From NCBI GenBank assembly GCA_001897605.1, contig MKTL01000001.1, positions 496,001 through 560,000 on the forward strand: DNA of 64,000 nt, read 5' to 3'. Of this stretch, positions 1 to 64,000 are shown one piece after another; position 1 is the stretch's first letter; every line of letters begins with the position of its first letter. This stretch comes from Clostridiales bacterium 38-18. Lineage in GTDB: Bacteria > Bacillota > Clostridia > Peptostreptococcales > Acidaminobacteraceae. Under the pieces are notes generated by a model that had not been told where the DNA came from, made no database searches, and worked only from the letters and a program-made list of their open reading frames with translations. The position numbers were made by a program, and so were the translations under genes.

Positions 1-585
1 ATGGCCTTCTATATTAGAAAAATGCCAGTTTTAGGTGATATTCCCGTGTTGGGGCAAATGTTCTTCCAAAAAACCTATCTCACTGTTTTAATTGGTTTTA
101 TTCTTCTTGCAATTGCGGTTATCGTGTTTTATAAAACCAAGTTTGGTTTAAGACTTAGAGCATGTGGGGAACATCCACAGGCAGCGGATTCTGTAGGGAT
201 TAACGTCTATGTAATGCGTTATGCGGGTGTCAGTCTTTCTGGTATCCTTGGTGGTATTGGTGGTTTCTTCTACTCAGTTGGAATATTGGATGGTAATATC
301 AGTGGACATACAGGAGTAGCAGGTTTTGGTTTCTTGGCATTGGCAGTTATGATCTTTGGTCAGTGGAAACCAATTCGAATTTTATTTGCCGCATTGTTCT
401 TTGCATTCTTGAGAACATTAGCTTATTCAATTGCATTGATTCCTTTTTTAAATGATTTAGGGATCAATCAAACCTACTATAAAATGTTACCTTATGTTGC
501 GACAATGGTAGTTCTTGCGTTCACCTCTAAAAAATCAAGAGCACCGAAAGCAGAAGGTATCCCATACGACAAAGCTAAGAGATAG
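1..585 (+). CDS. ABC transporter permease, C-terminal part (simple sugar/nucleoside type)
   Basis: C-terminal 194 residues of an inner-membrane permease; the gene continues upstream of the window, so the ATG at base 1 is probably internal. The sequence is strongly hydrophobic, with about four to five membrane segments. It has the FGLRLRACGEHPQAADSVGI loop and the following glycine-rich stretch typical of permeases in BmpA/Nup-type nucleoside or simple-sugar ABC importers. The C terminus is short, basic and cytoplasmic. Partners (binding protein, ATPase, second permease) would lie upstream and cannot be seen. A hairpin terminator follows about 55 bp after the stop, so this is the last gene of its operon. 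The exact substrate is unknown. Confidence 0.85.
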   Translation: MAFYIRKMPVLGDIPVLGQMFFQKTYLTVLIGFILLAIAVIVFYKTKFGLRLRACGEHPQAADSVGINVYVMRYAGVSLSGILGGIGGFFYSVGILDGNISGHTGVAGFGFLALAVMIFGQWKPIRILFAALFFAFLRTLAYSIALIPFLNDLGINQTYYKMLPYVATMVVLAFTSKKSRAPKAEGIPYDKAKR

Positions 586-638
586 ACAGTCGTAGCTGTA
601 AAGAAATAAGTGTGAAAGTACAACCATTATAAGTTAAA

Positions 639-685
639 TAACAGAGCAGTTGGAAGCTTTACGTAAGCTCTACTGCTCTGTTTTA
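639..685 (+). terminator. Rho-independent terminator after the permease operon
   Basis: The arms ACAGAGCAGT and ACTGCTCTGT enclose a second small stem (AGCTTACG/CGTAAGCT-like) and are followed by TTTTATTT. It closes the permease operon. Confidence 0.8.
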
Positions 686-715
686 TTTGAAAAGCTATCA
701 TTTTACAAGGGAATT

Positions 716-730
716 TGATATAATTATATC
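716..730 (+). promoter_or_regulatory. Probable extended -10 promoter of rpoN, inside a palindrome
   Basis: TGATATAAT fits an extended -10 element (TG-N-TATAAT) about 50 bp upstream of rpoN. It overlaps a perfect 14-bp palindrome, GATATAATTATATC. No good -35 box is visible at the usual distance, so the call rests on the -10 element alone. Confidence 0.4.
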
Positions 731-783
731 GTTATTATGTCGTTCAATGATATGAATCAAAATAGGATGTGACGGTACTCAAT

Positions 784-2199
784 ATGAAGATGAATTTTAA
801 TCTAAATCTGATTCAAACTCAAAAACTCATCATGACCCCTGAATTGAAACAGGCAATCGAAATCCTTCAATTCAATGCAGTTGAGTTAAATGAGTTTATT
901 AATGAGGAGCTATTAAACAACCCAATTTTAGAAAGAACTGCCTCGGAATCTGACGACGAGCTCTATGGTGAAAAATCTGACCAAGAGTTTGAGTACGATC
1001 TAGACAAAGGGGACAAACAGGAGATGGATTGGGAAGATATGGTCAATTATTTTGACGATGTAAGACCAATGGCGAATACAACCTATAATTCCGACAACGA
1101 CATTAATTATGACAATTTTGTTGCTGATGAAGAAAATCTAAAAGACTATTTGTTAATGCAGCTTAAATTTTCAAAGCTTGATCACGACGTGATGAAGATC
1201 GGAGAATATATAATAGAAAATATAGATGACAATGGTTATCTAAAAATGAACAATGACGAAGCGATGATTTTGTTCAACCGCTCAAATGAAGAAATAGAAC
1301 AGGTCGTAAGACTTGTTCAAACATTTGATCCGCCAGGTGTTGGTGCTCGAAGTCTGAAGGAATGTTTGTTGATTCAGCTTTATCAACAGGGTTATGAAGA
1401 GAGCTTAGAAGAAACCTTGGTTACAGATCACTTAGAAGAGCTTGGCGAGAAAAAATTTGCACAAATCGCTAAAAAGCTAAACGAAACAGCAGAGCGCGTC
1501 CAACTATCCTATGACTATATTAAAACCCTTGAACCTAAGCCAGGAAGATCATTTAGCTCTTTAAGAGATGTCAGATATGTAATACCCGATGTATTTGTAG
1601 AAAAGGAAAAGGATGAATATGTCGTTAATGTAAATGAAAGTGCTTCGCCAAGACTACAGATCAACGGCTTTTATAAAAATATGCTAAATCAATTTACGAG
1701 AGATTCCTTGACAAATGATTATTTGTCAAAGAACTTGCAGTCTGCTCTAAGAATCATTAAAAGTATAGAACAAAGAAGAAATACCATCTATCGCGTATGT
1801 AAAGCAATTGTTGAATACCAATATGATTTTTTTGAAAAGGGATTGCTTTATTTAAAGCCATTAAATCTTAAAGACATTGCCGATGAAATCGAAGTACATG
1901 AATCGACGGTTTCAAGAGCTGTAAATGGAAAGTACATGCAGTGTCCAAATGGTCTATTTGAAATAAAGTACTTTTTCCAAAGTGGAGTAAAAGGTGCTAG
2001 TGGTGAGGGTGTATCCTCTGAAAGTGTAAAGCTGGTCATGAAAGAAATGATCGATAAAGAAGACACAAAGAAACCACTTAGTGATCAATATCTTGCTGAC
2101 GAGCTCAACAAAACTGGTATCAATATTTCAAGAAGAACAGTTGCGAAATATCGTGATGAATTAAACATACCACCTTCATCGAAAAGAAAGCGATTTTAA
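784..2199 (+). CDS. rpoN: RNA polymerase sigma-54 factor
   Basis: Sigma-54 directs RNA polymerase to -24/-12 promoters that need enhancer-binding ATPases. The N terminus has the glutamine/leucine-rich activator-interacting region (LIQTQKLIMTPELKQAIEIL). An acidic linker follows (about residues 55-115), then the core-binding domain, a helix-turn-helix (LKDIADEIEVHESTVSRAVNG) and the C-terminal RpoN box SRRTVAKYRDE at about residues 449-459. The length is normal. The start is uncertain: a GTG at 769 opens the same frame, but neither 769 nor ATG 784 has a well-spaced ribosome binding site. It is monocistronic, with a strong terminator directly behind it. No sigma-54 activator is visible in this window. 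Confidence 0.93.
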   Translation: MKMNFNLNLIQTQKLIMTPELKQAIEILQFNAVELNEFINEELLNNPILERTASESDDELYGEKSDQEFEYDLDKGDKQEMDWEDMVNYFDDVRPMANTTYNSDNDINYDNFVADEENLKDYLLMQLKFSKLDHDVMKIGEYIIENIDDNGYLKMNNDEAMILFNRSNEEIEQVVRLVQTFDPPGVGARSLKECLLIQLYQQGYEESLEETLVTDHLEELGEKKFAQIAKKLNETAERVQLSYDYIKTLEPKPGRSFSSLRDVRYVIPDVFVEKEKDEYVVNVNESASPRLQINGFYKNMLNQFTRDSLTNDYLSKNLQSALRIIKSIEQRRNTIYRVCKAIVEYQYDFFEKGLLYLKPLNLKDIADEIEVHESTVSRAVNGKYMQCPNGLFEIKYFFQSGVKGASGEGVSSESVKLVMKEMIDKEDTKKPLSDQYLADELNKTGINISRRTVAKYRDELNIPPSSKRKRF

Positions 2200-2200
2200 T

Positions 2201-2236
2201 CAACCAGCACAGCGAGAAAAGTGCTGGTTTTTCTCT
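2201..2236 (+). terminator. Terminator after rpoN
   Basis: AACCAGCAC and GTGCTGGTT arms around an AGCGAGAAAA loop, followed by TTTTCT. Confidence 0.85.
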
Positions 2237-2289
2237 GTCAAAAAAGTAACAATCCTTTGGAAATACGTAATTTTGAGTAGTTTGTGAAA

Positions 2290-2425
2290 CAGCAGGGACA
2301 CTTATAGTCCTAGCGGGACAAAAAAATAATTTTTTTATCAAAAACACCTTGTAATCTATTTTTCGAGTGGTATAATAATTTTGTAAGTAAGTCTTTTTTT
2401 TAGCCCGTTATGGGACAAAAAAAAT
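2290..2425 (+). promoter_or_regulatory. Promoter and probable CggR operator of the glycolytic operon
   Basis: Promoter: TTGTAA (2349-2354), a 16-bp spacer and TATAAT (2371-2376). Operator: AGGGAC-N6-AGTC-N4-CGGGAC at 2294-2319 follows the spacing of the known Bacillus CggR site (CGGGAC-N6-TGTC-N4-CGGGAC-N6-TGTC), with a weaker continuation into the A-rich stretch. A further half site, TGGGAC, lies at 2411-2416 just after the predicted transcription start. In Bacillus, CggR binds DNA when fructose-1,6-bisphosphate is low, and a single repeated site suffices; here the best match lies upstream of the -35 box, which is unusual. Confidence 0.65.
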
Positions 2426-2464
2426 TACTTTGGTTAAAAAACATCCCGAAACGATGGTGATAAA

Positions 2465-4598
<2,134 letters not shown>

Positions 4599-4626
4599 TA
4601 TTTTTTCGGACTATGTCTGATTTTGG

Positions 4627-4645
4627 ACCCTGACTTAGTCAGGGT
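4627..4645 (+). promoter_or_regulatory. Short intergenic hairpin between gap and pgk
   Basis: Perfect 8-bp arms ACCCTGAC and GTCAGGGT around TTA, with no T-run. It probably acts as an mRNA processing or stability element that sets gap expression apart from the downstream genes, rather than as a terminator. Confidence 0.45.
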
Positions 4646-4673
4646 TCATTCATGTATGAATCGGAGGCCTATC

Positions 4674-5867
4674 ATGTTTAATAAGAAAACGATTGAAGAT
4701 ATCGATGTAAAAGGAAAAAGAGTCTTAGTACGCGTCGATTTTAATGTGCCATTAAAAGAAAATGTCATTACAGATGAAAATAGAATCGTGGGTGCACTTC
4801 CTACTATCAAATACTTAATGGATCAAGGTGCAAAAGTCATTCTTTGTTCACACCTCGGAAAACCTAAAGCAGACAATTTAGAAAAATACACATTGGCACC
4901 GGTTGCAAAAAGACTTTCAGAAATTCTTGGAAAAGAAGTTGTTTTTCCAGCTGAAGTCGAAGTTGTTGGTGAAAAGGCAAAAGCTGCTGTCGCTGCAATG
5001 AAAGATGGCGATGTGGTATTACTTGAAAATACAAGATACAGAGCTGAAGAAACTAAAAATGGTGAAGCTTTTTCTAAAGACCTGGCATCACTTGCAGATG
5101 TGTTTGTAAATGACGCATTTGGAACGGCTCACAGAGCACATTCATCTACAGTTGGCGTTACTGATTTCGTTGAAACTTCTGTTTGTGGCTACTTAATCCA
5201 AAAAGAGCTTAAGTTCTTAGGGGAAGCAGTTGACAGCCCAGAGAGACCTTTCTGCGCAATCCTAGGTGGTGCAAAAGTTTCTGATAAAATTAAAGTTATC
5301 GAAAACCTTTTAACTAAAGTGGATTCACTTATTATCGGTGGTGGTATGGCTTATACTTTCTTAAAAGCACAAGGCTATACAATCGGTAAATCATTAGTTG
5401 AAGAAGATAAATTAGACTATGCACTAAAAATGATCGAAGATGCTAAGGCTAAAGGTGTTGAGCTACTTCTTCCTGTGGATCACATCGTAGCTGCTGAGTT
5501 TAGCAATGAATCAGAGCCTGTAGTAACTGAAGGCTTAGATATTCCAGAAGGCTTCATGGGTCTTGATATCGGTCCTAAAACGGCTGCTAAATATGCAGAA
5601 GTGGCATCAAAATCAAAAACAATCATTTGGAATGGACCTATGGGCGTATTTGAATTCTCTAACTTTGCTGCTGGTACAATTGCAGTAGCTAAAGCATTGG
5701 CTGATTCAGATGCAACTACAGTAATCGGTGGTGGCGATAGTGCTGCTGCAGTTAATACTTTAGGATTTGGCGATAAAATGACACATATTTCGACTGGTGG
5801 CGGTGCTTCTTTAGAATTCTTAGAAGGATTAGCATTACCAGGTATAGAAGCGTTAAACAACAAATAG
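4674..5867 (+). CDS. pgk: Phosphoglycerate kinase
   Basis: Transfers phosphate from 1,3-bisphosphoglycerate to ADP. Visible signatures are the N-terminal [13 protein letters not shown] substrate motif, the hinge region, the GGAKVSDKI and GGGMAYTF segments and the nucleotide-binding GGGDSAAAV near the C terminus. 397 aa, normal length. An in-frame upstream extension exists, but ATG 4674 follows CGGAGG and starts the conserved sequence. Third gene of the cggR operon, 9 bp before tpiA. Confidence 0.97.
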
Positions 5868-5876
5868 GAGGTTCCC

Positions 5877-6623
5877 ATGAGAAAACCAATCATCGCTGGT
5901 AACTGGAAAATGCACAAAACAGTTGCTGAAGGCGTTGCATTTATTAATGCAGTAAAAAACGAAATCGTAGGTACAGATGTTGAAGCACTTGTTTGTGCAC
6001 CTTTCACATTATTACCAAGCTTAGTTGAAGCTGCTAAAGGAACTGGCGTTAAAATCGGTGCACAAAATATGCATTTTGAAGATAAAGGTGCTTTCACTGG
6101 AGAAGTAAGTGCAGATATGCTTTTAGATATCGGTGTGACACATGTCATTATCGGTCACTCTGAAAGACGTCAATACTTTGCTGAAACAGATGAAACCGTC
6201 AACAAAAAAGTAATCAAAGCACTTGCTAAAGGTCTGGTACCAATTTTATGCTGTGGTGAAACCCTTGAGCAAAGAGAAGCGGGTGAAACTAAAGCGCTTT
6301 GTAAAGTTCAAATTGAAAAAGCTTTTGAAGGCATCTCAGCTGAAGATGCTACAAAAGTTGTTGTTGCATATGAACCTATCTGGGCAATCGGAACAGGTAA
6401 AACAGCAAGTAGCCAAGATGCAAATGATGTTATCTCTTATATTAGAGAAGTACTTGAAGGCATTTATAGTGACGAAGTTTCTGAAGAAGTTAGAATTCAA
6501 TACGGCGGAAGTGTTAAACCTTCTAATGTAGAAGAAATCATGAACGAATCAGATATCGATGGTGCACTCGTTGGTGGCGCAAGCTTAGAACCAACTGACT
6601 TTGTGAAACTCGTCAATTTTTAA
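5877..6623 (+). CDS. tpiA: Triosephosphate isomerase
   Basis: Interconverts dihydroxyacetone phosphate and glyceraldehyde-3-phosphate. TIM-barrel signatures are complete: NWKMHK with the catalytic lysine, IIGHSERR with the catalytic histidine, [12 protein letters not shown] with the catalytic glutamate, the flexible loop, and GGSVKPSN and GALVGGASL for phosphate binding. 248 aa. GGAGG precedes the ATG. It also links to the dhaKL block in this window, whose product is dihydroxyacetone phosphate. Confidence 0.97.
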
Positions 6624-6633
6624 GGAGTCACTT

Positions 6634-8160
6634 ATGAAAAAACCAACAGCGTTGATCATAATGGACGGTTGGGGACAAGCTGGTAAAGGGACTGGTAATG
6701 CAGTCGAACTTGCTAACACACCTAACTACGACAGAATGTTAACTGAATATCCACATACACTTATCGCTGCAAGTGGCCTAGATGTCGGTCTTCCAGATGG
6801 ACAAATGGGTAACTCTGAGGTAGGACACTTAAATATCGGTGCTGGTAGAATTATCTACCAAGAACTGACAAGAATCACGAAATCCATTCAAGATGGTGAT
6901 TTCTTTGAAAATCCCGAGCTATTAGCTGCTATGAATTATGCGATTGAGCATGGTACTAAGCTTCACACTTGGGGACTATTATCTGATGGTGGCGTTCATA
7001 GCCATATCGACCATCTTAAAGCGCTTATCAAAATGGCGAAGGAAGTTGGTGTACCGCAAATTTATGTACACGCTTTTATGGATGGTAGAGATACTTCTCC
7101 AACAAGTGGAATTGGTTATGTTAAGGAACTTGAAGCTTTCATGGCTGAGATCAATTATGGTGTCATAGCGACAGTTTCAGGTAGATATTATTCTATGGAC
7201 CGAGACAAACGTTGGGAAAGAATCGAAAAATCATACAATATGCTCGTTAAAGGAGAAGGCGAAACGGCTACTAATGCAGTAGAAGTTTTCGAAAAATCTT
7301 ATGAAGCGGGTGTAACGGATGAGTTTATACTGCCAACAGTTATCGTTAAAGACGGTGCGCCAATTGCTAAAGTAGCTGAGAATGATGCAATTATCTTCTT
7401 CAACTTTAGGCCTGATCGAGCTAGAGAAATCACTAGAGCTATTGTCGATGTAGATTTTGAAGGTTTTGCTAGAACTTACTTTAAAACTAAGTATGTTGGA
7501 TTTACTCAATACGATAAAACCATTGAGAATATTGAAATCGCATATAAGCCACAATCGATTAACAACACTCTTGGCGAGTACATGGCTGAGCTTGGTAAAA
7601 AGCAACTTAGAATTGCTGAAACTGAGAAATATGCGCATGTTACCTTCTTCTTCAACGGTGGTGTTGAAGCGCCAAATGAAGGTGAAGACAGAGTTCTTGT
7701 CAACTCTCCAAAAGTCGCAACCTACGATTTGAAACCTGAAATGTCAGCTTATGAAATGACAGATAAATTATTAGAAGCACTTGACCGTGATTTCTATGAT
7801 TTAATCATCATTAACTATGCAAACCCTGATATGGTTGGTCACACAGGCATTATTTCAGCAGCAGTAAAAGCGGTTGAGGTCGTTGATGAATGTGTGGGTA
7901 AAGTCGTTGCCAAGCTAAATGAAAAAGGTGGCAACTTCATTATTACTGCAGATCATGGAAATGCAGAGCAAATGTTGACTGAAACAGGCGAACCAATGAC
8001 AGCTCACTCTACAAATAAAGTACCATGTATCGTTGGTGGTGTTGGCATGGTCAAATTAAGAGATGGTGGTAAATTAAGTGATTTGACACCAACGATGTTA
8101 GACATGATGGGATTAGAGCAACCTAAAGAGATGACGGGTTCTTCAATTATCATCAAGTAA
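6634..8160 (+). CDS. gpmI: 2,3-bisphosphoglycerate-independent phosphoglycerate mutase
   Basis: Converts 3- to 2-phosphoglycerate with a phosphoserine intermediate and two Mn2+ ions. Alkaline-phosphatase-fold signatures are present: IIMDGWG at the N terminus, GQMGNSEVGHLNIGAG with the catalytic serine, FMDGRDTSP, FRPDRAREIT, NYANPDMVGHTG and TADHGNAEQM. 508 aa, the family length. ATG follows AAGGAGT 11 bp after tpiA. A 131-bp gap separates it from eno. Confidence 0.97.
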   Translation: MKKPTALIIMDGWGQAGKGTGNAVELANTPNYDRMLTEYPHTLIAASGLDVGLPDGQMGNSEVGHLNIGAGRIIYQELTRITKSIQDGDFFENPELLAAMNYAIEHGTKLHTWGLLSDGGVHSHIDHLKALIKMAKEVGVPQIYVHAFMDGRDTSPTSGIGYVKELEAFMAEINYGVIATVSGRYYSMDRDKRWERIEKSYNMLVKGEGETATNAVEVFEKSYEAGVTDEFILPTVIVKDGAPIAKVAENDAIIFFNFRPDRAREITRAIVDVDFEGFARTYFKTKYVGFTQYDKTIENIEIAYKPQSINNTLGEYMAELGKKQLRIAETEKYAHVTFFFNGGVEAPNEGEDRVLVNSPKVATYDLKPEMSAYEMTDKLLEALDRDFYDLIIINYANPDMVGHTGIISAAVKAVEVVDECVGKVVAKLNEKGGNFIITADHGNAEQMLTETGEPMTAHSTNKVPCIVGGVGMVKLRDGGKLSDLTPTMLDMMGLEQPKEMTGSSIIIK

Positions 8161-8222
8161 GTCAATCGTTAAAGCAATGATTTGGTAAATCGAGACTTTC
8201 CGTTTGAACAATTGTTTTATAG

Positions 8223-9581
<1,359 letters not shown>

Positions 9582-9743
9582 TCACTGAACCATTTATCAT
9601 TTAAGACACCTCAAAGTGTCTATGTTGAAGGCGTACCTCCCCCAAATTGTTACGCCTCAACATCCCTACAACTTTTGTCATCCATATTGAGCATGCTCAA
9701 TTAGATAATTAGCAAATTTTGATAACACCTATGCAAAGTCCTT

Positions 9744-9782
9744 GGCTTGGTGGAAAGCAACCACCAAGCCTTTGGCTTTTTT
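9744..9782 (+). terminator. Terminator of the glycolytic operon
   Basis: Perfect 10-bp arms GGCTTGGTGG and CCACCAAGCC around AAAGCAA, followed by TTTGGCTTTTTT. A weaker hairpin (GTTGAAGGCGTA with TACGCCTCAAC, about 9622-9663) lies upstream. Confidence 0.85.
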
Positions 9783-9832
9783 GAATGAATCATCAAAAAT
9801 TTCGCAATTTCAAAGAGACAAAAATGATTTAA

Positions 9833-9861
9833 TTGTTTTTTTTAACCTAGTGTGGTAAAAT
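9833..9861 (+). promoter_or_regulatory. Promoter of secG
   Basis: TTGTTT (9833-9838), 17-bp spacer, TAAAAT (9856-9861), about 90 bp upstream of the secG start. Confidence 0.55.
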
Positions 9862-9953
9862 ACCTATGTTAAGCATGTGACACATGCGTCTGTTCGAAAT
9901 TTCGCGATGTTCAACCCAAAGTGGTGGACAATTGCCAAACAGGAGGTGGAAAA

Positions 9954-10187
9954 ATGTTATATACGATTGCAACAGTATTATTGATTTTATCATCATTAGT
10001 TCTTATTGCAAGTATCCTGCTTCAATCAGGTAAATCAGCGGGATTATCAGGTTCAATCGGCGGGGGCGCTGAGCAAATCTGGGGCAAAAATAAAGCAAGA
10101 GACTATGATGCTAAGTTTGACAAAGTTACGAAAGTAGCTGCAGTATTATTTATAATATCAGCATTAATGATGGCTTTTATACAATAA
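9954..10187 (+). CDS. secG: Protein translocase subunit SecG
   Basis: Small SecYEG component that helps preprotein translocation. 77 residues with two membrane helices (about 4-23 and 57-75) and the loop LLQSGKSAGLSGSIGGGAEQIWGKNKARD, whose SGGA/G-rich segment is diagnostic. The open frame begins at 9921, but ATG 9954 follows AGGAGGTGG. The placement near eno and rnr is common in Firmicutes. Confidence 0.93.
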   Translation: MLYTIATVLLILSSLVLIASILLQSGKSAGLSGSIGGGAEQIWGKNKARDYDAKFDKVTKVAAVLFIISALMMAFIQ

Positions 10188-10272
10188 TTAGTCTAGGCTA
10201 ATTGTTGTATTTTTTTCTGTCATGTTGATGTTTAAAGCATGATTAGCATAAAGTTGTGGGGAGGAATTTTAA

Positions 10273-12255
10273 ATGAATTATGTGTTATTATCTGCGGGTG
10301 CTGGTTTACTAGCGCTTATTTTCGCGGCTTTTTTAGTCGTGAAAAAAATCAATCCCGTTCAAGTCAAGCACGATCGAATGAACGAGATTGCTTCTTATAT
10401 TCACGAGGGTGCAATGGCATTTTTAAAGCGTGAATACAGAGTTTTAGTTATTTTTGCAATTGTATTAGCCGCAGCAATTACGTTTGGCTTAGGTAGCTAC
10501 CAAACCGCAATTGCATTTATCATCGGTGCGTTATTCTCAGTATTAGCGGGCTTTTTTGGTATGCAAGTCGCTACAAAAGCGAATGTTAGAACGGCTTATG
10601 CAGCTAAAGAGAGCGGTATGAACCGTGCACTTTCAGTTGCGTTTTCAGGTGGTGCAGTAATGGGTATGTCTGTTGTGGGACTTGGCCTTTTAGGTATCAG
10701 CTTGATGTATTATGTCTTCAACGATGCGCATATCATTACAGGTTTTGGTTTAGGGGCTTCATCTATCGCACTTTTCGCGCGTGTGGGTGGTGGTATCTAT
10801 ACTAAGGCTGCTGACGTAGGTGCTGACCTCGTTGGTAAAGTTGAAGCGGGTATTCCAGAAGACGATCCACGTAACCCAGCAGTTATCGCAGATAATGTTG
10901 GTGATAATGTGGGTGACGTTGCTGGTATGGGCGCTGACTTATTTGAATCTTATGTTGGTTCGATTATTGCAGCAATTACACTGGGCGTAGTTACTTTCAA
11001 TATTGAAGGTGCAATCTTCCCGTTATTACTTTCTGCAATTGGTATTATTGCTTCCATTATCGGTACCTTCTTTGTTCGTGGTAGTGAAAAATCTGACCCG
11101 CACAAGGAGCTTAAGAAATCAACTTATGTAAGTGGACTTTTAGTAATTGTAGCTTCATTTTTCTTAAGTCGTTATTTCTTCGATAACTTAAATGCATTTT
11201 ATGCAATTACTGCTGGTCTAATTTGTGGTATTTTAATAGGTGCGGTTACAGAAATTTATACTTCAGGTGATTATAAATCGGTTAAAAAAATTGCTGAGCA
11301 ATCATTGACTGGTCCTGCAACGACTATTATTTCAGGTATTGCAGTTGGTATGTTATCGACTATGTTCCCAATTATCTTTATTTCAATTGCAACGCTTGTT
11401 GCATTTAAGTTTGCTGGTCTTTATGGTATTGCGCTTGCAGCAGTAGGTATGTTATCAACTGCTGGTATTACCGTTGCAGTTGATGCTTACGGTCCTATCG
11501 CAGATAATGCGGGTGGTATCGCTGAGATGAGCGAACTACCTAAAGAGGTTAGAAAAATTACAGATAAATTGGATGCTGTAGGTAATACAACTGCTGCTAT
11601 CGGTAAAGGCTTTGCAATTGGATCTGCTGCTTTAACAGCACTTTCATTGTTTGCATCTTACTCTGAAGCAATCGGTATAACGACGATTAACATCTTAGAT
11701 CCTAAGGTAGTCGTTGGTTTATTCATCGGGGGTATGCTGCCATTTATCTTCTCTGCACTCACTATGGAGTCTGTAGGTCGTGCGGCATATCAAATGATTG
11801 AGGAAGTAAGAAGACAATTTAAAACCATTCCTGGTATTATGGAAGGTACAGAAAAACCTGATTATGCTAGATGTGTAGACATCAGTACAGGTGCCGCTCT
11901 TAAAGAAATGATGATTCCAGGATTAATGGCAGTACTTGTACCAATCGTTGTTGGTTTAGTATTAGGCGGCGAAGCGCTAGGCGGTATGCTTGCAGGTGCA
12001 CTTGTAACAGGCGTTCTTTTAGCGATCTTCATGGCAAATGCTGGTGGTGCTTGGGATAATGCTAAGAAATTTGTCGAAGAAGGCAATTTTGGTGGCAAAG
12101 GCTCAGAAGCACATAAAGCAAGTGTTGTTGGCGATACAGTAGGTGACCCTTTCAAAGATACTTCAGGTCCATCTATCAATATCCTTATTAAATTGATGAC
12201 AATTGTTTCTCTAGTATTCGCACCATTATTCTTATCATTGGGTTCATTATTATAA
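10273..12255 (+). CDS. hppA: Membrane-bound pyrophosphatase (ion-translocating, K+-dependent type)
   Basis: Couples hydrolysis of pyrophosphate to pumping of H+ or Na+ across the membrane. 660 aa with about 16 hydrophobic segments. The substrate site is complete: [22 protein letters not shown], then [22 protein letters not shown], and the C-terminal [21 protein letters not shown]. In [18 protein letters not shown] the position that is lysine in K+-independent enzymes is alanine, so this should be the K+-stimulated subfamily, which includes Na+ pumps. H+ and Na+ specificity cannot be settled by eye. ATG follows GGGGAGGAATT. Confidence 0.95.
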
Positions 12256-12808
12256 GCTAGTGAACGTTTTCAGATGACTAGATTTGGCTTTAGCAATTAA
12301 TTAAATGATTGTTTTCAGACTTTGTCTGATTCTAAGACTTGCTCGATTTGAGCAAGTCTTTTTTACATAGCGAGAATCGCATATGTGTTAAAATTTGAAT
12401 ACTTGGTGCTGGCTGATTATTATATTGAGACTTAACTATTATTTTGAGTTTATACAATTAATTGATTCCATAAAAAGTCACTATATAGAGTTAGTAGCTT
12501 CGCATAAACGCAACTCTAAATGATAATATCAATCTCTAAGCGATAAAAGCTGTAAGTTTTGACTTGGCTCTATACCAAAGGATTATACACAGAATTATCA
12601 ATTAGATTTATGATATAATAAGTATTGTTAGAGTGATTACACAATGAAAGGGTATAATTTAAAAGAGAAATATTACTCTGAATCTGATCAATAGATTCAT
12701 TAAGTAGAATCATATTGAAAGATTTTTTTTAAGTGAATCATGTAAATGTAATTTTAAAAGAGAATACGAACAATTTGACAATAAACTAGAATACAAGGAG
12801 GCAATATC
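12256..12808 (+). promoter_or_regulatory. Intergenic region hppA-rnr with terminator and rnr promoter
   Basis: No gene is seen in this 553-bp stretch. A strong terminator lies at 12334-12365 (AAGACTTGCTC / GAGCAAGTCTT, then T-run) and closes hppA. An extended -10 element, TGATATAAT, lies at 12611-12619 and probably starts the long rnr leader. That leader contains a small inverted repeat, TGAATCT-N7-AGATTCA (about 12678-12698). The rest is AT-rich, with no convincing small open frame. Confidence 0.6.
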
Positions 12809-14920
12809 ATGAGAGAAGCCATAATGCAGTTTTTTAAAGAGCATAGCGAAAAACCATATTTAGAAATGGATTTATTTATAGAGATGGGGATTGACCCTAT
12901 CGATCGCTCCACTTTTGTGGCAGCATTAGAATCGCTTGCAGATGAATCTAAATTAATAAAAACAAAAAAAGGGAAATACGCTTTACCAGAATTTTTTCAA
13001 ATCTACGTTGGTAAGGTACAAATCGCAGTTAAAGGGTTTGGTTTTGTCATCGTAGAAAACGTTGAGATGCGTGATATCTTTGTTCCAGCAAGTGCGCTTG
13101 GTGGTGCTATGAATGGCGACCTCGTTCAAGCGAAGCTTACAAAGGTGGGTGGACCGGACCAAAAGAGCGAGGGTGAAGTCATCAAGATCGTCGAAAGAGC
13201 GAATACAGAAATCGTAGGCACTTATGAGCAAAGTAAGAACTTTGGATTTGTTGTCCCTGATGATAAGAAGCTAAGAAAAGACATCTATATCTCACCAAGT
13301 CAAAATCTTGGTGCGAAGCAAGGGGATAAGGTCGTTGTCGAGATCGTAAAATGGCCAGAGGATCGTCGAAATCCAGAAGGCAGAATTACTGAAGTATTGG
13401 GTCAATCAGGCGAGCCAGGCGTGGATATCCTATCGATTATCCGTACTTTCAAACTGCCTGAAGCATTCAATCACAAGGTGTTAGATGAAGCAGAAGCGAT
13501 TCCAACAGACGTTCAAGAGGAAGCTTTAAAAGGTAGAGAGGACTTTAGAAGTTATAAGGTAATTACCATAGATGGCAAGGATGCAAAGGATCTAGACGAT
13601 GCTGTGCATGTGATCAAGCTCGATAATGGCAACTATGAACTCGGTGTTCATATCGCAGATGTCACGCATTATGTAAAAGAAAATTCTAAGATTGATAAAG
13701 AAGCTCTAAAGCGCGGTACGAGCGTTTATTTGCTGAATCGCGTAATTCCAATGCTGCCTGAAAGATTGTCAAATGGGATTTGTAGTTTAAACCCACAAGT
13801 GAATCGACTCACACTTTCTTGTATCATGGAAATCGATGGCAATGGCGATATCGTTAAACACAGAGTTTGTGAAAGTGTGATAAAAACTGTTGAGCGTATG
13901 AACTACGACGATGTCTCGGATATGCTTGAAGGTGCATTAACGACGCAACTTAGAGAGCGTTATGCGCATATTCTTGATGAAATCAACATGATGAAAATTC
14001 TGGCTGAAAAGCTTAGAGGTAAACGTGAAAGACGTGGTGCCATCGACTTTGATTTCGCAGAAACGAAGATTACACTCGATGGAGAAGGCAAGCCAATCTT
14101 TATCGGAAAAGCAGATCGAAGAATTGGACATAAGATTATCGAAGATTTTATGCTTGCAGCAAATGAAACCGTTGCAGAGCATGTCTTTTGGATGGAGCTA
14201 CCTTTTGTGTATCGTATACACGAAACGCCAAATCCTGAGAAAATAGAAGCACTGAACAAGTTCTTACACAACTTTGGCTATAAGGTGAAGGGGAATTTAG
14301 AAGAAGTGCACCCAATGGCAATTAAGGCAATTTTAGAAGAAGCAGATGGCAAGAAAGAAGAACACGTGGTCAGCAAAATGACGTTAAGATCGCTCAAACA
14401 AGCGAAGTATTCACCAATTAACGAAGGCCACTTCGGACTTGCTGCAAAATATTATTGCCACTTTACATCGCCAATTCGTCGTTATCCGGATCTTCAGATT
14501 CATAGAATCATCAAGGAGATCATAAACGGAAAAATCAATGAGGACAGAATTAAAAAGTTAAAGACCATAGTGGATGAGGTATCGGTTCAAAGCTCTGAAA
14601 GAGAGCGCAACGCAGAGCTTGCTGAGAGAGAAGTAGACGATATGAAAATGGCAGAGTACATGGTTGCTCATATTGGAGAGAAGTTTACAGGATTGATCTC
14701 ATCGGTTACTTCCTTTGGTCTGTTTATCGAACTTGAAAACACCATTGAAGGCTTATTGCGCTTGGATGACCTAGATGATGATTACTATGTTTATGATGAA
14801 GCACGCCTTCAACTGGTTGGAGAGCGTACGAAAAAGATCTATGCACTTGGTGATGAGATAGAAGTCATCTGTGTAAATGCAGATCCAGTCCTAAGAGAGA
14901 TTGATTTTGAACTGGCATAG
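12809..14920 (+). CDS. rnr: Ribonuclease R
   Basis: 3'-5' exoribonuclease that degrades structured RNA and, with SmpB-tmRNA, the non-stop messages of stalled ribosomes. Order of domains: N-terminal winged helix (about 1-65), two cold-shock/OB domains (70-220), the RNB catalytic domain (about 245-575) with the metal site IDGKDAKDLDDAVHV and the C-terminal part FTSPIRRYPDLQIHR, then an S1 domain (about 625-700, GLISSVTSFGLFIEL). 703 aa. AAGGAGG precedes the ATG. It lacks the long lysine-rich tail of the E. coli enzyme. Confidence 0.96.
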   Translation: MREAIMQFFKEHSEKPYLEMDLFIEMGIDPIDRSTFVAALESLADESKLIKTKKGKYALPEFFQIYVGKVQIAVKGFGFVIVENVEMRDIFVPASALGGAMNGDLVQAKLTKVGGPDQKSEGEVIKIVERANTEIVGTYEQSKNFGFVVPDDKKLRKDIYISPSQNLGAKQGDKVVVEIVKWPEDRRNPEGRITEVLGQSGEPGVDILSIIRTFKLPEAFNHKVLDEAEAIPTDVQEEALKGREDFRSYKVITIDGKDAKDLDDAVHVIKLDNGNYELGVHIADVTHYVKENSKIDKEALKRGTSVYLLNRVIPMLPERLSNGICSLNPQVNRLTLSCIMEIDGNGDIVKHRVCESVIKTVERMNYDDVSDMLEGALTTQLRERYAHILDEINMMKILAEKLRGKRERRGAIDFDFAETKITLDGEGKPIFIGKADRRIGHKIIEDFMLAANETVAEHVFWMELPFVYRIHETPNPEKIEALNKFLHNFGYKVKGNLEEVHPMAIKAILEEADGKKEEHVVSKMTLRSLKQAKYSPINEGHFGLAAKYYCHFTSPIRRYPDLQIHRIIKEIINGKINEDRIKKLKTIVDEVSVQSSERERNAELAEREVDDMKMAEYMVAHIGEKFTGLISSVTSFGLFIELENTIEGLLRLDDLDDDYYVYDEARLQLVGERTKKIYALGDEIEVICVNADPVLREIDFELA

Positions 14921-15031
14921 TATCAATTTACTTGCGCTTACAAAAATAGTTATGCTGTGATTGTTCTTATTAAGAATGGATTACCATAATTACGGTAAAC
15001 ACATTTAGAGTTTATAAATTAAGAGGTGAAA

Positions 15032-15850
15032 ATGAGTAATAAAAAGCTAATCGTCAGCGATATCGATGGCACTTTACTACAAAGTAACAAGCATATCTCT
15101 GAAACGACTAAGAAGAAGATATTTGATTTAATTGATGAAGGACATATTTTTGCAATAGCAACGGGTAGGATGCATGGCGCTGGTAAGATCATCACACAGG
15201 AGCTCGATTATGATGGGTTTCTAATCTCTTGTAACGGCGCTGTGGTTAAGCACCTGAAGACGGGTGAGATCCTACAAGCAATCGAACTTGAAAAGCCTTT
15301 GGCACGTAAGGTCGCTGACGTTTGTGAAAAATACGGCGCCTACTACCACCTATATGACGTTGAGACCATCTATGCCAACCGATTCGAGAACTTGGGGAAA
15401 AAATACGCTGAGGCGATGGCGGCATTGCCACCAGAGTATCAGTTCAAGGTTGAGTTTAGTGAGGATTTGCGTGGGCTGATTGATTCGGTGCCAATCTACA
15501 AAATTGGGCTGTTCCACGACGTGCCTGAGCAGTTTGAGGCCATTATGGCAGAACTTAAAAAGGTACCGAGGCTTGAAACCTGTAAGTCGCTTGAGACTTC
15601 GTTCGATGTGATGAAGGCAGGCGTTTCTAAGGCGACGGGGATTGAAGCGATTAGAAAACATTACGAGATTCCGCTGGAGGACGTCATAGCCTTTGGTGAC
15701 AATGAGAACGATATCGACATGATTGCATATGCAGGGGTTGGTGTCGCAATGTCCAATGCTATGAAGGAACTTAAGGACGTAGCGAACTTTATCACGTTAT
15801 CCAACGATGAAGATGGACTGGTTTACGCTTTAGAGAAGTTTATAAAGTGA
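15032..15850 (+). CDS. Cof-type HAD-superfamily phosphatase
   Basis: Probable sugar-phosphate or flavin phosphatase of the Cof/YidA group. Motif I is VSDIDGTLL near the N terminus, with the nucleophilic aspartate; motif IV is AFGDNENDIDMI; a C2-type cap lies between (about 85-190). 272 aa. A GTG at 15026 overlaps the Shine-Dalgarno AGAGG, so ATG 15032 is taken. The natural substrate cannot be read from sequence. It lies between rnr and smpB and faces the same way. Confidence 0.88.
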   Translation: MSNKKLIVSDIDGTLLQSNKHISETTKKKIFDLIDEGHIFAIATGRMHGAGKIITQELDYDGFLISCNGAVVKHLKTGEILQAIELEKPLARKVADVCEKYGAYYHLYDVETIYANRFENLGKKYAEAMAALPPEYQFKVEFSEDLRGLIDSVPIYKIGLFHDVPEQFEAIMAELKKVPRLETCKSLETSFDVMKAGVSKATGIEAIRKHYEIPLEDVIAFGDNENDIDMIAYAGVGVAMSNAMKELKDVANFITLSNDEDGLVYALEKFIK

Positions 15851-15965
15851 TTTTGTCATTAGAATGATTATGATGTGTAAAGTAATATAGAGATTTGAAT
15901 TTGTAGAACGAGGCACTTTGTAGATGAACGCCATGTTAATTTTTCATGACGAAATCCATGGATGA

Positions 15966-15994
15966 TTGCGAAATGAAGTGCCTTGTGCTACAAT
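15966..15994 (+). promoter_or_regulatory. Promoter of smpB-ssrA
   Basis: TTGCGA (15966-15971), 17-bp spacer, TACAAT (15989-15994), 36 bp ahead of smpB. Only 17 bp separate smpB from the tmRNA 5' end, so this promoter may serve both genes. Confidence 0.6.
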
Positions 15995-16029
15995 AAAAAA
16001 GCTGGAACGCATTCGAAAGGAGGCATGTT

Positions 16030-16491
16030 ATGGCCGAACTAAAGCTAATTGCACAAAATAAAAAAGCCTGGCATGACTACTTCATCGAGGAGACGTATGA
16101 AGCCGGCATAGAGCTTTTTGGAACTGAAGTTAAGTCGATCCGTAACGGAAAGGCGAGTATTAAGGAATCTTATGCGGAGATTAAAAACGGAGAGGTTTTC
16201 ATACTGGGTATGAACGTAACCCCTTATGATTTTGGTAACCGCTATAATCAAGATCCCATTAGAGTACGTAAGCTTTTGCTTCACAGGCGTGAGATCGCAA
16301 AGCTTCTAGGCTATACCACACGTGAAGGCTACACACTTGTACCTCTGAAGGTATACATTAATCAGCGCGGTCTGATCAAGGTTGAAATCGCAGTTGCCAA
16401 AGGTAAAAAGCTTTATGACAAGCGCGATACTTTAGCTAAGAAAGATGCAGATCGCAAGATTCAGAAAGCCATCAAGGATTACAATCGCTAG
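16030..16491 (+). CDS. smpB: SsrA-binding protein SmpB
   Basis: Small OB-fold protein that carries alanyl-tmRNA to stalled ribosomes. 153 aa with the family blocks [53 protein letters not shown]-like (here [16 protein letters not shown]), [20 protein letters not shown] and the basic [19 protein letters not shown] tail that enters the decoding centre. AAGGAGG precedes the ATG. The gene directly precedes its RNA partner. Confidence 0.97.
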
Positions 16492-16508
16492 TTACCCCTT
16501 TTTATCAT

Positions 16509-16871
16509 GGGGATGTACTGGTTTCGACAGGGATGATGAGCTTTTATAAGCGAGCCGAGTTTCCTGACCTGGGGTACTCGTTAAAGAACTGGGTCATTAA
16601 ACACAAACGCAAACGAAAATTTTGCATTAGCTGCTTAATTGCAGCGTCACCTTTAGGCCTTATCTCAGCCGCCTAGAGCCTGACCAACCCCTGCTGAGGT
16701 CCCTTTCCCTGACACTTTTCTAGTCGTGGAATAGCGGTACGATAGAAATAGCCACATCACTTGAGCGTCGTTACTCGTGAGGTGTGGCGAACCCCTAATT
16801 AACGACTGCGCTCGGAGAAAGTGAAAGTAAGTTGTTTTTGGACGGGGGTTCGACTCCCCCCATCTCCACCA
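16509..16871 (+). ncRNA. ssrA: Transfer-messenger RNA (tmRNA)
   Basis: The 5' end GGGGATGTACTGGTTTCGAC pairs with the 3' end CATCTCC-ACCA as the acceptor stem (7 bp with one G-U). The T-arm is GGGGGTTCGACTCCCCC. The tag reading frame ends at 16636-16638 and encodes at least ANENFALAA, with GCA at 16609 (resume codon not certain). The encoded CCA ends at 16871. About 363 nt. The last 73 bases overlap the recombinase gene on the other strand: the element integrated here kept the tmRNA 3' end intact. Confidence 0.95.
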
Positions 16872-18457
16872 TTCTTATGCACGTCCAAAAAAGGACGTGC
16901 ATTTGTCTTTTTTGAAATGTAGTAAGCGTAGCTGTCAGCTACGTTTTTCCCCACAATTTCATCGAGCTTGTACTCAATACTGACGTCTTCGTTTGTGACT
17001 GTGACTTTTTCAACAAATGCTTCAATGATGGCTTTGAGTTCTAGTTCTTCCTCTTTCTTTTGAGAAGTGATGATTTTCTGCTTGAACTTGTTAAAGGCCT
17101 TCGTTAGATCTTCATCCGTCAACTTTGTGTCGGTCTTGATATTTTGCAAGTCGCTTATGATGTTTTCGATGTTGGCGATGGTCCTTTCTGTTTCCTTAAG
17201 TTTATCAACTACCAGTTGGGAGTGATTGCCTGCCATGATAAATGACAGCAGGTTATTTGCTTCTTTTTTTGCGGTATTGAGTTGTTGTTCATAGTTAATG
17301 ATGTCTTTGCTGGTGTCAGACTTTGAATCTGTGATGAAGTCATTATAAGCTTCTGTAATACTGGTGGCGTTCGTGTTATTTAGTACCGATTTAATGATCA
17401 TGGAAAGTACATATTGGTCCAGATAAGTTTTATTGATTTCTTTACATTCGCAATTACCGCCATTGGTTCTACGGTTGCATTTATAAACCGAATAAACCGA
17501 TTTGTTACGACCGGCTTTACGACTGGTACCTACCATAGTGTGACCACAGTAACCACAGATGATTTTGCCACTTAATAGATAAGTGTGTTTGGTGCGGTGC
17601 TTAGCGCCTATGCGATGATTTTCCTTGATTCTTATCTGGACAGCTTCCCAAAGTTCTTCACTGATAATCCGAGGCATTCCATCTTCTTTTCGAATGACTT
17701 GATCATCACTTTTACTTTTCCAGTTGTTCCTGACACCAGCGATCTTTTTCTCGCAGCGGTTAAAGATATAAATGCCTCTATATTTCTCATTTCTGATAAT
17801 GGTGGCAATGCTATTTTTGTTAAAAGTATTGCCATTCTTAGTTCTAAACTCAAGGCGCGACAATTCATTCAAGATGGTGTTATAGCCAGCGCCACTGGCA
17901 TACATCTCAAAAATCAACTTCACAGCAGAAGCTTCATGTTCATTGACCAAATACTCCTGCAGTTTTGAATCGTAGTCATAGCCGATGGGTGGTTTACCAC
18001 CTGTATGGAGTCCTTTTAACGCATTTTGAATTAAACCGTTGCGAACGTTTCGGGCAAGGTTTTCGACATAATAGACATCCATGGAATCAATCATACTCTC
18101 CAGGAGCTGCCCTTCAGGATCATCGGTGATATGTTCAAGTGCGGAGACCAATCTAACGCCGTTTTGATTAAGCTTTCTCTTATAAAAGATCTTGTCGTAT
18201 TTGTCACGGCTAAAACGGTCGAACTTGTAAACCAACACTGTATCAAAGAGATACTTTTGAGCATCGCCAATCATTTGTTGAAAAGCAGGGCGGTTGTCGT
18301 TTGTAGCTGTATAGGCAGAATCTGAATAGATGTTATAAATCAGATAACCATGCTTTTTACAGTACTCCTCGCAAATTCTAATTTGAGATTCGATACTCTC
18401 TTCTCTTTGATTATCAGAACTATATCTTGCATATATGGCGACTTTTTTTATATTCAT
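16799..18457 (-). CDS. Large serine recombinase (site-specific integrase)
   Basis: Integrates and excises the element. The N-terminal resolvase domain starts VAIYARYSSDNQREESIESQ, with the catalytic serine around residue 13. The recombinase domain (about 150-260) contains GGKPPIGYDYD. A zinc ribbon follows (KIICGYCGHTMVG ... YKCNRRTNGGNCECKE, about 305-345), then a coiled coil (about 385-445). 552 aa from ATG 18457, which has AAGGAGA ahead; an upstream in-frame ATG lacks a binding site. The last ~30 residues (including GGDGGSRTPV) are read from the hairpin and the tmRNA 3' end, so the free element may encode a different tail. Transcription converges on ssrA. Confidence 0.93.
   Translation of the reverse strand: MNIKKVAIYARYSSDNQREESIESQIRICEEYCKKHGYLIYNIYSDSAYTATNDNRPAFQQMIGDAQKYLFDTVLVYKFDRFSRDKYDKIFYKRKLNQNGVRLVSALEHITDDPEGQLLESMIDSMDVYYVENLARNVRNGLIQNALKGLHTGGKPPIGYDYDSKLQEYLVNEHEASAVKLIFEMYASGAGYNTILNELSRLEFRTKNGNTFNKNSIATIIRNEKYRGIYIFNRCEKKIAGVRNNWKSKSDDQVIRKEDGMPRIISEELWEAVQIRIKENHRIGAKHRTKHTYLLSGKIICGYCGHTMVGTSRKAGRNKSVYSVYKCNRRTNGGNCECKEINKTYLDQYVLSMIIKSVLNNTNATSITEAYNDFITDSKSDTSKDIINYEQQLNTAKKEANNLLSFIMAGNHSQLVVDKLKETERTIANIENIISDLQNIKTDTKLTDEDLTKAFNKFKQKIITSQKKEEELELKAIIEAFVEKVTVTNEDVSIEYKLDEIVGKNVADSYAYYISKKTNARPFLDVHKNGGDGGSRTPVQKQLTFTFSERSR
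16860..16871 (+). repeat. Probable left attachment site (attL) at the ssrA 3' end
   Basis: CCATCTCCACCA, the last 12 bases of ssrA, recurs exactly at 59255-59266. Chromosome-like genes lie to the left, and the recombinase of the element begins immediately to the right on the minus strand. The exact crossover dinucleotide cannot be given without the empty site. Confidence 0.6.
16879..16915. terminator. Hairpin just inside the element, next to ssrA
   Basis: Perfect arms GCACGTCC and GGACGTGC around AAAAAA, then ATTTGTCTTTTTT on the plus strand. It can terminate ssrA transcription after integration. On the minus strand it encodes residues of the recombinase tail. Confidence 0.6.
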
Positions 18458-18496
18458 AATCGTTCTCCTTACATGAGCCACCCATCAGGCCGTGTG

Positions 18497-18664
18497 TTAA
18501 TGCTGTTGTTCTTGAGATTTTTTCTTGGGATTGAGATTTTTGAATATCAATTCCAACGTTGCATTTTGTTGATTCTTAGACAGTTGCTCAAATGGGATGC
18601 TCATTTTTGATTGGTTATCCTCTGTGGTTTCATACAGATTTTTACGACTCACATTAATTTTCAT
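18497..18664 (-). CDS. Small protein of unknown function upstream of the recombinase
   Basis: 55 codons starting MKINVSRKNLYETTEDN and ending KKKSQEQQH. GGAGG lies four bases before the ATG, and the gene lies 39 bp upstream of the recombinase on the same strand, so the two are probably co-transcribed. It is charged, without a membrane segment or cysteine motif. I do not recognise the family. A recombination directionality factor is one possibility because of position and size, but this is only inference. Confidence 0.6.
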   Translation of the reverse strand: MKINVSRKNLYETTEDNQSKMSIPFEQLSKNQQNATLELIFKNLNPKKKSQEQQH

Positions 18665-19330
18665 AGATCCTCCAATTTTCGTTTGAAGGAAACGAGCTCA
18701 TTTCCGGTTGGTTAGCTAATCCAACGGTGCACAGTAGAAACATTTACTGTACATATCAGGCCCTCTGAAAGTGATTCAGAAGGTCTGATATTGACAGAGA
18801 AGGATTTGACAAAAGGGTATCACATCACTTAAAGTGAATGCAATGTTGTGAAAGATTTCTAGACAAGTGCTGGTGAACACTCTCATAGGATTTTTCCTCT
18901 CCCCATACTAATGGCAAGCCGTTCTCACTTTAATGACCAAACGGAAGTATCATAATCTGACGCATAAGGTCGTGGCCCATTGAACTACCAAATTCAACTG
19001 ACAATCAGCTCAAATCGCTCGCATAATTTATGGTCGTGGCGTACTGACTGTCCGGCTTTTCCTTGCGGTTTATGCATCAAACGTATCCAGAAATCTACTA
19101 TTCAATTTTCAAAGGTCGTTTTAAGAAAAAAAGGTCTTCTTAATAACCATGACAGAAATGGATGGGATTTGAACCCTGAAAGGAAAAATATTTATTAATT
19201 GACGGTTGTGCTAAAAAAGAATATTATGTTAGCCAGCTAATTATTCAATAATTGATACAGAACTGGACATTTTTGAACGTATATAATATAATAAATACGA
19301 ACAAGAATGTCTTTTGTGAGAGGTGATTCT
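18665..19330. other. Non-coding stretch between recombinase operon and abiE
   Basis: No convincing gene in 666 bp. It contains a hairpin of TATCAG..CTCTGA/TCAGAA..CTGATA type (about 18756-18794), scattered short inverted repeats (ACAGTAAA-like arms near 18733-18750), and GGGATTTGAACCC near 19162, which reads on the minus strand like a tRNA T-arm but has no matching acceptor stem. The promoter of the abiE pair should lie near the right end: TATAAT occurs at about 19286 in ACGTATATAATATAATAAATA. The start of the recombinase operon lies at the left. Confidence 0.4.
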
Positions 19331-19927
19331 ATGAAGCAAAAAGAAATCGTAATGCAATTGCTAAAAGAAAAAAACGGATTGATCACTTCAGGTGAAGCGA
19401 GAGAAGCTGGTGTTTCTTATAAAACAATTCAGAGATTACATTTAACTGGCGACCTCGAAAAACTGGAGTATGGATTGTATATGGATCCAAATCAAATGGA
19501 AGATGAATACTATATTGCTCAGCACAGGTGCAAAGAATGTGTATTTTCTCACGAGACAGCGCTTTACTTTCATAATTTATCTGATCGCACACCAATCACT
19601 TTGATGATGACTATTCCATCAGGTTACAATACAAGGCTCTTAGTAGAAAGGGATAAATACAAGTTTTTTTACATCGATGCTTCATTGCATAAACTTGGTA
19701 AAATTGAAGTAGAAACACCTTTTGGACACGTCGTGGCTACTTATGATAAAGAGAGAACCATTTGTGATTGCATTAGAAAGAAAGATCAACTGGATACTGA
19801 TATGGTCAAAGAGGCCATTAAAAGATACATGCAAACCCCAGGAGCTGAATTCGCAAAGTTGATTGAATATGCCGAAATCTTTAAAATTAAAGAATTGGTA
19901 AGAAACTACTTGGAGGTGTTGACATGA
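19331..19927 (+). CDS. abiEi: AbiEi-type antitoxin/regulator
   Basis: Antitoxin of the AbiE type IV toxin-antitoxin family, which aborts phage infection. The N-terminal winged helix (about 1-55, ITSGEAREAGVSYKTIQRL) is typical of AbiEi proteins and usually binds inverted repeats in its own promoter. A C-terminal AbiEi domain follows, with CKECVFSHETALYFHNLSDR. 198 aa. Start ATG 19331 follows GAGAGGTGATT; the longer frame upstream has no binding site. It overlaps the toxin gene by 4 bp (ATGA), so translation is coupled. Confidence 0.85.
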   Translation: MKQKEIVMQLLKEKNGLITSGEAREAGVSYKTIQRLHLTGDLEKLEYGLYMDPNQMEDEYYIAQHRCKECVFSHETALYFHNLSDRTPITLMMTIPSGYNTRLLVERDKYKFFYIDASLHKLGKIEVETPFGHVVATYDKERTICDCIRKKDQLDTDMVKEAIKRYMQTPGAEFAKLIEYAEIFKIKELVRNYLEVLT

Positions 19928-20769
19928 AAATAACGAGTCCCAGACAACTAAAAGATTGGATTAATAACCTGGCAAAAGAAAAGAAAGTCACAGCAAATCA
20001 TTTGCTTCAAAACTTCATGATGGAAAGACTTCTTGAAAGAATTTCTGTTTCTGAGTATAGAGACAATTTTATTCTCAAGGGTGGTTTCTTAATATCGTCG
20101 ATGATTGGTACTGACATGAGAAGCACGCTGGATATGGATACGACCATAAAAGGCATAGAAGTAAATCGTATTGAGATTGAAAGAATAATCACTGAAATTT
20201 TAACGATTGATTTAGATGATAATCTGCAGTTCAAACTTATTGATATCAAGAATATTCATGATGTCAATGATTATGATGATTTTAGGATTTCATTGGAAGC
20301 GCAATTTTATACCATAAAAGTGAAAATGAAAATTGATATAACCACGGGTGATCAGATTATTCCAAGGGAAATTGTATATTCTTTTAAATTAATGTTTGAA
20401 GACCGTAGCATACCTGTAAAAGCATATAATTTGAATACTATTCTTGCAGAAAAAATAGAATCTATTCTTGCGAGAAATGTAGCAAACACGAGAGCAAGAG
20501 ATTTTTATGATATATTTGTTCTCCATAGACTTAGAAGTGAAGAAATAAAATATGAAGATTTGAGAAATGCAATATATAAAAAGGCTGAAGAGCGCAACAC
20601 AGAGATGTACGTAGAAAAATGGGAACAATACTTGAGTCAAATTGAGGAGAGCGCATATTTAGAAGAAATCTGGATCGCATACACGAAAAAATTCAAATAT
20701 GCTGAGGGCATTAATTTTCATGAAACAACTATGATTATTCGAGAGATATTTCAAACGGCCAGTAATTGA
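19924..20769 (+). CDS. abiEii: AbiEii-type nucleotidyltransferase toxin
   Basis: Toxin partner of the preceding gene: a nucleotidyltransferase-like protein that blocks growth when not held by AbiEi. Visible motifs: FILKGGFLISSMIG (the GG loop) and STLDMDTTIKG (the D-x-D metal site) in the first 75 residues, and a later EKIESILAR..ARDFYDIFVL block typical of the AbiEii/AbiGii family. 281 aa, the usual size. Start and stop of the pair overlap, and a terminator follows. Confidence 0.88.
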   Translation: MKITSPRQLKDWINNLAKEKKVTANHLLQNFMMERLLERISVSEYRDNFILKGGFLISSMIGTDMRSTLDMDTTIKGIEVNRIEIERIITEILTIDLDDNLQFKLIDIKNIHDVNDYDDFRISLEAQFYTIKVKMKIDITTGDQIIPREIVYSFKLMFEDRSIPVKAYNLNTILAEKIESILARNVANTRARDFYDIFVLHRLRSEEIKYEDLRNAIYKKAEERNTEMYVEKWEQYLSQIEESAYLEEIWIAYTKKFKYAEGINFHETTMIIREIFQTASN

Positions 20770-20775
20770 ATTAAA

Positions 20776-20818
20776 AGAACCTATTCGTCCTAAAGAGACT
20801 TATAGGTTCTTCTTTTTT
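20776..20818 (+). terminator. Terminator of the abiE pair
   Basis: AGAACCTAT and ATAGGTTCT arms, then TCTTTTTT. It runs into the end of the convergent sigma-like gene. Confidence 0.8.
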
Positions 20819-21241
20819 CTATAAATTAAGCTTCAGCACTTTGCCCAGTGTTTCAAGTCCTCGATCAATAGAATTGCAGACGGCTTTTACACTGACGTCT
20901 TCAGCATTTGCGATGTCGGTCTTGCTCATGTCTAAGAAGTAATAGGCATAGATGCGCTTTGCCTGGATGTCGGGTAACTGATTTAGGGCGCTGTAGAGTG
21001 CTTTTGTTGTGATCTTTCTTTCGTAAAGTTCATAGGGCGATTGTGATGAATAGGTGATGTCTTGATCGATGCCATCGTTTCGATCCAGAGAGTAATGCGC
21101 CTTATATCGGTAAAGCTTTCTTAGATAGGATGATTCTTTGCGTTTAAATGCTTCCATTTCATCAGCAATAGTTTCATTGACATTAACATAAGTGTCTTTA
21201 TCATAAAATGTATAAAAGTCCTTTAAGTTTATTTTTTTCAT
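20819..21241 (-). CDS. Sigma-70-like helix-turn-helix protein of mobile elements
   Basis: 140 residues. The C-terminal half has a sigma-region-4-like fold (ALNQLPDIQAKRIYAYYFLDMSKTDIANAEDVSVKAVCNSIDRGLETL). The N-terminal half is charged and has no core-binding region 2, so it is unlikely to be a complete sigma factor. Similar small proteins are frequent in Tn916-type and related elements, where they regulate element genes. Start: the ATG behind GGAGAAGG (an in-frame upstream ATG is less well placed). Confidence 0.75.
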   Translation of the reverse strand: MKKINLKDFYTFYDKDTYVNVNETIADEMEAFKRKESSYLRKLYRYKAHYSLDRNDGIDQDITYSSQSPYELYERKITTKALYSALNQLPDIQAKRIYAYYFLDMSKTDIANAEDVSVKAVCNSIDRGLETLGKVLKLNL

Positions 21242-21330
21242 AATCCTTCTCCTCTTCAATAGTCAAATGGGTTCATCAACAATTGAAGGAAGGTGGACTT
21301 CTAGCAGTACAATTTGTATATTGATGCATG

Positions 21331-21429
21331 AAAAAAGGCTCCTTTGAGTAAAAAGAGCCATAGTTTTTAACAGTCGGAGATATTACTCAACAAAAAACCG
21401 GATGATTCTCAAATTGAGTAATCATCCGG
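21331..21429 (-). terminator. Two tandem minus-strand terminators below the dinB operon
   Basis: Read on the minus strand: first CCGGATGATT / AATCATCCGG (21398-21429), followed by TTTTTT (21392-21397); then GGCTC / GAGCC (21337-21359), followed by TTTTTT (21331-21336). Together they end transcripts coming from the Y-family polymerase. Confidence 0.75.
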
Positions 21430-21532
21430 CAGTGGTCGCTCGTAATGGCTCCGGTGCTCGGTATAGATTGTAGGTCATATGTAAGTCGTTACTTGTGCTG
21501 TGGTTGCTAACTAACGTGCCCCGGTGCTCCAT
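21422..21532 (-). CDS. Possible 36-residue small protein
   Basis: Open frame MEHRGTLVSNHSTSND... ending in RATTAG, with the stop codon lying in the arm of the terminator. No clear ribosome binding site. I do not recognise it. The position between the polymerase operon and its terminator, and the compact fit, are the only support. Two CCGGTGCTC copies (near 21451 and 21520, plus strand) could instead mean a structured RNA or repeats. Confidence 0.25.
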   Translation of the reverse strand: MEHRGTLVSNHSTSNDLHMTYNLYRAPEPLRATTAG

Positions 21533-21546
21533 AGTAAACACATATG

Positions 21547-21708
21547 TTAATTGGCTAATATGGGGATTGATGAGATTTTCCCGCAAAGTTCACATTTGAT
21601 GGTGACGATGCCCACACTGTCTTTAGTTGCATCAAACAATCGCCTGTTGCAATGTGGGCAGATAATCGGTTTATAGTCTAATGAAAATGAAAGTTTCGAT
21701 GCACCGCC
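21547..21708 (-). pseudogene. Com-like zinc-ribbon protein, without a visible start codon
   Basis: The frame encodes YKPIICPHCNRRLFDATKD, then IKCELCGKISS: two CxxC pairs as in small Com-type zinc ribbons found in Firmicutes elements. It lies in the same frame as the polymerase gene, directly after its tandem stops TAA-TGA. Between these stops and the first cysteine no ATG, GTG, TTG or CTG exists (only ATT). It is either translated from a rare start, made by readthrough, or has lost its start. The sequence itself looks well conserved. Confidence 0.5.
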
Positions 21709-21711
21709 TCA

Positions 21712-22956
21712 TTAGGTGTACATCATGCCAGGCATGATGATATCATGGTGGTCACTATTTGCATTTTCAACCATTCCGAGTAAAGTTGCAGAATAAATGG
21801 ACCATTTGCCAAATCGACTTCGAATGTGCTCGATGGTATCGTCGAGTTTTTCCATTTTCAGGCGTCTATTGGCATCATCAAAGAGCATGAGCTGGTCAGG
21901 TGTATACTTAGGCTCTAGATTAATGGCGCGTACTGTAAGAGCTCTTACTGGAGACTTCCAGTCATAGTTCTTTGCAAACAGTCGCTTAGCCGTTTGTGCA
22001 ATCTCAAGTGGATTTTGGGTAGCGATTTGAAGTGGCATCTGAAATTGCTGATATGCCAAATCTTGATCTTTAACAGTAAGCTGCACACCTTTGGCTTTTA
22101 AATCATGAACCTTTAATCGATGTGAGACATCTTGCGTTAAATGCAAAATGACTTGCCAAACTTCTTCAGGGGTGTCTAGGTCAGCGCGACAAGTTGTGCC
22201 ATGTCCTATGGACTTGATGGGTGATTCATAATCTTTTGCCATCACTCTGGATTGATCAAGGCCATTGGCATAATACCAAATCATTTCACCATTTTTACCA
22301 AGGCAACTTCGAATAAAAGCGAAAGGTGTTTTAGCGAGATCACCAATGGTTTCTATACCGAAGTTCATTAGCTTTCGGTTGGTAGACCGTCCAACATAGA
22401 ACAGATCCGACACAGGCAGTGGCCACACTTTTTCTTGAAAATTTTCTCTCGGAATGACCGTTATGGCATCAGGTTTTTTCATATCACTGCCAAGTTTGGC
22501 AAAGATTTTGTTATATGAAACGCCGATGCTTACTGAGAGACCTAATTCTTCTTTGGTTGTAAGTCTAATTTTTTCTGCAATGGTTAAAGCGTCCCCATGA
22601 ATGGACCTGCTGGCGGTAACATCCATCCAACATTCGTCCATACCATATGGCTCTACCAGATCTGTGAAACGATGATAGATTTCTCTTGTGAGTTTTGAAT
22701 ATTTTAAGTATTGCTCGTATTGGGGTTTTACCATAATTAAATCTGGACAAAGTTGCTTTGCTTCCCAGTTGACCATACCTGTTTTAATGCCTGCTTTTTT
22801 AGCTTTTTCCGATTTGGCCAAGACGATGCCATGCCGATCCTCCGTAGCACCACAAACAGCGATGGCCTTATCTTTCAGCGCAGGATTGAGCATCACTTCT
22901 ACAGACGCATAGAAACTGTTTAAATCACAGTGTAATATTGCACGATCTGAATTCAT
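21712..22956 (-). CDS. Y-family DNA polymerase (DinB/UmuC type)
   Basis: Error-prone translesion polymerase. The N-terminal palm has HCDLNSFYASVE and the catalytic acidic pair in MDECWMDVTAS. A helix-hairpin-helix stretch (FYVGRSTNRKLMNFGIETIGDLA) and little-finger domain follow; the C terminus ends in a PGMMY motif common in copies on mobile elements. 414 aa. ATG 22956 follows AAGGAG with 8-bp spacing. It has its own strong promoter (TTGACT-17-TATGAT) and faces an XRE repressor and an ImmA-type protease, the usual layout of a damage-inducible cassette. Known UmuC proteins need accessory factors; none is obvious here. Confidence 0.92.
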   Translation of the reverse strand: MNSDRAILHCDLNSFYASVEVMLNPALKDKAIAVCGATEDRHGIVLAKSEKAKKAGIKTGMVNWEAKQLCPDLIMVKPQYEQYLKYSKLTREIYHRFTDLVEPYGMDECWMDVTASRSIHGDALTIAEKIRLTTKEELGLSVSIGVSYNKIFAKLGSDMKKPDAITVIPRENFQEKVWPLPVSDLFYVGRSTNRKLMNFGIETIGDLAKTPFAFIRSCLGKNGEMIWYYANGLDQSRVMAKDYESPIKSIGHGTTCRADLDTPEEVWQVILHLTQDVSHRLKVHDLKAKGVQLTVKDQDLAYQQFQMPLQIATQNPLEIAQTAKRLFAKNYDWKSPVRALTVRAINLEPKYTPDQLMLFDDANRRLKMEKLDDTIEHIRSRFGKWSIYSATLLGMVENANSDHHDIIMPGMMYT

Positions 22957-22991
22957 AGACAGCACTCCTTAAAAATAATAAAGGGGAACGA

Positions 22992-23098
22992 TTGACAGAT
23001 GAAGTTATAAAATGTAAAATGAAGAAAACTTCATCTTGTTTTCAATCATAGCAACGAAATGAATTTAAGTCAATATAAAAATGAAGTTAATGAAGTTT
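22992..23098. promoter_or_regulatory. Divergent promoters with TGAAGTT operator boxes
   Basis: Plus strand: TTGACA (22992-22997), 17-bp spacer, TAAAAT (23015-23020) for the XRE gene. Minus strand: TTGACT (23073-23068), 17-bp spacer, TATGAT (23050-23045) for the polymerase. Boxes: ATGAAGTT at 23000-23006, the inverted pair ATGAAG-AAAA-CTTCAT at 23019-23034, and ATGAAGTT twice in tandem at 23081-23097. The boxes overlap or flank both promoters, as expected for repression by the XRE protein and release by ImmA proteolysis. Confidence 0.65.
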
Positions 23099-23120
23099 TA
23101 TTCACTTAGGAGGCGAGAAG

Positions 23121-23555
23121 ATGAAATCCTTTTCCGAGAAGATCAGAGAAGCGAGAGAAGCACTAAAATTAAATCAACAACAGCTTAGCGATTTGGTTGG
23201 TGTATCCAAACGGTCCATAGCGGCATATGAAACCACTGATACGAAACCGCGTGGCAATATAGCAGGAAAATTGGCATCTGCACTCCAAGTATCTGTAGAT
23301 TACCTGCTCAATGACGATATCATTGATCCAAAACACGGCATCGAAAAGTCACCCTATGTTGAAGAGACGCGTGAACGGTTAGGCGCAAAAGCAGCAAAAG
23401 AAATGGATGTTCTTCTTGAACAAAACATGGCATTATTTGCAGGTGGTGAACTGGATCAAGAGGCAAAAGACGCTTTTTTTGAAGCGGTGATGAAGGCTTA
23501 TATTACTTGTAAAGAAGACGCTCGTAAGACTTTTGGGAAAAAATCTAAAGGGTGA
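23121..23555 (+). CDS. XRE-family repressor
   Basis: 144 residues. The N-terminal helix-turn-helix (about 5-60, LKLNQQQLSDLVGVSKRSIAAYE) resembles the CI/Cro type. The C-terminal part (YVEETRERLGAKAAKEMDVLLEQNMALFAGG) is found in repressors paired with ImmA/IrrE proteases. AGGAGGCGAG precedes the ATG. It probably controls itself and the divergent polymerase through the TGAAGTT boxes. Confidence 0.85.
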   Translation: MKSFSEKIREAREALKLNQQQLSDLVGVSKRSIAAYETTDTKPRGNIAGKLASALQVSVDYLLNDDIIDPKHGIEKSPYVEETRERLGAKAAKEMDVLLEQNMALFAGGELDQEAKDAFFEAVMKAYITCKEDARKTFGKKSKG

Positions 23556-23566
23556 TTGGTGATTAA

Positions 23567-24106
23567 ATGTCAATAGAAATGATTTGTAAAGAAGCGTATG
23601 GATTGATGCAGCACTATGGTGAACGAGATCCTTGGAAGTTAGCTAAAGCAATGAATATCATCGTAGATCAACAACCGATGGGAAATTCTCCTAATGCCTG
23701 TAAGGGATTCTATCTCTACCAGTCTAGAAAGAGACACATAACGATTAATAGCGACTTGCCGGAGACCGTAAAACGCATTATTTTAGCGCATGAGTTGGGT
23801 CATGCAGTGCTTCATCAAAAGACAAAGATCAATAACTTCCATGACTTTGTCCTCTATGACAGTACCTCCCAATATGAATATGAGGCAAACCTCTTTGCCG
23901 CAGAATATCTATTAGATGATGAACTAGTCCGTGAGAAACTCAGTGAAGATACCTTCTTTTTCTCGGTTGCTAAAGAGCTCGAAGTACCGCCTGAACTGCT
24001 TGATTTCAAATTCAGAATTCTTAAAAGAAAAGGTTGGAATTTGGAGTCTCCAATATTAGCGGACAGTAATTTCCTAAAGAACTTATATGACGAAGGTGAT
24101 GAATAA
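23567..24106 (+). CDS. ImmA/IrrE-type metallopeptidase
   Basis: Zinc peptidase that in known elements cleaves the neighbouring XRE repressor after DNA damage. 179 aa. The metal motif is in RIILAHELGHAVLHQ (HExxH, about residues 70-74), with a downstream EYEANLFAAEYLL helix holding the third ligand. It lies 11 bp behind the repressor gene and overlaps the next gene by one base. Confidence 0.9.
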   Translation: MSIEMICKEAYGLMQHYGERDPWKLAKAMNIIVDQQPMGNSPNACKGFYLYQSRKRHITINSDLPETVKRIILAHELGHAVLHQKTKINNFHDFVLYDSTSQYEYEANLFAAEYLLDDELVREKLSEDTFFFSVAKELEVPPELLDFKFRILKRKGWNLESPILADSNFLKNLYDEGDE

Positions 24107-24375
24107 TGCAACAATCAGATAAAGTCTACGTCGCTGTTATAGCAGCCTTTGATGAAGCTGGCAAACTAAAGCCGAGACGCGTCAAATGGGAAGATGGCAG
24201 CACATACACCATAGACCGAATGCTTGATGTGAGACCTGCAGCAGCCCATAAAGCTGGCGGTCAGGGTGATCGCTATACAATTGAGATCAATGGCAAAGAA
24301 AGCTATCTCTTTTTTGAGCGGACAGCAAAACAGAGTGGTTTGGATGTTGGAAGATGGTTTGTGGAGCGGAAGTGA
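24106..24375 (+). CDS. Small conserved protein of the repressor-protease cassette
   Basis: 89 residues. Starts VYVAVIAAFDEAGKLKPRRV and contains a beta-rich core with WEDGSTYTIDRMLDVRPAA. No cysteines or membrane segment. Proteins of this kind recur beside DinB/ImmA genes on Clostridia elements, but I know no function. Its ATG overlaps the stop of the ImmA gene, so it is translated with it. Confidence 0.7.
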   Translation: MQQSDKVYVAVIAAFDEAGKLKPRRVKWEDGSTYTIDRMLDVRPAAAHKAGGQGDRYTIEINGKESYLFFERTAKQSGLDVGRWFVERK

Positions 24376-24422
24376 ACAGTTGACCAAGTTATTATCAAAT
24401 TAATTTTGATTCGGAGGATGGT

Positions 24423-25016
24423 ATGTCTATGAAAAAGATTCCTGAAAAGATAAGTCAGGTTTGTGAAATTCTGAACTCAGATAATGAAATTGGTATTGAA
24501 CATAGACTTGAAAAAGTTAAGCATAATCAAAAGATTAAAGTAATAGAACGTTATTCTGATGAATTGAAAATAGTAACTAAGCATTATGCTGATATCATTT
24601 CAAAAAAAGTGAGTTTTGACGTGATTAAAAAACTTAAAGTGACAAAAGCTCCATTGATGACAGGTGATGATTCAGTACTTGAGAATGTTTGGGAAGAGAT
24701 TTGTGTTCAAATGCAATTTGAGGAATCATTCTTTTGGGATACTTATGAATTTCACATAATTGAATTGATAAAAAGAGAACTTGAATCACTTCCAAAGCAA
24801 GAACTACAAGCAATTTGGCTTTCTACTGATGAATTTCAAGAGATTTTTAATAATAATTATTGGGATGATGACCTTTATGGCGAGGTTGAAGATGACGAAG
24901 CTGCGTACATAATAAATATTGATTCAATTTGTGAGTTTGTGTTATATAACTATGTTCTGAGTGTTGCAGTTAATGAAAATAACGAAAAAATTGATACTTA
25001 TTTGAATGGGCAATAA
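24423..25016 (+). CDS. Hypothetical acidic protein
   Basis: 197 residues, strongly acidic in the C-terminal part (NNNYWDDDLYGEVEDDEAAY). No motif I recognise and no membrane segment. GGAGG lies ahead of ATG 24423; a second in-frame ATG lies two codons on. A terminator follows. It is AT-richer than the preceding cassette and may be a separate cargo gene or an immunity/anti-defence protein; neither can be shown. Confidence 0.6.
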   Translation: MSMKKIPEKISQVCEILNSDNEIGIEHRLEKVKHNQKIKVIERYSDELKIVTKHYADIISKKVSFDVIKKLKVTKAPLMTGDDSVLENVWEEICVQMQFEESFFWDTYEFHIIELIKRELESLPKQELQAIWLSTDEFQEIFNNNYWDDDLYGEVEDDEAAYIINIDSICEFVLYNYVLSVAVNENNEKIDTYLNGQ

Positions 25017-25335
25017 TTATTAAGTCAACATTGAACAATTTAAAAATGAGTAAATAAAAGCGACTGAATAAAGGTAGTCGCTTTTTATTTGTCCTAAACT
25101 TCACTCTTTTGAAAACAGAAAAACAAAATAGTAAATTATCATATGCTACTTGTATCTTGCATGTTTCTGTATCTTTGTCAGTGACAGTTTATCTTTGCAT
25201 ATGCAGAAACTAGTTCGAGATATCGAACGAAATCATGGTTAAATCATAAAAAAAATGTTAAACTGAAAACAAGGTGAAAATCAAGGGTAAAAGTCAAGTG
25301 TTAGTCGAAACTATGTTCATAATGGGGTGATATGA
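25017..25335. promoter_or_regulatory. Intergenic region before the defence operon, with terminator and operator-like site
   Basis: A terminator at 25056-25090 (AAAAGCGACT / AGTCGCTTTT then TATTT) closes the preceding gene. GTTCGA-GATA-TCGAAC, an inverted repeat at 25213-25228, is a good candidate operator for the small XRE regulator that follows. No strong -35/-10 pair could be placed between it and the gene. No open frame of note. Confidence 0.5.
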
Positions 25336-25545
25336 ATGGGGATAAGCTACAAGAAACTATGGAAACTATTAATTGATAAAGACATGAAAAAAACACAATT
25401 GCGAGAGGCTGTTATGCTGAGTTCCAGTACCATAGCAAAGTTAACAAGAAATGAATATGTAGCACTTGATGTTTTAGTACGCATTTGTTTTGTCTTGAAT
25501 TGTGATATTGGAGATATTATCGAAATAAAGCGGGACGAACAGTAA
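25336..25545 (+). CDS. Small XRE/Cro-type regulator
   Basis: 69 residues, almost entirely one helix-turn-helix domain: ISYKKLWKLLIDKDMKKTQLREAVMLSSSTIAKLTRNE, then a second half ending in VLNCDIGDIIEI. Such single-domain regulators often stand ahead of restriction genes and delay their expression. GGGGTGAT precedes the ATG. It lies 61 bp upstream of the helicase gene in the same direction. Confidence 0.85.
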   Translation: MGISYKKLWKLLIDKDMKKTQLREAVMLSSSTIAKLTRNEYVALDVLVRICFVLNCDIGDIIEIKRDEQ

Positions 25546-25606
25546 TCACTAGTCGAGTTGTAAAAACATAATAGATCATTCAAAATAAGGTGAGGAGATA
25601 AGAGAA

Positions 25607-28600
25607 ATGGAGATATTCGATAATGTAACCCGAATAGTTAAAGATGATATGACCGTCGAGATAAAAAAGGGTAGTAAGCTCTCTATTGCAGCGGCGTGTT
25701 TTTCTATTTATGCATATCAAGCTCTACGCGGGCAGTTAGATTCAATAGATGAGCTGCGTTTTATTTTTACTTCTCCTACTTTTGTTAAAGAAAAAGCATT
25801 GAAATCAAAACGTGAATTTTACATACCGAGGATAAACCGCGAGCGCAGCATTTATGGTACGGAATTTGAAGTAAAATTACGCAATGAGTTGACACAAAAG
25901 GCGATTGCCAAGGAATGCACGGATTGGATCAGAAAAAAAGTGACATTCAAATCGAATGTCACAAATGAAAATATGGGTGGATTCGTCAATGTGGTTTCAG
26001 CGGATCATGCTCTTACATACATGCCTATCAATGGATTTACGACAGTAGATATAGGTTGCGATAGAGGCAATAATAGCTATAATATGGTCACTAAAATGGA
26101 AGCACCACATAGCCATGAGTTTATTCGCGTCTTCAATTCTATTTGGAATGATGATTCCAAGCTTCAAGATGTGACAGAAATTGTTATTGATAGCATCACA
26201 GAAGCATACAAAGAAAATTCTGCGAATTTCATCTATTTCGTCACGCTCTACAACATCTTTAATGAATTTCTTGAAGACATTTCGGAGGATGTTTTACCTA
26301 ATGAAGCGAGTGGCTTCAAAGAAAGCAAAATATGGAACCTGCTATATGACTTTCAGAAAGATGCTGTACTTGCCATCATAAATAAACTGGAAAAATACAA
26401 CGGCTGCATACTGGCAGACAGTGTTGGTTTAGGTAAAACCTTCACGTCTATTGCTGTTATCAAGTATTATGAGAACCGGAATAAATCCGTGTTAGTCTTA
26501 TGCCCAAAGAAATTAGCCGACAACTGGAATACCTATAAAGACAATTACGTGAATAATCCAATCGCATCAGATCGATTGAATTATGATGTTTTGTACCATA
26601 CTGACCTTTCAAGGGCATATGGAAAATCAAATGGTCTGGACCTTGATCGTTTGAACTGGGGAAACTACGATCTTGTTGTCATTGACGAATCCCATAATTT
26701 CCGTAATGGTGGTGAACTATCGGGTGCTGAAGGTGAAAAAGAGAATCGGTATTTAAAACTACTGAACAAGGTGGTTCGAGCAGGTGTAAAAACAAAAGTT
26801 CTGATGCTTTCTGCAACACCGGTTAACAATAGATTCAATGATTTGAAAAACCAGTTAGCCCTTGCTTATGAGGGGAATCCGCAATTAATTAACGAAAAGC
26901 TGAATACAGTCAAATCCATTGATGAAATATTCCGAAGCGCGCAAAAGGCTTTTAATACTTGGAGTAAATTGGAACAGGAAGATCGAAAGACATCCGTGCT
27001 GCTAAAAATGTTAGATTTCGATTTCTTTGAAGTATTGGATAATGTAACGATTGCACGATCTAGGAGTCATATTGAGAAATATTATGATACGGCGGAGATA
27101 GGGAAATTTCCTGAAAGGCTCAAGCCTATTTCGTTGCGTCCATCATTAACTACTTTAAGTGAGGCTATTAACCACAACCAAATTTATGAATCGCTTATGC
27201 AATTGAATCTGGCCATTTATACGCCATCAAACTACATTTTCCCGAGTAAGCTGGACAAGTATATGGATCTAAGCGACAAAAAGGGAAATAATCTGACCCA
27301 GGCAGGACGTGAAGAAGGTATTCGGCGCTTGATGAGCATTAACTTATTAAAGCGGCTTGAAAGCTCTGTTTATTCTTTTGGTCTTACTCTTGCCCGGATA
27401 AAAAATCTAATTTCAGAGATGATTAAGAGTATTGATGCGTTCGATAACAATGGAAGTGCAATTCTCGATTTGATAGAAATCAGTGAGACATCAGATTTTG
27501 ATCTGGATGATCAAAATACGGATTTCTTTTCAGTGGGCAAAAAAGTGAAGATAGATCTTGCGGATATGGACTACAAGAGTTGGCGTGCTGAGCTAGCCAT
27601 GGATGCAGAAAACCTTGAATTATTAACTCTAATGATTGCTGATATAACACCGGAATACGATACCAAGCTTCAAACATTGTTTAAGATTTTGGCAGAGAAA
27701 ATTAAAAACCCGATAAATGCAGGGAACAAGAAGGTGTTGGTGTTTACAGCGTTTTCAGACACTGCGGAATATTTATATGATAATGTTAGCAAATACATCA
27801 AGACAAGCTATGGACTTGATACAGCTATGATTACAGGATCTGTTGACGGCAAAACGACAATTGCTAAATTCAAGGCAACGCTTAACAATGTCTTGACTTG
27901 CTTCTCGCCAATTTCAAAAGACAAAATCCTTTTGATGCCAGATACAAAAGACAGTATAGAGATACTGATTGCAACAGATTGCATCTCTGAGGGTCAAAAC
28001 CTGCAAGACTGCGACTATCTCGTCAACTACGATATCCATTGGAATCCGGTACGTATTATACAGCGGTTTGGGCGTATTGACCGTATTGGAAATAGGAACG
28101 GATGTATCCAACTGGTGAATTTCTGGCCAGATTTGACACTGGACGAATACATCAACCTCAAGAGTCGTGTTGAAACGAGGATGAGAATATCCGTCATGAC
28201 TTCAACCGGTGACGATGACCTAATAAATGCTGAAGAAAAAGGAGATCTTGAATACAGAAAACAGCAGCTTCAGCGTTTGCAGGAGGAAGTGGTAGATATC
28301 GAAGAAATGTCCAGTGGTATTTCCATTATGGATTTGGGGCTCAATGAGTTCCGTTTGGATTTGCTGGAATTTGCAAAAAATAATCCGGAGCTGGACAAGA
28401 CGCCATTAGGCATGCATGCCATAGTTCCGGTAACTGAGGATACGCCTGCAGGTGTTATTTATGTGCTGAAAAACATCAACGGTGGGGTCAACATTGACAA
28501 CCAGAATCGATTGCACCCTTTCTATTTGGTTTATATATCGGATGATAGCACCGTGATCTGTGATCACCTTTCGCCAAAAGAGTTGTTGGATAGGATGCGT

Positions 28601-28846
28601 TTTATTTGTAAAAGTAAGACAAGTCCAGATGAGGATCTGTGTCACTTGTTTAACACAGAAACTAAAGATGGAAGGGATATGAGTAAATACTCTGAGTTAT
28701 TGGGTGATGCTATCAATTCCATCATTGATGTTAAAGAAGAAAGTGACATAGACAGCTTATTCCACAGCGGTGGCACATCTGCATTGCTGTCAGAAGTAAC
28801 AGGCCTTGATGATTTCGAGCTGATCTGCTTCCTAGTTGTTAAGTGA
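25607..28846 (+). CDS. SNF2-type superfamily 2 helicase/translocase
   Basis: 1079 residues. The first ~200 (GSKLSIAAACFSIYAYQALRG, then ELRFIFTSPTFVKE) resemble the phospholipase-D-like domain that often precedes such helicases, although no intact HxK-D motif is evident. Helicase motifs: DSVGLGKTF (Walker A, near residue 272), VVIDESHNFRN (near 357), MLSATPVNN (near 401), and motif V/VI ATDCISEGQNLQDCDYLVNY and QRFGRIDRIGN (near 795-828). First gene of a five-gene run with type III Mod and Res. Similar helicases occur with DISARM and other defence operons. Role inferred: DNA translocation during recognition or degradation of foreign DNA. Confidence 0.85.
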   Translation: MEIFDNVTRIVKDDMTVEIKKGSKLSIAAACFSIYAYQALRGQLDSIDELRFIFTSPTFVKEKALKSKREFYIPRINRERSIYGTEFEVKLRNELTQKAIAKECTDWIRKKVTFKSNVTNENMGGFVNVVSADHALTYMPINGFTTVDIGCDRGNNSYNMVTKMEAPHSHEFIRVFNSIWNDDSKLQDVTEIVIDSITEAYKENSANFIYFVTLYNIFNEFLEDISEDVLPNEASGFKESKIWNLLYDFQKDAVLAIINKLEKYNGCILADSVGLGKTFTSIAVIKYYENRNKSVLVLCPKKLADNWNTYKDNYVNNPIASDRLNYDVLYHTDLSRAYGKSNGLDLDRLNWGNYDLVVIDESHNFRNGGELSGAEGEKENRYLKLLNKVVRAGVKTKVLMLSATPVNNRFNDLKNQLALAYEGNPQLINEKLNTVKSIDEIFRSAQKAFNTWSKLEQEDRKTSVLLKMLDFDFFEVLDNVTIARSRSHIEKYYDTAEIGKFPERLKPISLRPSLTTLSEAINHNQIYESLMQLNLAIYTPSNYIFPSKLDKYMDLSDKKGNNLTQAGREEGIRRLMSINLLKRLESSVYSFGLTLARIKNLISEMIKSIDAFDNNGSAILDLIEISETSDFDLDDQNTDFFSVGKKVKIDLADMDYKSWRAELAMDAENLELLTLMIADITPEYDTKLQTLFKILAEKIKNPINAGNKKVLVFTAFSDTAEYLYDNVSKYIKTSYGLDTAMITGSVDGKTTIAKFKATLNNVLTCFSPISKDKILLMPDTKDSIEILIATDCISEGQNLQDCDYLVNYDIHWNPVRIIQRFGRIDRIGNRNGCIQLVNFWPDLTLDEYINLKSRVETRMRISVMTSTGDDDLINAEEKGDLEYRKQQLQRLQEEVVDIEEMSSGISIMDLGLNEFRLDLLEFAKNNPELDKTPLGMHAIVPVTEDTPAGVIYVLKNINGGVNIDNQNRLHPFYLVYISDDSTVICDHLSPKELLDRMRFICKSKTSPDEDLCHLFNTETKDGRDMSKYSELLGDAINSIIDVKEESDIDSLFHSGGTSALLSEVTGLDDFELICFLVVK

Positions 28847-28861
28847 TGGGGGTGAGCGCAT

Positions 28862-29533
28862 ATGTTGTCACTACCAAAATCAACAGAATTCAACCGGAGG
28901 ATACCGAAGCAGAAGTTTTATGAGAATCTCTCCGTTACTCCAGAGCTCAAACGAGTATTTGTAGATCAAATTTCTGTAATCTATTGGCGCAATAAACTTG
29001 CCGCAACAACATTGAACGTAGGCCAGGGAGAGCGAGTCACTGAGGTTGAGATATTTGAAATGAAGCTGAATCAACCAAGTATTGATACGAAGGTTCTACA
29101 GTTGATAGATAAGGAAATACCCTACCACATTCTCTATTTGCTGGAGTATCACGGCGAATACCAAGCATGGATAGGTTGTAAAGAGCCTAGCGCTACAAAA
29201 TCAGATATATTCAAAGTGAACAGCTATTACAATACGGATTGGACAACTTTGGACAAGCTTCCACTTAGTATGGAAGGGCTGCACATGGATGAAATCTATG
29301 ACAATTTCATCCGACAAATTGCTGGAGGTAGACTAGTTGCTAAGAACGGTGAAAATGCTGGAACAAAATCAGATATAAAAGAGGCTATAGATCTTGATTA
29401 CAAGCGACAAAAATTAAATAAGCAAATTGCTTCTCTCGAAATTAAAATAAAGAGTGAAAAACAATTTAATAAGCAAGTGAAGTTAAACACGCAATTGAAA
29501 ACTTTAAAAAAGGAATTGGAGGATATTAAATAA
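28862..29533 (+). CDS. DUF4391 protein
   Basis: 223 residues. The body has the features I associate with DUF4391: SVIYWRNKLAATTLNVG, EIFEMKLNQ and PYHILYLLEYHGEYQAWIGCKE. The C terminus (about 175-223) is a lysine/glutamate-rich coiled coil. No catalytic motif is evident. This family regularly sits between an SNF2-type helicase and a type III methyltransferase, so it may bridge the helicase to the modification-restriction complex. Spacing: 15 bp after the helicase, 1-bp overlap with mod. ATG follows GGGGGTGAG. Confidence 0.8.
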   Translation: MLSLPKSTEFNRRIPKQKFYENLSVTPELKRVFVDQISVIYWRNKLAATTLNVGQGERVTEVEIFEMKLNQPSIDTKVLQLIDKEIPYHILYLLEYHGEYQAWIGCKEPSATKSDIFKVNSYYNTDWTTLDKLPLSMEGLHMDEIYDNFIRQIAGGRLVAKNGENAGTKSDIKEAIDLDYKRQKLNKQIASLEIKIKSEKQFNKQVKLNTQLKTLKKELEDIK

Positions 29534-31428
29534 TGGAGAAAATGCGGATGGAGTCCATCAACATGACTGAGAAGAACATTGAAAAAATTGGGGCATTGTT
29601 TCCGAATGTTATAACAGAGGCAAAAGATGAGAATGGGAAATTGAAGAAGGCAATCAATTTTGCATTATTGAAGCAGATTCTTTCTGATGAGGTTGTAGAC
29701 AGTAATGAAGCATATGAATTTTCATGGGTAGGAAAAAATGCGTCTGTCATAGAAGCTGGAAAACCTATAAAAAAGACACTAAGGCCTTGTAAAAGTGAAA
29801 GTAAAGAATGGGATACAACCCAGAATCTATATATTGAAGGTGATAACCTTGATGTACTTAAGTTGCTTCAAGAAAGTTACCTTGGGAATATAAAAATGAT
29901 CTATATCGATCCACCATATAATACGGGGAGAAATTTAATTTATCGAAATGATTTTTCTCAAGATGTTGATACTTTTCTTGATGAGTCAGGTCTTGTTTCG
30001 GAGGAAGGGCGGTTGGTCTCCAATCCTCGGACATATGGACGTTTTCATTCAGCATGGTCATCGATGATGTACTCGCGTTTGATGGTCGCTCGAAATTTAC
30101 TTGCTAAAGATGGAGTATTGGTATGTGCTATTGACGAAAATGAGCAGGCACCATTGATGATGATGTTAAAAGAAATATTCTGTGAAGGAAATTATGAGCA
30201 TGTTTGTGTAAGCGTTGTGCACAACCCGAGAGGTGTACAAGGAATCAATTTTTCTTACACTCATGAATATGCGATATTTGTCTATCCATCTAATGGTAAA
30301 ATGATTTCTGATCGTCAAATAAAAGAAGAGGATGTTAGCTGGTCGCAGCTTAGAAACTGGGGCGGAGAATCTGAACGTACGGATGCAAAAAACTGTTTTT
30401 ATCCAGTGATTGTTTCAGAAGGCAGTATAGTAGGATTTGGAGATGTCTGTCCAGATGATTTCCATCCAAAGCAAACTGAATGGAATGATAAGTTGGCTTA
30501 TGTGTATCCAATCGATCGTAGTGGTGTTGAAAGAAAATGGAGATATGCACGGCAGAGTGTTGAATCAATAAAAGATATGTTAAGGGCAAGGCCTAATGAT
30601 GGTGGATTCGAAATTGAGATAGGAAAGCAAACTGGAATTCAACGTACGATTTGGGTTGATAAACGTTACGACGCAAATGAATATGGGACTAAAATAGTTA
30701 ATTCCCTAGTTCCAAATGGTGGATTCACTTTCCCTAAAAGTTTATGGACAGTATATGACGCAGTTTTTGCTGCAACTTCTCAGTGTAAAGATGCTATAAT
30801 ATTGGACTTTTTCTCAGGATCGGCAACTACTGCACATGCGGTTATGCAACTTAATTCGGAGGATGGTGGGAAAAGAAAATTCATTATGGTCCAACTTCCT
30901 GAAAAGTGTGAAGAAGAATCTCTTTCAATGTATAGTAATATCTGCGAAATAGGTAAAGAGCGTATCCGATGTGCAGGAGAAAAAATCAAAGCAGATCAAG
31001 GGATTAAAGCAATTGGCCTTGATGTAGGGTTCCGCGTTCTGAAATTAGACAGTACTAATATGAAAGATGTGTATTATGCAGCGGATCAATATTCGCAAGG
31101 ATTGCTTGCTACATTAGTAAGTAATATTAAGGAGGATCGTACGGATCTTGACCTATTATTCGGGTGTTTACTTGAATGGGGCTTGCCGCTTTCGTTGCCG
31201 CATACAAGCGAAGTAATTGATGAGGTGGAAGTGCATACTATTAATAATGGTGACTTAATGGCCTGCTTTTCGCAGAATATCAGTGAAACTGTTGTGAAGG
31301 AGATTGCCAAAAGACAACCTCTCAGAGCGGTATTCCGTGACAACAGTTTTGCAAATAGTCCTGAGAAAATCAATGTTGAGGAGATCTTTAAGCTGATGGC
31401 TCCAAATACCAGCGTAAAGGTGCTATAG
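29533..31428 (+). CDS. mod: Type III DNA methyltransferase (Mod)
   Basis: Adenine-N6 methyltransferase and recognition subunit. 631 aa. The catalytic motif IV IYIDPPYNTG (near residue 126) comes before the AdoMet motif I DFFSGSATTAHA (near 427), the beta-class order seen in EcoP1/EcoP15 Mod. The 300 residues between them hold the target-recognition region. The C-terminal ~170 residues probably contact Res. Start ATG overlaps the DUF4391 stop; two further in-frame ATGs follow within 11 codons. Recognition sequence unknown. Confidence 0.93.
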   Translation: MEKMRMESINMTEKNIEKIGALFPNVITEAKDENGKLKKAINFALLKQILSDEVVDSNEAYEFSWVGKNASVIEAGKPIKKTLRPCKSESKEWDTTQNLYIEGDNLDVLKLLQESYLGNIKMIYIDPPYNTGRNLIYRNDFSQDVDTFLDESGLVSEEGRLVSNPRTYGRFHSAWSSMMYSRLMVARNLLAKDGVLVCAIDENEQAPLMMMLKEIFCEGNYEHVCVSVVHNPRGVQGINFSYTHEYAIFVYPSNGKMISDRQIKEEDVSWSQLRNWGGESERTDAKNCFYPVIVSEGSIVGFGDVCPDDFHPKQTEWNDKLAYVYPIDRSGVERKWRYARQSVESIKDMLRARPNDGGFEIEIGKQTGIQRTIWVDKRYDANEYGTKIVNSLVPNGGFTFPKSLWTVYDAVFAATSQCKDAIILDFFSGSATTAHAVMQLNSEDGGKRKFIMVQLPEKCEEESLSMYSNICEIGKERIRCAGEKIKADQGIKAIGLDVGFRVLKLDSTNMKDVYYAADQYSQGLLATLVSNIKEDRTDLDLLFGCLLEWGLPLSLPHTSEVIDEVEVHTINNGDLMACFSQNISETVVKEIAKRQPLRAVFRDNSFANSPEKINVEEIFKLMAPNTSVKVL

Positions 31429-31440
31429 GAGGAACGAACG

Positions 31441-34400
31441 ATGAAGTTACAATTCAAGCATCAGAAGTTCCAAGCGGATGCGGCAAAAGCTGTTTGCGAT
31501 GTATTTGCAGGGCAGCCGTATTTGACGCCCACCTATTTGATGGATAAGGGACTTGATACAGATGGACAAATGACACTGACATTTGCGCAGGAATTCACAG
31601 GATGGGGAAATCATAAATTAGTACCAGAGCTTAACGACCAGATTATTTTAGAAAATCTGCACAAGGTACAACGTAATCATCAGATTGAGCCTTCCAAAGC
31701 TTTGGAAGGTAGATACAATCTCACAGTTGAGATGGAAACGGGTGTTGGCAAGACATACACCTATATTAAAACCATGTATGAGATGAATAAACGCTTTGGG
31801 TGGAGTAAGTTTATTGTTATTGTGCCGAGCGTTGCAATCCGCGAGGGGGTATATAAGTCCTTTCAAATAACTCAAGATCACTTTGCAGAGGATTATGGGA
31901 AGAAAATACGATTTTTCATTTATAACTCTGCCCAGTTGACTGAAATTGACCGCTTTGCTAGTGACAGCTCGATAAATGTTATGATTATCAACTCACAGGC
32001 CTTTAATGCCAAGGGTAAGGACGCACGAAGAATTTATATGAAGTTGGACGAATTCAGAAGCCGTCGTCCGATTGACATTATTGCTAAGACGAATCCGATC
32101 TTGATTATTGATGAACCTCAATCGGTTGAGGGGAAGCAGACAAAGGAACGATTGAAAGAATTCAATCCATTCATCACATTGCGGTATTCTGCTACCCATA
32201 AGAAAGACAATGTATATAACATGGTCTACCGTTTGGATGCCATGGAAGCCTATAATAAGAAACTGGTCAAAAAAATCGCAGTTAAAGGGATCTCAGTTAC
32301 TGGTAGCACCGCAACAGAAGGCTATCTGTACTTGGCGTGTCTACATCTTTCAGGCGATAAAGCACCGACTGCTTCTTTGGAGTTTGATATTAAAGGAGCA
32401 AAGGGTGTGCGCAAGGTAACCCGAAAGGTGTATGAGGGCTACAACCTGTTTGAGAATTCTGGAGAGCTTGAAGAATATAAGAATGGCTATACGGTTCAAA
32501 GTATTGATGGCCGCGATAACTCGGTAACGTTCCTTAATGGTATAAAAATATTCGCAGGAGATGTGAAGGGAGCTGTTAGTGAAGAGCAGCTGCGCCGTAT
32601 TCAAATCCGTGAAACGATTCTTTCACATATCGAAAGGGAGCGCCAGCTCTTTTACAAGGGTATTAAAGTTCTGTCGCTTTTCTTTATTGATGAGGTGGCA
32701 AAGTATAAGCAATATGATGCGTCTGGCAGTCCTATAAATGGCGTTTACGGGGATGTATTCGAGGAAGAGTATCAGGATATTGTCAGCTCTTTGCAGCTGG
32801 AAATTGGTGACGAAGAGTATATTAAATACCTTAACCTGCATTCAGCTTCCGCAATTCATCAGGGGTATTTCTCTATAGATAAGAACAAGAAAACTGGGAA
32901 AGAGTTTTTCGTAGATAGCAAAATGGAGCGAGGTACTACCGAATCGTCAGATAGTGATGCATACGATTTGATTATGAAAGACAAGGAACGACTCTTGGAC
33001 CGTAAAGAACCAGTTCGCTTTATCTTCTCTCATTCCGCGCTTAGAGAAGGATGGGACAATCCGAACGTCTTCCAGATCTGTACATTAAAACAAAGTAGTT
33101 CTGAAGTAAGGAAACGACAAGAAGTTGGGCGTGGACTGCGCTTATCAGTTAATCAAAGTGGCGAACGTATGGATGCGAATCTATTAGGTGAAGATGTCCA
33201 TCATATCAACGTGTTGACGGTTATTGCCAACGAAAGCTATGACAGCTTTGCGAAGGCTTTACAGTCTGAGTTGGCTGAAGCTGTAGCGGATAGGCCGTTA
33301 ATGGTTACAGTGGATCTATTTAAGAATAAAGTCATTAAAGATCATTTGGGTGCTGAGCAGGTTGTTGATTTAGAAACAGCGCAGACGATTTATGAAGGAT
33401 TGATCGCAAACGGTTATATCAAGAAAGGTGTATTAACGGACAAGTACTATGATGACAAGAAAAATGGCAGCCTAGAATTTGCTGAAGAGGTGAAAGACTT
33501 TACGGATTCAATTGTGACTATTATTGATTCCATTTATGACAGCAGAACGATGCAACCAGATAATGCCCGAGATGGAAACATTGAATTGCGCTTGGATAAG
33601 AAGAAGCTGGATATGGATGCATTTAAAAAGCTCTGGGCCCAAATTAACACAAGATCTGCCTATGTTGTCAACTTCGATACAGATGAGTTGATTGAGAAAT
33701 CCATTAAGGCACTTAATAAGGATCTGAGGGTATCAAAAATCTTCTTTAAAGTGCAGTACGGGGAAATGAAGGATATCAAGTCGAAAGAGGAACTGCTTGC
33801 AGGTGCTTCTTTTATCAAGGAATCTGGTGAATACAAGGCTGCACAAGTTTCGGCCAATAGCAACGTAAAATACGATCTTATTGGTAAAGTTGTTGCTGAA
33901 ACGGGTCTTACACGCGAAGCTGTAGTGAAAATTTTGCAGGGCATTGAAAAAACTGTGTTTGACCAATTCAAGGACAACCCTGAAGAATTCATTATTAAGG
34001 CTTCAAATGTTATAAACGAACAAAAGGCAACGGTCATTATTCAGCACATCACTTATAATAAGATCGATGCGGTTTATGATACAACGATCTTCACAGAGCC
34101 TACGATGAAGGGGCGTTTAGGTGTAAATGCCATGGCAACAAAGCGCCATTTGTATGATCATATCCTATATGATTCTACAAATGAAAAAAGCTTTGCCCAA
34201 AATCTTGATACCAGTGAGGAAGTAGCGGTATATGTAAAACTGCCGAGTGGCTTTTACATTTCAACTCCAGTGGGTAAGTACAATCCGGATTGGGCGATAG
34301 CTTTTAATGACGGTAAAGTGAAGCATATTTACTTTGTAGCAGAGACTAAGGGATCAATGTCTTCCATGCAGCTTCGCGTGATTGAAGATGCGAAGATCCA

Positions 34401-34497
34401 CTGTGCACGCGAGCATTTTAAAGCTATTAGCACTGAAAATGTGAAGTACGATGTAGTGGATAGTTATGAGACTTTGATGAACGAAGTGATGAAGTAA
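31441..34497 (+). CDS. res: Type III restriction helicase-endonuclease (Res)
   Basis: 1018 aa. SF2 motor with METGVGKTYTYIK (Walker A, near residue 99), IIDEPQSVEG (motif II, near 222), SHSALREGWDNPNVFQ (motif V) and RKRQEVGRGLRL (motif VI, near 558). C-terminal nuclease domain with NPDWAIAF and FVAETKGS (PD-x-ExK, about residues 947-970). With Mod it should cut DNA with unmodified head-to-head sites, using ATP. 12 bp behind mod, preceded by AGGAGGAA. Confidence 0.94.
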   Translation: MKLQFKHQKFQADAAKAVCDVFAGQPYLTPTYLMDKGLDTDGQMTLTFAQEFTGWGNHKLVPELNDQIILENLHKVQRNHQIEPSKALEGRYNLTVEMETGVGKTYTYIKTMYEMNKRFGWSKFIVIVPSVAIREGVYKSFQITQDHFAEDYGKKIRFFIYNSAQLTEIDRFASDSSINVMIINSQAFNAKGKDARRIYMKLDEFRSRRPIDIIAKTNPILIIDEPQSVEGKQTKERLKEFNPFITLRYSATHKKDNVYNMVYRLDAMEAYNKKLVKKIAVKGISVTGSTATEGYLYLACLHLSGDKAPTASLEFDIKGAKGVRKVTRKVYEGYNLFENSGELEEYKNGYTVQSIDGRDNSVTFLNGIKIFAGDVKGAVSEEQLRRIQIRETILSHIERERQLFYKGIKVLSLFFIDEVAKYKQYDASGSPINGVYGDVFEEEYQDIVSSLQLEIGDEEYIKYLNLHSASAIHQGYFSIDKNKKTGKEFFVDSKMERGTTESSDSDAYDLIMKDKERLLDRKEPVRFIFSHSALREGWDNPNVFQICTLKQSSSEVRKRQEVGRGLRLSVNQSGERMDANLLGEDVHHINVLTVIANESYDSFAKALQSELAEAVADRPLMVTVDLFKNKVIKDHLGAEQVVDLETAQTIYEGLIANGYIKKGVLTDKYYDDKKNGSLEFAEEVKDFTDSIVTIIDSIYDSRTMQPDNARDGNIELRLDKKKLDMDAFKKLWAQINTRSAYVVNFDTDELIEKSIKALNKDLRVSKIFFKVQYGEMKDIKSKEELLAGASFIKESGEYKAAQVSANSNVKYDLIGKVVAETGLTREAVVKILQGIEKTVFDQFKDNPEEFIIKASNVINEQKATVIIQHITYNKIDAVYDTTIFTEPTMKGRLGVNAMATKRHLYDHILYDSTNEKSFAQNLDTSEEVAVYVKLPSGFYISTPVGKYNPDWAIAFNDGKVKHIYFVAETKGSMSSMQLRVIEDAKIHCAREHFKAISTENVKYDVVDSYETLMNEVMK

Positions 34498-34526
34498 CTA
34501 AAACTAAGATGAAAAGGGGTGGTGTT

Positions 34527-37283
34527 TTGTCTATAGAACGCAGTTGGGTCGGTGCAAAATGGTGGAAATTCGATTTCCATGCTCATTCTCCTGCATCTGA
34601 TGATTATGGGAAAGGCGATAATCAATCAACGCATAAACAAATCGCAGCGCAAGAATGGGTATTGAATTATATGAGAGCTGGAATAGACTGTGTTGCAATC
34701 ACTGATCACAACTCAGGCGCATGGATTGATCAGGTCAAGACTGCATTGTGCAATCTAAGAGAGCAAGCACATCCTGAATATAGACCACTATTTATATTTC
34801 CGGGGATTGAATTAACGGTTAACGGAAACATCCACTTGCTTGGAATATTCTCAGTGACGAAAAGCACTTCTGATATTGACACCTTAATTGGAAACGTCAG
34901 ATATCGTGGAACGAAAGGGCTGAGTGATGCTTGCACTGAGCGTACGTTTACAGAAGTAGTTGATGACATTGTGGGCATGGAAGGAATTGCAATCCCTGCA
35001 CATGTCGATGAGGTACGCGGTCTGTTTGTAGAGACAGAAGGGGTTACGCTTAACCAATGTTTAAGCAATAGAAGCATTATTGCCATGGAGTTGAAGAAAC
35101 AAGATTTTGCAATGCCGCAAACATATGTGGATAACAAACTAAATTGGACCGCCATATTAGGAACAGATTCACACCATCCGGTCGGTGAAGGTGATCAGAG
35201 CTACCCTGGCAGTAGTTTTACATGGATTAAGATGACTACGCCTTCGATAGAAGGGCTCAGGTTAGCACTGCTAGATGGGGAATTATCAGTAAAAAGATGT
35301 GATGAAACTACGGAGAACATGAACAAGCATAGCAGTTTAGTAATTCAAAGCATTGAAGTTGAAAAGGCGAAATATTATGGGCAAGCATCAACATTTAGTT
35401 GCGAATTTAATCCTTGGCTCAATTGCATAATTGGTGGTCGTGGAACTGGAAAATCAACGCTGATTGAATTTGTAAGGAATGGCCTGAATAGAGATAATGA
35501 GCTTCCGACTTTGCTTAAGTCAGACTTCAAAAAGTATAGAGAGATATCAAATGGTCGTAATGATGAGGGGTTATTGAAATTAGAATCCGTGATACGGGTG
35601 AACTTAATCAAAAATGATACACATTATCGGGCGACATGGAATCCTAATACTGGAGTAAGAACGATTGAAGAATGTGATGATGTTGAGGGCTTTAAAGTAG
35701 TTGAAGGGGATGTCGCTCAACGCTTCCCTGTTAGCATTTATAGCCAAAAACAAATTTTCGAAATGGCTAAAAACCCTCAAACGCTATTGGATATAATTGA
35801 CAATTCACAGATTGTAAAGTATAGCGAATGGGAAATCACGTGGAATGCTCTAACTAGCAGTTATCTATCGCTTAAAGCTCAAATGCGAACACTAAATATT
35901 GGGCTAGCTGAGGAAGGTACAATTAAAGGGATGCGCGATGACATTGCTAGAAGTTTAGCTGTATTTGAAAAAGCTGAGCATTCTGAAATTCTAAAAGAAT
36001 ATCAACTGTGTATGAATCAAAATACTGCGATTGATAATTTTGAAATTGCATACACTGAACAGGAAGAGAGGATAAAGGAAACTCTAGAGGCACTATGCTT
36101 TCCTGAGCTAGATTCCCGACAGTTTTCAGCTGAAAGGGAAGAAGACAATGAACTACTGATTTTGTATGCATCTATGGCACAAGAATTCAGTGATACAAAG
36201 AATCTTCTTATTGAAAAAGCCAAGCAAATTGTGGATATAAAGAAAAAATGGGTTGATCAGAAAAATGCGTTGAAAATAAAATCAAAAATTGAAGCAGCAA
36301 AATTGGCATATATGGGTTTAACACAACAATTGTTAGAGGCTGGAGTTGATGATCCTGAAGCATATGATCATCTGGTAATGCACAAGCAAGAAGTAGAACA
36401 AAAGTTAATTAATATTGAGGAGCAAAAGCGCACATTGACCCTAATAAAGGATCAAGCCAATGACTGTCTAGAACAGATTAAAGCCCACCGTGTTAAATTG
36501 ACAGAGAGGCGCACCTCTTTTCTTGAAGCTGTTCTTCAAAATAATCAATATGTTAGAATTAAGGTAAATGGCTTTTCCGACAAAACAGAGGTTGAAAAGA
36601 GTTTTAGAGACGCAATTTGCCGAAGTGATGGGAGACTTGAAAGAGATATTGGGACGGTTGAAAATAATGACGGGTTAATTTCAAGCATTTGCAATGATCA
36701 AATAGTCAATGTTGCAGAAGCTATTTCAAAGCTGAAAGAAACTATTGGAAATATTCATGCTTTGGGGCAAAGTACACAGTATTCTGCCAGAGATAGACGT
36801 TTCATTGAACATATTCAAAGCCTTTCTCCAGAAGTTATGGACAAATTTGAATATTGGTATCCAGAGGATGCAGTTATTGTAGAGTATCGATTAAATGATG
36901 GCGTAACATATAAATCAATTGAGCATGGTTCTCCGGGACAAAAAACCGCCGCGTTATTGGCATTTATAATGTCATATGGTGATGAGCCCTTAATACTGGA
37001 TCAACCCGAAGATGATTTGGACAATCATTTGATATTTAATTTAATTGTTTCTCATTTGCGTTCAATAAAGTGTAAACGTCAAATTATTGTTGTTACGCAT
37101 AATGCTAATATTGTCGTAAATGGAGATTCTGAGAACGTAATTTCGCTTGATGTAGTTCGTGGACAATCTAGAATCGATGCACAAGGAAGCTTACAAGAGG
37201 TCAAGATACGAGAGAACATCTGTACTATTCTTGAAGGTGGAAAAATCGCTTTTGAAAAAAGATATAAACGTATAAATGCTTAA
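34527..37283 (+). CDS. PHP-phosphoesterase/SMC-like ATPase (TrlF type)
   Basis: 918 residues from TTG 34527, which follows AAAAGGGGTGGTG; ATG 34509 gives 924 residues but lies before that binding site. N-terminal PHP domain: KFDFHAHSPASDDY, AITDHNSG, IPAHVDE and LGTDSHH supply the metal-binding histidines and aspartates. ATPase: GGRGTGKSTL (Walker A, near 310), a long coiled coil (about 450-690), signature-like GSPGQKTAALLAF, EPLILDQPEDDLDNHLI (Walker B) and VVTHNANIVVNGD (H-loop). This fusion matches TrlF-annotated proteins and, as I recall, the PHP-ATPase defence proteins called ppl. It probably senses a phage cue and degrades nucleic acid or nucleotides. Last gene of the five-gene run. Confidence 0.85.
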   Translation: MSIERSWVGAKWWKFDFHAHSPASDDYGKGDNQSTHKQIAAQEWVLNYMRAGIDCVAITDHNSGAWIDQVKTALCNLREQAHPEYRPLFIFPGIELTVNGNIHLLGIFSVTKSTSDIDTLIGNVRYRGTKGLSDACTERTFTEVVDDIVGMEGIAIPAHVDEVRGLFVETEGVTLNQCLSNRSIIAMELKKQDFAMPQTYVDNKLNWTAILGTDSHHPVGEGDQSYPGSSFTWIKMTTPSIEGLRLALLDGELSVKRCDETTENMNKHSSLVIQSIEVEKAKYYGQASTFSCEFNPWLNCIIGGRGTGKSTLIEFVRNGLNRDNELPTLLKSDFKKYREISNGRNDEGLLKLESVIRVNLIKNDTHYRATWNPNTGVRTIEECDDVEGFKVVEGDVAQRFPVSIYSQKQIFEMAKNPQTLLDIIDNSQIVKYSEWEITWNALTSSYLSLKAQMRTLNIGLAEEGTIKGMRDDIARSLAVFEKAEHSEILKEYQLCMNQNTAIDNFEIAYTEQEERIKETLEALCFPELDSRQFSAEREEDNELLILYASMAQEFSDTKNLLIEKAKQIVDIKKKWVDQKNALKIKSKIEAAKLAYMGLTQQLLEAGVDDPEAYDHLVMHKQEVEQKLINIEEQKRTLTLIKDQANDCLEQIKAHRVKLTERRTSFLEAVLQNNQYVRIKVNGFSDKTEVEKSFRDAICRSDGRLERDIGTVENNDGLISSICNDQIVNVAEAISKLKETIGNIHALGQSTQYSARDRRFIEHIQSLSPEVMDKFEYWYPEDAVIVEYRLNDGVTYKSIEHGSPGQKTAALLAFIMSYGDEPLILDQPEDDLDNHLIFNLIVSHLRSIKCKRQIIVVTHNANIVVNGDSENVISLDVVRGQSRIDAQGSLQEVKIRENICTILEGGKIAFEKRYKRINA

Positions 37284-37627
37284 ACATTGAAATGAGAAAA
37301 GTGTAGACGCTTTGATGCAATGAAGGTATGTTGCTATTGTGGTGGAAATTTATTATCAATTTCAACACAGGTTTATTTCACTGAATCTCAGACTCTGTTT
37401 ATACTTTCCGCCATTTAGGTTCTGAAATCATCAACGCTGCTGGACAACGAAAAGCTTGATCTTACAGGGCTTGGATTCGATCAAGATGCAAAAGAAGCTA
37501 CCAATATGGCATTTGGTATAATATTTTACATTACACATCATAAACAATGTTTAAAGCGATGGAAGAATAAGTAAGAAGTTGCATTAAAATAACAGAATAA
37601 AATCATTTGTAGACAAGGAGTGAAATT
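37284..37627. other. Intergenic region, with a possible gene remnant
   Basis: No complete gene in 344 bp. A 50-codon frame without a start (ending at 37574; ...LDNEKLDLTGLGFDQD...) looks like the tail of a lost coding sequence. TATAAT occurs inside it (about 37517, TTGGTATAATATT) and may be the -10 box for the following 5-kb gene. No hairpin terminator is evident after the PHP-ATPase gene, so read-through from the five-gene run is possible. Confidence 0.35.
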
Positions 37628-40600
37628 ATGGCCGCCATTGATTTAAAATTGGAAGTTTGGAAAAATAAGTTGCTTGATCTTGGGAAGAGGAATCGACTGA
37701 TTAACTATAAAGAGACCAAAAGGTCAAGTCTTAAGATTGTTAAGCCTGACATTTTAAATCTATGGCAATATTTTGTCATCAATGAAAAATCGATTGAATT
37801 TCCTTTTTACGATGAAGATTTATCGGAGTTGAATTCTGATCAGTTAATTCTATTAGAAGATGAGGAAAGCGATTTAAACAATGATGTTGTTACAAATCAA
37901 TCCATTAAAGAGCAGCAAAAGACTCTACGCAATCTAAGAGAAAAGGCTAAGACTGCGGTTGAAGAGCTAGGCGTTAATATTTTATATTTGTCCTTTGGGT
38001 TTTTAAGTTGGACAGAATCTGGGAAATCAGAGCAGGTATTAATGTCGCCACTTATTTTGGTACCTGCAACACTTGCTATTGAATCCATTAGTGATCCCTA
38101 TATCCTTTCGATTCACGAAGATGAGATCGTTGTTAATCCTACTTTGAAGTATAAGCTAGAGAACGATTTTGGTATCATTCTGCCAGAAATTGAAGAGGAA
38201 CAAGACTTAAAAGCCTACTTTGATACCGTAAGAGCATTGATTCAAAAAAACAAGTGGGATGTTGTCGAAGAAGCAAGCCTAAGTCTTTTGTCATTCCTAA
38301 AAATAAATATGTATCGTGATTTAGATAAACATAAAGATAAAATTAAAGGCCATACGGTAATCAGGACGATTTCAGGAGATGCCACCGCATCAAATTTTGA
38401 TGTAGACAGTATCAATGGTTTTGATCACGATAGGCAGACAAAACCAGTCGATATTTTTCAAGTAGTTGATGCCGATTCGAGTCAGCAAGACGCCATTTTA
38501 AGTGCAAAAAAAGGAATGAGCTTTGTCCTTCAAGGGCCTCCGGGTACAGGAAAGAGCCAGACCATAACCAACATAATTGCCGAAAGCATAGCAGACGGTA
38601 AAAAGGTTCTATTTGTCTCAGAAAAGATGGCTGCCTTAGAAGTGGTTCATAGAAGATTATCCCAGGCGGGGTTAGCAGATTTTTGCTTAACCTTACATAG
38701 TCATAAAGCCAATAAAAAAGAAGTCCTTGAACAGCTACGTACCGTTCTTGACTTCACAAAGAATTCAGCGAAATTAAGCGATGAAGCGTTCCAAAAGTTA
38801 GACTTGTTACAAACCAATAAAGAGAAGTTAAACGATTATATTGATGCCATTCATACAAAAGTGATGCCACTTGAGAAGACCATTTATGAAGTCAATGGGA
38901 TTCTGGCAAACCTGCAGTCGTATGAAGAGGTTATTTTCAATATTCCAGAAGTAAAAGAAGTGACAAGTCAAAAGTATAATCGTTATATCAATCTACTGAC
39001 ACAATTGGTTAATACCTTGGGTAAAATGACGGATGATTATAAATGTAATCCTTGGAACAGCGCCAATGTCCCTTCTGTATCCAATGAACTCAGACATGAT
39101 ATTGGTGCTTATTTAAGTCGACTATTACCTAAAGTGGATAAGGCCATTCGTTTGATCAATACCCTCGAACAAGAACTGGAGATTCAAGGCTTTAATTCAT
39201 TTGAAGCCTTTAAAACTATGCCCGAAATTCTTGATATGGCATCGCAATCGCCTATTGTTCCAATTGGTTGGGTTACTGATAATGATCTGGCCGAGCTATT
39301 TAATGAGATAGACGAGTATTCTGGACTCAAGTTATCGTATATTGATACAAAAGAAAAAATTCATTCTCTGTTCGAAACAATTAGTCAGATTGAATCTGAA
39401 CTAATAAAAAGTGAAGATTACGGACTCCAGTCGACGGATGAAATTGATCAAGTCGTTGGCAAATGGAATGCCTATATTGAAAGTAATTACTGCTACTCGA
39501 AATGGCGCAAGGACAATAGTTTTGATAAAGCTAAATCTGCTTATAATGATTTGTTTGATAAATTATCAAATTTTAGACAGTCTAGGGAATCACTCTTAAG
39601 TGTATTTGAGGAAGACATTTTTAAACTCGATTATCAAAGTATTTTGCAGCGGTTTAAAACAGAGTACACATCATTTTTTAAAATCTTTAAGAAGCAGTAT
39701 AAAGCAGATAAAAAACTGATCTTAGGTCAGTATAGAACAGTCGTTAAAAAGATCGATGATAAGACGGCAATAGAGACTTTGATGCAATTAAAGCAAGTTG
39801 CTGATACTTCGAATTGGTTGATCCAAAATAATAATGATTTAAGAGCCTTATTTGGTACACACTTTGATGGTGAACATACAGATTTAAGCGCTATACATCA
39901 GTCAATCACATTATATACAAGCCTTGACTTGGGTCTTATGACGTTACAATCGCTTAAGAACATGACAAAAGCCATTGAAGCAAATGACATGAGACTCAAA
40001 AGACATTATGAAGGGCTTTACTCAGGGATTCAAACTGATTGGGTGCAAGTTGCAGAAGCACTCAATTGGGCGAGTGGCTTTAGAAAATTATCTGAGAAGT
40101 ATGGACTAAATAGAGCATTTTTAGAAAACATTTGTAAAGAAAGAGAAAAGGTCGCTAGATGTGTTGGTTTTTCAACGAAGATTAAGGAACTCACTCTAGA
40201 AATCAATACCGAATTCGATTGGTTTGTTTCTTTATTTGACGATCAACAGGCGCTATTTACAGCTTCTTTGAGTACGCTTTATGAGCGCATAAGCCGATGT
40301 CAAAATGGTTTAGCAAGTCTTGAAGAATGGATTGACTTTAGAACAGCACAGGAAAATTGTGTTGCTGAAGGCCTTGAAGATTACGTTGCAAAGATTAAGG
40401 AAATGCAGATTGAAACCAGTTTAATCATTCCAGTCTTTAGAAAACGCTTTTATCGTTTATGGCTAGATGCGGTACTCCCTTCGTATCCAGCAGTCATGCA
40501 TTTTAGAAGGAAGAATCAAGATCATACGATTAAGGATTTTTCTGTCCTTGATAAGGAACAACTCGATATCGCCAAAGCGAGGATCAAGAAAAAACTGATT

Positions 40601-42679
40601 GAAAATTTACCATCACTTTCGAGGTTTACCAGCGGTGCAGATGAGATCAGCGTTTTAAAAAGAGAGTTGAGCAAGCAAAGAAGAATTATGCCTATTAGAA
40701 AACTGTTTGGGCAAATTCCAAACCTATTGTTAACCTTAAAGCCATGCCTTATGATGTCACCGCTTTCTGTTAGTATTTTTCTTGAATCAGAGAGTTATGC
40801 CTTTGACATGGTAATCTTTGATGAGGCATCTCAAATCAATACAGAGAATGCCATTGGTGCCATTTCACGTGCAAAGCAGGTCATAATTGCAGGGGACAGT
40901 AAGCAGTTGCCTCCTACCAATTTCTTTTCTGCCTCTGTGTCTGATGATGATTTCGATAGTGATGAAGACGATGAACTTGATGATTTGAATGCATATGAAT
41001 CCATTCTGGATGAAGCGAATTTACTACCAGAAAGGACTTTGCTGTGGCACTACAGAAGTAGACATGAGCATTTAATCGCATTTTCAAATGCTAAAATCTA
41101 CAAGAATAAACTCGTCACATTCCCATCGAACGTAGACAAAGTTAAGGACAACGGCGTTGAGTATGTCTATGTTAAAGAAGGTTACTATGATCGGGGTGGT
41201 AAGAAGGGCAATGTTTTAGAAGCGCAGAAAATTGCTGAAATGGTATTTGAGCACTTTAGAAATTATCCAAAACGTTCGTTAGGTGTAATTGCTTTTAGTG
41301 AAGTTCAACAACATGCCATAGATGGTGCAGTGAGGCATTTGAGAAAGCACAATCAAACTTTCGAGCACTTTTTTAATGAAGATCTAGTGGAATCGTTTTT
41401 TATTAAAAATCTTGAAAACGTGCAAGGGGATGAAAGAGACACCATTATCTTCAGTGTGGGATTTGCTAAACCTGCTCAAGGTGGCCAAATGCATATGAAT
41501 TTTGGACCGCTCAGCAGAGTGGGCGGTGAGAGACGATTAAATGTTGCGATTACGAGAGCTAAGCATAATGTCAAACTCGTTGGATCGATTATGCCAACCG
41601 ATATTGATCTAAACCGAGTCTCTTCAGATGGTCCAAAGCTCTTAAGGAGTTATATAGATTTTGCCATGAATGGTCCTTCAGTTTTGCTTTCGGAAATTAC
41701 TGAGAACAATGCTATTGAACATGATTCAGCTTTTGAAGAAGCGGTCTATAAGTTTTTAGATAGAAACGGCTATCAGGTAGGCACTCAAATTGGCTGTTCG
41801 GGTTATCGAATTGACTTAGCAATCAAGCACCCTACCCATAGCGGTACCTATGTGCTAGGCATAGAGTGTGATGGCGCAGCGTATCATTCGGCGAGAACCG
41901 CTAGAGAACGAGACCGATTGAGACAGGCTGTTCTTGAAGACATGGGTTGGCGCATTTATCGAATTTGGTCAACTGACTGGATAAAAGATCCTATTACTGA
42001 AGGACAGAAATTAGTGGATGCAGTTGAATGGGCACTTTTAAATGCCTCACATGAAGAGAAAATGCCTGTACCAGAGTCTATAGATGTAGAACCAGATACA
42101 TTGAGTGAGATTGAGTACATTACGCTTGATGTAAAAGAGACGGTAGAAGATACGGAAAATCCTTATCAGTTTGAAATAAGAGAAGCTGTTGATTTTGATA
42201 TATTACCGAGAAATCGGGAAGGGTACTTGGAAATTGCAGACTGCATTAAGGCGATGATTGAAAAAGAATATCCAGTACATTATGACTTAATTTGCAGAAG
42301 AGTGGCTCCATTATATGGCCTTGAGAAAGTGTCATCGACAGTAAAGAAAGAAGTGGACTTTGGTCTTCAAAAACTGAGGACCCATGTTGTGAGAAAAGGT
42401 GACTTCTTCGTGCCCAAAAAAGAAGTTGCGATTAAGCCTGTTCATAATAATTCGAGACAAATTCAGCATATAAGTACTGACGAATTGGCCGCTGCGATGT
42501 ATCATGTCGCAAAGGTATGCGTGGGTGCCACAGTGGAGTCCATTTGTGCAGAAACTGCAAGAGCTTATGGTTTTAAAAGGAAAACAGATAAGATCAATAC
42601 ATCTATGCTTGAAGCATACCAGACTTTGAAATCTAGTGGAATAGTTAAAGAAATTGATGGAAAAGTCACAGTTCTTTAA
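37628..42679 (+). CDS. DUF4011-helicase-nuclease-DUF3320 defence protein
   Basis: Single 1683-residue protein. DUF4011 at the N terminus (WKNKLLDLGKRNRLINYKETK). A UvrD/UPF1-like SF1 helicase is split by a long helical insertion: QGPPGTGKSQTITNIIA (near 303), IFDEASQINTENAIGA (near 1063), GDSKQLPPTNFF, then VQGDERDTIIFSVGFA and RLNVAITRAKH. A Vsr/MTES_1575-like nuclease follows (GYRIDLAIKH near 1393, GIECDGAAYH near 1411, GWRIYRIWSTDW). DUF3320 lies near 1530-1590. This order is the one reported for the single-protein defence gene I recall as DUF4011-helicase-Vsr-DUF3320 (hhe). AAGGAGTG precedes the ATG. Likely an autonomous anti-phage gene. Confidence 0.88.
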   Translation: MAAIDLKLEVWKNKLLDLGKRNRLINYKETKRSSLKIVKPDILNLWQYFVINEKSIEFPFYDEDLSELNSDQLILLEDEESDLNNDVVTNQSIKEQQKTLRNLREKAKTAVEELGVNILYLSFGFLSWTESGKSEQVLMSPLILVPATLAIESISDPYILSIHEDEIVVNPTLKYKLENDFGIILPEIEEEQDLKAYFDTVRALIQKNKWDVVEEASLSLLSFLKINMYRDLDKHKDKIKGHTVIRTISGDATASNFDVDSINGFDHDRQTKPVDIFQVVDADSSQQDAILSAKKGMSFVLQGPPGTGKSQTITNIIAESIADGKKVLFVSEKMAALEVVHRRLSQAGLADFCLTLHSHKANKKEVLEQLRTVLDFTKNSAKLSDEAFQKLDLLQTNKEKLNDYIDAIHTKVMPLEKTIYEVNGILANLQSYEEVIFNIPEVKEVTSQKYNRYINLLTQLVNTLGKMTDDYKCNPWNSANVPSVSNELRHDIGAYLSRLLPKVDKAIRLINTLEQELEIQGFNSFEAFKTMPEILDMASQSPIVPIGWVTDNDLAELFNEIDEYSGLKLSYIDTKEKIHSLFETISQIESELIKSEDYGLQSTDEIDQVVGKWNAYIESNYCYSKWRKDNSFDKAKSAYNDLFDKLSNFRQSRESLLSVFEEDIFKLDYQSILQRFKTEYTSFFKIFKKQYKADKKLILGQYRTVVKKIDDKTAIETLMQLKQVADTSNWLIQNNNDLRALFGTHFDGEHTDLSAIHQSITLYTSLDLGLMTLQSLKNMTKAIEANDMRLKRHYEGLYSGIQTDWVQVAEALNWASGFRKLSEKYGLNRAFLENICKEREKVARCVGFSTKIKELTLEINTEFDWFVSLFDDQQALFTASLSTLYERISRCQNGLASLEEWIDFRTAQENCVAEGLEDYVAKIKEMQIETSLIIPVFRKRFYRLWLDAVLPSYPAVMHFRRKNQDHTIKDFSVLDKEQLDIAKARIKKKLIENLPSLSRFTSGADEISVLKRELSKQRRIMPIRKLFGQIPNLLLTLKPCLMMSPLSVSIFLESESYAFDMVIFDEASQINTENAIGAISRAKQVIIAGDSKQLPPTNFFSASVSDDDFDSDEDDELDDLNAYESILDEANLLPERTLLWHYRSRHEHLIAFSNAKIYKNKLVTFPSNVDKVKDNGVEYVYVKEGYYDRGGKKGNVLEAQKIAEMVFEHFRNYPKRSLGVIAFSEVQQHAIDGAVRHLRKHNQTFEHFFNEDLVESFFIKNLENVQGDERDTIIFSVGFAKPAQGGQMHMNFGPLSRVGGERRLNVAITRAKHNVKLVGSIMPTDIDLNRVSSDGPKLLRSYIDFAMNGPSVLLSEITENNAIEHDSAFEEAVYKFLDRNGYQVGTQIGCSGYRIDLAIKHPTHSGTYVLGIECDGAAYHSARTARERDRLRQAVLEDMGWRIYRIWSTDWIKDPITEGQKLVDAVEWALLNASHEEKMPVPESIDVEPDTLSEIEYITLDVKETVEDTENPYQFEIREAVDFDILPRNREGYLEIADCIKAMIEKEYPVHYDLICRRVAPLYGLEKVSSTVKKEVDFGLQKLRTHVVRKGDFFVPKKEVAIKPVHNNSRQIQHISTDELAAAMYHVAKVCVGATVESICAETARAYGFKRKTDKINTSMLEAYQTLKSSGIVKEIDGKVTVL

Positions 42680-42812
42680 GTCTTACCAAATTAACAATTA
42701 GCGGTATGGCTGAAATAAAATTTGAAATCAAAAATGAATATAGGGGCACTTTCAGAATTGCCTAAAGGTTGGTCAAAAGAATTGAAACTTAAAAAATGTA
42801 TTGGCAAGCAAT

Positions 42813-42832
42813 GCAAGTGTATATACACTTGC
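42813..42832. repeat. Perfect 20-bp palindrome
   Basis: GCAAGTGTATATACACTTGC, between the large nuclease gene and the small gene at 42894. No T-run follows. An imperfect hairpin (CCGTAATAA / TTATTGCGG, about 42839-42867) lies directly after it. Could be an operator or a leader structure of the downstream genes. Confidence 0.5.
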
Positions 42833-42893
42833 GAATTTCCGTAATAATCCTGACGGGTTATTGCGGAGCAATACATAAATACGGAGGAAATAA

Positions 42894-43169
42894 ATGAGTG
42901 CGGATTTGATGAGATTATTAAATTCTATAGGGAAATCAGTTTTTGTGGAGTACTATGATATTTTTTCTTCAAGCAAATTATCAACGGATGAAAAAATTGA
43001 GAAACTGCCTCGGGAATATTCAATCAATGGATCAAGAACAAGAATCAATTGTGCAAACAGGATTTTTGAACGTGGTCTTGAAAAAGATACACTAAGAATT
43101 GTAATTCAAGCTAGAGTCGATGATCATATTAAAGCAAAAGCAACTTATCTACTTCAGAATGCAAAGTAG
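42894..43169 (+). CDS. Hypothetical small protein
   Basis: 91 residues, mostly helical (MSADLMRLLNSIGKSVFVEYY). No domain recognised and no membrane segment. GGAGG precedes the ATG. The next gene follows 21 bp downstream in the same direction. Confidence 0.6.
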   Translation: MSADLMRLLNSIGKSVFVEYYDIFSSSKLSTDEKIEKLPREYSINGSRTRINCANRIFERGLEKDTLRIVIQARVDDHIKAKATYLLQNAK

Positions 43170-43190
43170 AAAGGTAATTTGGAGGCCATC

Positions 43191-43394
43191 ATGAAATTTG
43201 GATTTAGAAAGCCCAGCTTGAGAAAGAGAATCTCAGCGCGGACAAGTATCAAAAGACAAGTTGTTCATCGTGCAGGTATTAAAATGCCACGTGGTTATGG
43301 CTGGATTAGGAATCCTAAAAAGTATGCTTATAATAAAGTCTATAATAGGACATCGTTTGATATTTTTAGATTCCTAAAGAAATTATTCGAGTGA
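43191..43394 (+). CDS. Small basic protein
   Basis: 67 residues, very rich in arginine and lysine: RKPSLRKRISARTS, then a GYGWIRNPKKYAYNKVYNRT core. I recall similar small proteins scattered in Firmicutes, without a known function; the charge suggests nucleic-acid binding. The ATG lies directly behind GGAGG; an in-frame TTG upstream overlaps that site. Confidence 0.65.
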   Translation: MKFGFRKPSLRKRISARTSIKRQVVHRAGIKMPRGYGWIRNPKKYAYNKVYNRTSFDIFRFLKKLFE

Positions 43395-43463
43395 GGAATG
43401 CTGAGGGTCAGTGGCGTTTAAATATTCAAAATGTCCATAGTTCGGATATGAAAGAAGGTATTT

Positions 43464-44456
43464 ATGTCCCCAAATGAGAACCTACTCAATGAATTTAATG
43501 CTGTCATTAATGAAACACAGCAGTTACTGGATTCTAATACTGAATGGATAGCAAGGTATGATTCCTATGCGGATGTAATGATTTCAAAATTAGAGTTAAT
43601 CAACAAAATTCGTGGTCAATTCAGGGAATGGTCACCGCTCAAAATTTATATTCATACGACTTCGATTAAACAAGCGGTTAGCTCTGTGACCTTTGATGTT
43701 CGATATCTAGGTCAAAATGTTGCGCGGCTGACAGGACATCTGAATGGTATACATAAACTGAGTACGTCAAATTTTGATGAGACAAACTTAAGAGATTTTG
43801 AGTGTCCGATCAAATTGAAAAATGTGGATTGGACCAGTCCGGAAGCGACTACATTCAGGAAATTTTATAAAGATCGACAGGCTTTACGGATTAAAGCGGA
43901 TAGTAATAAGAGAAATGAAGAGCATCGATTAGAAAGCTTGTGGTTGACTGAACTTTCGAAAAAAGAAAATAAAGTACTGCCTTACGTTAAACCAGTTTTG
44001 ATTGAAAAAGTAAGATTTTCGATGCCAACACCTATTAGTGCCAGCAATCATAAGAGAATAAAATATTCGGGTATAAGCGGTGGCGGTATCGATTTGTTTG
44101 CGAGAACAGGCACTGGAGGACGAAATACCAAACTTTGTATTATGGAATTAAAAGGTGAAAATACTAGGAAAGAACCTCCAAAAGATGCAGTCAAGCAAGC
44201 GGTAGCCTATGCGACATTTATTAAACGGTTACTTAGAAGCACAAGTGGACATAAATGGTGGCGAATATTTGGATTCAATAGTGAGATCCCAGAGCGATTG
44301 GTACTATATGCAGCTTGTGTAATGCCTTCTAGCGCGTGCAATGATTATTTATTTAAAGACATGGAATTTGACATAGATGGAGATTTGATTAGACTTCATT
44401 ATGTTTATTATGAAGAATCAAATAATAGAATCGATAAAGTGATTACAAGCTTATAA
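43464..44456 (+). CDS. Protein with PD-(D/E)XK-like motif, probable nuclease
   Basis: 330 residues. The C-terminal half has SGGGIDLFARTGTGGRN, followed by LCIMELKGEN: an aspartate and an E-x-K spaced as in PD-(D/E)XK nucleases. A charged helical N terminus (about 1-150) has no recognised domain. AAGAAGG lies before the ATG. The setting behind several nuclease-helicase genes suggests a defence role, but the family is not one I can name. Confidence 0.6.
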   Translation: MSPNENLLNEFNAVINETQQLLDSNTEWIARYDSYADVMISKLELINKIRGQFREWSPLKIYIHTTSIKQAVSSVTFDVRYLGQNVARLTGHLNGIHKLSTSNFDETNLRDFECPIKLKNVDWTSPEATTFRKFYKDRQALRIKADSNKRNEEHRLESLWLTELSKKENKVLPYVKPVLIEKVRFSMPTPISASNHKRIKYSGISGGGIDLFARTGTGGRNTKLCIMELKGENTRKEPPKDAVKQAVAYATFIKRLLRSTSGHKWWRIFGFNSEIPERLVLYAACVMPSSACNDYLFKDMEFDIDGDLIRLHYVYYEESNNRIDKVITSL

Positions 44457-44464
44457 ACGCCATA

Positions 44465-45652
44465 ATGTGGAGGGCGATTTGGAGATTACTATTTACAGAG
44501 GTGCGAAAGAAATCATTCATCATCGTCGACGCTAAAGACAAGGTTCGGTTTCCTCAAAATGATGAAGAAAATGGGATGAAACTACAGCTCTTAGAAGACG
44601 CGATTCAAAATGCTGAGGACAGCGCATCGGATACCATCACGTCCTTTAGAAGTGAGGGACGAAAGTACTACATGTCATATCGTGAGCTATCAGCGCTTAA
44701 GGTGTCTAAGGCCAAAGGCGTGTCAAACAAACTGATTTTTCTCATAGACAGTCATGCTTTATCCCCTGTTATGAGAACCATGAATGTCGTTTTAACCGTG
44801 ATCGTCGCCATCGCCTTTATCATCAGTGGTATGGTTTCTCTTAAGCTATCGAAAAGTATATCGAAACCCCTCGTTGAGTTGTCTTTACAAGCGAAAGAAA
44901 TCGGAAAGGGCGTGTTTTTAAAGTTGCCATCGGACGACAGCAGTATTGAGTTTCATGAGCTGACACAGAGTATGAACGACATGTCTAAACGCTTGACAGA
45001 TCTTGATAAAGCCCAGAAACTATTTTTACAAAATGCTTCGCACGAGATTAGAACACCGCTTATGAGCATACAGGGATATGCGGAAGGCATTTCGAAAGGC
45101 ATATTTTCGGATACGACGAAGACCGCAGACATCATCTGTGAAGAAAGCAAACGACTGAACCAATTGGTGGATGAATTTCTGACACTTTCGAGAATCGAAA
45201 ATAACACCGATGAATCTGAATTTTATGTCCTCAACCTCTCTGATGTCATGAAAGAAGTGGTACAGAAAATCGAAGGTTACGCTTTGAGAGAACAGAAAAA
45301 AATCAACGTGATGCTTCCGCCAGATGTTATAATGATAAAGGCGAATGATGCTTTATTATCTCAAGCCATGATTAACATCATATCCAATGGCATCAAATAT
45401 GCCCATTCAAATGTGGACATAGCCATCAGTAAAGAAAATCACATGGTAATGATCAAAATCAAAGACGATGGCGATGGTATTCCCGTTCAGGATTTACCAC
45501 ACATCTTCGATCGATTTTATAAAGGCAAAAATGGTAATTTCGGATTAGGCCTTGCGATCGTAAAATCCGCGATTCTGAGTCTAAAAGGGTCGATTAGAGC
45601 TTATAACGAAAATGGAGCAGTTTTCGAAATCAAATTTCAAGTTATAACGTAA
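44465..45652 (+). pseudogene. Sensor histidine kinase, N-terminally truncated
   Basis: Transmitter part is intact: HAMP (about 125-175), the H-box ASHEIRTPLMSIQGYAEG with the phospho-accepting histidine (near 193), N-box MINIISNGIKYAHSN, G1/F boxes DDGDGIPVQDLPHIFDRFYKG and G2 GLGLAIVKS. One membrane helix (about 102-124) follows an extracytoplasmic stretch, but the first membrane helix is missing. The apparent start (MWRAIWRLLF) overlaps the foreign stub at 44479. No response regulator lies beside it. The 3' end is 18 bp ahead of the PocR-type regulator. Probably non-functional. Confidence 0.75.
44479..44535 (+). pseudogene. 5' stub of a gene resembling an MBL-fold hydrolase N terminus
   Basis: TTG at 44479 stands four bases after GGAGGG and opens LEITIYRGAKEI, which resembles the start of metallo-beta-lactamase-fold hydrolases (normally continued by GG-x-C/N). 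After about 12 residues the frame turns into HHRRR and stops. This looks like a true gene start cut off by a recombination junction near 44512. Only 12 residues support it. Confidence 0.35.
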
Positions 45653-45670
45653 TGTCTATGGGAGGAGTAC

Positions 45671-46657
45671 ATGATCAGAGCGCATTTAAGTCTGGTAGAA
45701 ATTCTAGAGATGAACCAGTTTCAAACACTACAAGATAACTTGTCTGTATCCACAGATTTAGCGATTTTAACCGTGGATTATAAAGGCATCCCTGTGACCA
45801 CACACAGTTCATGTCGAGCTTTTTGTGAAAAGGTAAGGAAAGCCCCCTATTATAAAGATTTATGTCAAAAGTGCGACTCAAGGGGTGGACTTGAAGCCGC
45901 TAGACTTCAAAAGCCGTATATTTATATGTGTCATATGGGGATTGTGGATTTGGCGGTGCCCATCATCGCAGAGGATCAATATCTGGGGGCAATGATGGCC
46001 GGACAGGTTCGGATATCAGACAGCAGCAAACTCGAGTGGATTTTAAATGCGAACCACGATGCCGAAAATTGTAAAGCCAACGCAGAACTCATGGCAGATT
46101 ATCAAGCGATGCCCGTGTTGAGCTTTGAAAAAATAGAAGCCATCGGAAACCTGTTGTTTGGGATTAGCAAAGTCATCGTAGACAGAGCGACACTTCTTAA
46201 AAAACCAGTAGACCATCCCGGTTCTGAGCCGCTTGAGTCTCCTGTATATCAGCCGATGGTTAACCCTAAAATGGTGATCCGAACGGAGATTCCCACACAG
46301 TACATCTTCCTCAAACCCGCAATCGAATATCTCCATCAAAATTGCCATCAGAAGATTTACCTCAAAGATATGGCCACTTTATGTAACATCAGCGAGAGCT
46401 ATTTTTCGAAGTCGTTCCATAAAGCCTTTGGCTTAAGTTTTACCATGTATCAGAACAAACTCAGAATCGACAAATCCGAAATCATGCTTAAAAACACCAG
46501 TAAAAACATCAATCAGATTTCAGATGAACTCGGTTTTGATCATGCCAGCTACTTTATCAGACTATTCAAAAAAATGCTAGGCATCACACCCGCTATGTAC
46601 AAACGTCTGTACATTGAAAAGACTCAACTCGAACAAAAAAGTTCAAATCGTTCATGA
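45671..46657 (+). CDS. PocR-domain AraC-type regulator
   Basis: 328 residues. The N-terminal PocR sensory domain (about 1-170) has CRAFCEKVRKAPYYKDLCQKCD and LAVPIIAEDQYLGAMMAGQV. The C-terminal AraC helix-turn-helix pair (about 220-320) has LKDMATLCNISESYFSKSFHKAFG and ISDELGFDHASYFIRLFKKMLGITP. PocR domains bind small hydrocarbon metabolites such as glycerol or propanediol derivatives; the location directly ahead of gldA-dhaKL makes this the likely activator of that operon. GGAGGAG precedes the start. Confidence 0.88.
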   Translation: MIRAHLSLVEILEMNQFQTLQDNLSVSTDLAILTVDYKGIPVTTHSSCRAFCEKVRKAPYYKDLCQKCDSRGGLEAARLQKPYIYMCHMGIVDLAVPIIAEDQYLGAMMAGQVRISDSSKLEWILNANHDAENCKANAELMADYQAMPVLSFEKIEAIGNLLFGISKVIVDRATLLKKPVDHPGSEPLESPVYQPMVNPKMVIRTEIPTQYIFLKPAIEYLHQNCHQKIYLKDMATLCNISESYFSKSFHKAFGLSFTMYQNKLRIDKSEIMLKNTSKNINQISDELGFDHASYFIRLFKKMLGITPAMYKRLYIEKTQLEQKSSNRS

Positions 46658-46660
46658 TAA

Positions 46661-46690
46661 AAATCAGCATTTTATGCTGATTTTTTTTAT
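46661..46690 (+). terminator. Terminator after the PocR/AraC gene
   Basis: AAATCAGCA / TGCTGATTT arms with TTTTA loop, then T-run. It separates regulator and gldA transcripts; TATAAT at 46776-46781 is a candidate -10 for gldA. Confidence 0.85.
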
Positions 46691-46824
46691 TTCCAAAACA
46701 TAAAATTAGTATTTTAGAACAGTTATGTATCAAAATCGTGCCATTTCCTCTGATGTATTTTATGTCCCACTTCTATATAATCAGGTTAAGTCGCAACACA
46801 TTATGATTAAAAGGAGATGGCATT

Positions 46825-47907
46825 ATGAAAAAAATACTCATTTCACCGTCAAAATATGTTCAAAGTAAAGGTGCAATTAAGGAACTGACTAAAATCGTCA
46901 GCGAATACGGTAAAAAAGCACTTTTGGTTTCTTCCAGTGCAGATTTATCTTATGTTCAAAAGGCTCTGGATGAAGCGCAACAAAATTTTCCCCTTGAATT
47001 CGTGCTAACGTCCTTTAGAGGCGAATGCTCAAATGTAGAAATCGAAAGATTGAGAACCCTTTCTAAAGCAAACGGCTGTGATGTCATCATCGGTCTGGGT
47101 GGCGGAAAGTCTTTAGATACAGCGAAAGCCATCGCCCATTACGATCATTTACCCGTCATCGTCGTGCCCACCATCGCCTCCACAGATGCACCATGCAGCA
47201 GTTTAGCAGTCATTTATACAGAAGAAGGCGCGTTCGAATCTTATATGTACTTTAAAACGAATCCAAACCTCGTGTTGGTGGATACAGACGTCATCGCAAA
47301 AGCACCTGTTCGTTTTTTAGTGGCAGGCATGGGCGATGCTCTATCCACCTATTTTGAAGCCAGAGCTTGCGCGAGATCTTTTGCAGATAACATTCCTGGA
47401 GGCAAGAGCACGAAACTGGCCATCGCCGCCGCCAAACTATGCTATGAAACACTACTGGAAGACTCTTTAAAAGCCAAAGCGGCCTGTGAAGCCAATGTCG
47501 TGACACAAGCACTTGAAAACATCATCGAAGCCAATATCCTTCTCAGCGGTATGGGATTTGAAAGCAGTGGTCTTGCAGCGGCACATGCAGTGCATAACGG
47601 ATTGACTGCCCTGGAAGAAACACACCATTGTTTCCACGGAGAAAAGGTAGCCTTCGGCGTATTGGTGCATCTGGTATTAGAAAATGCCCCAAAAGCAGAA
47701 CTCGAGGAAGTTTTAGCCTACTGTAAATCGGTGGGTTTACCGACCACACTTGAAGCGCTTGGCGTTAAGGAAGTGACGGATGAAAAAGTCATGGCAGTGG
47801 CTGAACTGGCGTGTGCGGAAGGTGAAACGATTCACAACATGCCATTTAAAGTCACAGCTGAAGATGTTTATGCAGCCATCTACGCAGCCAATCGTTTGGG
47901 GGCTTAA
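46825..47907 (+). CDS. gldA: Glycerol dehydrogenase (iron/zinc-type)
   Basis: Oxidises glycerol to dihydroxyacetone with NAD+. 360 aa. The NAD-binding region has VIIGLGGGKSLDTAKAIAH, then PTIASTDAPCSSLAVIY. Metal ligands are provided by ...VAGMGDALSTYFEARAC and the later GLAAAHAVHNGLT and HHCFHGEKVAFG histidines. AAGGAGAT precedes the ATG. It is followed after one base by dhaK, so its product is passed straight to dihydroxyacetone kinase. Base composition is clearly richer in GC than the defence block. Confidence 0.95.
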   Translation: MKKILISPSKYVQSKGAIKELTKIVSEYGKKALLVSSSADLSYVQKALDEAQQNFPLEFVLTSFRGECSNVEIERLRTLSKANGCDVIIGLGGGKSLDTAKAIAHYDHLPVIVVPTIASTDAPCSSLAVIYTEEGAFESYMYFKTNPNLVLVDTDVIAKAPVRFLVAGMGDALSTYFEARACARSFADNIPGGKSTKLAIAAAKLCYETLLEDSLKAKAACEANVVTQALENIIEANILLSGMGFESSGLAAAHAVHNGLTALEETHHCFHGEKVAFGVLVHLVLENAPKAELEEVLAYCKSVGLPTTLEALGVKEVTDEKVMAVAELACAEGETIHNMPFKVTAEDVYAAIYAANRLGA

Positions 47908-47908
47908 C

Positions 47909-48901
47909 ATGAAAAAAATCATCAATCACACGGATGACATCGTCATCCAGATGGGCAAAGGCATGGCTCTAGCCCATCCCGATAAAATCGAGTTCGAAGA
48001 AAAATATAAAATTTTTAAACGCAAAATGATCAACCCCAAAAAAGTCGCATTGATCTCAGGGGGAGGCAGCGGTCACGAGCCTGCACATGCCGGTTATGTG
48101 GGCACGGGGATGCTCGATGCAGCCGTGGCAGGAGATGTGTTTGCGTCACCCTCATCGGTACAAGTGTATCACGCGATCAAACAGGTGACAGGTGAAGCGG
48201 GATGTCTGCTCATCGTAAAAAACTATTCAGGCGATTGCATGAACTTCGACACAGCCGCTGAAATGGCAGAAGAAGATGATTTAAAAGTCCTTTCTGTGTA
48301 CGTCAATGACGACGTCGCCGTAAAAGACAGCCTCTACACCATCGGCAGACGGGGCGTGGCAGGCACCGTGCTCGTGGAGAAAATCGCAGGCGCAGCAGCG
48401 GAAAGAGGAGACTCGCTGGATAACGTTCAGCTTCTCGCTCAAAAGACCATCGAACAGGTGAAGAGTATCGGGGTTGCATTGACGTCGTGTACCGTACCAG
48501 TGAAAGGCACACCTACATTTGACCTTGGTTCAGATGAAATCGAGTTTGGTGTCGGCATCCACGGTGAACCTGGCATCGAAAGAAGAAAAAGCATGACGTC
48601 ACATGCACTGGCAGTTGAAATGTTAGACTTGCTGATCGGGGAACTTGGCCTGACGGGTGAAGATGAAATCGTGGTCATGGTCAATGGACTAGGAGGCACG
48701 CCACTTCAAGAACTGTATGTGTTTAATCACGATGTTCGTGCCATACTCAGTTCTAAAAACATCCACGTGTACGACACGCTGGTGGGCAACTATATGACGG
48801 CCATCGATATGGCAGGACTATCGCTCACGGTACTCAAACTCACAGATGAACTCAAAGCGCTCTACGATGCGCCTGCAGATACCATCGCATATCATAAATA
48901 G
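47909..48901 (+). CDS. dhaK: Dihydroxyacetone kinase subunit DhaK
   Basis: Binds dihydroxyacetone covalently through a histidine. 330 aa with SGGGSGHEPAHAGYVG near the N terminus, the GDVFASPSSVQV block, KNYSGDCMNFD, and GVGIHGEPGIER with the substrate histidine near 215. The frame extends upstream inside gldA, but ATG 47909 starts the family N terminus (MKKIINHTDDIV). Works with DhaL and a PTS-type DhaM to form dihydroxyacetone phosphate, which enters glycolysis through TpiA. Confidence 0.96.
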   Translation: MKKIINHTDDIVIQMGKGMALAHPDKIEFEEKYKIFKRKMINPKKVALISGGGSGHEPAHAGYVGTGMLDAAVAGDVFASPSSVQVYHAIKQVTGEAGCLLIVKNYSGDCMNFDTAAEMAEEDDLKVLSVYVNDDVAVKDSLYTIGRRGVAGTVLVEKIAGAAAERGDSLDNVQLLAQKTIEQVKSIGVALTSCTVPVKGTPTFDLGSDEIEFGVGIHGEPGIERRKSMTSHALAVEMLDLLIGELGLTGEDEIVVMVNGLGGTPLQELYVFNHDVRAILSSKNIHVYDTLVGNYMTAIDMAGLSLTVLKLTDELKALYDAPADTIAYHK

Positions 48902-48929
48902 AACATTATAAAAATCTTGAGGAGGCAAT

Positions 48930-49565
48930 ATGTCAACTTTATCAAAAGCTGAGCTCTTCCAAATGGTCAATCATATGGCAGAGGTGATCATCGAAAACGA
49001 AGTGCCGTTTTGTGAGCTAGATGCTGTGGCAGGGGATGGCGATTTCGGGATGTCTATCGCAAAAGGCTTTAAAGTGCTTATGGCGCAGTGGGAGACCTTA
49101 AATCGCGAAAGTATCGGCGAATTTTTAGCGGACTGTAGCATGGTCATTTCAGAAAACTGTGGTGGGGCTTCAGGCCCGATTTGGGGCGCGGGTTTCAAAG
49201 GGGCAAGTAAGGCCACCACGGGTTTACAAAGTCTCACAAAGGCTGAGTTTGCTTCTATGCTAGAAAGTTCAGCAGAACTTATCCAAAAACGTGGCAAAGC
49301 AAACAGGGGTGATAAGACGCTTCTCGATGCCCTCTTGCCTTGTGTCGATGCATTAAACGCACACAAGTCGGAGGATATCGCGTTTAAAGCGTTCTTGCAA
49401 GCGGGTGCGATGGCGGCCACAGAAGGCGCAGAAGCCACGAAACACATGATCGCTTCTAGAGGACGTGCCAGCTATGTCGGTGAGCGTAGTTTGGAATTCC
49501 CAGACGCTGGCGCAATGGCTCTATCCATTATATTTACAGCGGTATCCGGTCAAGTCTTAGATTAA
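48930..49565 (+). CDS. dhaL: Dihydroxyacetone kinase subunit DhaL
   Basis: ADP-binding subunit that transfers phosphate to DhaK-bound dihydroxyacetone. 211 aa. The Mg-nucleotide site AVAGDGDFGMSIAKGF, the glycine-rich GGASGPIWGAGF and the RGKANRGDKTLLDALLP segment are intact, as is the C-terminal GRASYVGERSLEFPDAGA. TTGAGGAGG precedes the ATG. No dhaM follows: the next gene is an unrelated hydrolase. Confidence 0.96.
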   Translation: MSTLSKAELFQMVNHMAEVIIENEVPFCELDAVAGDGDFGMSIAKGFKVLMAQWETLNRESIGEFLADCSMVISENCGGASGPIWGAGFKGASKATTGLQSLTKAEFASMLESSAELIQKRGKANRGDKTLLDALLPCVDALNAHKSEDIAFKAFLQAGAMAATEGAEATKHMIASRGRASYVGERSLEFPDAGAMALSIIFTAVSGQVLD

Positions 49566-49579
49566 TTCAGTAAGATTCG

Positions 49580-49603
49580 AAAAAATACAGCAGTGTATTT
49601 TTT
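49580..49603 (+). terminator. Terminator of gldA-dhaKL
   Basis: AAAAAATACA / TGTATTTTTT with GCAG loop. Confidence 0.8.
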
Positions 49604-49631
49604 GAAATAGAAAGAGGAGGGAAATAGTGAA

Positions 49632-51671
49632 ATGAAGAAGACCATGGCGTTTTTCCAAAATCCGTCAAAAGGATTGGCACTGGCATTGATCTTAATATTA
49701 GTGGGCAGTTTTTTTGCAAATGTTTTTAATACCTCATTTTACCAAGTTGATGTAAAGCGCATTTCATTCGAAACCGAAAAAGGAACGTTATCAGGGCTGC
49801 TATATATGCCTGATGGCGCAAGCGCAGACGACCCTAGACCAACCATCGTCACCACACATGGGTATCTCAACTCGGCAGAAATGCAAGATGCACCTGCGAT
49901 AGAGATGTCTAAAAGGGGCTTTGTCGTCCTGGCACTGGACATGTATGACCATGGACATTCCATGACGAAACTCGACACAGAAAATGCAGCTGCATTCTTC
50001 TCATTCTGGCCCACAGCTCTAAACGATGCGGTTCAGTACATCTATGACCAAGATTACGTGAAAAAAGATGAAGCAGGCAATGGTCTCATCGCAGTCAGTG
50101 GTCACTCCATGGGCGGATTTTCAACCACCATGGCCATGGTCATGGATGAGCAAGGCTTCGCTCAAACGGGAATCCGAAAAATTCACGCTGGCTTAACCGT
50201 AGGCGCAGACTTCCTTTGGACAAGTTACCTCGAGGTAACGGGCGATGTGGCCGGCGCAGCGATTGGACCAAGAATTTCAGGTAAAATCGCAGCGCACTAC
50301 GACGAATTCTTCTTCGACATGGCAGCGGCAGCTGAATCAAAAACAGTCGTTCAAAAGGATTATTTAAAGCAAGCCGAAGGCTTAGCATTTCTTGGCAATC
50401 CTGAAAATCCTGTCCCTGGTGAGTTCTATAGCTTAGAAAATGGCGGTTTAAGAGTCATCTATACCCCAAATGAAACACATCCATGGAACCATTTTTCTAA
50501 AGAAACCACAGGAAATCAAATCGATTTCTACCAAAAAGCATTTGAAGGAAAACTTTCAGAAAATCAAACCAACGTCGACGCTGACAGTCAAACGTGGTTC
50601 TTTAAAGAGTTGTTTGAACTCGTGGCCATGATCGGATTCTTCATGCTATTTGTTCCATTGGCAGCCATCCTCGTTCAAAAGGTAAAATGGCTTCAGACAG
50701 AACAACAAAATGCCACATCGACAGTACGCAAAATGCACCCAGCCTTTTTAACCTTGATTGTCATCATCAGCGCAGGCTTCCCAGCGTATTTCTATCCGAC
50801 GCTCATGGGTAAAATTCCTGAAAAACTCCTCTGGTTACAAAGAGGCGCAGAAGTGTTCATCGTCCTCAGCGCAGTGGCACTGATCTCGAGCTTTGTAATC
50901 GGTCAGTTTAAAACAAAATCCAACACAATCATCTCGGCTTTGGCACTCATCTTCGCGATTTTCGGTCGCGTTTTAATGAACCAATCCGCTGAGTTTTTCA
51001 AATCTAGCAGTTATTTTAACGCACCAACCATAAATCAATTCGGTTTCTGGGCGGTTTCATCAGCCGTATTCGCAGTCCTCTTCATGGCAGTGATTCATTT
51101 TATCACGTCGTCTAAGGATCAAACGGTAACACTTGACATGTACGGCCTGACGAAAAAACCGATGGACATCCTTAAAGGCTTCTGTTTAGCCGTGATTCTC
51201 CTCGTTTCAGGCATCGTCATCCTGTTTGTCGTAGATGCGCTCTTTAAGACGGACTTCCGCTTCTGGACTTTTGCCGTGAAGACCTTTAACGCGAAACACA
51301 TGATCTCTGCACTGGGTTATATGCCGATCTTCTTCTTATTCTATCTGGTCAATGGCATCGCCATACACAAAACGACACTTGGCCTCAAGTTCGGTAAATC
51401 CATCGCAGTCCTCATGAATGTCGGAGGCTTAATCCTGTTCCTAGCGCTTCAATACGGCATGCTCTTCGCCACAGGAACAGGCATAGACCCAACACAATCA
51501 CTCACCAGCATCATCCTCATAGGCATGGTGCCAGTGCTCCTCATCGCAGCCCTGTTCACGAAAATGTTAACCGAGAAAACAGGCAACATCTACACCAGCG
51601 TATTCTTCAACACCATGCTGATGACCCTGATCTCAGTTGCCAATACAGTGGTTTATAGTAAACTTGTTTAG
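49632..51671 (+). CDS. Membrane-anchored alpha/beta hydrolase
   Basis: 679 residues. A membrane helix (about 14-32) leads to an extracytoplasmic alpha/beta-hydrolase domain (about 45-310) with GTLSGLLYMPDG, the oxyanion loop THGYLNS and the nucleophile elbow VSGHSMGGFS (serine near 160). The C-terminal ~350 residues form about nine membrane helices. This hydrolase plus membrane-domain layout occurs in uncharacterised Firmicutes proteins; the substrate is unknown (peptide or acyl ester). GGAGGG precedes the start, where GTG 49627 is a less likely alternative. Confidence 0.8.
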   Translation: MKKTMAFFQNPSKGLALALILILVGSFFANVFNTSFYQVDVKRISFETEKGTLSGLLYMPDGASADDPRPTIVTTHGYLNSAEMQDAPAIEMSKRGFVVLALDMYDHGHSMTKLDTENAAAFFSFWPTALNDAVQYIYDQDYVKKDEAGNGLIAVSGHSMGGFSTTMAMVMDEQGFAQTGIRKIHAGLTVGADFLWTSYLEVTGDVAGAAIGPRISGKIAAHYDEFFFDMAAAAESKTVVQKDYLKQAEGLAFLGNPENPVPGEFYSLENGGLRVIYTPNETHPWNHFSKETTGNQIDFYQKAFEGKLSENQTNVDADSQTWFFKELFELVAMIGFFMLFVPLAAILVQKVKWLQTEQQNATSTVRKMHPAFLTLIVIISAGFPAYFYPTLMGKIPEKLLWLQRGAEVFIVLSAVALISSFVIGQFKTKSNTIISALALIFAIFGRVLMNQSAEFFKSSSYFNAPTINQFGFWAVSSAVFAVLFMAVIHFITSSKDQTVTLDMYGLTKKPMDILKGFCLAVILLVSGIVILFVVDALFKTDFRFWTFAVKTFNAKHMISALGYMPIFFLFYLVNGIAIHKTTLGLKFGKSIAVLMNVGGLILFLALQYGMLFATGTGIDPTQSLTSIILIGMVPVLLIAALFTKMLTEKTGNIYTSVFFNTMLMTLISVANTVVYSKLV

Positions 51672-51672
51672 G

Positions 51673-51831
51673 ACATGATTCATGCCGTCCCACCACCATG
51701 AGCCTTATATGTGCCTCACTTAGTCCTCGCCACTTCTCCATCTAAGTGCGACATAGTCGCACCTAGAAGTGTCTGCGGAATCGTTCGTTGCACACATATG
51801 GCTCATGATGGTGGGACTCATGTATTATGTC
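51673..51831. repeat. Long imperfect inverted repeat 1 with nested hairpin
   Basis: Arms of about 41 bp: 51673-51713 with 51791-51831, sharing GTCCCACCA-C/T-CATGAGCC as the core. The loop contains a second inverted repeat, CACTTCT..TGCGAC against GTCGCACC..AGAAGTG (about 51731-51772). No gene lies in it. It starts one base after the hydrolase stop codon. Confidence 0.75.
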
Positions 51832-51894
51832 TTCGGGCGTTTTTGGAAGTGATTTATGGACGGGATCAAAGTAGTATGATGAAATATAAGTATG

Positions 51895-51959
51895 AAAGGG
51901 TCCCTGATATATGATGTGAGTTTGTTTCATAATCTCATATCGTATATCAGGGACCTTTT
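51895..51959. repeat. Long inverted repeat 2, terminator-like
   Basis: Arms 51899-51920 (GGTCCCTGATATATGATGTG..) and 51934-51955, about 22 bp with two or three mismatches, followed by TTTTGCTTTT on the plus strand and by CCCTTTCATA on the other. Could terminate in the plus direction. Confidence 0.75.
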
Positions 51960-52000
51960 GCTTTTCATAGTATCCACAAAGTCGATGTGCTCCAAGCATC

Positions 52001-52166
52001 AGGCATAAGCCCTGCGCATGGTGACATTGCGACGAGGGGTGTAAAAATAGAAAAAGTGCATTAGCATTTCGAAATCCACTGTTTGAGTTGAAAACGAGTG
52101 GCTAAGGCACGTTTCGTTATTTTTACCCCTGAGGAGCACGAGTCACCATGCGCAGGGCTTATGCCT
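52001..52166. repeat. Inverted repeat 3 with 25-bp perfect ends
   Basis: The ends 52001-52025 and 52142-52166 are perfect inverted copies (core GCCCTGCGCATGGTGAC). Inside, AGGGGT-G-TAAAAATA (52035-52049) pairs with TTATTTTTACCCCT (52117-52130). The right arm abuts the group II intron reverse-transcriptase fragment. It looks like a MITE or the scar of an inversion at the truncated intron end. Confidence 0.75.
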
Positions 52167-52631
52167 GTGGTGATAGTGATGGCGAAGCTTGGCCTCCAGC
52201 TCAACCTGGAGAAGACGAGGTTCGTGAACATGTATGACGGCAAGGACGGGTTCGACTTCCTGGGCTTCCATCATAGGCGAAGCCAGATGGAGACCAGAAA
52301 AGGCAGACGCTACACGACGACGGCACTGGTGCCGTCGAAGAAAGCGAAGAAAGCGATGAGGGAAAAGATCAAAGAGGTGTTCCAGTCAAGGAGCAGCCTG
52401 CTCCTCGAAGTACAGGAGGTCGTCAGAATCCTGAACCCCAAGATTGTGGGACTCAGGAACTACTACGGCCTGAAACATGCGAAGAAGGCACTAAATACCC
52501 TCGACTGGTACGTCACGAAACGTCTCATCCTCTGGTATAACATGAAACATCAGAAAAAGAGGAGGCTTGGCGGGTACCGTAAAATCGTGCACTTGCTGGA
52601 CTCAGCCGGACTGAAGAAACTCGCGGCCTGA
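52167..52631 (+). pseudogene. Group II intron reverse transcriptase, C-terminal fragment
   Basis: About 154 residues of the thumb/maturase part: LGLQLNLEKTRFVNMYDG, FDFLGFHHRR, then SKKAKKAMREKIKEV and the maturase segment EVVRILNPKIVGLRNYYG..WYVTKRLILWYNMKHQKK. All catalytic palm motifs (including the YADD box) are missing. The fragment is much richer in GC than its neighbours. Any start codon in this frame is incidental; the upstream part is replaced by inverted repeat 3. Confidence 0.88.
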
Positions 52632-52738
52632 CGTTATGATGCGCATGGAAGAAGAACATCGGAAAGCCGTGTGCGGGAAAACCGCATGCACGGTTTGATG
52701 AGGGGAAGGAGGAAGAAATTCCTCCGACCTACTCTACC
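52632..52738 (+). mobile_element. 3' end of the group II intron (domains V and VI)
   Basis: Domain V is recognisable at 52663-52697: AAAGCCGTGTGCGG, GAAA-type loop, CCGCATGCACGGTTTG. A domain VI-like hairpin follows (GGAGGAAGAAATTCCTCC), with a 3' end near CTCTAC at 52737. The 5' half and domains I-IV are absent, so the intron cannot splice. Confidence 0.8.
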
Positions 52739-52772
52739 TTTATTCAACACTACTTTCATACAGAGCCAAATG

Positions 52773-52808
52773 AAAAGGCGCCGACTCCATCTGGAGACGC
52801 CGCCTTTT
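52773..52808. terminator. Bidirectional terminator hairpin
   Basis: AAAAGGCG and CGCCTTTT arms with an inner CTCCATCTGGAG palindrome. Serves the minus-strand dehydrogenase gene. Confidence 0.65.
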
Positions 52809-52913
52809 AGAATAAATGGGTTTTTTTGGATATACTGAAAAACATGGAGTTTAGAAGAATATTTAGTCTCATTGGCCAGAAGCCTGGTCAGTTTGAAGCA
52901 TAAACTGAAGAGA

Positions 52914-53768
52914 CTAGCCCCTTAGCACCTTAAGATCAGGACCTCTTCCCTCAAGGATGTCCTTCACTCGTCTACCTACCAGGGTGTTATAGATCGGGTG
53001 AGTCAGGATGTAGAACTGATTTTCTTCGATGCCGTTCATCACACTCATGCCTATGCTGTCAATGGGCATTCCTGTTGTGATGACAAACTCGGCTCTCTTA
53101 AGTCCTGCCGCATATTGAGGAGAACTGTAGTATGGATCGCTCTTGTCCGAGAATCTTTCAGGACGATGGTTCTCATGATGATGAAGGTCTGTCTGAACAA
53201 ATCCGGGACAAAATACGGACATCTGGATATTGGCATTTATGGCTTGAAGATCAAAGCTTGTACTCTCACTTAGCGCCACACTTGCATGCTTTGTAGTGTG
53301 ATAAGCGGGCATGCCGTTTGTTGTGATCAGTCCTGCAATGGATGCCACATTCAGGATATGACACTCAGAACCCTGCTTAAGCATGATGGGGATAACCCGT
53401 TTCATGGCGTAAATCTGACTCATGAGATTTGCACCCACAATCCAGTCCCAGTCTTGAAGAGGTAGCTCCCATACGGGACCTGAGATGGCGATACCAGCAT
53501 TATTGACAAGAAAATCAATGCTTCCATAGGTGTTCATAGCGGTATCCACCATTTTCCCGATTTCACTGTCGAGGGTGACGTCACAGTGGACACCGGTAAC
53601 CTCAGCACCCTTATGTTTAAAATAGGACACAGCAGCGGTTAAACTTTCTTCATCAATGTCAGCAAGAACCAGTTTCATTTCCCGGCTTGCACATTCTTTG
53701 GCAATTTCAAATCCGAATCCATTACCTGCTCCGGTAATAACGGCAACCTTATTTTTAAAATCTTTCAT
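52914..53768 (-). CDS. Short-chain dehydrogenase/reductase
   Basis: NAD(P)-dependent oxidoreductase. 284 aa. Cofactor motif VAVITGAGNGFGFEIA (TGxxxGxG), ADIDEES after beta-2, NNAGIAI, and the catalytic set with serine in LNVASIAGLI and Y-x-x-x-K in AYHTTKHASVAL. The aspartate in LADID points to NAD(H) rather than NADP(H), with the usual caution. It follows the flavoprotein gene by 17 bp on the same strand, so the two probably act on one substrate. Substrate unknown; steroid, bile-acid or enoate chemistry is possible given the partner. Confidence 0.9.
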   Translation of the reverse strand: MKDFKNKVAVITGAGNGFGFEIAKECASREMKLVLADIDEESLTAAVSYFKHKGAEVTGVHCDVTLDSEIGKMVDTAMNTYGSIDFLVNNAGIAISGPVWELPLQDWDWIVGANLMSQIYAMKRVIPIMLKQGSECHILNVASIAGLITTNGMPAYHTTKHASVALSESTSFDLQAINANIQMSVFCPGFVQTDLHHHENHRPERFSDKSDPYYSSPQYAAGLKRAEFVITTGMPIDSIGMSVMNGIEENQFYILTHPIYNTLVGRRVKDILEGRGPDLKVLRG

Positions 53769-53785
53769 GGTAAAAATCCCCCTTC

Positions 53786-55729
53786 TTACTTAGTGGTGAA
53801 AGCAAAGGCCTGGCTGTATCCTTCTTTAATGGCTTCCTGAATACGCCCAGCTTTCTCTGCATCGCCGATGACCCGGATATTCTCGAATGCGTCCAAGAAC
53901 TCATTCACCATAGAGCGCCTTGGTGCTACTCCTAGGGCAAGAACGACGGTATCCGCCTCTATCTGCATAACCTGATTGTTCATCTGATTCATAATGGTGA
54001 TGCCGTTTTCTGATATCCCCATCAGGCGATGATTGGGAATAATTACAGGTTCATGTTTCTGGAATCTCATCATCAAGTCCACTAAAATGGTGCGGTTAAT
54101 GCCAGGGCCGATGTTTTTCTGCATCTCCACAAGGGTAATGGGATGACCCTTGTCAGCAAGAAGCTCTGCGGTCTCAAGACCTGTAAGTCCTGAACCGATT
54201 ACGGCAACTCTGCCTGTGGCCACGGACTTCCCGGTGAGTACATCTTCTGCAAGCATGACATTTTTCCCTTGAATTCCTGGGATAGGTGGAATGGCAGGCG
54301 TGGCACCTACTGCAACGAAAATGCCATCAGGATTCAGTTCCTTCACCATTTCTACAGTAACCTTCGTATTCATTCTCACATCAACGCCGCTCTCTTCAAT
54401 CTCACGGATCATTCCGTTATTCATGTCAGCCACTTTCTCCTTGATGGGGGCCTTGTCAGCTACATTGAGCGTTCCGCCAAGTTTCTCTCTCTCATCAATG
54501 AGGATGGTTCTGTACTTTCTCTGATCAAGAAGTAAGGCAGCCTGCATCCCGGCAGGTCCACCACCGATTACCACAACAGTCTTTCCTTCTCCATCTATAT
54601 TAGGGTCTGAAAATTCGATTTCCCGCCCTACTCTGGCATTAACCGCACACTTCGTGTGTCTTCCCTGATTGAGCTCGGCAAAACAGTTTAGGCAGCCGAT
54701 ACATTTTCTGATCTGATCGCTTTTTCCGTCTCTTGCTTTATTTACCCAGTTGGGGTCAGCCAGATGACCACGAGCCACTCCAACAAAGTCGCAGACACCA
54801 TCATTTAAAAGCTGCTCAGCAGTTTGAGGGTCTTTAATATTGTTTACTGCGATGACAGGGATCTTAACATTTTTGCGGATCTCTGTAGCCAAATGCTTTT
54901 TCCATCCCTGTGGATAGGATCCAGGCTCAATGATGGTGGTGGCACTTTCGTAGGTTCCACTGCTGACATTGATTGCATCTATGCCCAGGCTCTCTAAGGT
55001 TCTGGCGATCTTGACCGACTCAGGAAGCTTTAAGCCGCCCTCAACGAATTCATCAGCGCTGATCCTTACTGAAACAGGAAAGTCCGCTCCACACATGTAT
55101 TTGATTCCAGTTATGATCTCTGAAAGAATTCTTAATCTGTTCTGGAAACTTCCACCATATTTATCTGTCCTGACGTTGGTGTAAGGGGAGATAAACTGAT
55201 TAAGAAGGTAACCATGAGCGGCATGAATCTCTACTCCGTCTGCACCGGCAGTTTTGGAGATGACTGCACCTTTGATGAAGCTCTTCACAAGGCCCTCACA
55301 CTCTTCGGTGGTCAGGGCACGCGGCATTTCCTGAGTCGCCTTGCACATGATGGCAGAAGGCGCAACAATCTGTTTTCCGCCTATGAGACTGCTTTTGGTT
55401 TCTCTGCCGGGGTGATGAAGCTGAATAAACACTTTTGTGCCATGCTTCTGAATGGTTTCAATCATTCTCTCCAAATGGGGAATATGACGCCCTTCAGTGA
55501 CTGAAAGCTGATTCGGTGTACCGACACCATATTCATCATCAATACGAGCAATCTCCGTGATGATCAGACCAACTCCACCTTTGGCTCTTTCTTCGTAGTA
55601 CCTGGTGATCACATCTGTAGCTTCTCCTTGGGAATTGGCAAGGTTAACGCCGATGGCAGGCATAACCACACGATTTTTCAGGTTAAGTTTTCCGATTCTA
55701 CCTCTTTCAAATAACTTTTCGTATTTCAT
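53786..55729 (-). CDS. Old Yellow Enzyme-type Fe-S flavoprotein (2,4-dienoyl-CoA reductase/BaiCD-like)
   Basis: NADH-dependent reductase. 647 aa. An FMN TIM barrel (about 1-340) has HHPGRETKSSLIGG, EIHAAHGYLLNQFISPYTN and the loop IAVNNIKDP. A 4Fe-4S cluster is bound by CIGCLNCF..HTKC (near 345-365). Two Rossmann motifs follow: VVVIGGGPAGMQAALLLD (FAD, near 390) and VAVIGSGLTGLETAELLADKG (NAD, near 515). Relatives reduce 2,4-dienoyl-CoA, enoates or bile-acid intermediates. It forms an operon with the dehydrogenase and is divergent from a PucR-type regulator. Confidence 0.92.
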   Translation of the reverse strand: MKYEKLFERGRIGKLNLKNRVVMPAIGVNLANSQGEATDVITRYYEERAKGGVGLIITEIARIDDEYGVGTPNQLSVTEGRHIPHLERMIETIQKHGTKVFIQLHHPGRETKSSLIGGKQIVAPSAIMCKATQEMPRALTTEECEGLVKSFIKGAVISKTAGADGVEIHAAHGYLLNQFISPYTNVRTDKYGGSFQNRLRILSEIITGIKYMCGADFPVSVRISADEFVEGGLKLPESVKIARTLESLGIDAINVSSGTYESATTIIEPGSYPQGWKKHLATEIRKNVKIPVIAVNNIKDPQTAEQLLNDGVCDFVGVARGHLADPNWVNKARDGKSDQIRKCIGCLNCFAELNQGRHTKCAVNARVGREIEFSDPNIDGEGKTVVVIGGGPAGMQAALLLDQRKYRTILIDEREKLGGTLNVADKAPIKEKVADMNNGMIREIEESGVDVRMNTKVTVEMVKELNPDGIFVAVGATPAIPPIPGIQGKNVMLAEDVLTGKSVATGRVAVIGSGLTGLETAELLADKGHPITLVEMQKNIGPGINRTILVDLMMRFQKHEPVIIPNHRLMGISENGITIMNQMNNQVMQIEADTVVLALGVAPRRSMVNEFLDAFENIRVIGDAEKAGRIQEAIKEGYSQAFAFTTK

Positions 55730-56031
55730 AACAATCTCCTCTTAAGATATTCATAAAATATATTTTGGCATTTTGAACAAAACCCTGATTTTAAAGACTT
55801 GAAAAATCATTGTACTCAGCATATATTTTTCAGTTTTTACTCAGGATTCAAAAGTTCCGGCATTGAAGCGATGTGTAGATTTATGACAATTCATGAAGAG
55901 TCTGTTATAATAATAACATATGAATTCAGAAGGCGATAGATGAGGAGTGCATGAATATCAGAGGAGTATTTGTGCGTCTTGCCCAAGTGGTGTCAATATA
56001 AGAATCTGTATAATGGAAAGAGGGGAAAGTG
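55730..56031. promoter_or_regulatory. Divergent intergenic region of the flavoprotein operon and its regulator
   Basis: 302 bp without a gene. Plus strand: TATAAT at about 55911-55916 (CTGTTATAATAATAACAT), with TATGAC 18 bp ahead as a weak -35. The minus-strand promoter is not clear; AT-rich DNA at 55745-55770 is the likely place. The flavoprotein gene has AGGAGA just ahead of its ATG. No clear operator palindrome. Confidence 0.45.
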
Positions 56032-57621
56032 ATGGATTTCAGAAGCGTCTTAAGGGTACTTAAGCAGGAAAACAGACTGGAGATTTTAAGATCAGAAATT
56101 ACAGTAGAGGATGAAATCAGTGAGATTTGTCTTTTTGAGAATGGAGCTCAAAATATCAGGAAAAAGCTCTATATTGGAAATATAGAGGAGATCATATCAT
56201 GGATTAAAGCCGAAGCGGACAGCCCTGAGAAAGGGGCTGGCCTGTCTGCCATTATCGGAATAAAAGAGAGAGATTTTGAGGATGAATCCGTTAGCAGATA
56301 TTTGGCGTATTCACTGGAGAACGGCATGATATCAAACTATGCCCTGATACGAGAAGAGCACACTTTGAAAGCGCTTCAGGCAGTGAATAATATTATGCAG
56401 AAAAAACTTAAGACCAGTTATCAGGTGACTGAGCTTATGGCTCTTGCCATGAGAGGGGCTGATCTTAAGAGCATACTAAAGGTTTCGGAAAAGACACTTG
56501 AAAATCCAGTCATTATTATTGATGCCGGGTTTAAAATTCTTGACGTATCCTCCATGGAAGATATTGATGATGACATATGGAAAGCGAATATCAGGAGGGG
56601 TTACTGCTCCTATGAGTTTATCAAAGAAGTACACAAGATAGACCAGATCAGACCTTTCCCTCATAACTCCGATGTCTATGAGGTGAACTGCAGTTTTTCT
56701 GCCTATGTAAAGTCATGCAGTAAAATTTTTCACAAGGACCGACTTGTCGGCTACGTCATTATGCTGAAGAAAAGAGAAATCGAGAATGCCTTAATTGAAG
56801 AGTATCTTCCAATGGTGGGCAGCTCAGTGTGTGAGGTTCTTCTTCGGACAAAAGAGCATAAGGGGGTATTTGGATCTCAGGAAGAAAATCTGATTCATGA
56901 ACTGATCCATGGGGGAGATGAAGAACTCATTAAGATCAGGTTCAAAATCAATCAGATTGAACTTCCTGAAAAGATGAGCTGCTTGATGATGAAGACAAAT
57001 GAATACTTAAACAGTATTCAAGCCACAACATTCTTGAAGGAGCAGATTAAGAATATTCTCCCTGGTGCCTTCTGTCTGGAAGAACAAGGGAATCTACTTG
57101 TCATCTGCAGGCTTTCTCAAGATGGAAGGCTTACTTCGGAGGAAGAGAGAAGACTTCTTGGTCTTTTCCAGCAAGGTGTCATCCACATGGGCATGAGCAG
57201 TCCGTGCACGGATATTATGGCGTTAAAGGATGCTTATGGGCAAAGCGCTCAGCTTTATAAGATCTCAAAAAGACTTCATATTGAAAAAGAGATAATGTAT
57301 TTCTCTGATTACAGTTTCTACATTATGCTCAGCAATCTTAACGAGAAAGATCTTCTGCAGTATGCTCATCCTGCCTTGAATATTCTTAGAAAATACGATC
57401 AGATCCATAATGGAGAACTCTATAAAACCCTTCAGGTTTTAGTGGACCACCAGTCTCAAATGGTCAAAACGGCAGAAGCGCTGTCCATACACAGAAACAG
57501 TCTTTCCTACAGAATCAATAAGATCATTGAGTTGACTGGACTGGATCTGTCGAGTAATGAAGATATTTTCAGGCTCAGCTACGGATTTAAAGTGGAGAAG
57601 TACTGCAGGGTAGCAGTTTAG
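56032..57621 (+). CDS. PucR/CdaR-type transcriptional regulator
   Basis: 529 residues. The C-terminal helix-turn-helix (about 465-515, QMVKTAEALSIHRNSLSYRINKIIELTGLDL) is the PucR/CdaR (HTH_30) type. The middle (about 120-300) looks like a GAF-type sensory region, followed by a GGDEF-like helper domain. Such proteins respond to substrates of neighbouring catabolic genes. The divergent orientation suggests it activates the flavoprotein-dehydrogenase pair. A GTG at 56029 directly precedes ATG 56032; AGAGGGGAAA serves either. Confidence 0.85.
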   Translation: MDFRSVLRVLKQENRLEILRSEITVEDEISEICLFENGAQNIRKKLYIGNIEEIISWIKAEADSPEKGAGLSAIIGIKERDFEDESVSRYLAYSLENGMISNYALIREEHTLKALQAVNNIMQKKLKTSYQVTELMALAMRGADLKSILKVSEKTLENPVIIIDAGFKILDVSSMEDIDDDIWKANIRRGYCSYEFIKEVHKIDQIRPFPHNSDVYEVNCSFSAYVKSCSKIFHKDRLVGYVIMLKKREIENALIEEYLPMVGSSVCEVLLRTKEHKGVFGSQEENLIHELIHGGDEELIKIRFKINQIELPEKMSCLMMKTNEYLNSIQATTFLKEQIKNILPGAFCLEEQGNLLVICRLSQDGRLTSEEERRLLGLFQQGVIHMGMSSPCTDIMALKDAYGQSAQLYKISKRLHIEKEIMYFSDYSFYIMLSNLNEKDLLQYAHPALNILRKYDQIHNGELYKTLQVLVDHQSQMVKTAEALSIHRNSLSYRINKIIELTGLDLSSNEDIFRLSYGFKVEKYCRVAV

Positions 57622-57795
57622 GCATTGCTATATAGAAAGAAGCAGGGGATGAAAACAAAACCGTTTAAATGAATGTGAATCATGACAAAAAGAGCTTTTT
57701 CCTCGAAGCTTATGACAGGCAAATTGATGTTCTTCTGATCATCACATAATATTCTTCACAGATTCAGCAAATTTATTTAATATCTTGTGTAACAG

Positions 57796-57834
57796 ATCAC
57801 ACCCTCTAATTGTTTATATTATGTAGGGTGTGAT
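57796..57834 (+). terminator. Hairpin between regulator and membrane protein genes
   Basis: Perfect 10-bp arms ATCACACCCT and AGGGTGTGAT, followed by TTCTGCTTTTC. A likely terminator with a weak T-tract. Confidence 0.55.
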
Positions 57835-57897
57835 TTCTGCTTTTCATTGGATCAATTAGAAAAGCATCATTTAGATAGCTGGTTAGGGGGAAACGAA

Positions 57898-58653
57898 ATG
57901 ACAGAAGGATATAAGAAAATGTTTTGGGGCGCCATGTTCGTTAGTTTTGCCGGCGTAAGCGGGTTAGTGGCGCTTCTGATGACCCTTGCAGGATGGGTTA
58001 TTATCGTGGCAGGTCTGGGTAACAATGACAAAAAATCACTTTTTGGTGATTTTTCAAAGCTCAGGCTTCTTACAATAAGACTGGCTGCAGTGTCAGTAAC
58101 AGGAGGAGTTCTCTATCTGCTTAACCATAGTGAGATGATCAGCTTTGCACAACTGAGGTATTATCCTCTTATTCATATCATCATTCAATTAATCGTGTTC
58201 CATAAAATTCTGGAGGAGAAGGTTCTTAATTTTGACTGGATGGACCGAATAGATGCTGCAAGAAAATATGCATCTAAAGACAGAAACTTTACTTTACTCA
58301 TGGGCATAACCATAGCAGCTTTTTTACTTTTCTACATATTTAATCAGCCACTTATGAGAGTTGAGGGTATTGCAGCTTTTGCAGCATCAAAAATTTATCT
58401 CCTTTGGATCATATATCGCACAAAACATTCCTTTTTTCTAATGTTTTATGCAGTTTCAGAAACGATCGTTTTTATATTCGCACGTAACATTCCTTTTATC
58501 CAATGTTACGCGCAAAATAAGGAATGGGTATTTCGGTTTTCACGTATTACAATAATCTCTTACCTTATATGGTGGGCATCATTACTCTTTTGTGAATCCT
58601 TCACGCCATTAGCTTTTCCAAGCAGCAACTCCACATTCCCTTTAGCAATCTGA
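57898..58653 (+). pseudogene. Multi-spanning membrane protein, 3' end replaced
   Basis: 251 codons from ATG 57898 (AGGGGGAAACGA ahead; an in-frame TTG at 57847 has no such site). About seven hydrophobic helices, with a charged loop WMDRIDAARKYASKDRN. No family recognised; it somewhat resembles CPBP-like or ABC-2-type membrane proteins. Its last ~25 codons (after WWASLLF) lie antisense to the relaxase remnant, so the native C terminus was cut off at about 58580 and the tail shown is fortuitous. Confidence 0.6.
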
Positions 58654-59254
58654 CATTCTCTTAAGGTGACTTTCGCTTTCTTAAGCGCTTCGTATAGCTT
58701 TGTTTTCTCATAGGATAGTTGTTTTATGTCCTCATTGATCATTTTGATGGAAGGCAATTTGCCGCCATCAAAAGCACTGAATGCATCTTTTGCTGCTTTG
58801 TGCAGAAGGAGATCAGCGGAATTTTGATTATAAAAGTCTATGCTGAAACCGGAATTTCGGTAATCGGTGTAGACTTTTACTGTTTTTGAATAGTTGAACA
58901 GATGCTTTTTCAGTTCGTTAAGATTTTTAAGCTTCGCTTCAATCGTCTTAATAGAGGCGCTGATTTCATTATGATTTTTAGTGGCAACATTAGAAAGGTG
59001 AGTGAGAGCTTCGAAATCAGTGATACTATGCTCTGTAAGGAAATTGATGGTTTGAGCCATTTGCTTAAGATTAAAAACTTTTGCCCAGCGTTCATAAGCA
59101 GGTCCTTTTGTTTGTTGAAGTCTAGACTGAAGATCTAAAATCAGGTTTAACTTTGTCGTGTTTCGGTTGTATTTTTGTACTGCTTTTGGAAGATGAATAG
59201 CCTTACCAGAAATGACTGCTCTAAGTTCCGCTTCAGAATAACCGACACCCAGCT
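58560..59254 (-). pseudogene. Relaxase/mobilisation protein, C-terminal remnant
   Basis: About 230 codons. The block LNLILDLQSRLQQTKGPAYERWAKVFNLKQMAQTINFLTEHS is the part found after the nuclease domain in MobP-type relaxases of Firmicutes conjugative and mobilisable elements; a coiled-coil C terminus follows. The catalytic N terminus (tyrosine and HUH histidines) is missing: the frame is cut at the copy of the ssrA 3' end (59255-59266), and the first residues (MVEME) are read from it. It shows that an ICE or mobilisable element once reached this point. Confidence 0.75.
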
Positions 59255-59266
59255 CCATCTCCACCA
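59255..59266 (+). repeat. Candidate right attachment site: exact 12-bp copy of the ssrA 3' end
   Basis: CCATCTCCACCA, identical to 16860-16871. It is followed immediately by a strong terminator hairpin, the structure expected behind a native ssrA. The recombinase lies at the other copy and a relaxase remnant lies inside this one. Confidence 0.5.
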
Positions 59267-59313
59267 ATTGAAAAAGGACTACGGAAAATTATTCCCGTAG
59301 TCCTTTTTCAATT
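59266..59313. terminator. Strong bidirectional terminator, possibly the displaced ssrA terminator
   Basis: Perfect 19-bp arms AATTGAAAAAGGACTACGG and its complement around a 10-bp loop, with A-tract and T-tract ends on both strands. Outside the arms, CGAC-W-CCCAGCT-Y-CATC occurs on both sides in inverted order, with TCCACC added on the left. Confidence 0.8.
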
Positions 59314-59749
59314 GATGAAGCTGGGAGTCGAACCCCCATCGCCGAGAGATTCGAAGAATCTCCAAGGAATGTGGGCGGAACACCAAGGAAATGCGCAAGC
59401 AATTCCGACTGTGACGCTCGAGCGAAGCGAGAGACGCAGACACGAAGTGGCTGCTCGACTCCCTAGGTGTAGATGATTTGACTTCGTATCAGCCGAACTG
59501 CTGGAATCAGAGTGAATGTTGTGAATTATAATTCATTTCTCTTAGATGTATCCATAAAGCCTTTTTTAAACACTAAATTATTATACAGATAATAAAGATA
59601 ATAAAGCTTATAATAGTGCTACTGTCACGGACTTAAGTCATAAAAAACAGACTTAAGTAGGTACTGAGCTTAGTAGCGTTTGAGTATACTTAAAACGAAC
59701 TATACCTAAAATGCACTATTTTATGTAATGATAAAGAAAGGAATGAAAT
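59314..59749. other. Non-coding region with a T-arm-like sequence on the minus strand
   Basis: No gene in 436 bp. On the minus strand GGGGGTTCGACTCCC (59337-59323) is identical to the ssrA T-arm, and several hairpins precede it (GAGATTCGAAGAATCTC near 59345; CTCGAGCGAAGCGAG near 59418). No matching acceptor 5' strand was found, so a complete tRNA or tmRNA is not supported. A perfect palindrome, TGAATTATAATTCA, lies near 59522. The DUF4395 promoter should lie in 59640-59740, but no clear box pair is seen. Confidence 0.45.
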
Positions 59750-60418
59750 ATGAGAAGAACAAAACAATTTGGAGAAACAGTTGTAGGTTACAATATCCCA
59801 GTTTTAAACGAGCGGGAGATAAGGGCAGCGGCAGGAATCTTATATTTGATCATGTTCTGGTCTTGGATACTGGTAATATTTCTCGACAATTATATTCTGT
59901 TAAAGATTGCTAACACAATGTTCCTTGCTGATTTCGTCGTACGCTTATTTATTAGCCCTAAATATTCTCCATCATTAATGTTTGGACGGTTTATTGTCAG
60001 AAATCAGACGCCTGAATATGTGGGGGCTGCTCAAAAAAAGTTTGCTTGGACGATTGGACTTGTTTTATCCACGATCATCTTCTTTTTATTAGTTGTATTG
60101 AACTCAGATAGCTTCATCAATTTTATCGTATGTCATACTTGCATGATTTTCTTATTCTTTGAATCTTCGTTTGGCATTTGTTTTGGGTGTAAATTTTATT
60201 CAATGTTCTATAAAGAAAAGGCGCAATATTGTCCGGGTGAAATTTGTGAAATAAGAGAAAAAGAACAGATTCAGAGTGTGTCGTTACAGCAAATCACAGT
60301 GATCGTTGGTTGCCTTGCATTTGTTATTATGACAGTCGTCCTATTCAAAGATGGATTAGGCGAGAAGCCGACTTCTTTGTGGCTACTCATAAAATCGGCA
60401 CTTTTATCACTCCTATAA
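59750..60418 (+). CDS. DUF4395 membrane protein
   Basis: 222 residues. Four membrane helices, the family opening FGETVVGYNIPVLNEREIRAAAG, and FRxRNQTPEYVGAAQKKFAW-type loop. A cysteine set lies in SSFGICFGCKFYSMFYKEKAQYCPGEICE. The family has no firm function; cysteines suggest thiol or sulfur chemistry at the membrane. ATG 59750 follows GAAAGGAATG. Its terminator downstream was split by the IS element. Confidence 0.8.
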   Translation: MRRTKQFGETVVGYNIPVLNEREIRAAAGILYLIMFWSWILVIFLDNYILLKIANTMFLADFVVRLFISPKYSPSLMFGRFIVRNQTPEYVGAAQKKFAWTIGLVLSTIIFFLLVVLNSDSFINFIVCHTCMIFLFFESSFGICFGCKFYSMFYKEKAQYCPGEICEIREKEQIQSVSLQQITVIVGCLAFVIMTVVLFKDGLGEKPTSLWLLIKSALLSLL

Positions 60419-60473
60419 TCAAAATCTAGAGGCAACAAGGCAAATGAAGATTTAGTTTTACACAGTAAAAGAA

Positions 60474-60495
60474 GCATTATGATTCTGCATAATGC
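60474..60495 (+). repeat. Left 22-bp target duplication of the IS element
   Basis: GCATTATG-ATTCTG-CATAATGC, an 8-6-8 palindrome, repeated identically at 62051-62072. Joined with the flanks, it restores a terminator (AAAGAAGCATTATG .. CATAATGCTTCTTTTTTT) that would have ended the DUF4395 transcript. Confidence 0.85.
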
Positions 60496-62050
60496 CAGAC
60501 TGAAGACAAAGTCGACACAAAAGTGTCGGCTTTTTTTTAGTTAACAAAAAGGAGTTTTCATACTTTTGTCGAATAATACAATAAGAGAAAAAACAGGAGT
60601 GTGAAATATGTTAAAAAAGCAAGATATGACGCATAGAGATCAAGTAGAGATGATTAGCCTAGATCAGTTAGTACCCAAAGATCATCTCGTTAGAAAAATC
60701 GATTCAAAGATAAATTTTGAGTTCATATATGAAAGAGTAAGCGATTTATACAGTGAAGATGCCGGTAGACCAAGTATTGATCCACTCGTACTTTTCAAGA
60801 TAGCGTTTATTCAATACTTATTCGGGATTCGTTCAATGCGCCAAACAATTAAGGAAATAGAAACAAACATAGCGTATAGATGGTTTTTAGGATTTGGACT
60901 TAGTGATGAAATTCCTCACTTTACAACCTTCGGAAAGAACTATGCAAGAAGATTTGAAGGGACAAAAGTATTTGAGCACATCTTCAATGAGATTTTAAAG
61001 CAAGCGATAGAATCGGGTTGTGTTAAACCAGAAGAAGTGTTCATCGATGGTACGCACGTGAAAGCAAGTGCTAACAAAAACAAACGAATGAAAGTGCTCA
61101 TCAAAGAAGAAGGCAGACTTTACGCAAGTTTATTAGAAGAAGAAATCAACGAGCAACGTGTGACTGAAGGATTAAAACCACTAAAAAAAAAGATAAAATA
61201 GCAGAAAAGGAAATCAGTAAAAGTCCAGTAGACCCAGATGCAGGTCTGTTCTATAAAAATGAACATGAAAGAATGTTCTGCTATAACCTCAACACGGCAT
61301 GTGATAGGTACGGCTTTGTCTTGGGGGTGCATGTAAGTAGCGGCAATGTCCATGATTCAAAGAATTTCGTACCAATATTTGATCAAGTTAAGGAAAAGTT
61401 CCCACAAATGAAAGCAGCAGTAGCAGATGCGGGTTATGTAACACCACATATAGCAAAGCATTGTTTTGACAATAACGTCATTCCAGTTTTACCTTATAAA
61501 AGACCAATGACAAAGGATGGTTTTTTCAGAAAACATGAGTATGTTTATGATGAACATTTTGATGAGTACATTTGTCCAAAGGAAGAGCTTTTAACTTATT
61601 CTAGAACCGATCGAGACGGTTATCGTCTTTATCATTCTAACCCAAGTGTTTGTAAGAATTGTGATGCATTAAGTCAGTGTACTCAGGGTAAGGAGAACAA
61701 AAAGACCATAACGAGACACATATGGACTGAGTATCTTGAGGAAGCAAATCATTTGAGGCACACACCTTACAACAAGAAACTCTATAGTTTAAGGTCGCAA
61801 ACCATCGAAAGAGTATTTGCAGATTTTAAAGAAAAGCATGGCATGAGGTATACGCATTATCGAGGAAAAGATAAAGTGCGTGACGAAGCGATGCTTGCTT
61901 TTGCATGCATGAACATGAAAAAACTAGCCACATGGCTAAGTAAAGCAGCATAGTCTTACTGTTTTTTATCCATATTTATACATAGTTTCTGCTATTACTA
62001 CGAAAAAATTCCCCTTTGATGGATTTCAAAGGGGAAATGTCTTCAGTCTG
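60496..62050 (+). mobile_element. IS1182-family insertion sequence
   Basis: About 1.55 kb between the direct repeats. The terminal inverted repeats are CAGACTGAAGAC and GTCTTCAGTCTG (two more bases, GC, can be assigned to either repeat or IS). An internal terminator at the left end (GTCGACAC / GTGTCGGC plus T-run, 60511-60538) blocks read-through from outside, and a hairpin at the right end (TTCCCCTTTGA / TTCAAAGGGGAA, about 62008-62035) has its T-run on the minus strand, also insulating. Confidence 0.88.
60608..61953 (+). CDS. IS1182-family transposase, two frames joined by a -1 shift
   Basis: First part (60608-61200): DQVEMISLDQLVPKDHLVRK, GRPSIDPLVLFKI and the first catalytic aspartate in EVFIDGTHVKASANK. 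It stops soon after A9-G at 61183-61192. In the -1 frame the protein continues DKIAEKEISKSPVDPDAG..FYKNEHERMF into the second part, with the second aspartate in AAVADAGYVTPHIA, a CPKEELL..CKNCDALSQC cysteine block and the glutamate in SQTIERVFADFKEKHG. A -1 slip on the A-run would give a complete ~448-aa DDE transposase; a disabling mutation is the alternative. Start follows CAGGAGTG. Confidence 0.88.
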
Positions 62051-62072
62051 GCATTATGATTCTGCATAATGC
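62051..62072 (+). repeat. Right 22-bp target duplication of the IS element
   Basis: Same 8-6-8 palindrome as the left copy, followed by TTCTTTTTTTT, the T-run of the original terminator. The intact palindrome plus T-run may still terminate minus- or plus-strand transcripts here. Confidence 0.85.
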
Positions 62073-62149
62073 TTCTTTTTTTTATAAAGGTATTGAAGAT
62101 AGTAAGAATTAACGTTGGTTTGTTCATGGAAAATGAAAAGGATTGTCAG

Positions 62150-62881
62150 CTATCCACGAATCAATCTTAAACCAGTTAAGATTAGCCATAAAATCCAAAG
62201 AAACAAACCCATCACACCAATATAGATAAATGATGAGCCGCCAGCGACTGCAAGGTTCCCCAATCCAGCTATTATTGGTAAAAGGCTTATTAATAGACCG
62301 AATACTTTCATCGTTGAACGGATTAAGCCGCTTGAGTGTAAGGCAAGAACCGTTCCTATAATGGTAAGACCAAGGGCAGGAAGGGAAAGTGCAAACGATG
62401 CAGCGTGAAACTGCCACATCATTTGAAATGCAAAATTAGGTTCAATTAAGCTTTTAGCAGCGAGTGTAACTGAAATATGTGTCGCTATCGTAAGTGCAAA
62501 TAATGCTGAAAGAGTTGCACCAGCGCTAGTTGATAGTTGAACCCAACTTGATCCTCGATTGCCATGGTTTTTTATATAACCACCTAATGCGGTTACAAAG
62601 AATAGTAAAAACACCATATTAACGGCTTCAAGTCCAGACGTAATCGCAAGTGTACTTTGGTTATTAGCATGATAGGACAATACAACCTCTATTGGATCGT
62701 TGTACCCAGGAGCACCAGAAACCCCAAATAGTACGTTTTGGGCTAATATCGAAGCCGCATAGGCCAGAGCAAGGAGGCCAATGTTCCTCTTTGTAAAAAA
62801 TGTGCGAACTGCTGTATCGGACGAATTAGTTGAAATACCCGATTCAGCTTTATTTACTTGATTTAAATTTTGATCTTTCAT
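62150..62881 (-). CDS. DUF4386-type membrane protein
   Basis: 243 residues with about six membrane helices (NIGLLALAYAASILAQNVLF at the start, FIYIGVMGLFLWILWLIL at the end) and a polar N terminus of about 40 residues. The pattern fits DUF4386-like proteins of unknown function. An in-frame ATG five codons upstream overlaps the GGAGG site, so the ATG at 62881 is chosen. Divergent from the hydrolase gene. Confidence 0.7.
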   Translation of the reverse strand: MKDQNLNQVNKAESGISTNSSDTAVRTFFTKRNIGLLALAYAASILAQNVLFGVSGAPGYNDPIEVVLSYHANNQSTLAITSGLEAVNMVFLLFFVTALGGYIKNHGNRGSSWVQLSTSAGATLSALFALTIATHISVTLAAKSLIEPNFAFQMMWQFHAASFALSLPALGLTIIGTVLALHSSGLIRSTMKVFGLLISLLPIIAGLGNLAVAGGSSFIYIGVMGLFLWILWLILTGLRLIRG

Positions 62882-63035
62882 ATAAATTACCTCCATTCTT
62901 AATCCTTCAGATGCTATTAAATCATATGCGAATAATTTATTTAGAGTTTACTTAATTTAAAAGAATCATTATACCGACTTTAGTATGTATTTAAAGGGTG
63001 TGAATCAAGTTACAATACGACAATAGGAGGTTAAT

Positions 63036-64000
63036 ATGATTAGAAGTAAGTTTTTTATTCCTTTAAGAAGAGTTTTAAAATGGATAGGTTTAATTTTTAT
63101 ATCGTTATTATTAGTGATACTAATTTTACTGGCCCTATGGGTCATTAATAGCCCAGGCAAAGCAGATCCAATTACTGATTCAAGCGGAAATGTACTCCCC
63201 AACAGTATATCGGTTATAGAAACGGTCAATATCGGAGGTATAGATCAACACCTCATCATAAGAGGAAGAGACATTAGCAAGCCGGTTATATTATTTGTCC
63301 ATGGTGGACCCGGTGGTCCCGAGTTTGCGATGATGAAAGCAACCAATCAATTGATTGAAAATGATTTTGTAATGGTGTACTGGGAACAAAGAGGCGCTGG
63401 TAAATCTTATGATCCTGCGATCCCAGTAGCAACTATGAATTTGGAACAGTTTATTTCCGATACAGGTGAAATTAGTAAATACCTTATCAAGAAATTCAAC
63501 AAAGAAAAAATTTATCTCATGGGACATTCATGGGGAACCATGCTGGGGATTTTAACTGCTGAAAGATATCCTGAGCTGTTTCACGCTTATTTTGGTGTTG
63601 GTCAGATTGGGGATCAGTATGAAGGTGAGCGGGTATCTTTTGAATGGGTAAAAGAACGCGCAAGATTAAGTAGTGATAAAATCGCGATAGAAGAATTGAA
63701 TCATTTAAAGTTTCCGGACAAACATGAAGTGCAAATTGATCTAAATACCTTCAATTCAGAGTGGGATGCTTATATAGGAATTGAAAGGCAATATGTTATG
63801 AAATATGGTGGTGGTGCGATGAAAGACATGAAATCAATCTTGCCATTAATTAAAATGATATTTCTTGCGAAAGAGTACACCGTCAAAGATAAGATCAACT
63901 ATTTAAGAGGGAGCGATTTTTCAAATAAGTACTTATGGAAAGAAGTCATTGAAACCAATCTTTTCAATGAGATAGATGAGATTAAAATTCCAGTATATAT
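63036..64000 (+). CDS. Alpha/beta hydrolase (proline iminopeptidase-like), runs past the window end
   Basis: First 321 codons of an open frame. An N-terminal membrane helix (about 15-40) anchors the protein outside the cell membrane. Then come the oxyanion motif FVHGGPGGPEF, YWEQRGAGKSYDP and the nucleophile elbow LMGHSWGTMLG, all typical of the S33/proline iminopeptidase-like hydrolases. The remaining acid and histidine of the triad would lie beyond the window. ATAGGAGG lies ahead of the ATG. Substrate unknown. Confidence 0.88.
   Translation, partial: MIRSKFFIPLRRVLKWIGLIFISLLLVILILLALWVINSPGKADPITDSSGNVLPNSISVIETVNIGGIDQHLIIRGRDISKPVILFVHGGPGGPEFAMMKATNQLIENDFVMVYWEQRGAGKSYDPAIPVATMNLEQFISDTGEISKYLIKKFNKEKIYLMGHSWGTMLGILTAERYPELFHAYFGVGQIGDQYEGERVSFEWVKERARLSSDKIAIEELNHLKFPDKHEVQIDLNTFNSEWDAYIGIERQYVMKYGGGAMKDMKSILPLIKMIFLAKEYTVKDKINYLRGSDFSNKYLWKEVIETNLFNEIDEIKIPVY

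Follow-up and report, generated by a model that had tools for sequence, protein, structure and literature searches.

A free-standing homologue of the Eco15I C-terminal domain encoded close to a probable PD-(D/E)XK nuclease at the edge of a defence block

Do three adjacent genes that border a bacterial defence block make up one defence system, and if not, what is each of them? The window analysed here, a stretch of 64,000 nucleotides from Clostridiales bacterium 38-18, raises this question with three co-directional genes on the + strand, which encode proteins of 91 aa (42894-43169), 67 aa (43191-43394) and 330 aa (43464-44456), in the arrangement that an earlier note on the sequence had described. 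Our analysis showed that the trio is not one conserved system. We hypothesize that the first and the third gene may work together, and we weigh this reading against its rivals below.

The three genes and their setting

The three genes follow each other at short distances, and there is no terminator-like site on the + strand between them. Each has a ribosome binding site, the third gene as well as the two to which the earlier note had limited this feature, and the Shine-Dalgarno-like runs ahead of the three starts are ACGGAGGAAATAAATG, TTGGAGGCCATCATG and AGAAGGTATTTATG. The ORF list gives the 67-aa ORF 71 aa, with a TTG start at 43179. Position 42680, from which the group had been counted, is merely the first base past the stop of the DUF4011 gene. 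GC3 of the trio is 0.23-0.32, similar to that of two measured defence genes (0.32-0.34), while the two genes on the right differ from it (0.45-0.46).

The placement at the edge of a defence block stands. The genes on the left encode an SNF2-type helicase, a type III methyltransferase and endonuclease, a TrlF/Ppl-like ATPase and a DUF4011/MTES_1575 helicase-nuclease (PDC-S37, Hhe- and ProA-like). The 12 bases that end the tmRNA (16860-16871) are repeated directly at 59255-59266, and the sequence past the second copy resembles that directly after the tmRNA in a related genome (G001; G and L handles denote genomes and loci). We therefore read 16872-59266 as an element integrated at the tmRNA; this stretch of ~42.4 kb is probably one mobile element that holds both the trio and the defence block. 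At its left end it encodes a 560-aa protein that looks like a serine recombinase by inspection, and its GC3 steps from 0.30 to 0.45.

The element has further contents. An Rfam pemK RNA match (18883-18956, - strand, 43.1 bits) lies ~400 bases to the right of the recombinase gene, and by inspection there is a glycerol/dihydroxyacetone gene set. At the junction past the 330-aa gene lies a histidine kinase ORF (44465-45652), apparently shortened at its N terminus and without a clear ribosome binding site. The stretch 45260-51718 is 97.9-98.8% identical to G002, another species of the genus, compared with 79-87% for the smpB/tmRNA stretch, which points to a recent transfer of the metabolic part. 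Within 52098-52737, a 177-aa ORF that by inspection resembles a fragment of an intron-encoded protein is followed by a group II intron match (52662-52737).

The earlier note had treated the three genes as a unit and called for a survey of their co-occurrence. Neither the 91-aa nor the 67-aa gene is present in any locus fetched for the four 330-aa family relatives, and the three genes do not recur together in the fetched loci; we rejected a conserved three-gene system for these loci. PADLOC 2.0.0 gave no match for the 91-aa and 67-aa proteins at 0.1 and only PDC-S11 (0.0046) for the 330-aa protein. The label "unclassified" still fits the 330-aa protein, which no searched library names, and it is superseded for the 91-aa protein (Eco15I C-terminal domain) and the 67-aa protein (phage families without known function). 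Guilt by association, which had been extended to the whole trio, is strongest for the 91-aa protein.

The 91-aa protein and the company of its domain

A tblastn search of plasmids with the 91-aa protein returned one match, to the C-terminal part of a 290-aa Pantoea protein (P0002; 33.7% identity, E=4e-4), and comparison of the two domain copies gives 31-33% identity. The N-terminal part of P0002 matches DUF6998, a family for which our search found no literature, as well as PADLOC mREase_II (1.9e-68) and 8q5m, the catalytic domain of Eco15I as solved by crystallography (E=6.6e-92). Because the Pantoea protein is Eco15I-like and its C-terminal part is the part that was matched, the 91-aa protein is, as judged by sequence comparison, a free-standing homologue of the Eco15I C-terminal domain. 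An E. coli homologue of the Pantoea protein (85% identical) has a helix-turn-helix regulator and IS1 genes as neighbours in one record, which agrees with the setting of Eco15I in the accessible part of PMC4926085. The 91-aa protein also matches a PHROGs family at positions 198-285 of 290 (E=4.2e-6); this match excepted, no relatives of the domain were found in phages and IMG/VR, and the plain phage search with the 91-aa protein returned no match.

Profile comparison extends the family. In leave-one-out tests with the domain HMM, in which G446 and G078 were both withheld when either was tested, the window protein was recovered with E=4.8e-24 (best of 5000 shuffles, 0.12), and E-values across eight lineages ranged from 3e-22 to 2.4e-28, the best of 5000 shuffles for each being 0.0011 or weaker. 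From one free-standing copy, that of G811, plain tblastn also leads to the Eco15I domain (E=4e-5). Profile searches detected the domain in 3/381 genomes of the class and 6/388 of the phylum, own genome counted in both; G696 (E=5.1e-5, positions 26-78) was left out of the phylum count and of the domain set. A single-protein search among near relatives found it in the own genome only (1/61). The PDB profile search with the domain family returned only noise.

The domain keeps varied company in the eight lineages. In Pantoea and E. coli, which count as one lineage, it is fused C-terminal to a BisI-type nuclease, and in G171 it is fused N-terminal to an HNH domain (PF01844, 3e-5; PADLOC mREase_IV, 1.8e-6); the two nuclease classes are unrelated. 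The C terminus of Eco15I is described as an HNH domain in the part of PMC8281217 available to us. The Pantoea protein has no Pfam match to HNH and the HNH match in G171 starts at residue 186, past the domain, and hence in these sequences the domain is distinct from HNH. In G742 the domain is encoded by a free-standing gene that overlaps the start of an Mrr_cat gene (PF04471, 6e-7) and has a DdmD-like helicase gene (8.8e-40) three ORFs upstream of it, so that the order of small partner and then nuclease is seen again. In G458 it forms the C-terminal part of a 252-aa ORF, with an Mrr_cat gene (6e-23) one ORF away and, beyond this gene, ZacA and ZacB genes on the other strand. In the window lineage the free-standing domain gene is followed by the 67-aa and then the 330-aa gene.

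In the fetched loci of the remaining three lineages no recognised nuclease is fused to or adjoins the domain. G811 has a free-standing copy, and in G446 and G078 (3.2 kb covered in the latter) a single protein carries the domain in its middle, after a Phd/YefM-like domain and before DUF1413. These proteins are encoded at L042 916-1959 and L040 928-1968; the Phd/YefM-like match has an E-value of 3.9e-9 in one of them and of 0.0084, below Pfam's cut-off, in the other (L040). The tally of the eight lineages is thus two nuclease fusions, two Pfam-recognised nucleases within two genes, one motif-based case (the window) and three with none seen, as raw counts without a background rate. Some features seen by inspection were not counted, namely a thermonuclease-like ORF ~3.4 kb downstream of the G811 copy and two Rpn-like ORFs ~3-5 kb from the G446 gene. 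A 370-aa ORF after the G811 copy has an R-x4-H string, the HEPN motif, by inspection only and has no Pfam or PADLOC match, and we rejected it as a HEPN protein.

Upstream of the 91-aa gene, the perfect 20-bp palindrome GCAAGTGTATATACACTTGC at 42813-42832 is exact as previously reported. It is the sole match in the window within 3 mismatches and is present in 0/100 shuffles, and the exact sequence is absent from IMG/VR. About 0.06 perfect 20-bp palindromes are expected in 64 kb (64000/4^10) and the window has two; the other lies at 31690-31709, within the type III endonuclease gene. A second, imperfect hairpin (42837-42868, + strand) sits between the palindrome and the 91-aa gene, and the two occupy the gap after the DUF4011 helicase gene; the RNA fold of 42800-42900 has -30.6 kcal/mol (z = -4.5). 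The palindrome overlaps a weak promoter-like match at 42801-42829, and this promoter is unproven because the 9 matches in the region are not above the shuffle mean of 8.1. The Pantoea fusion gene has a near-perfect 18-bp palindrome upstream at a similar distance. Despite this, a palindrome as operator finds no support as a general rule, since none comparable lies within 220 bases upstream of the free-standing copies of G742 and G811 or of the E. coli fusion gene.

The 330-aa and 67-aa proteins

With its four accepted relatives (G199, G789, G1029 and G1048; in G1048 the gene is split across two ORFs), the 330-aa protein forms a family of the Bacillota that is rare. Matches were found in 1/61 near relatives (own genome), 2/391 genomes of the class (own and G199), 3/398 of the phylum (own, G789 and G730, later dropped) and 3/300 of the class of G789 (G789, G1029 and G1048). 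G730 was left out because its match (E=1.3e-4) covers the N-terminal part only and has an internal stop, at a site that holds a 60-aa ORF. The first scan of genome contigs for relatives found none and the second only L007, the same contig and protein as the G199 locus. None were found in phages, plasmids and IMG/VR, the last scanned by short peptide patterns.

The D...E-x-K spacing seen earlier is present as D210-x17-E228-x-K230. These three residues, the signature of PD-(D/E)XK nucleases, are identical in the window, G789, G1029 and G1048, and Q245 and Y249, which went unmentioned in the earlier note, form a Q-x3-Y motif identical in 4/5 lineages, window included. Q-x3-Y is the motif of the QxxxY branch of the PD-(D/E)XK superfamily, to which RecB, Cas4 and lambda exonuclease belong. 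All five motif residues are among the 64 of 330 positions that are identical in the window, G789, G1029 and G1048; G789 and G1029 are 71% identical, and the four motif-bearing lineages are therefore not fully independent. G199 keeps 29 of the 64 positions, including D210 and E228, and has lost K230 (to L), Q245 and Y249, a joint loss that is expected if these residues act together in catalysis.

Named families and models add little to these motifs. In the motif region PADLOC gives PDC-S11 for the window (0.0046) and a type I methyltransferase model for G789 (9.9e-5), and at 0.01 nothing for G1029, G199 and the C-terminal part of G1048. Pfam, NCBIfam and PHROGs gave nothing above noise for the 330-aa protein, and the PDB profile search with its family returned only noise. 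Both AlphaFold models that we made are of low confidence; the first, of the 330-aa protein, has a pLDDT of 54.5, with residues 138-236 below 50, and a Foldseek search with it gave nothing at E<=0.001. Because no searched library names the protein and its core is modelled poorly, the PD-(D/E)XK assignment rests on the motifs. The profile search and fold prediction that had been called for thus left the fold unsupported, and motif conservation makes the protein a probable PD-(D/E)XK nuclease.

Gene contexts vary among the relatives. In G789 and G1029 the gene directly upstream of the family gene is alike (L005 2457-3281 and L014 1718-2554) and has a UDG match in G789 (PF03167, 2e-4, sub-threshold). 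We rejected a UDG-like companion as a shared feature, as genes next to the Eco15I-type domain in G458, G078 and G742 that resemble it by inspection have no significant similarity to this gene or to one another. WYL- and RMMBL-domain genes lie upstream of the G1048 gene, and an RMMBL-domain ORF lies near the G199 gene together with recombinase fragments (by inspection). The RMMBL (RNase-type metallo-beta-lactamase) ORFs are at L015 9999-11354, the end of which is L013 3102-3353, for G1048, and at L003 232-831 for G199.

The 67-aa protein is very basic (pI 11.7) and matches four PHROGs families without known function (best E=2.3e-22). Its relatives occur in 118 phage records (identity up to 72%) and 14 plasmid records (up to 81%), in Bacillota, Pseudomonadota and others; the PDB profile search returned no match. 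Among the relatives is one in the class 1 integron region of a Citrobacter plasmid (L017 10001-10213, 60.6% identity) and one in a Paenibacillus phage with transposase genes on both sides (L051 5001-5204, 71.6%). The 67-aa protein is a widespread mobile-element protein and probably a passenger here.

Readings of the locus and likeness to known systems

We hypothesize, at slightly less than even confidence, that the 330-aa protein cleaves DNA with the 91-aa protein as a small partner in trans, the two forming a two-gene restriction-like module in the defence island. The 330-aa protein would be the DNA-cutting subunit, a PD-(D/E)XK enzyme with the active site D / E-x-K / Q-x3-Y, and target choice would fall to its N-terminal half. 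For its part, the 91-aa protein would supply the Eco15I C-terminal domain in trans; instead of reading modified bases, it would bind and gate the nuclease as a small subunit for regulation or assembly, and the 67-aa gene between the pair would be a mobile passenger. Against this module, the domain and the 330-aa family are seen paired once, the fetched G199, G789, G1029 and G1048 loci being without the domain, three of the eight domain lineages show no recognised nuclease beside it in the loci fetched, and the 67-aa gene interrupts the pair. We consider a broader proposal somewhat unlikely, namely that the Eco15I C-terminal domain is a plug-in helper common to unrelated nucleases (BisI type, HNH, Mrr and the 330-aa family), which gates or assembles them, in cis as a fused part and in trans as a separate protein; the window would then contain a restriction module of two components that has not been described before, its nuclease belonging to a new family.

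Could the 91-aa protein instead be a DNA-recognition subunit, which brings the nuclease to a sequence or to modified bases in a type IV-like manner? Five of the eight domain sequences have a basic pI (9.2-9.5), among them the three free-standing copies; two arginines, Arg50 and Arg74 in window numbering, are invariant in 8/8, and the domain of G171 precedes an HNH domain that matches mREase_IV. However, the pI is close to neutral in the Pantoea copy (7.7) and acidic in the Phd-fused ones (4.7-4.9), and the work on Eco15I itself makes this reading quite unlikely. Those who solved the catalytic domain had expected modification to be sensed by the C-terminal domain; in the part of PMC11347163 accessible to us, full-length Eco15I and its catalytic domain have similar modification sensitivity, binding of the C-terminal domain to the modified target was undetected by surface plasmon resonance (SPR), and the function of the domain is called unknown. 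These data argue against the modification reading and leave gating, assembly or docking for the domain.

That the three genes are unrelated passengers in the variable part of a mobile element, each acting alone or none acting at all, is unlikely in our view, although their phyletic spreads differ, no fetched locus beyond the own genome has two of the three genes, and the 67-aa gene is plainly mobile. The patchwork nature of the element, with the truncated-looking kinase at the junction and the step in GC3, also fits such passengers; the short co-directional spacing with a ribosome binding site for each gene and the uninterrupted + strand between them do not, nor does the domain-before-nuclease order that returns in G742. 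A toxin-antitoxin-like arrangement, in which the 91-aa protein is a labile inhibitor of the 330-aa nuclease and perhaps an autorepressor at the palindrome, would explain the antitoxin-first gene order, and it is in keeping with the palindromes upstream of the window and Pantoea genes and with the fusion behind a Phd/YefM-like domain in G446 and G078. However, G742, G811 and E. coli lack such a palindrome and Eco15I is active with the domain fused (PMC4926085, accessible part), and we regard this arrangement as very unlikely. The two-gene module, with the 91-aa protein gating the 330-aa nuclease, is the reading that we carry forward.

What does the domain's company add? Homologues of the Eco15I C-terminal part have been known since 2016, as in the accessible part of PMC4926085 it is reported to resemble some putative HNH endonucleases and to have separate homologues of 88-129 aa, with a function undetermined there. 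According to the available part of PMC11347163, a BLAST search with the C-terminal domain returned Eco15I orthologues and nothing else, and the accessible parts of the Eco15I literature hold no tie that we found between the domain and neighbouring nucleases. The profile connects this orphan domain with fusions to HNH and to Phd/DUF1413 and with free-standing genes, of which two precede nuclease or nuclease-like genes in defence-type loci; beyond the earlier homologues it ties free-standing copies to neighbouring nucleases, and the locus adds a candidate nuclease family unnamed in the searched libraries. The nuclease company of the domain points to a testable class, the modulation of a neighbouring nuclease in trans.

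Four known systems help to place the locus. The 330-aa protein has D, E-x-K and Q-x3-Y in the same order as QxxxY-type nucleases such as RecB, Cas4 and lambda exonuclease, a likeness in motifs only, without a sequence match to a named family. Eco15I, a BisI-family enzyme of type IIM, shares with the window a homologous domain, the 91-aa protein matching across Eco15I_Ctd; unlike in Eco15I, the domain is a separate gene here and the neighbouring 330-aa nuclease is not BisI-like, with E-x-K where BisI-family enzymes are reported to have Q-x-K (PMC11347163, accessible part). Neither the 330-aa nor the 91-aa protein matches DUF6998 or mREase_II, which together with Q-x-K mark the BisI catalytic domain. 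The 88-129-aa homologues of PMC4926085 have the same size and domain as the 91-aa protein and are described without genomic context in the part of that paper available to us, whereas two of the three free-standing copies found here (window and G742) precede nuclease or nuclease-like genes. The closest parallel in layout is G742, where the nuclease belongs to Mrr_cat (PF04471) and not to the 330-aa family and the 67-aa gene is absent, but where, as in the window, a free-standing domain gene lies directly ahead of the gene for a probable nuclease.
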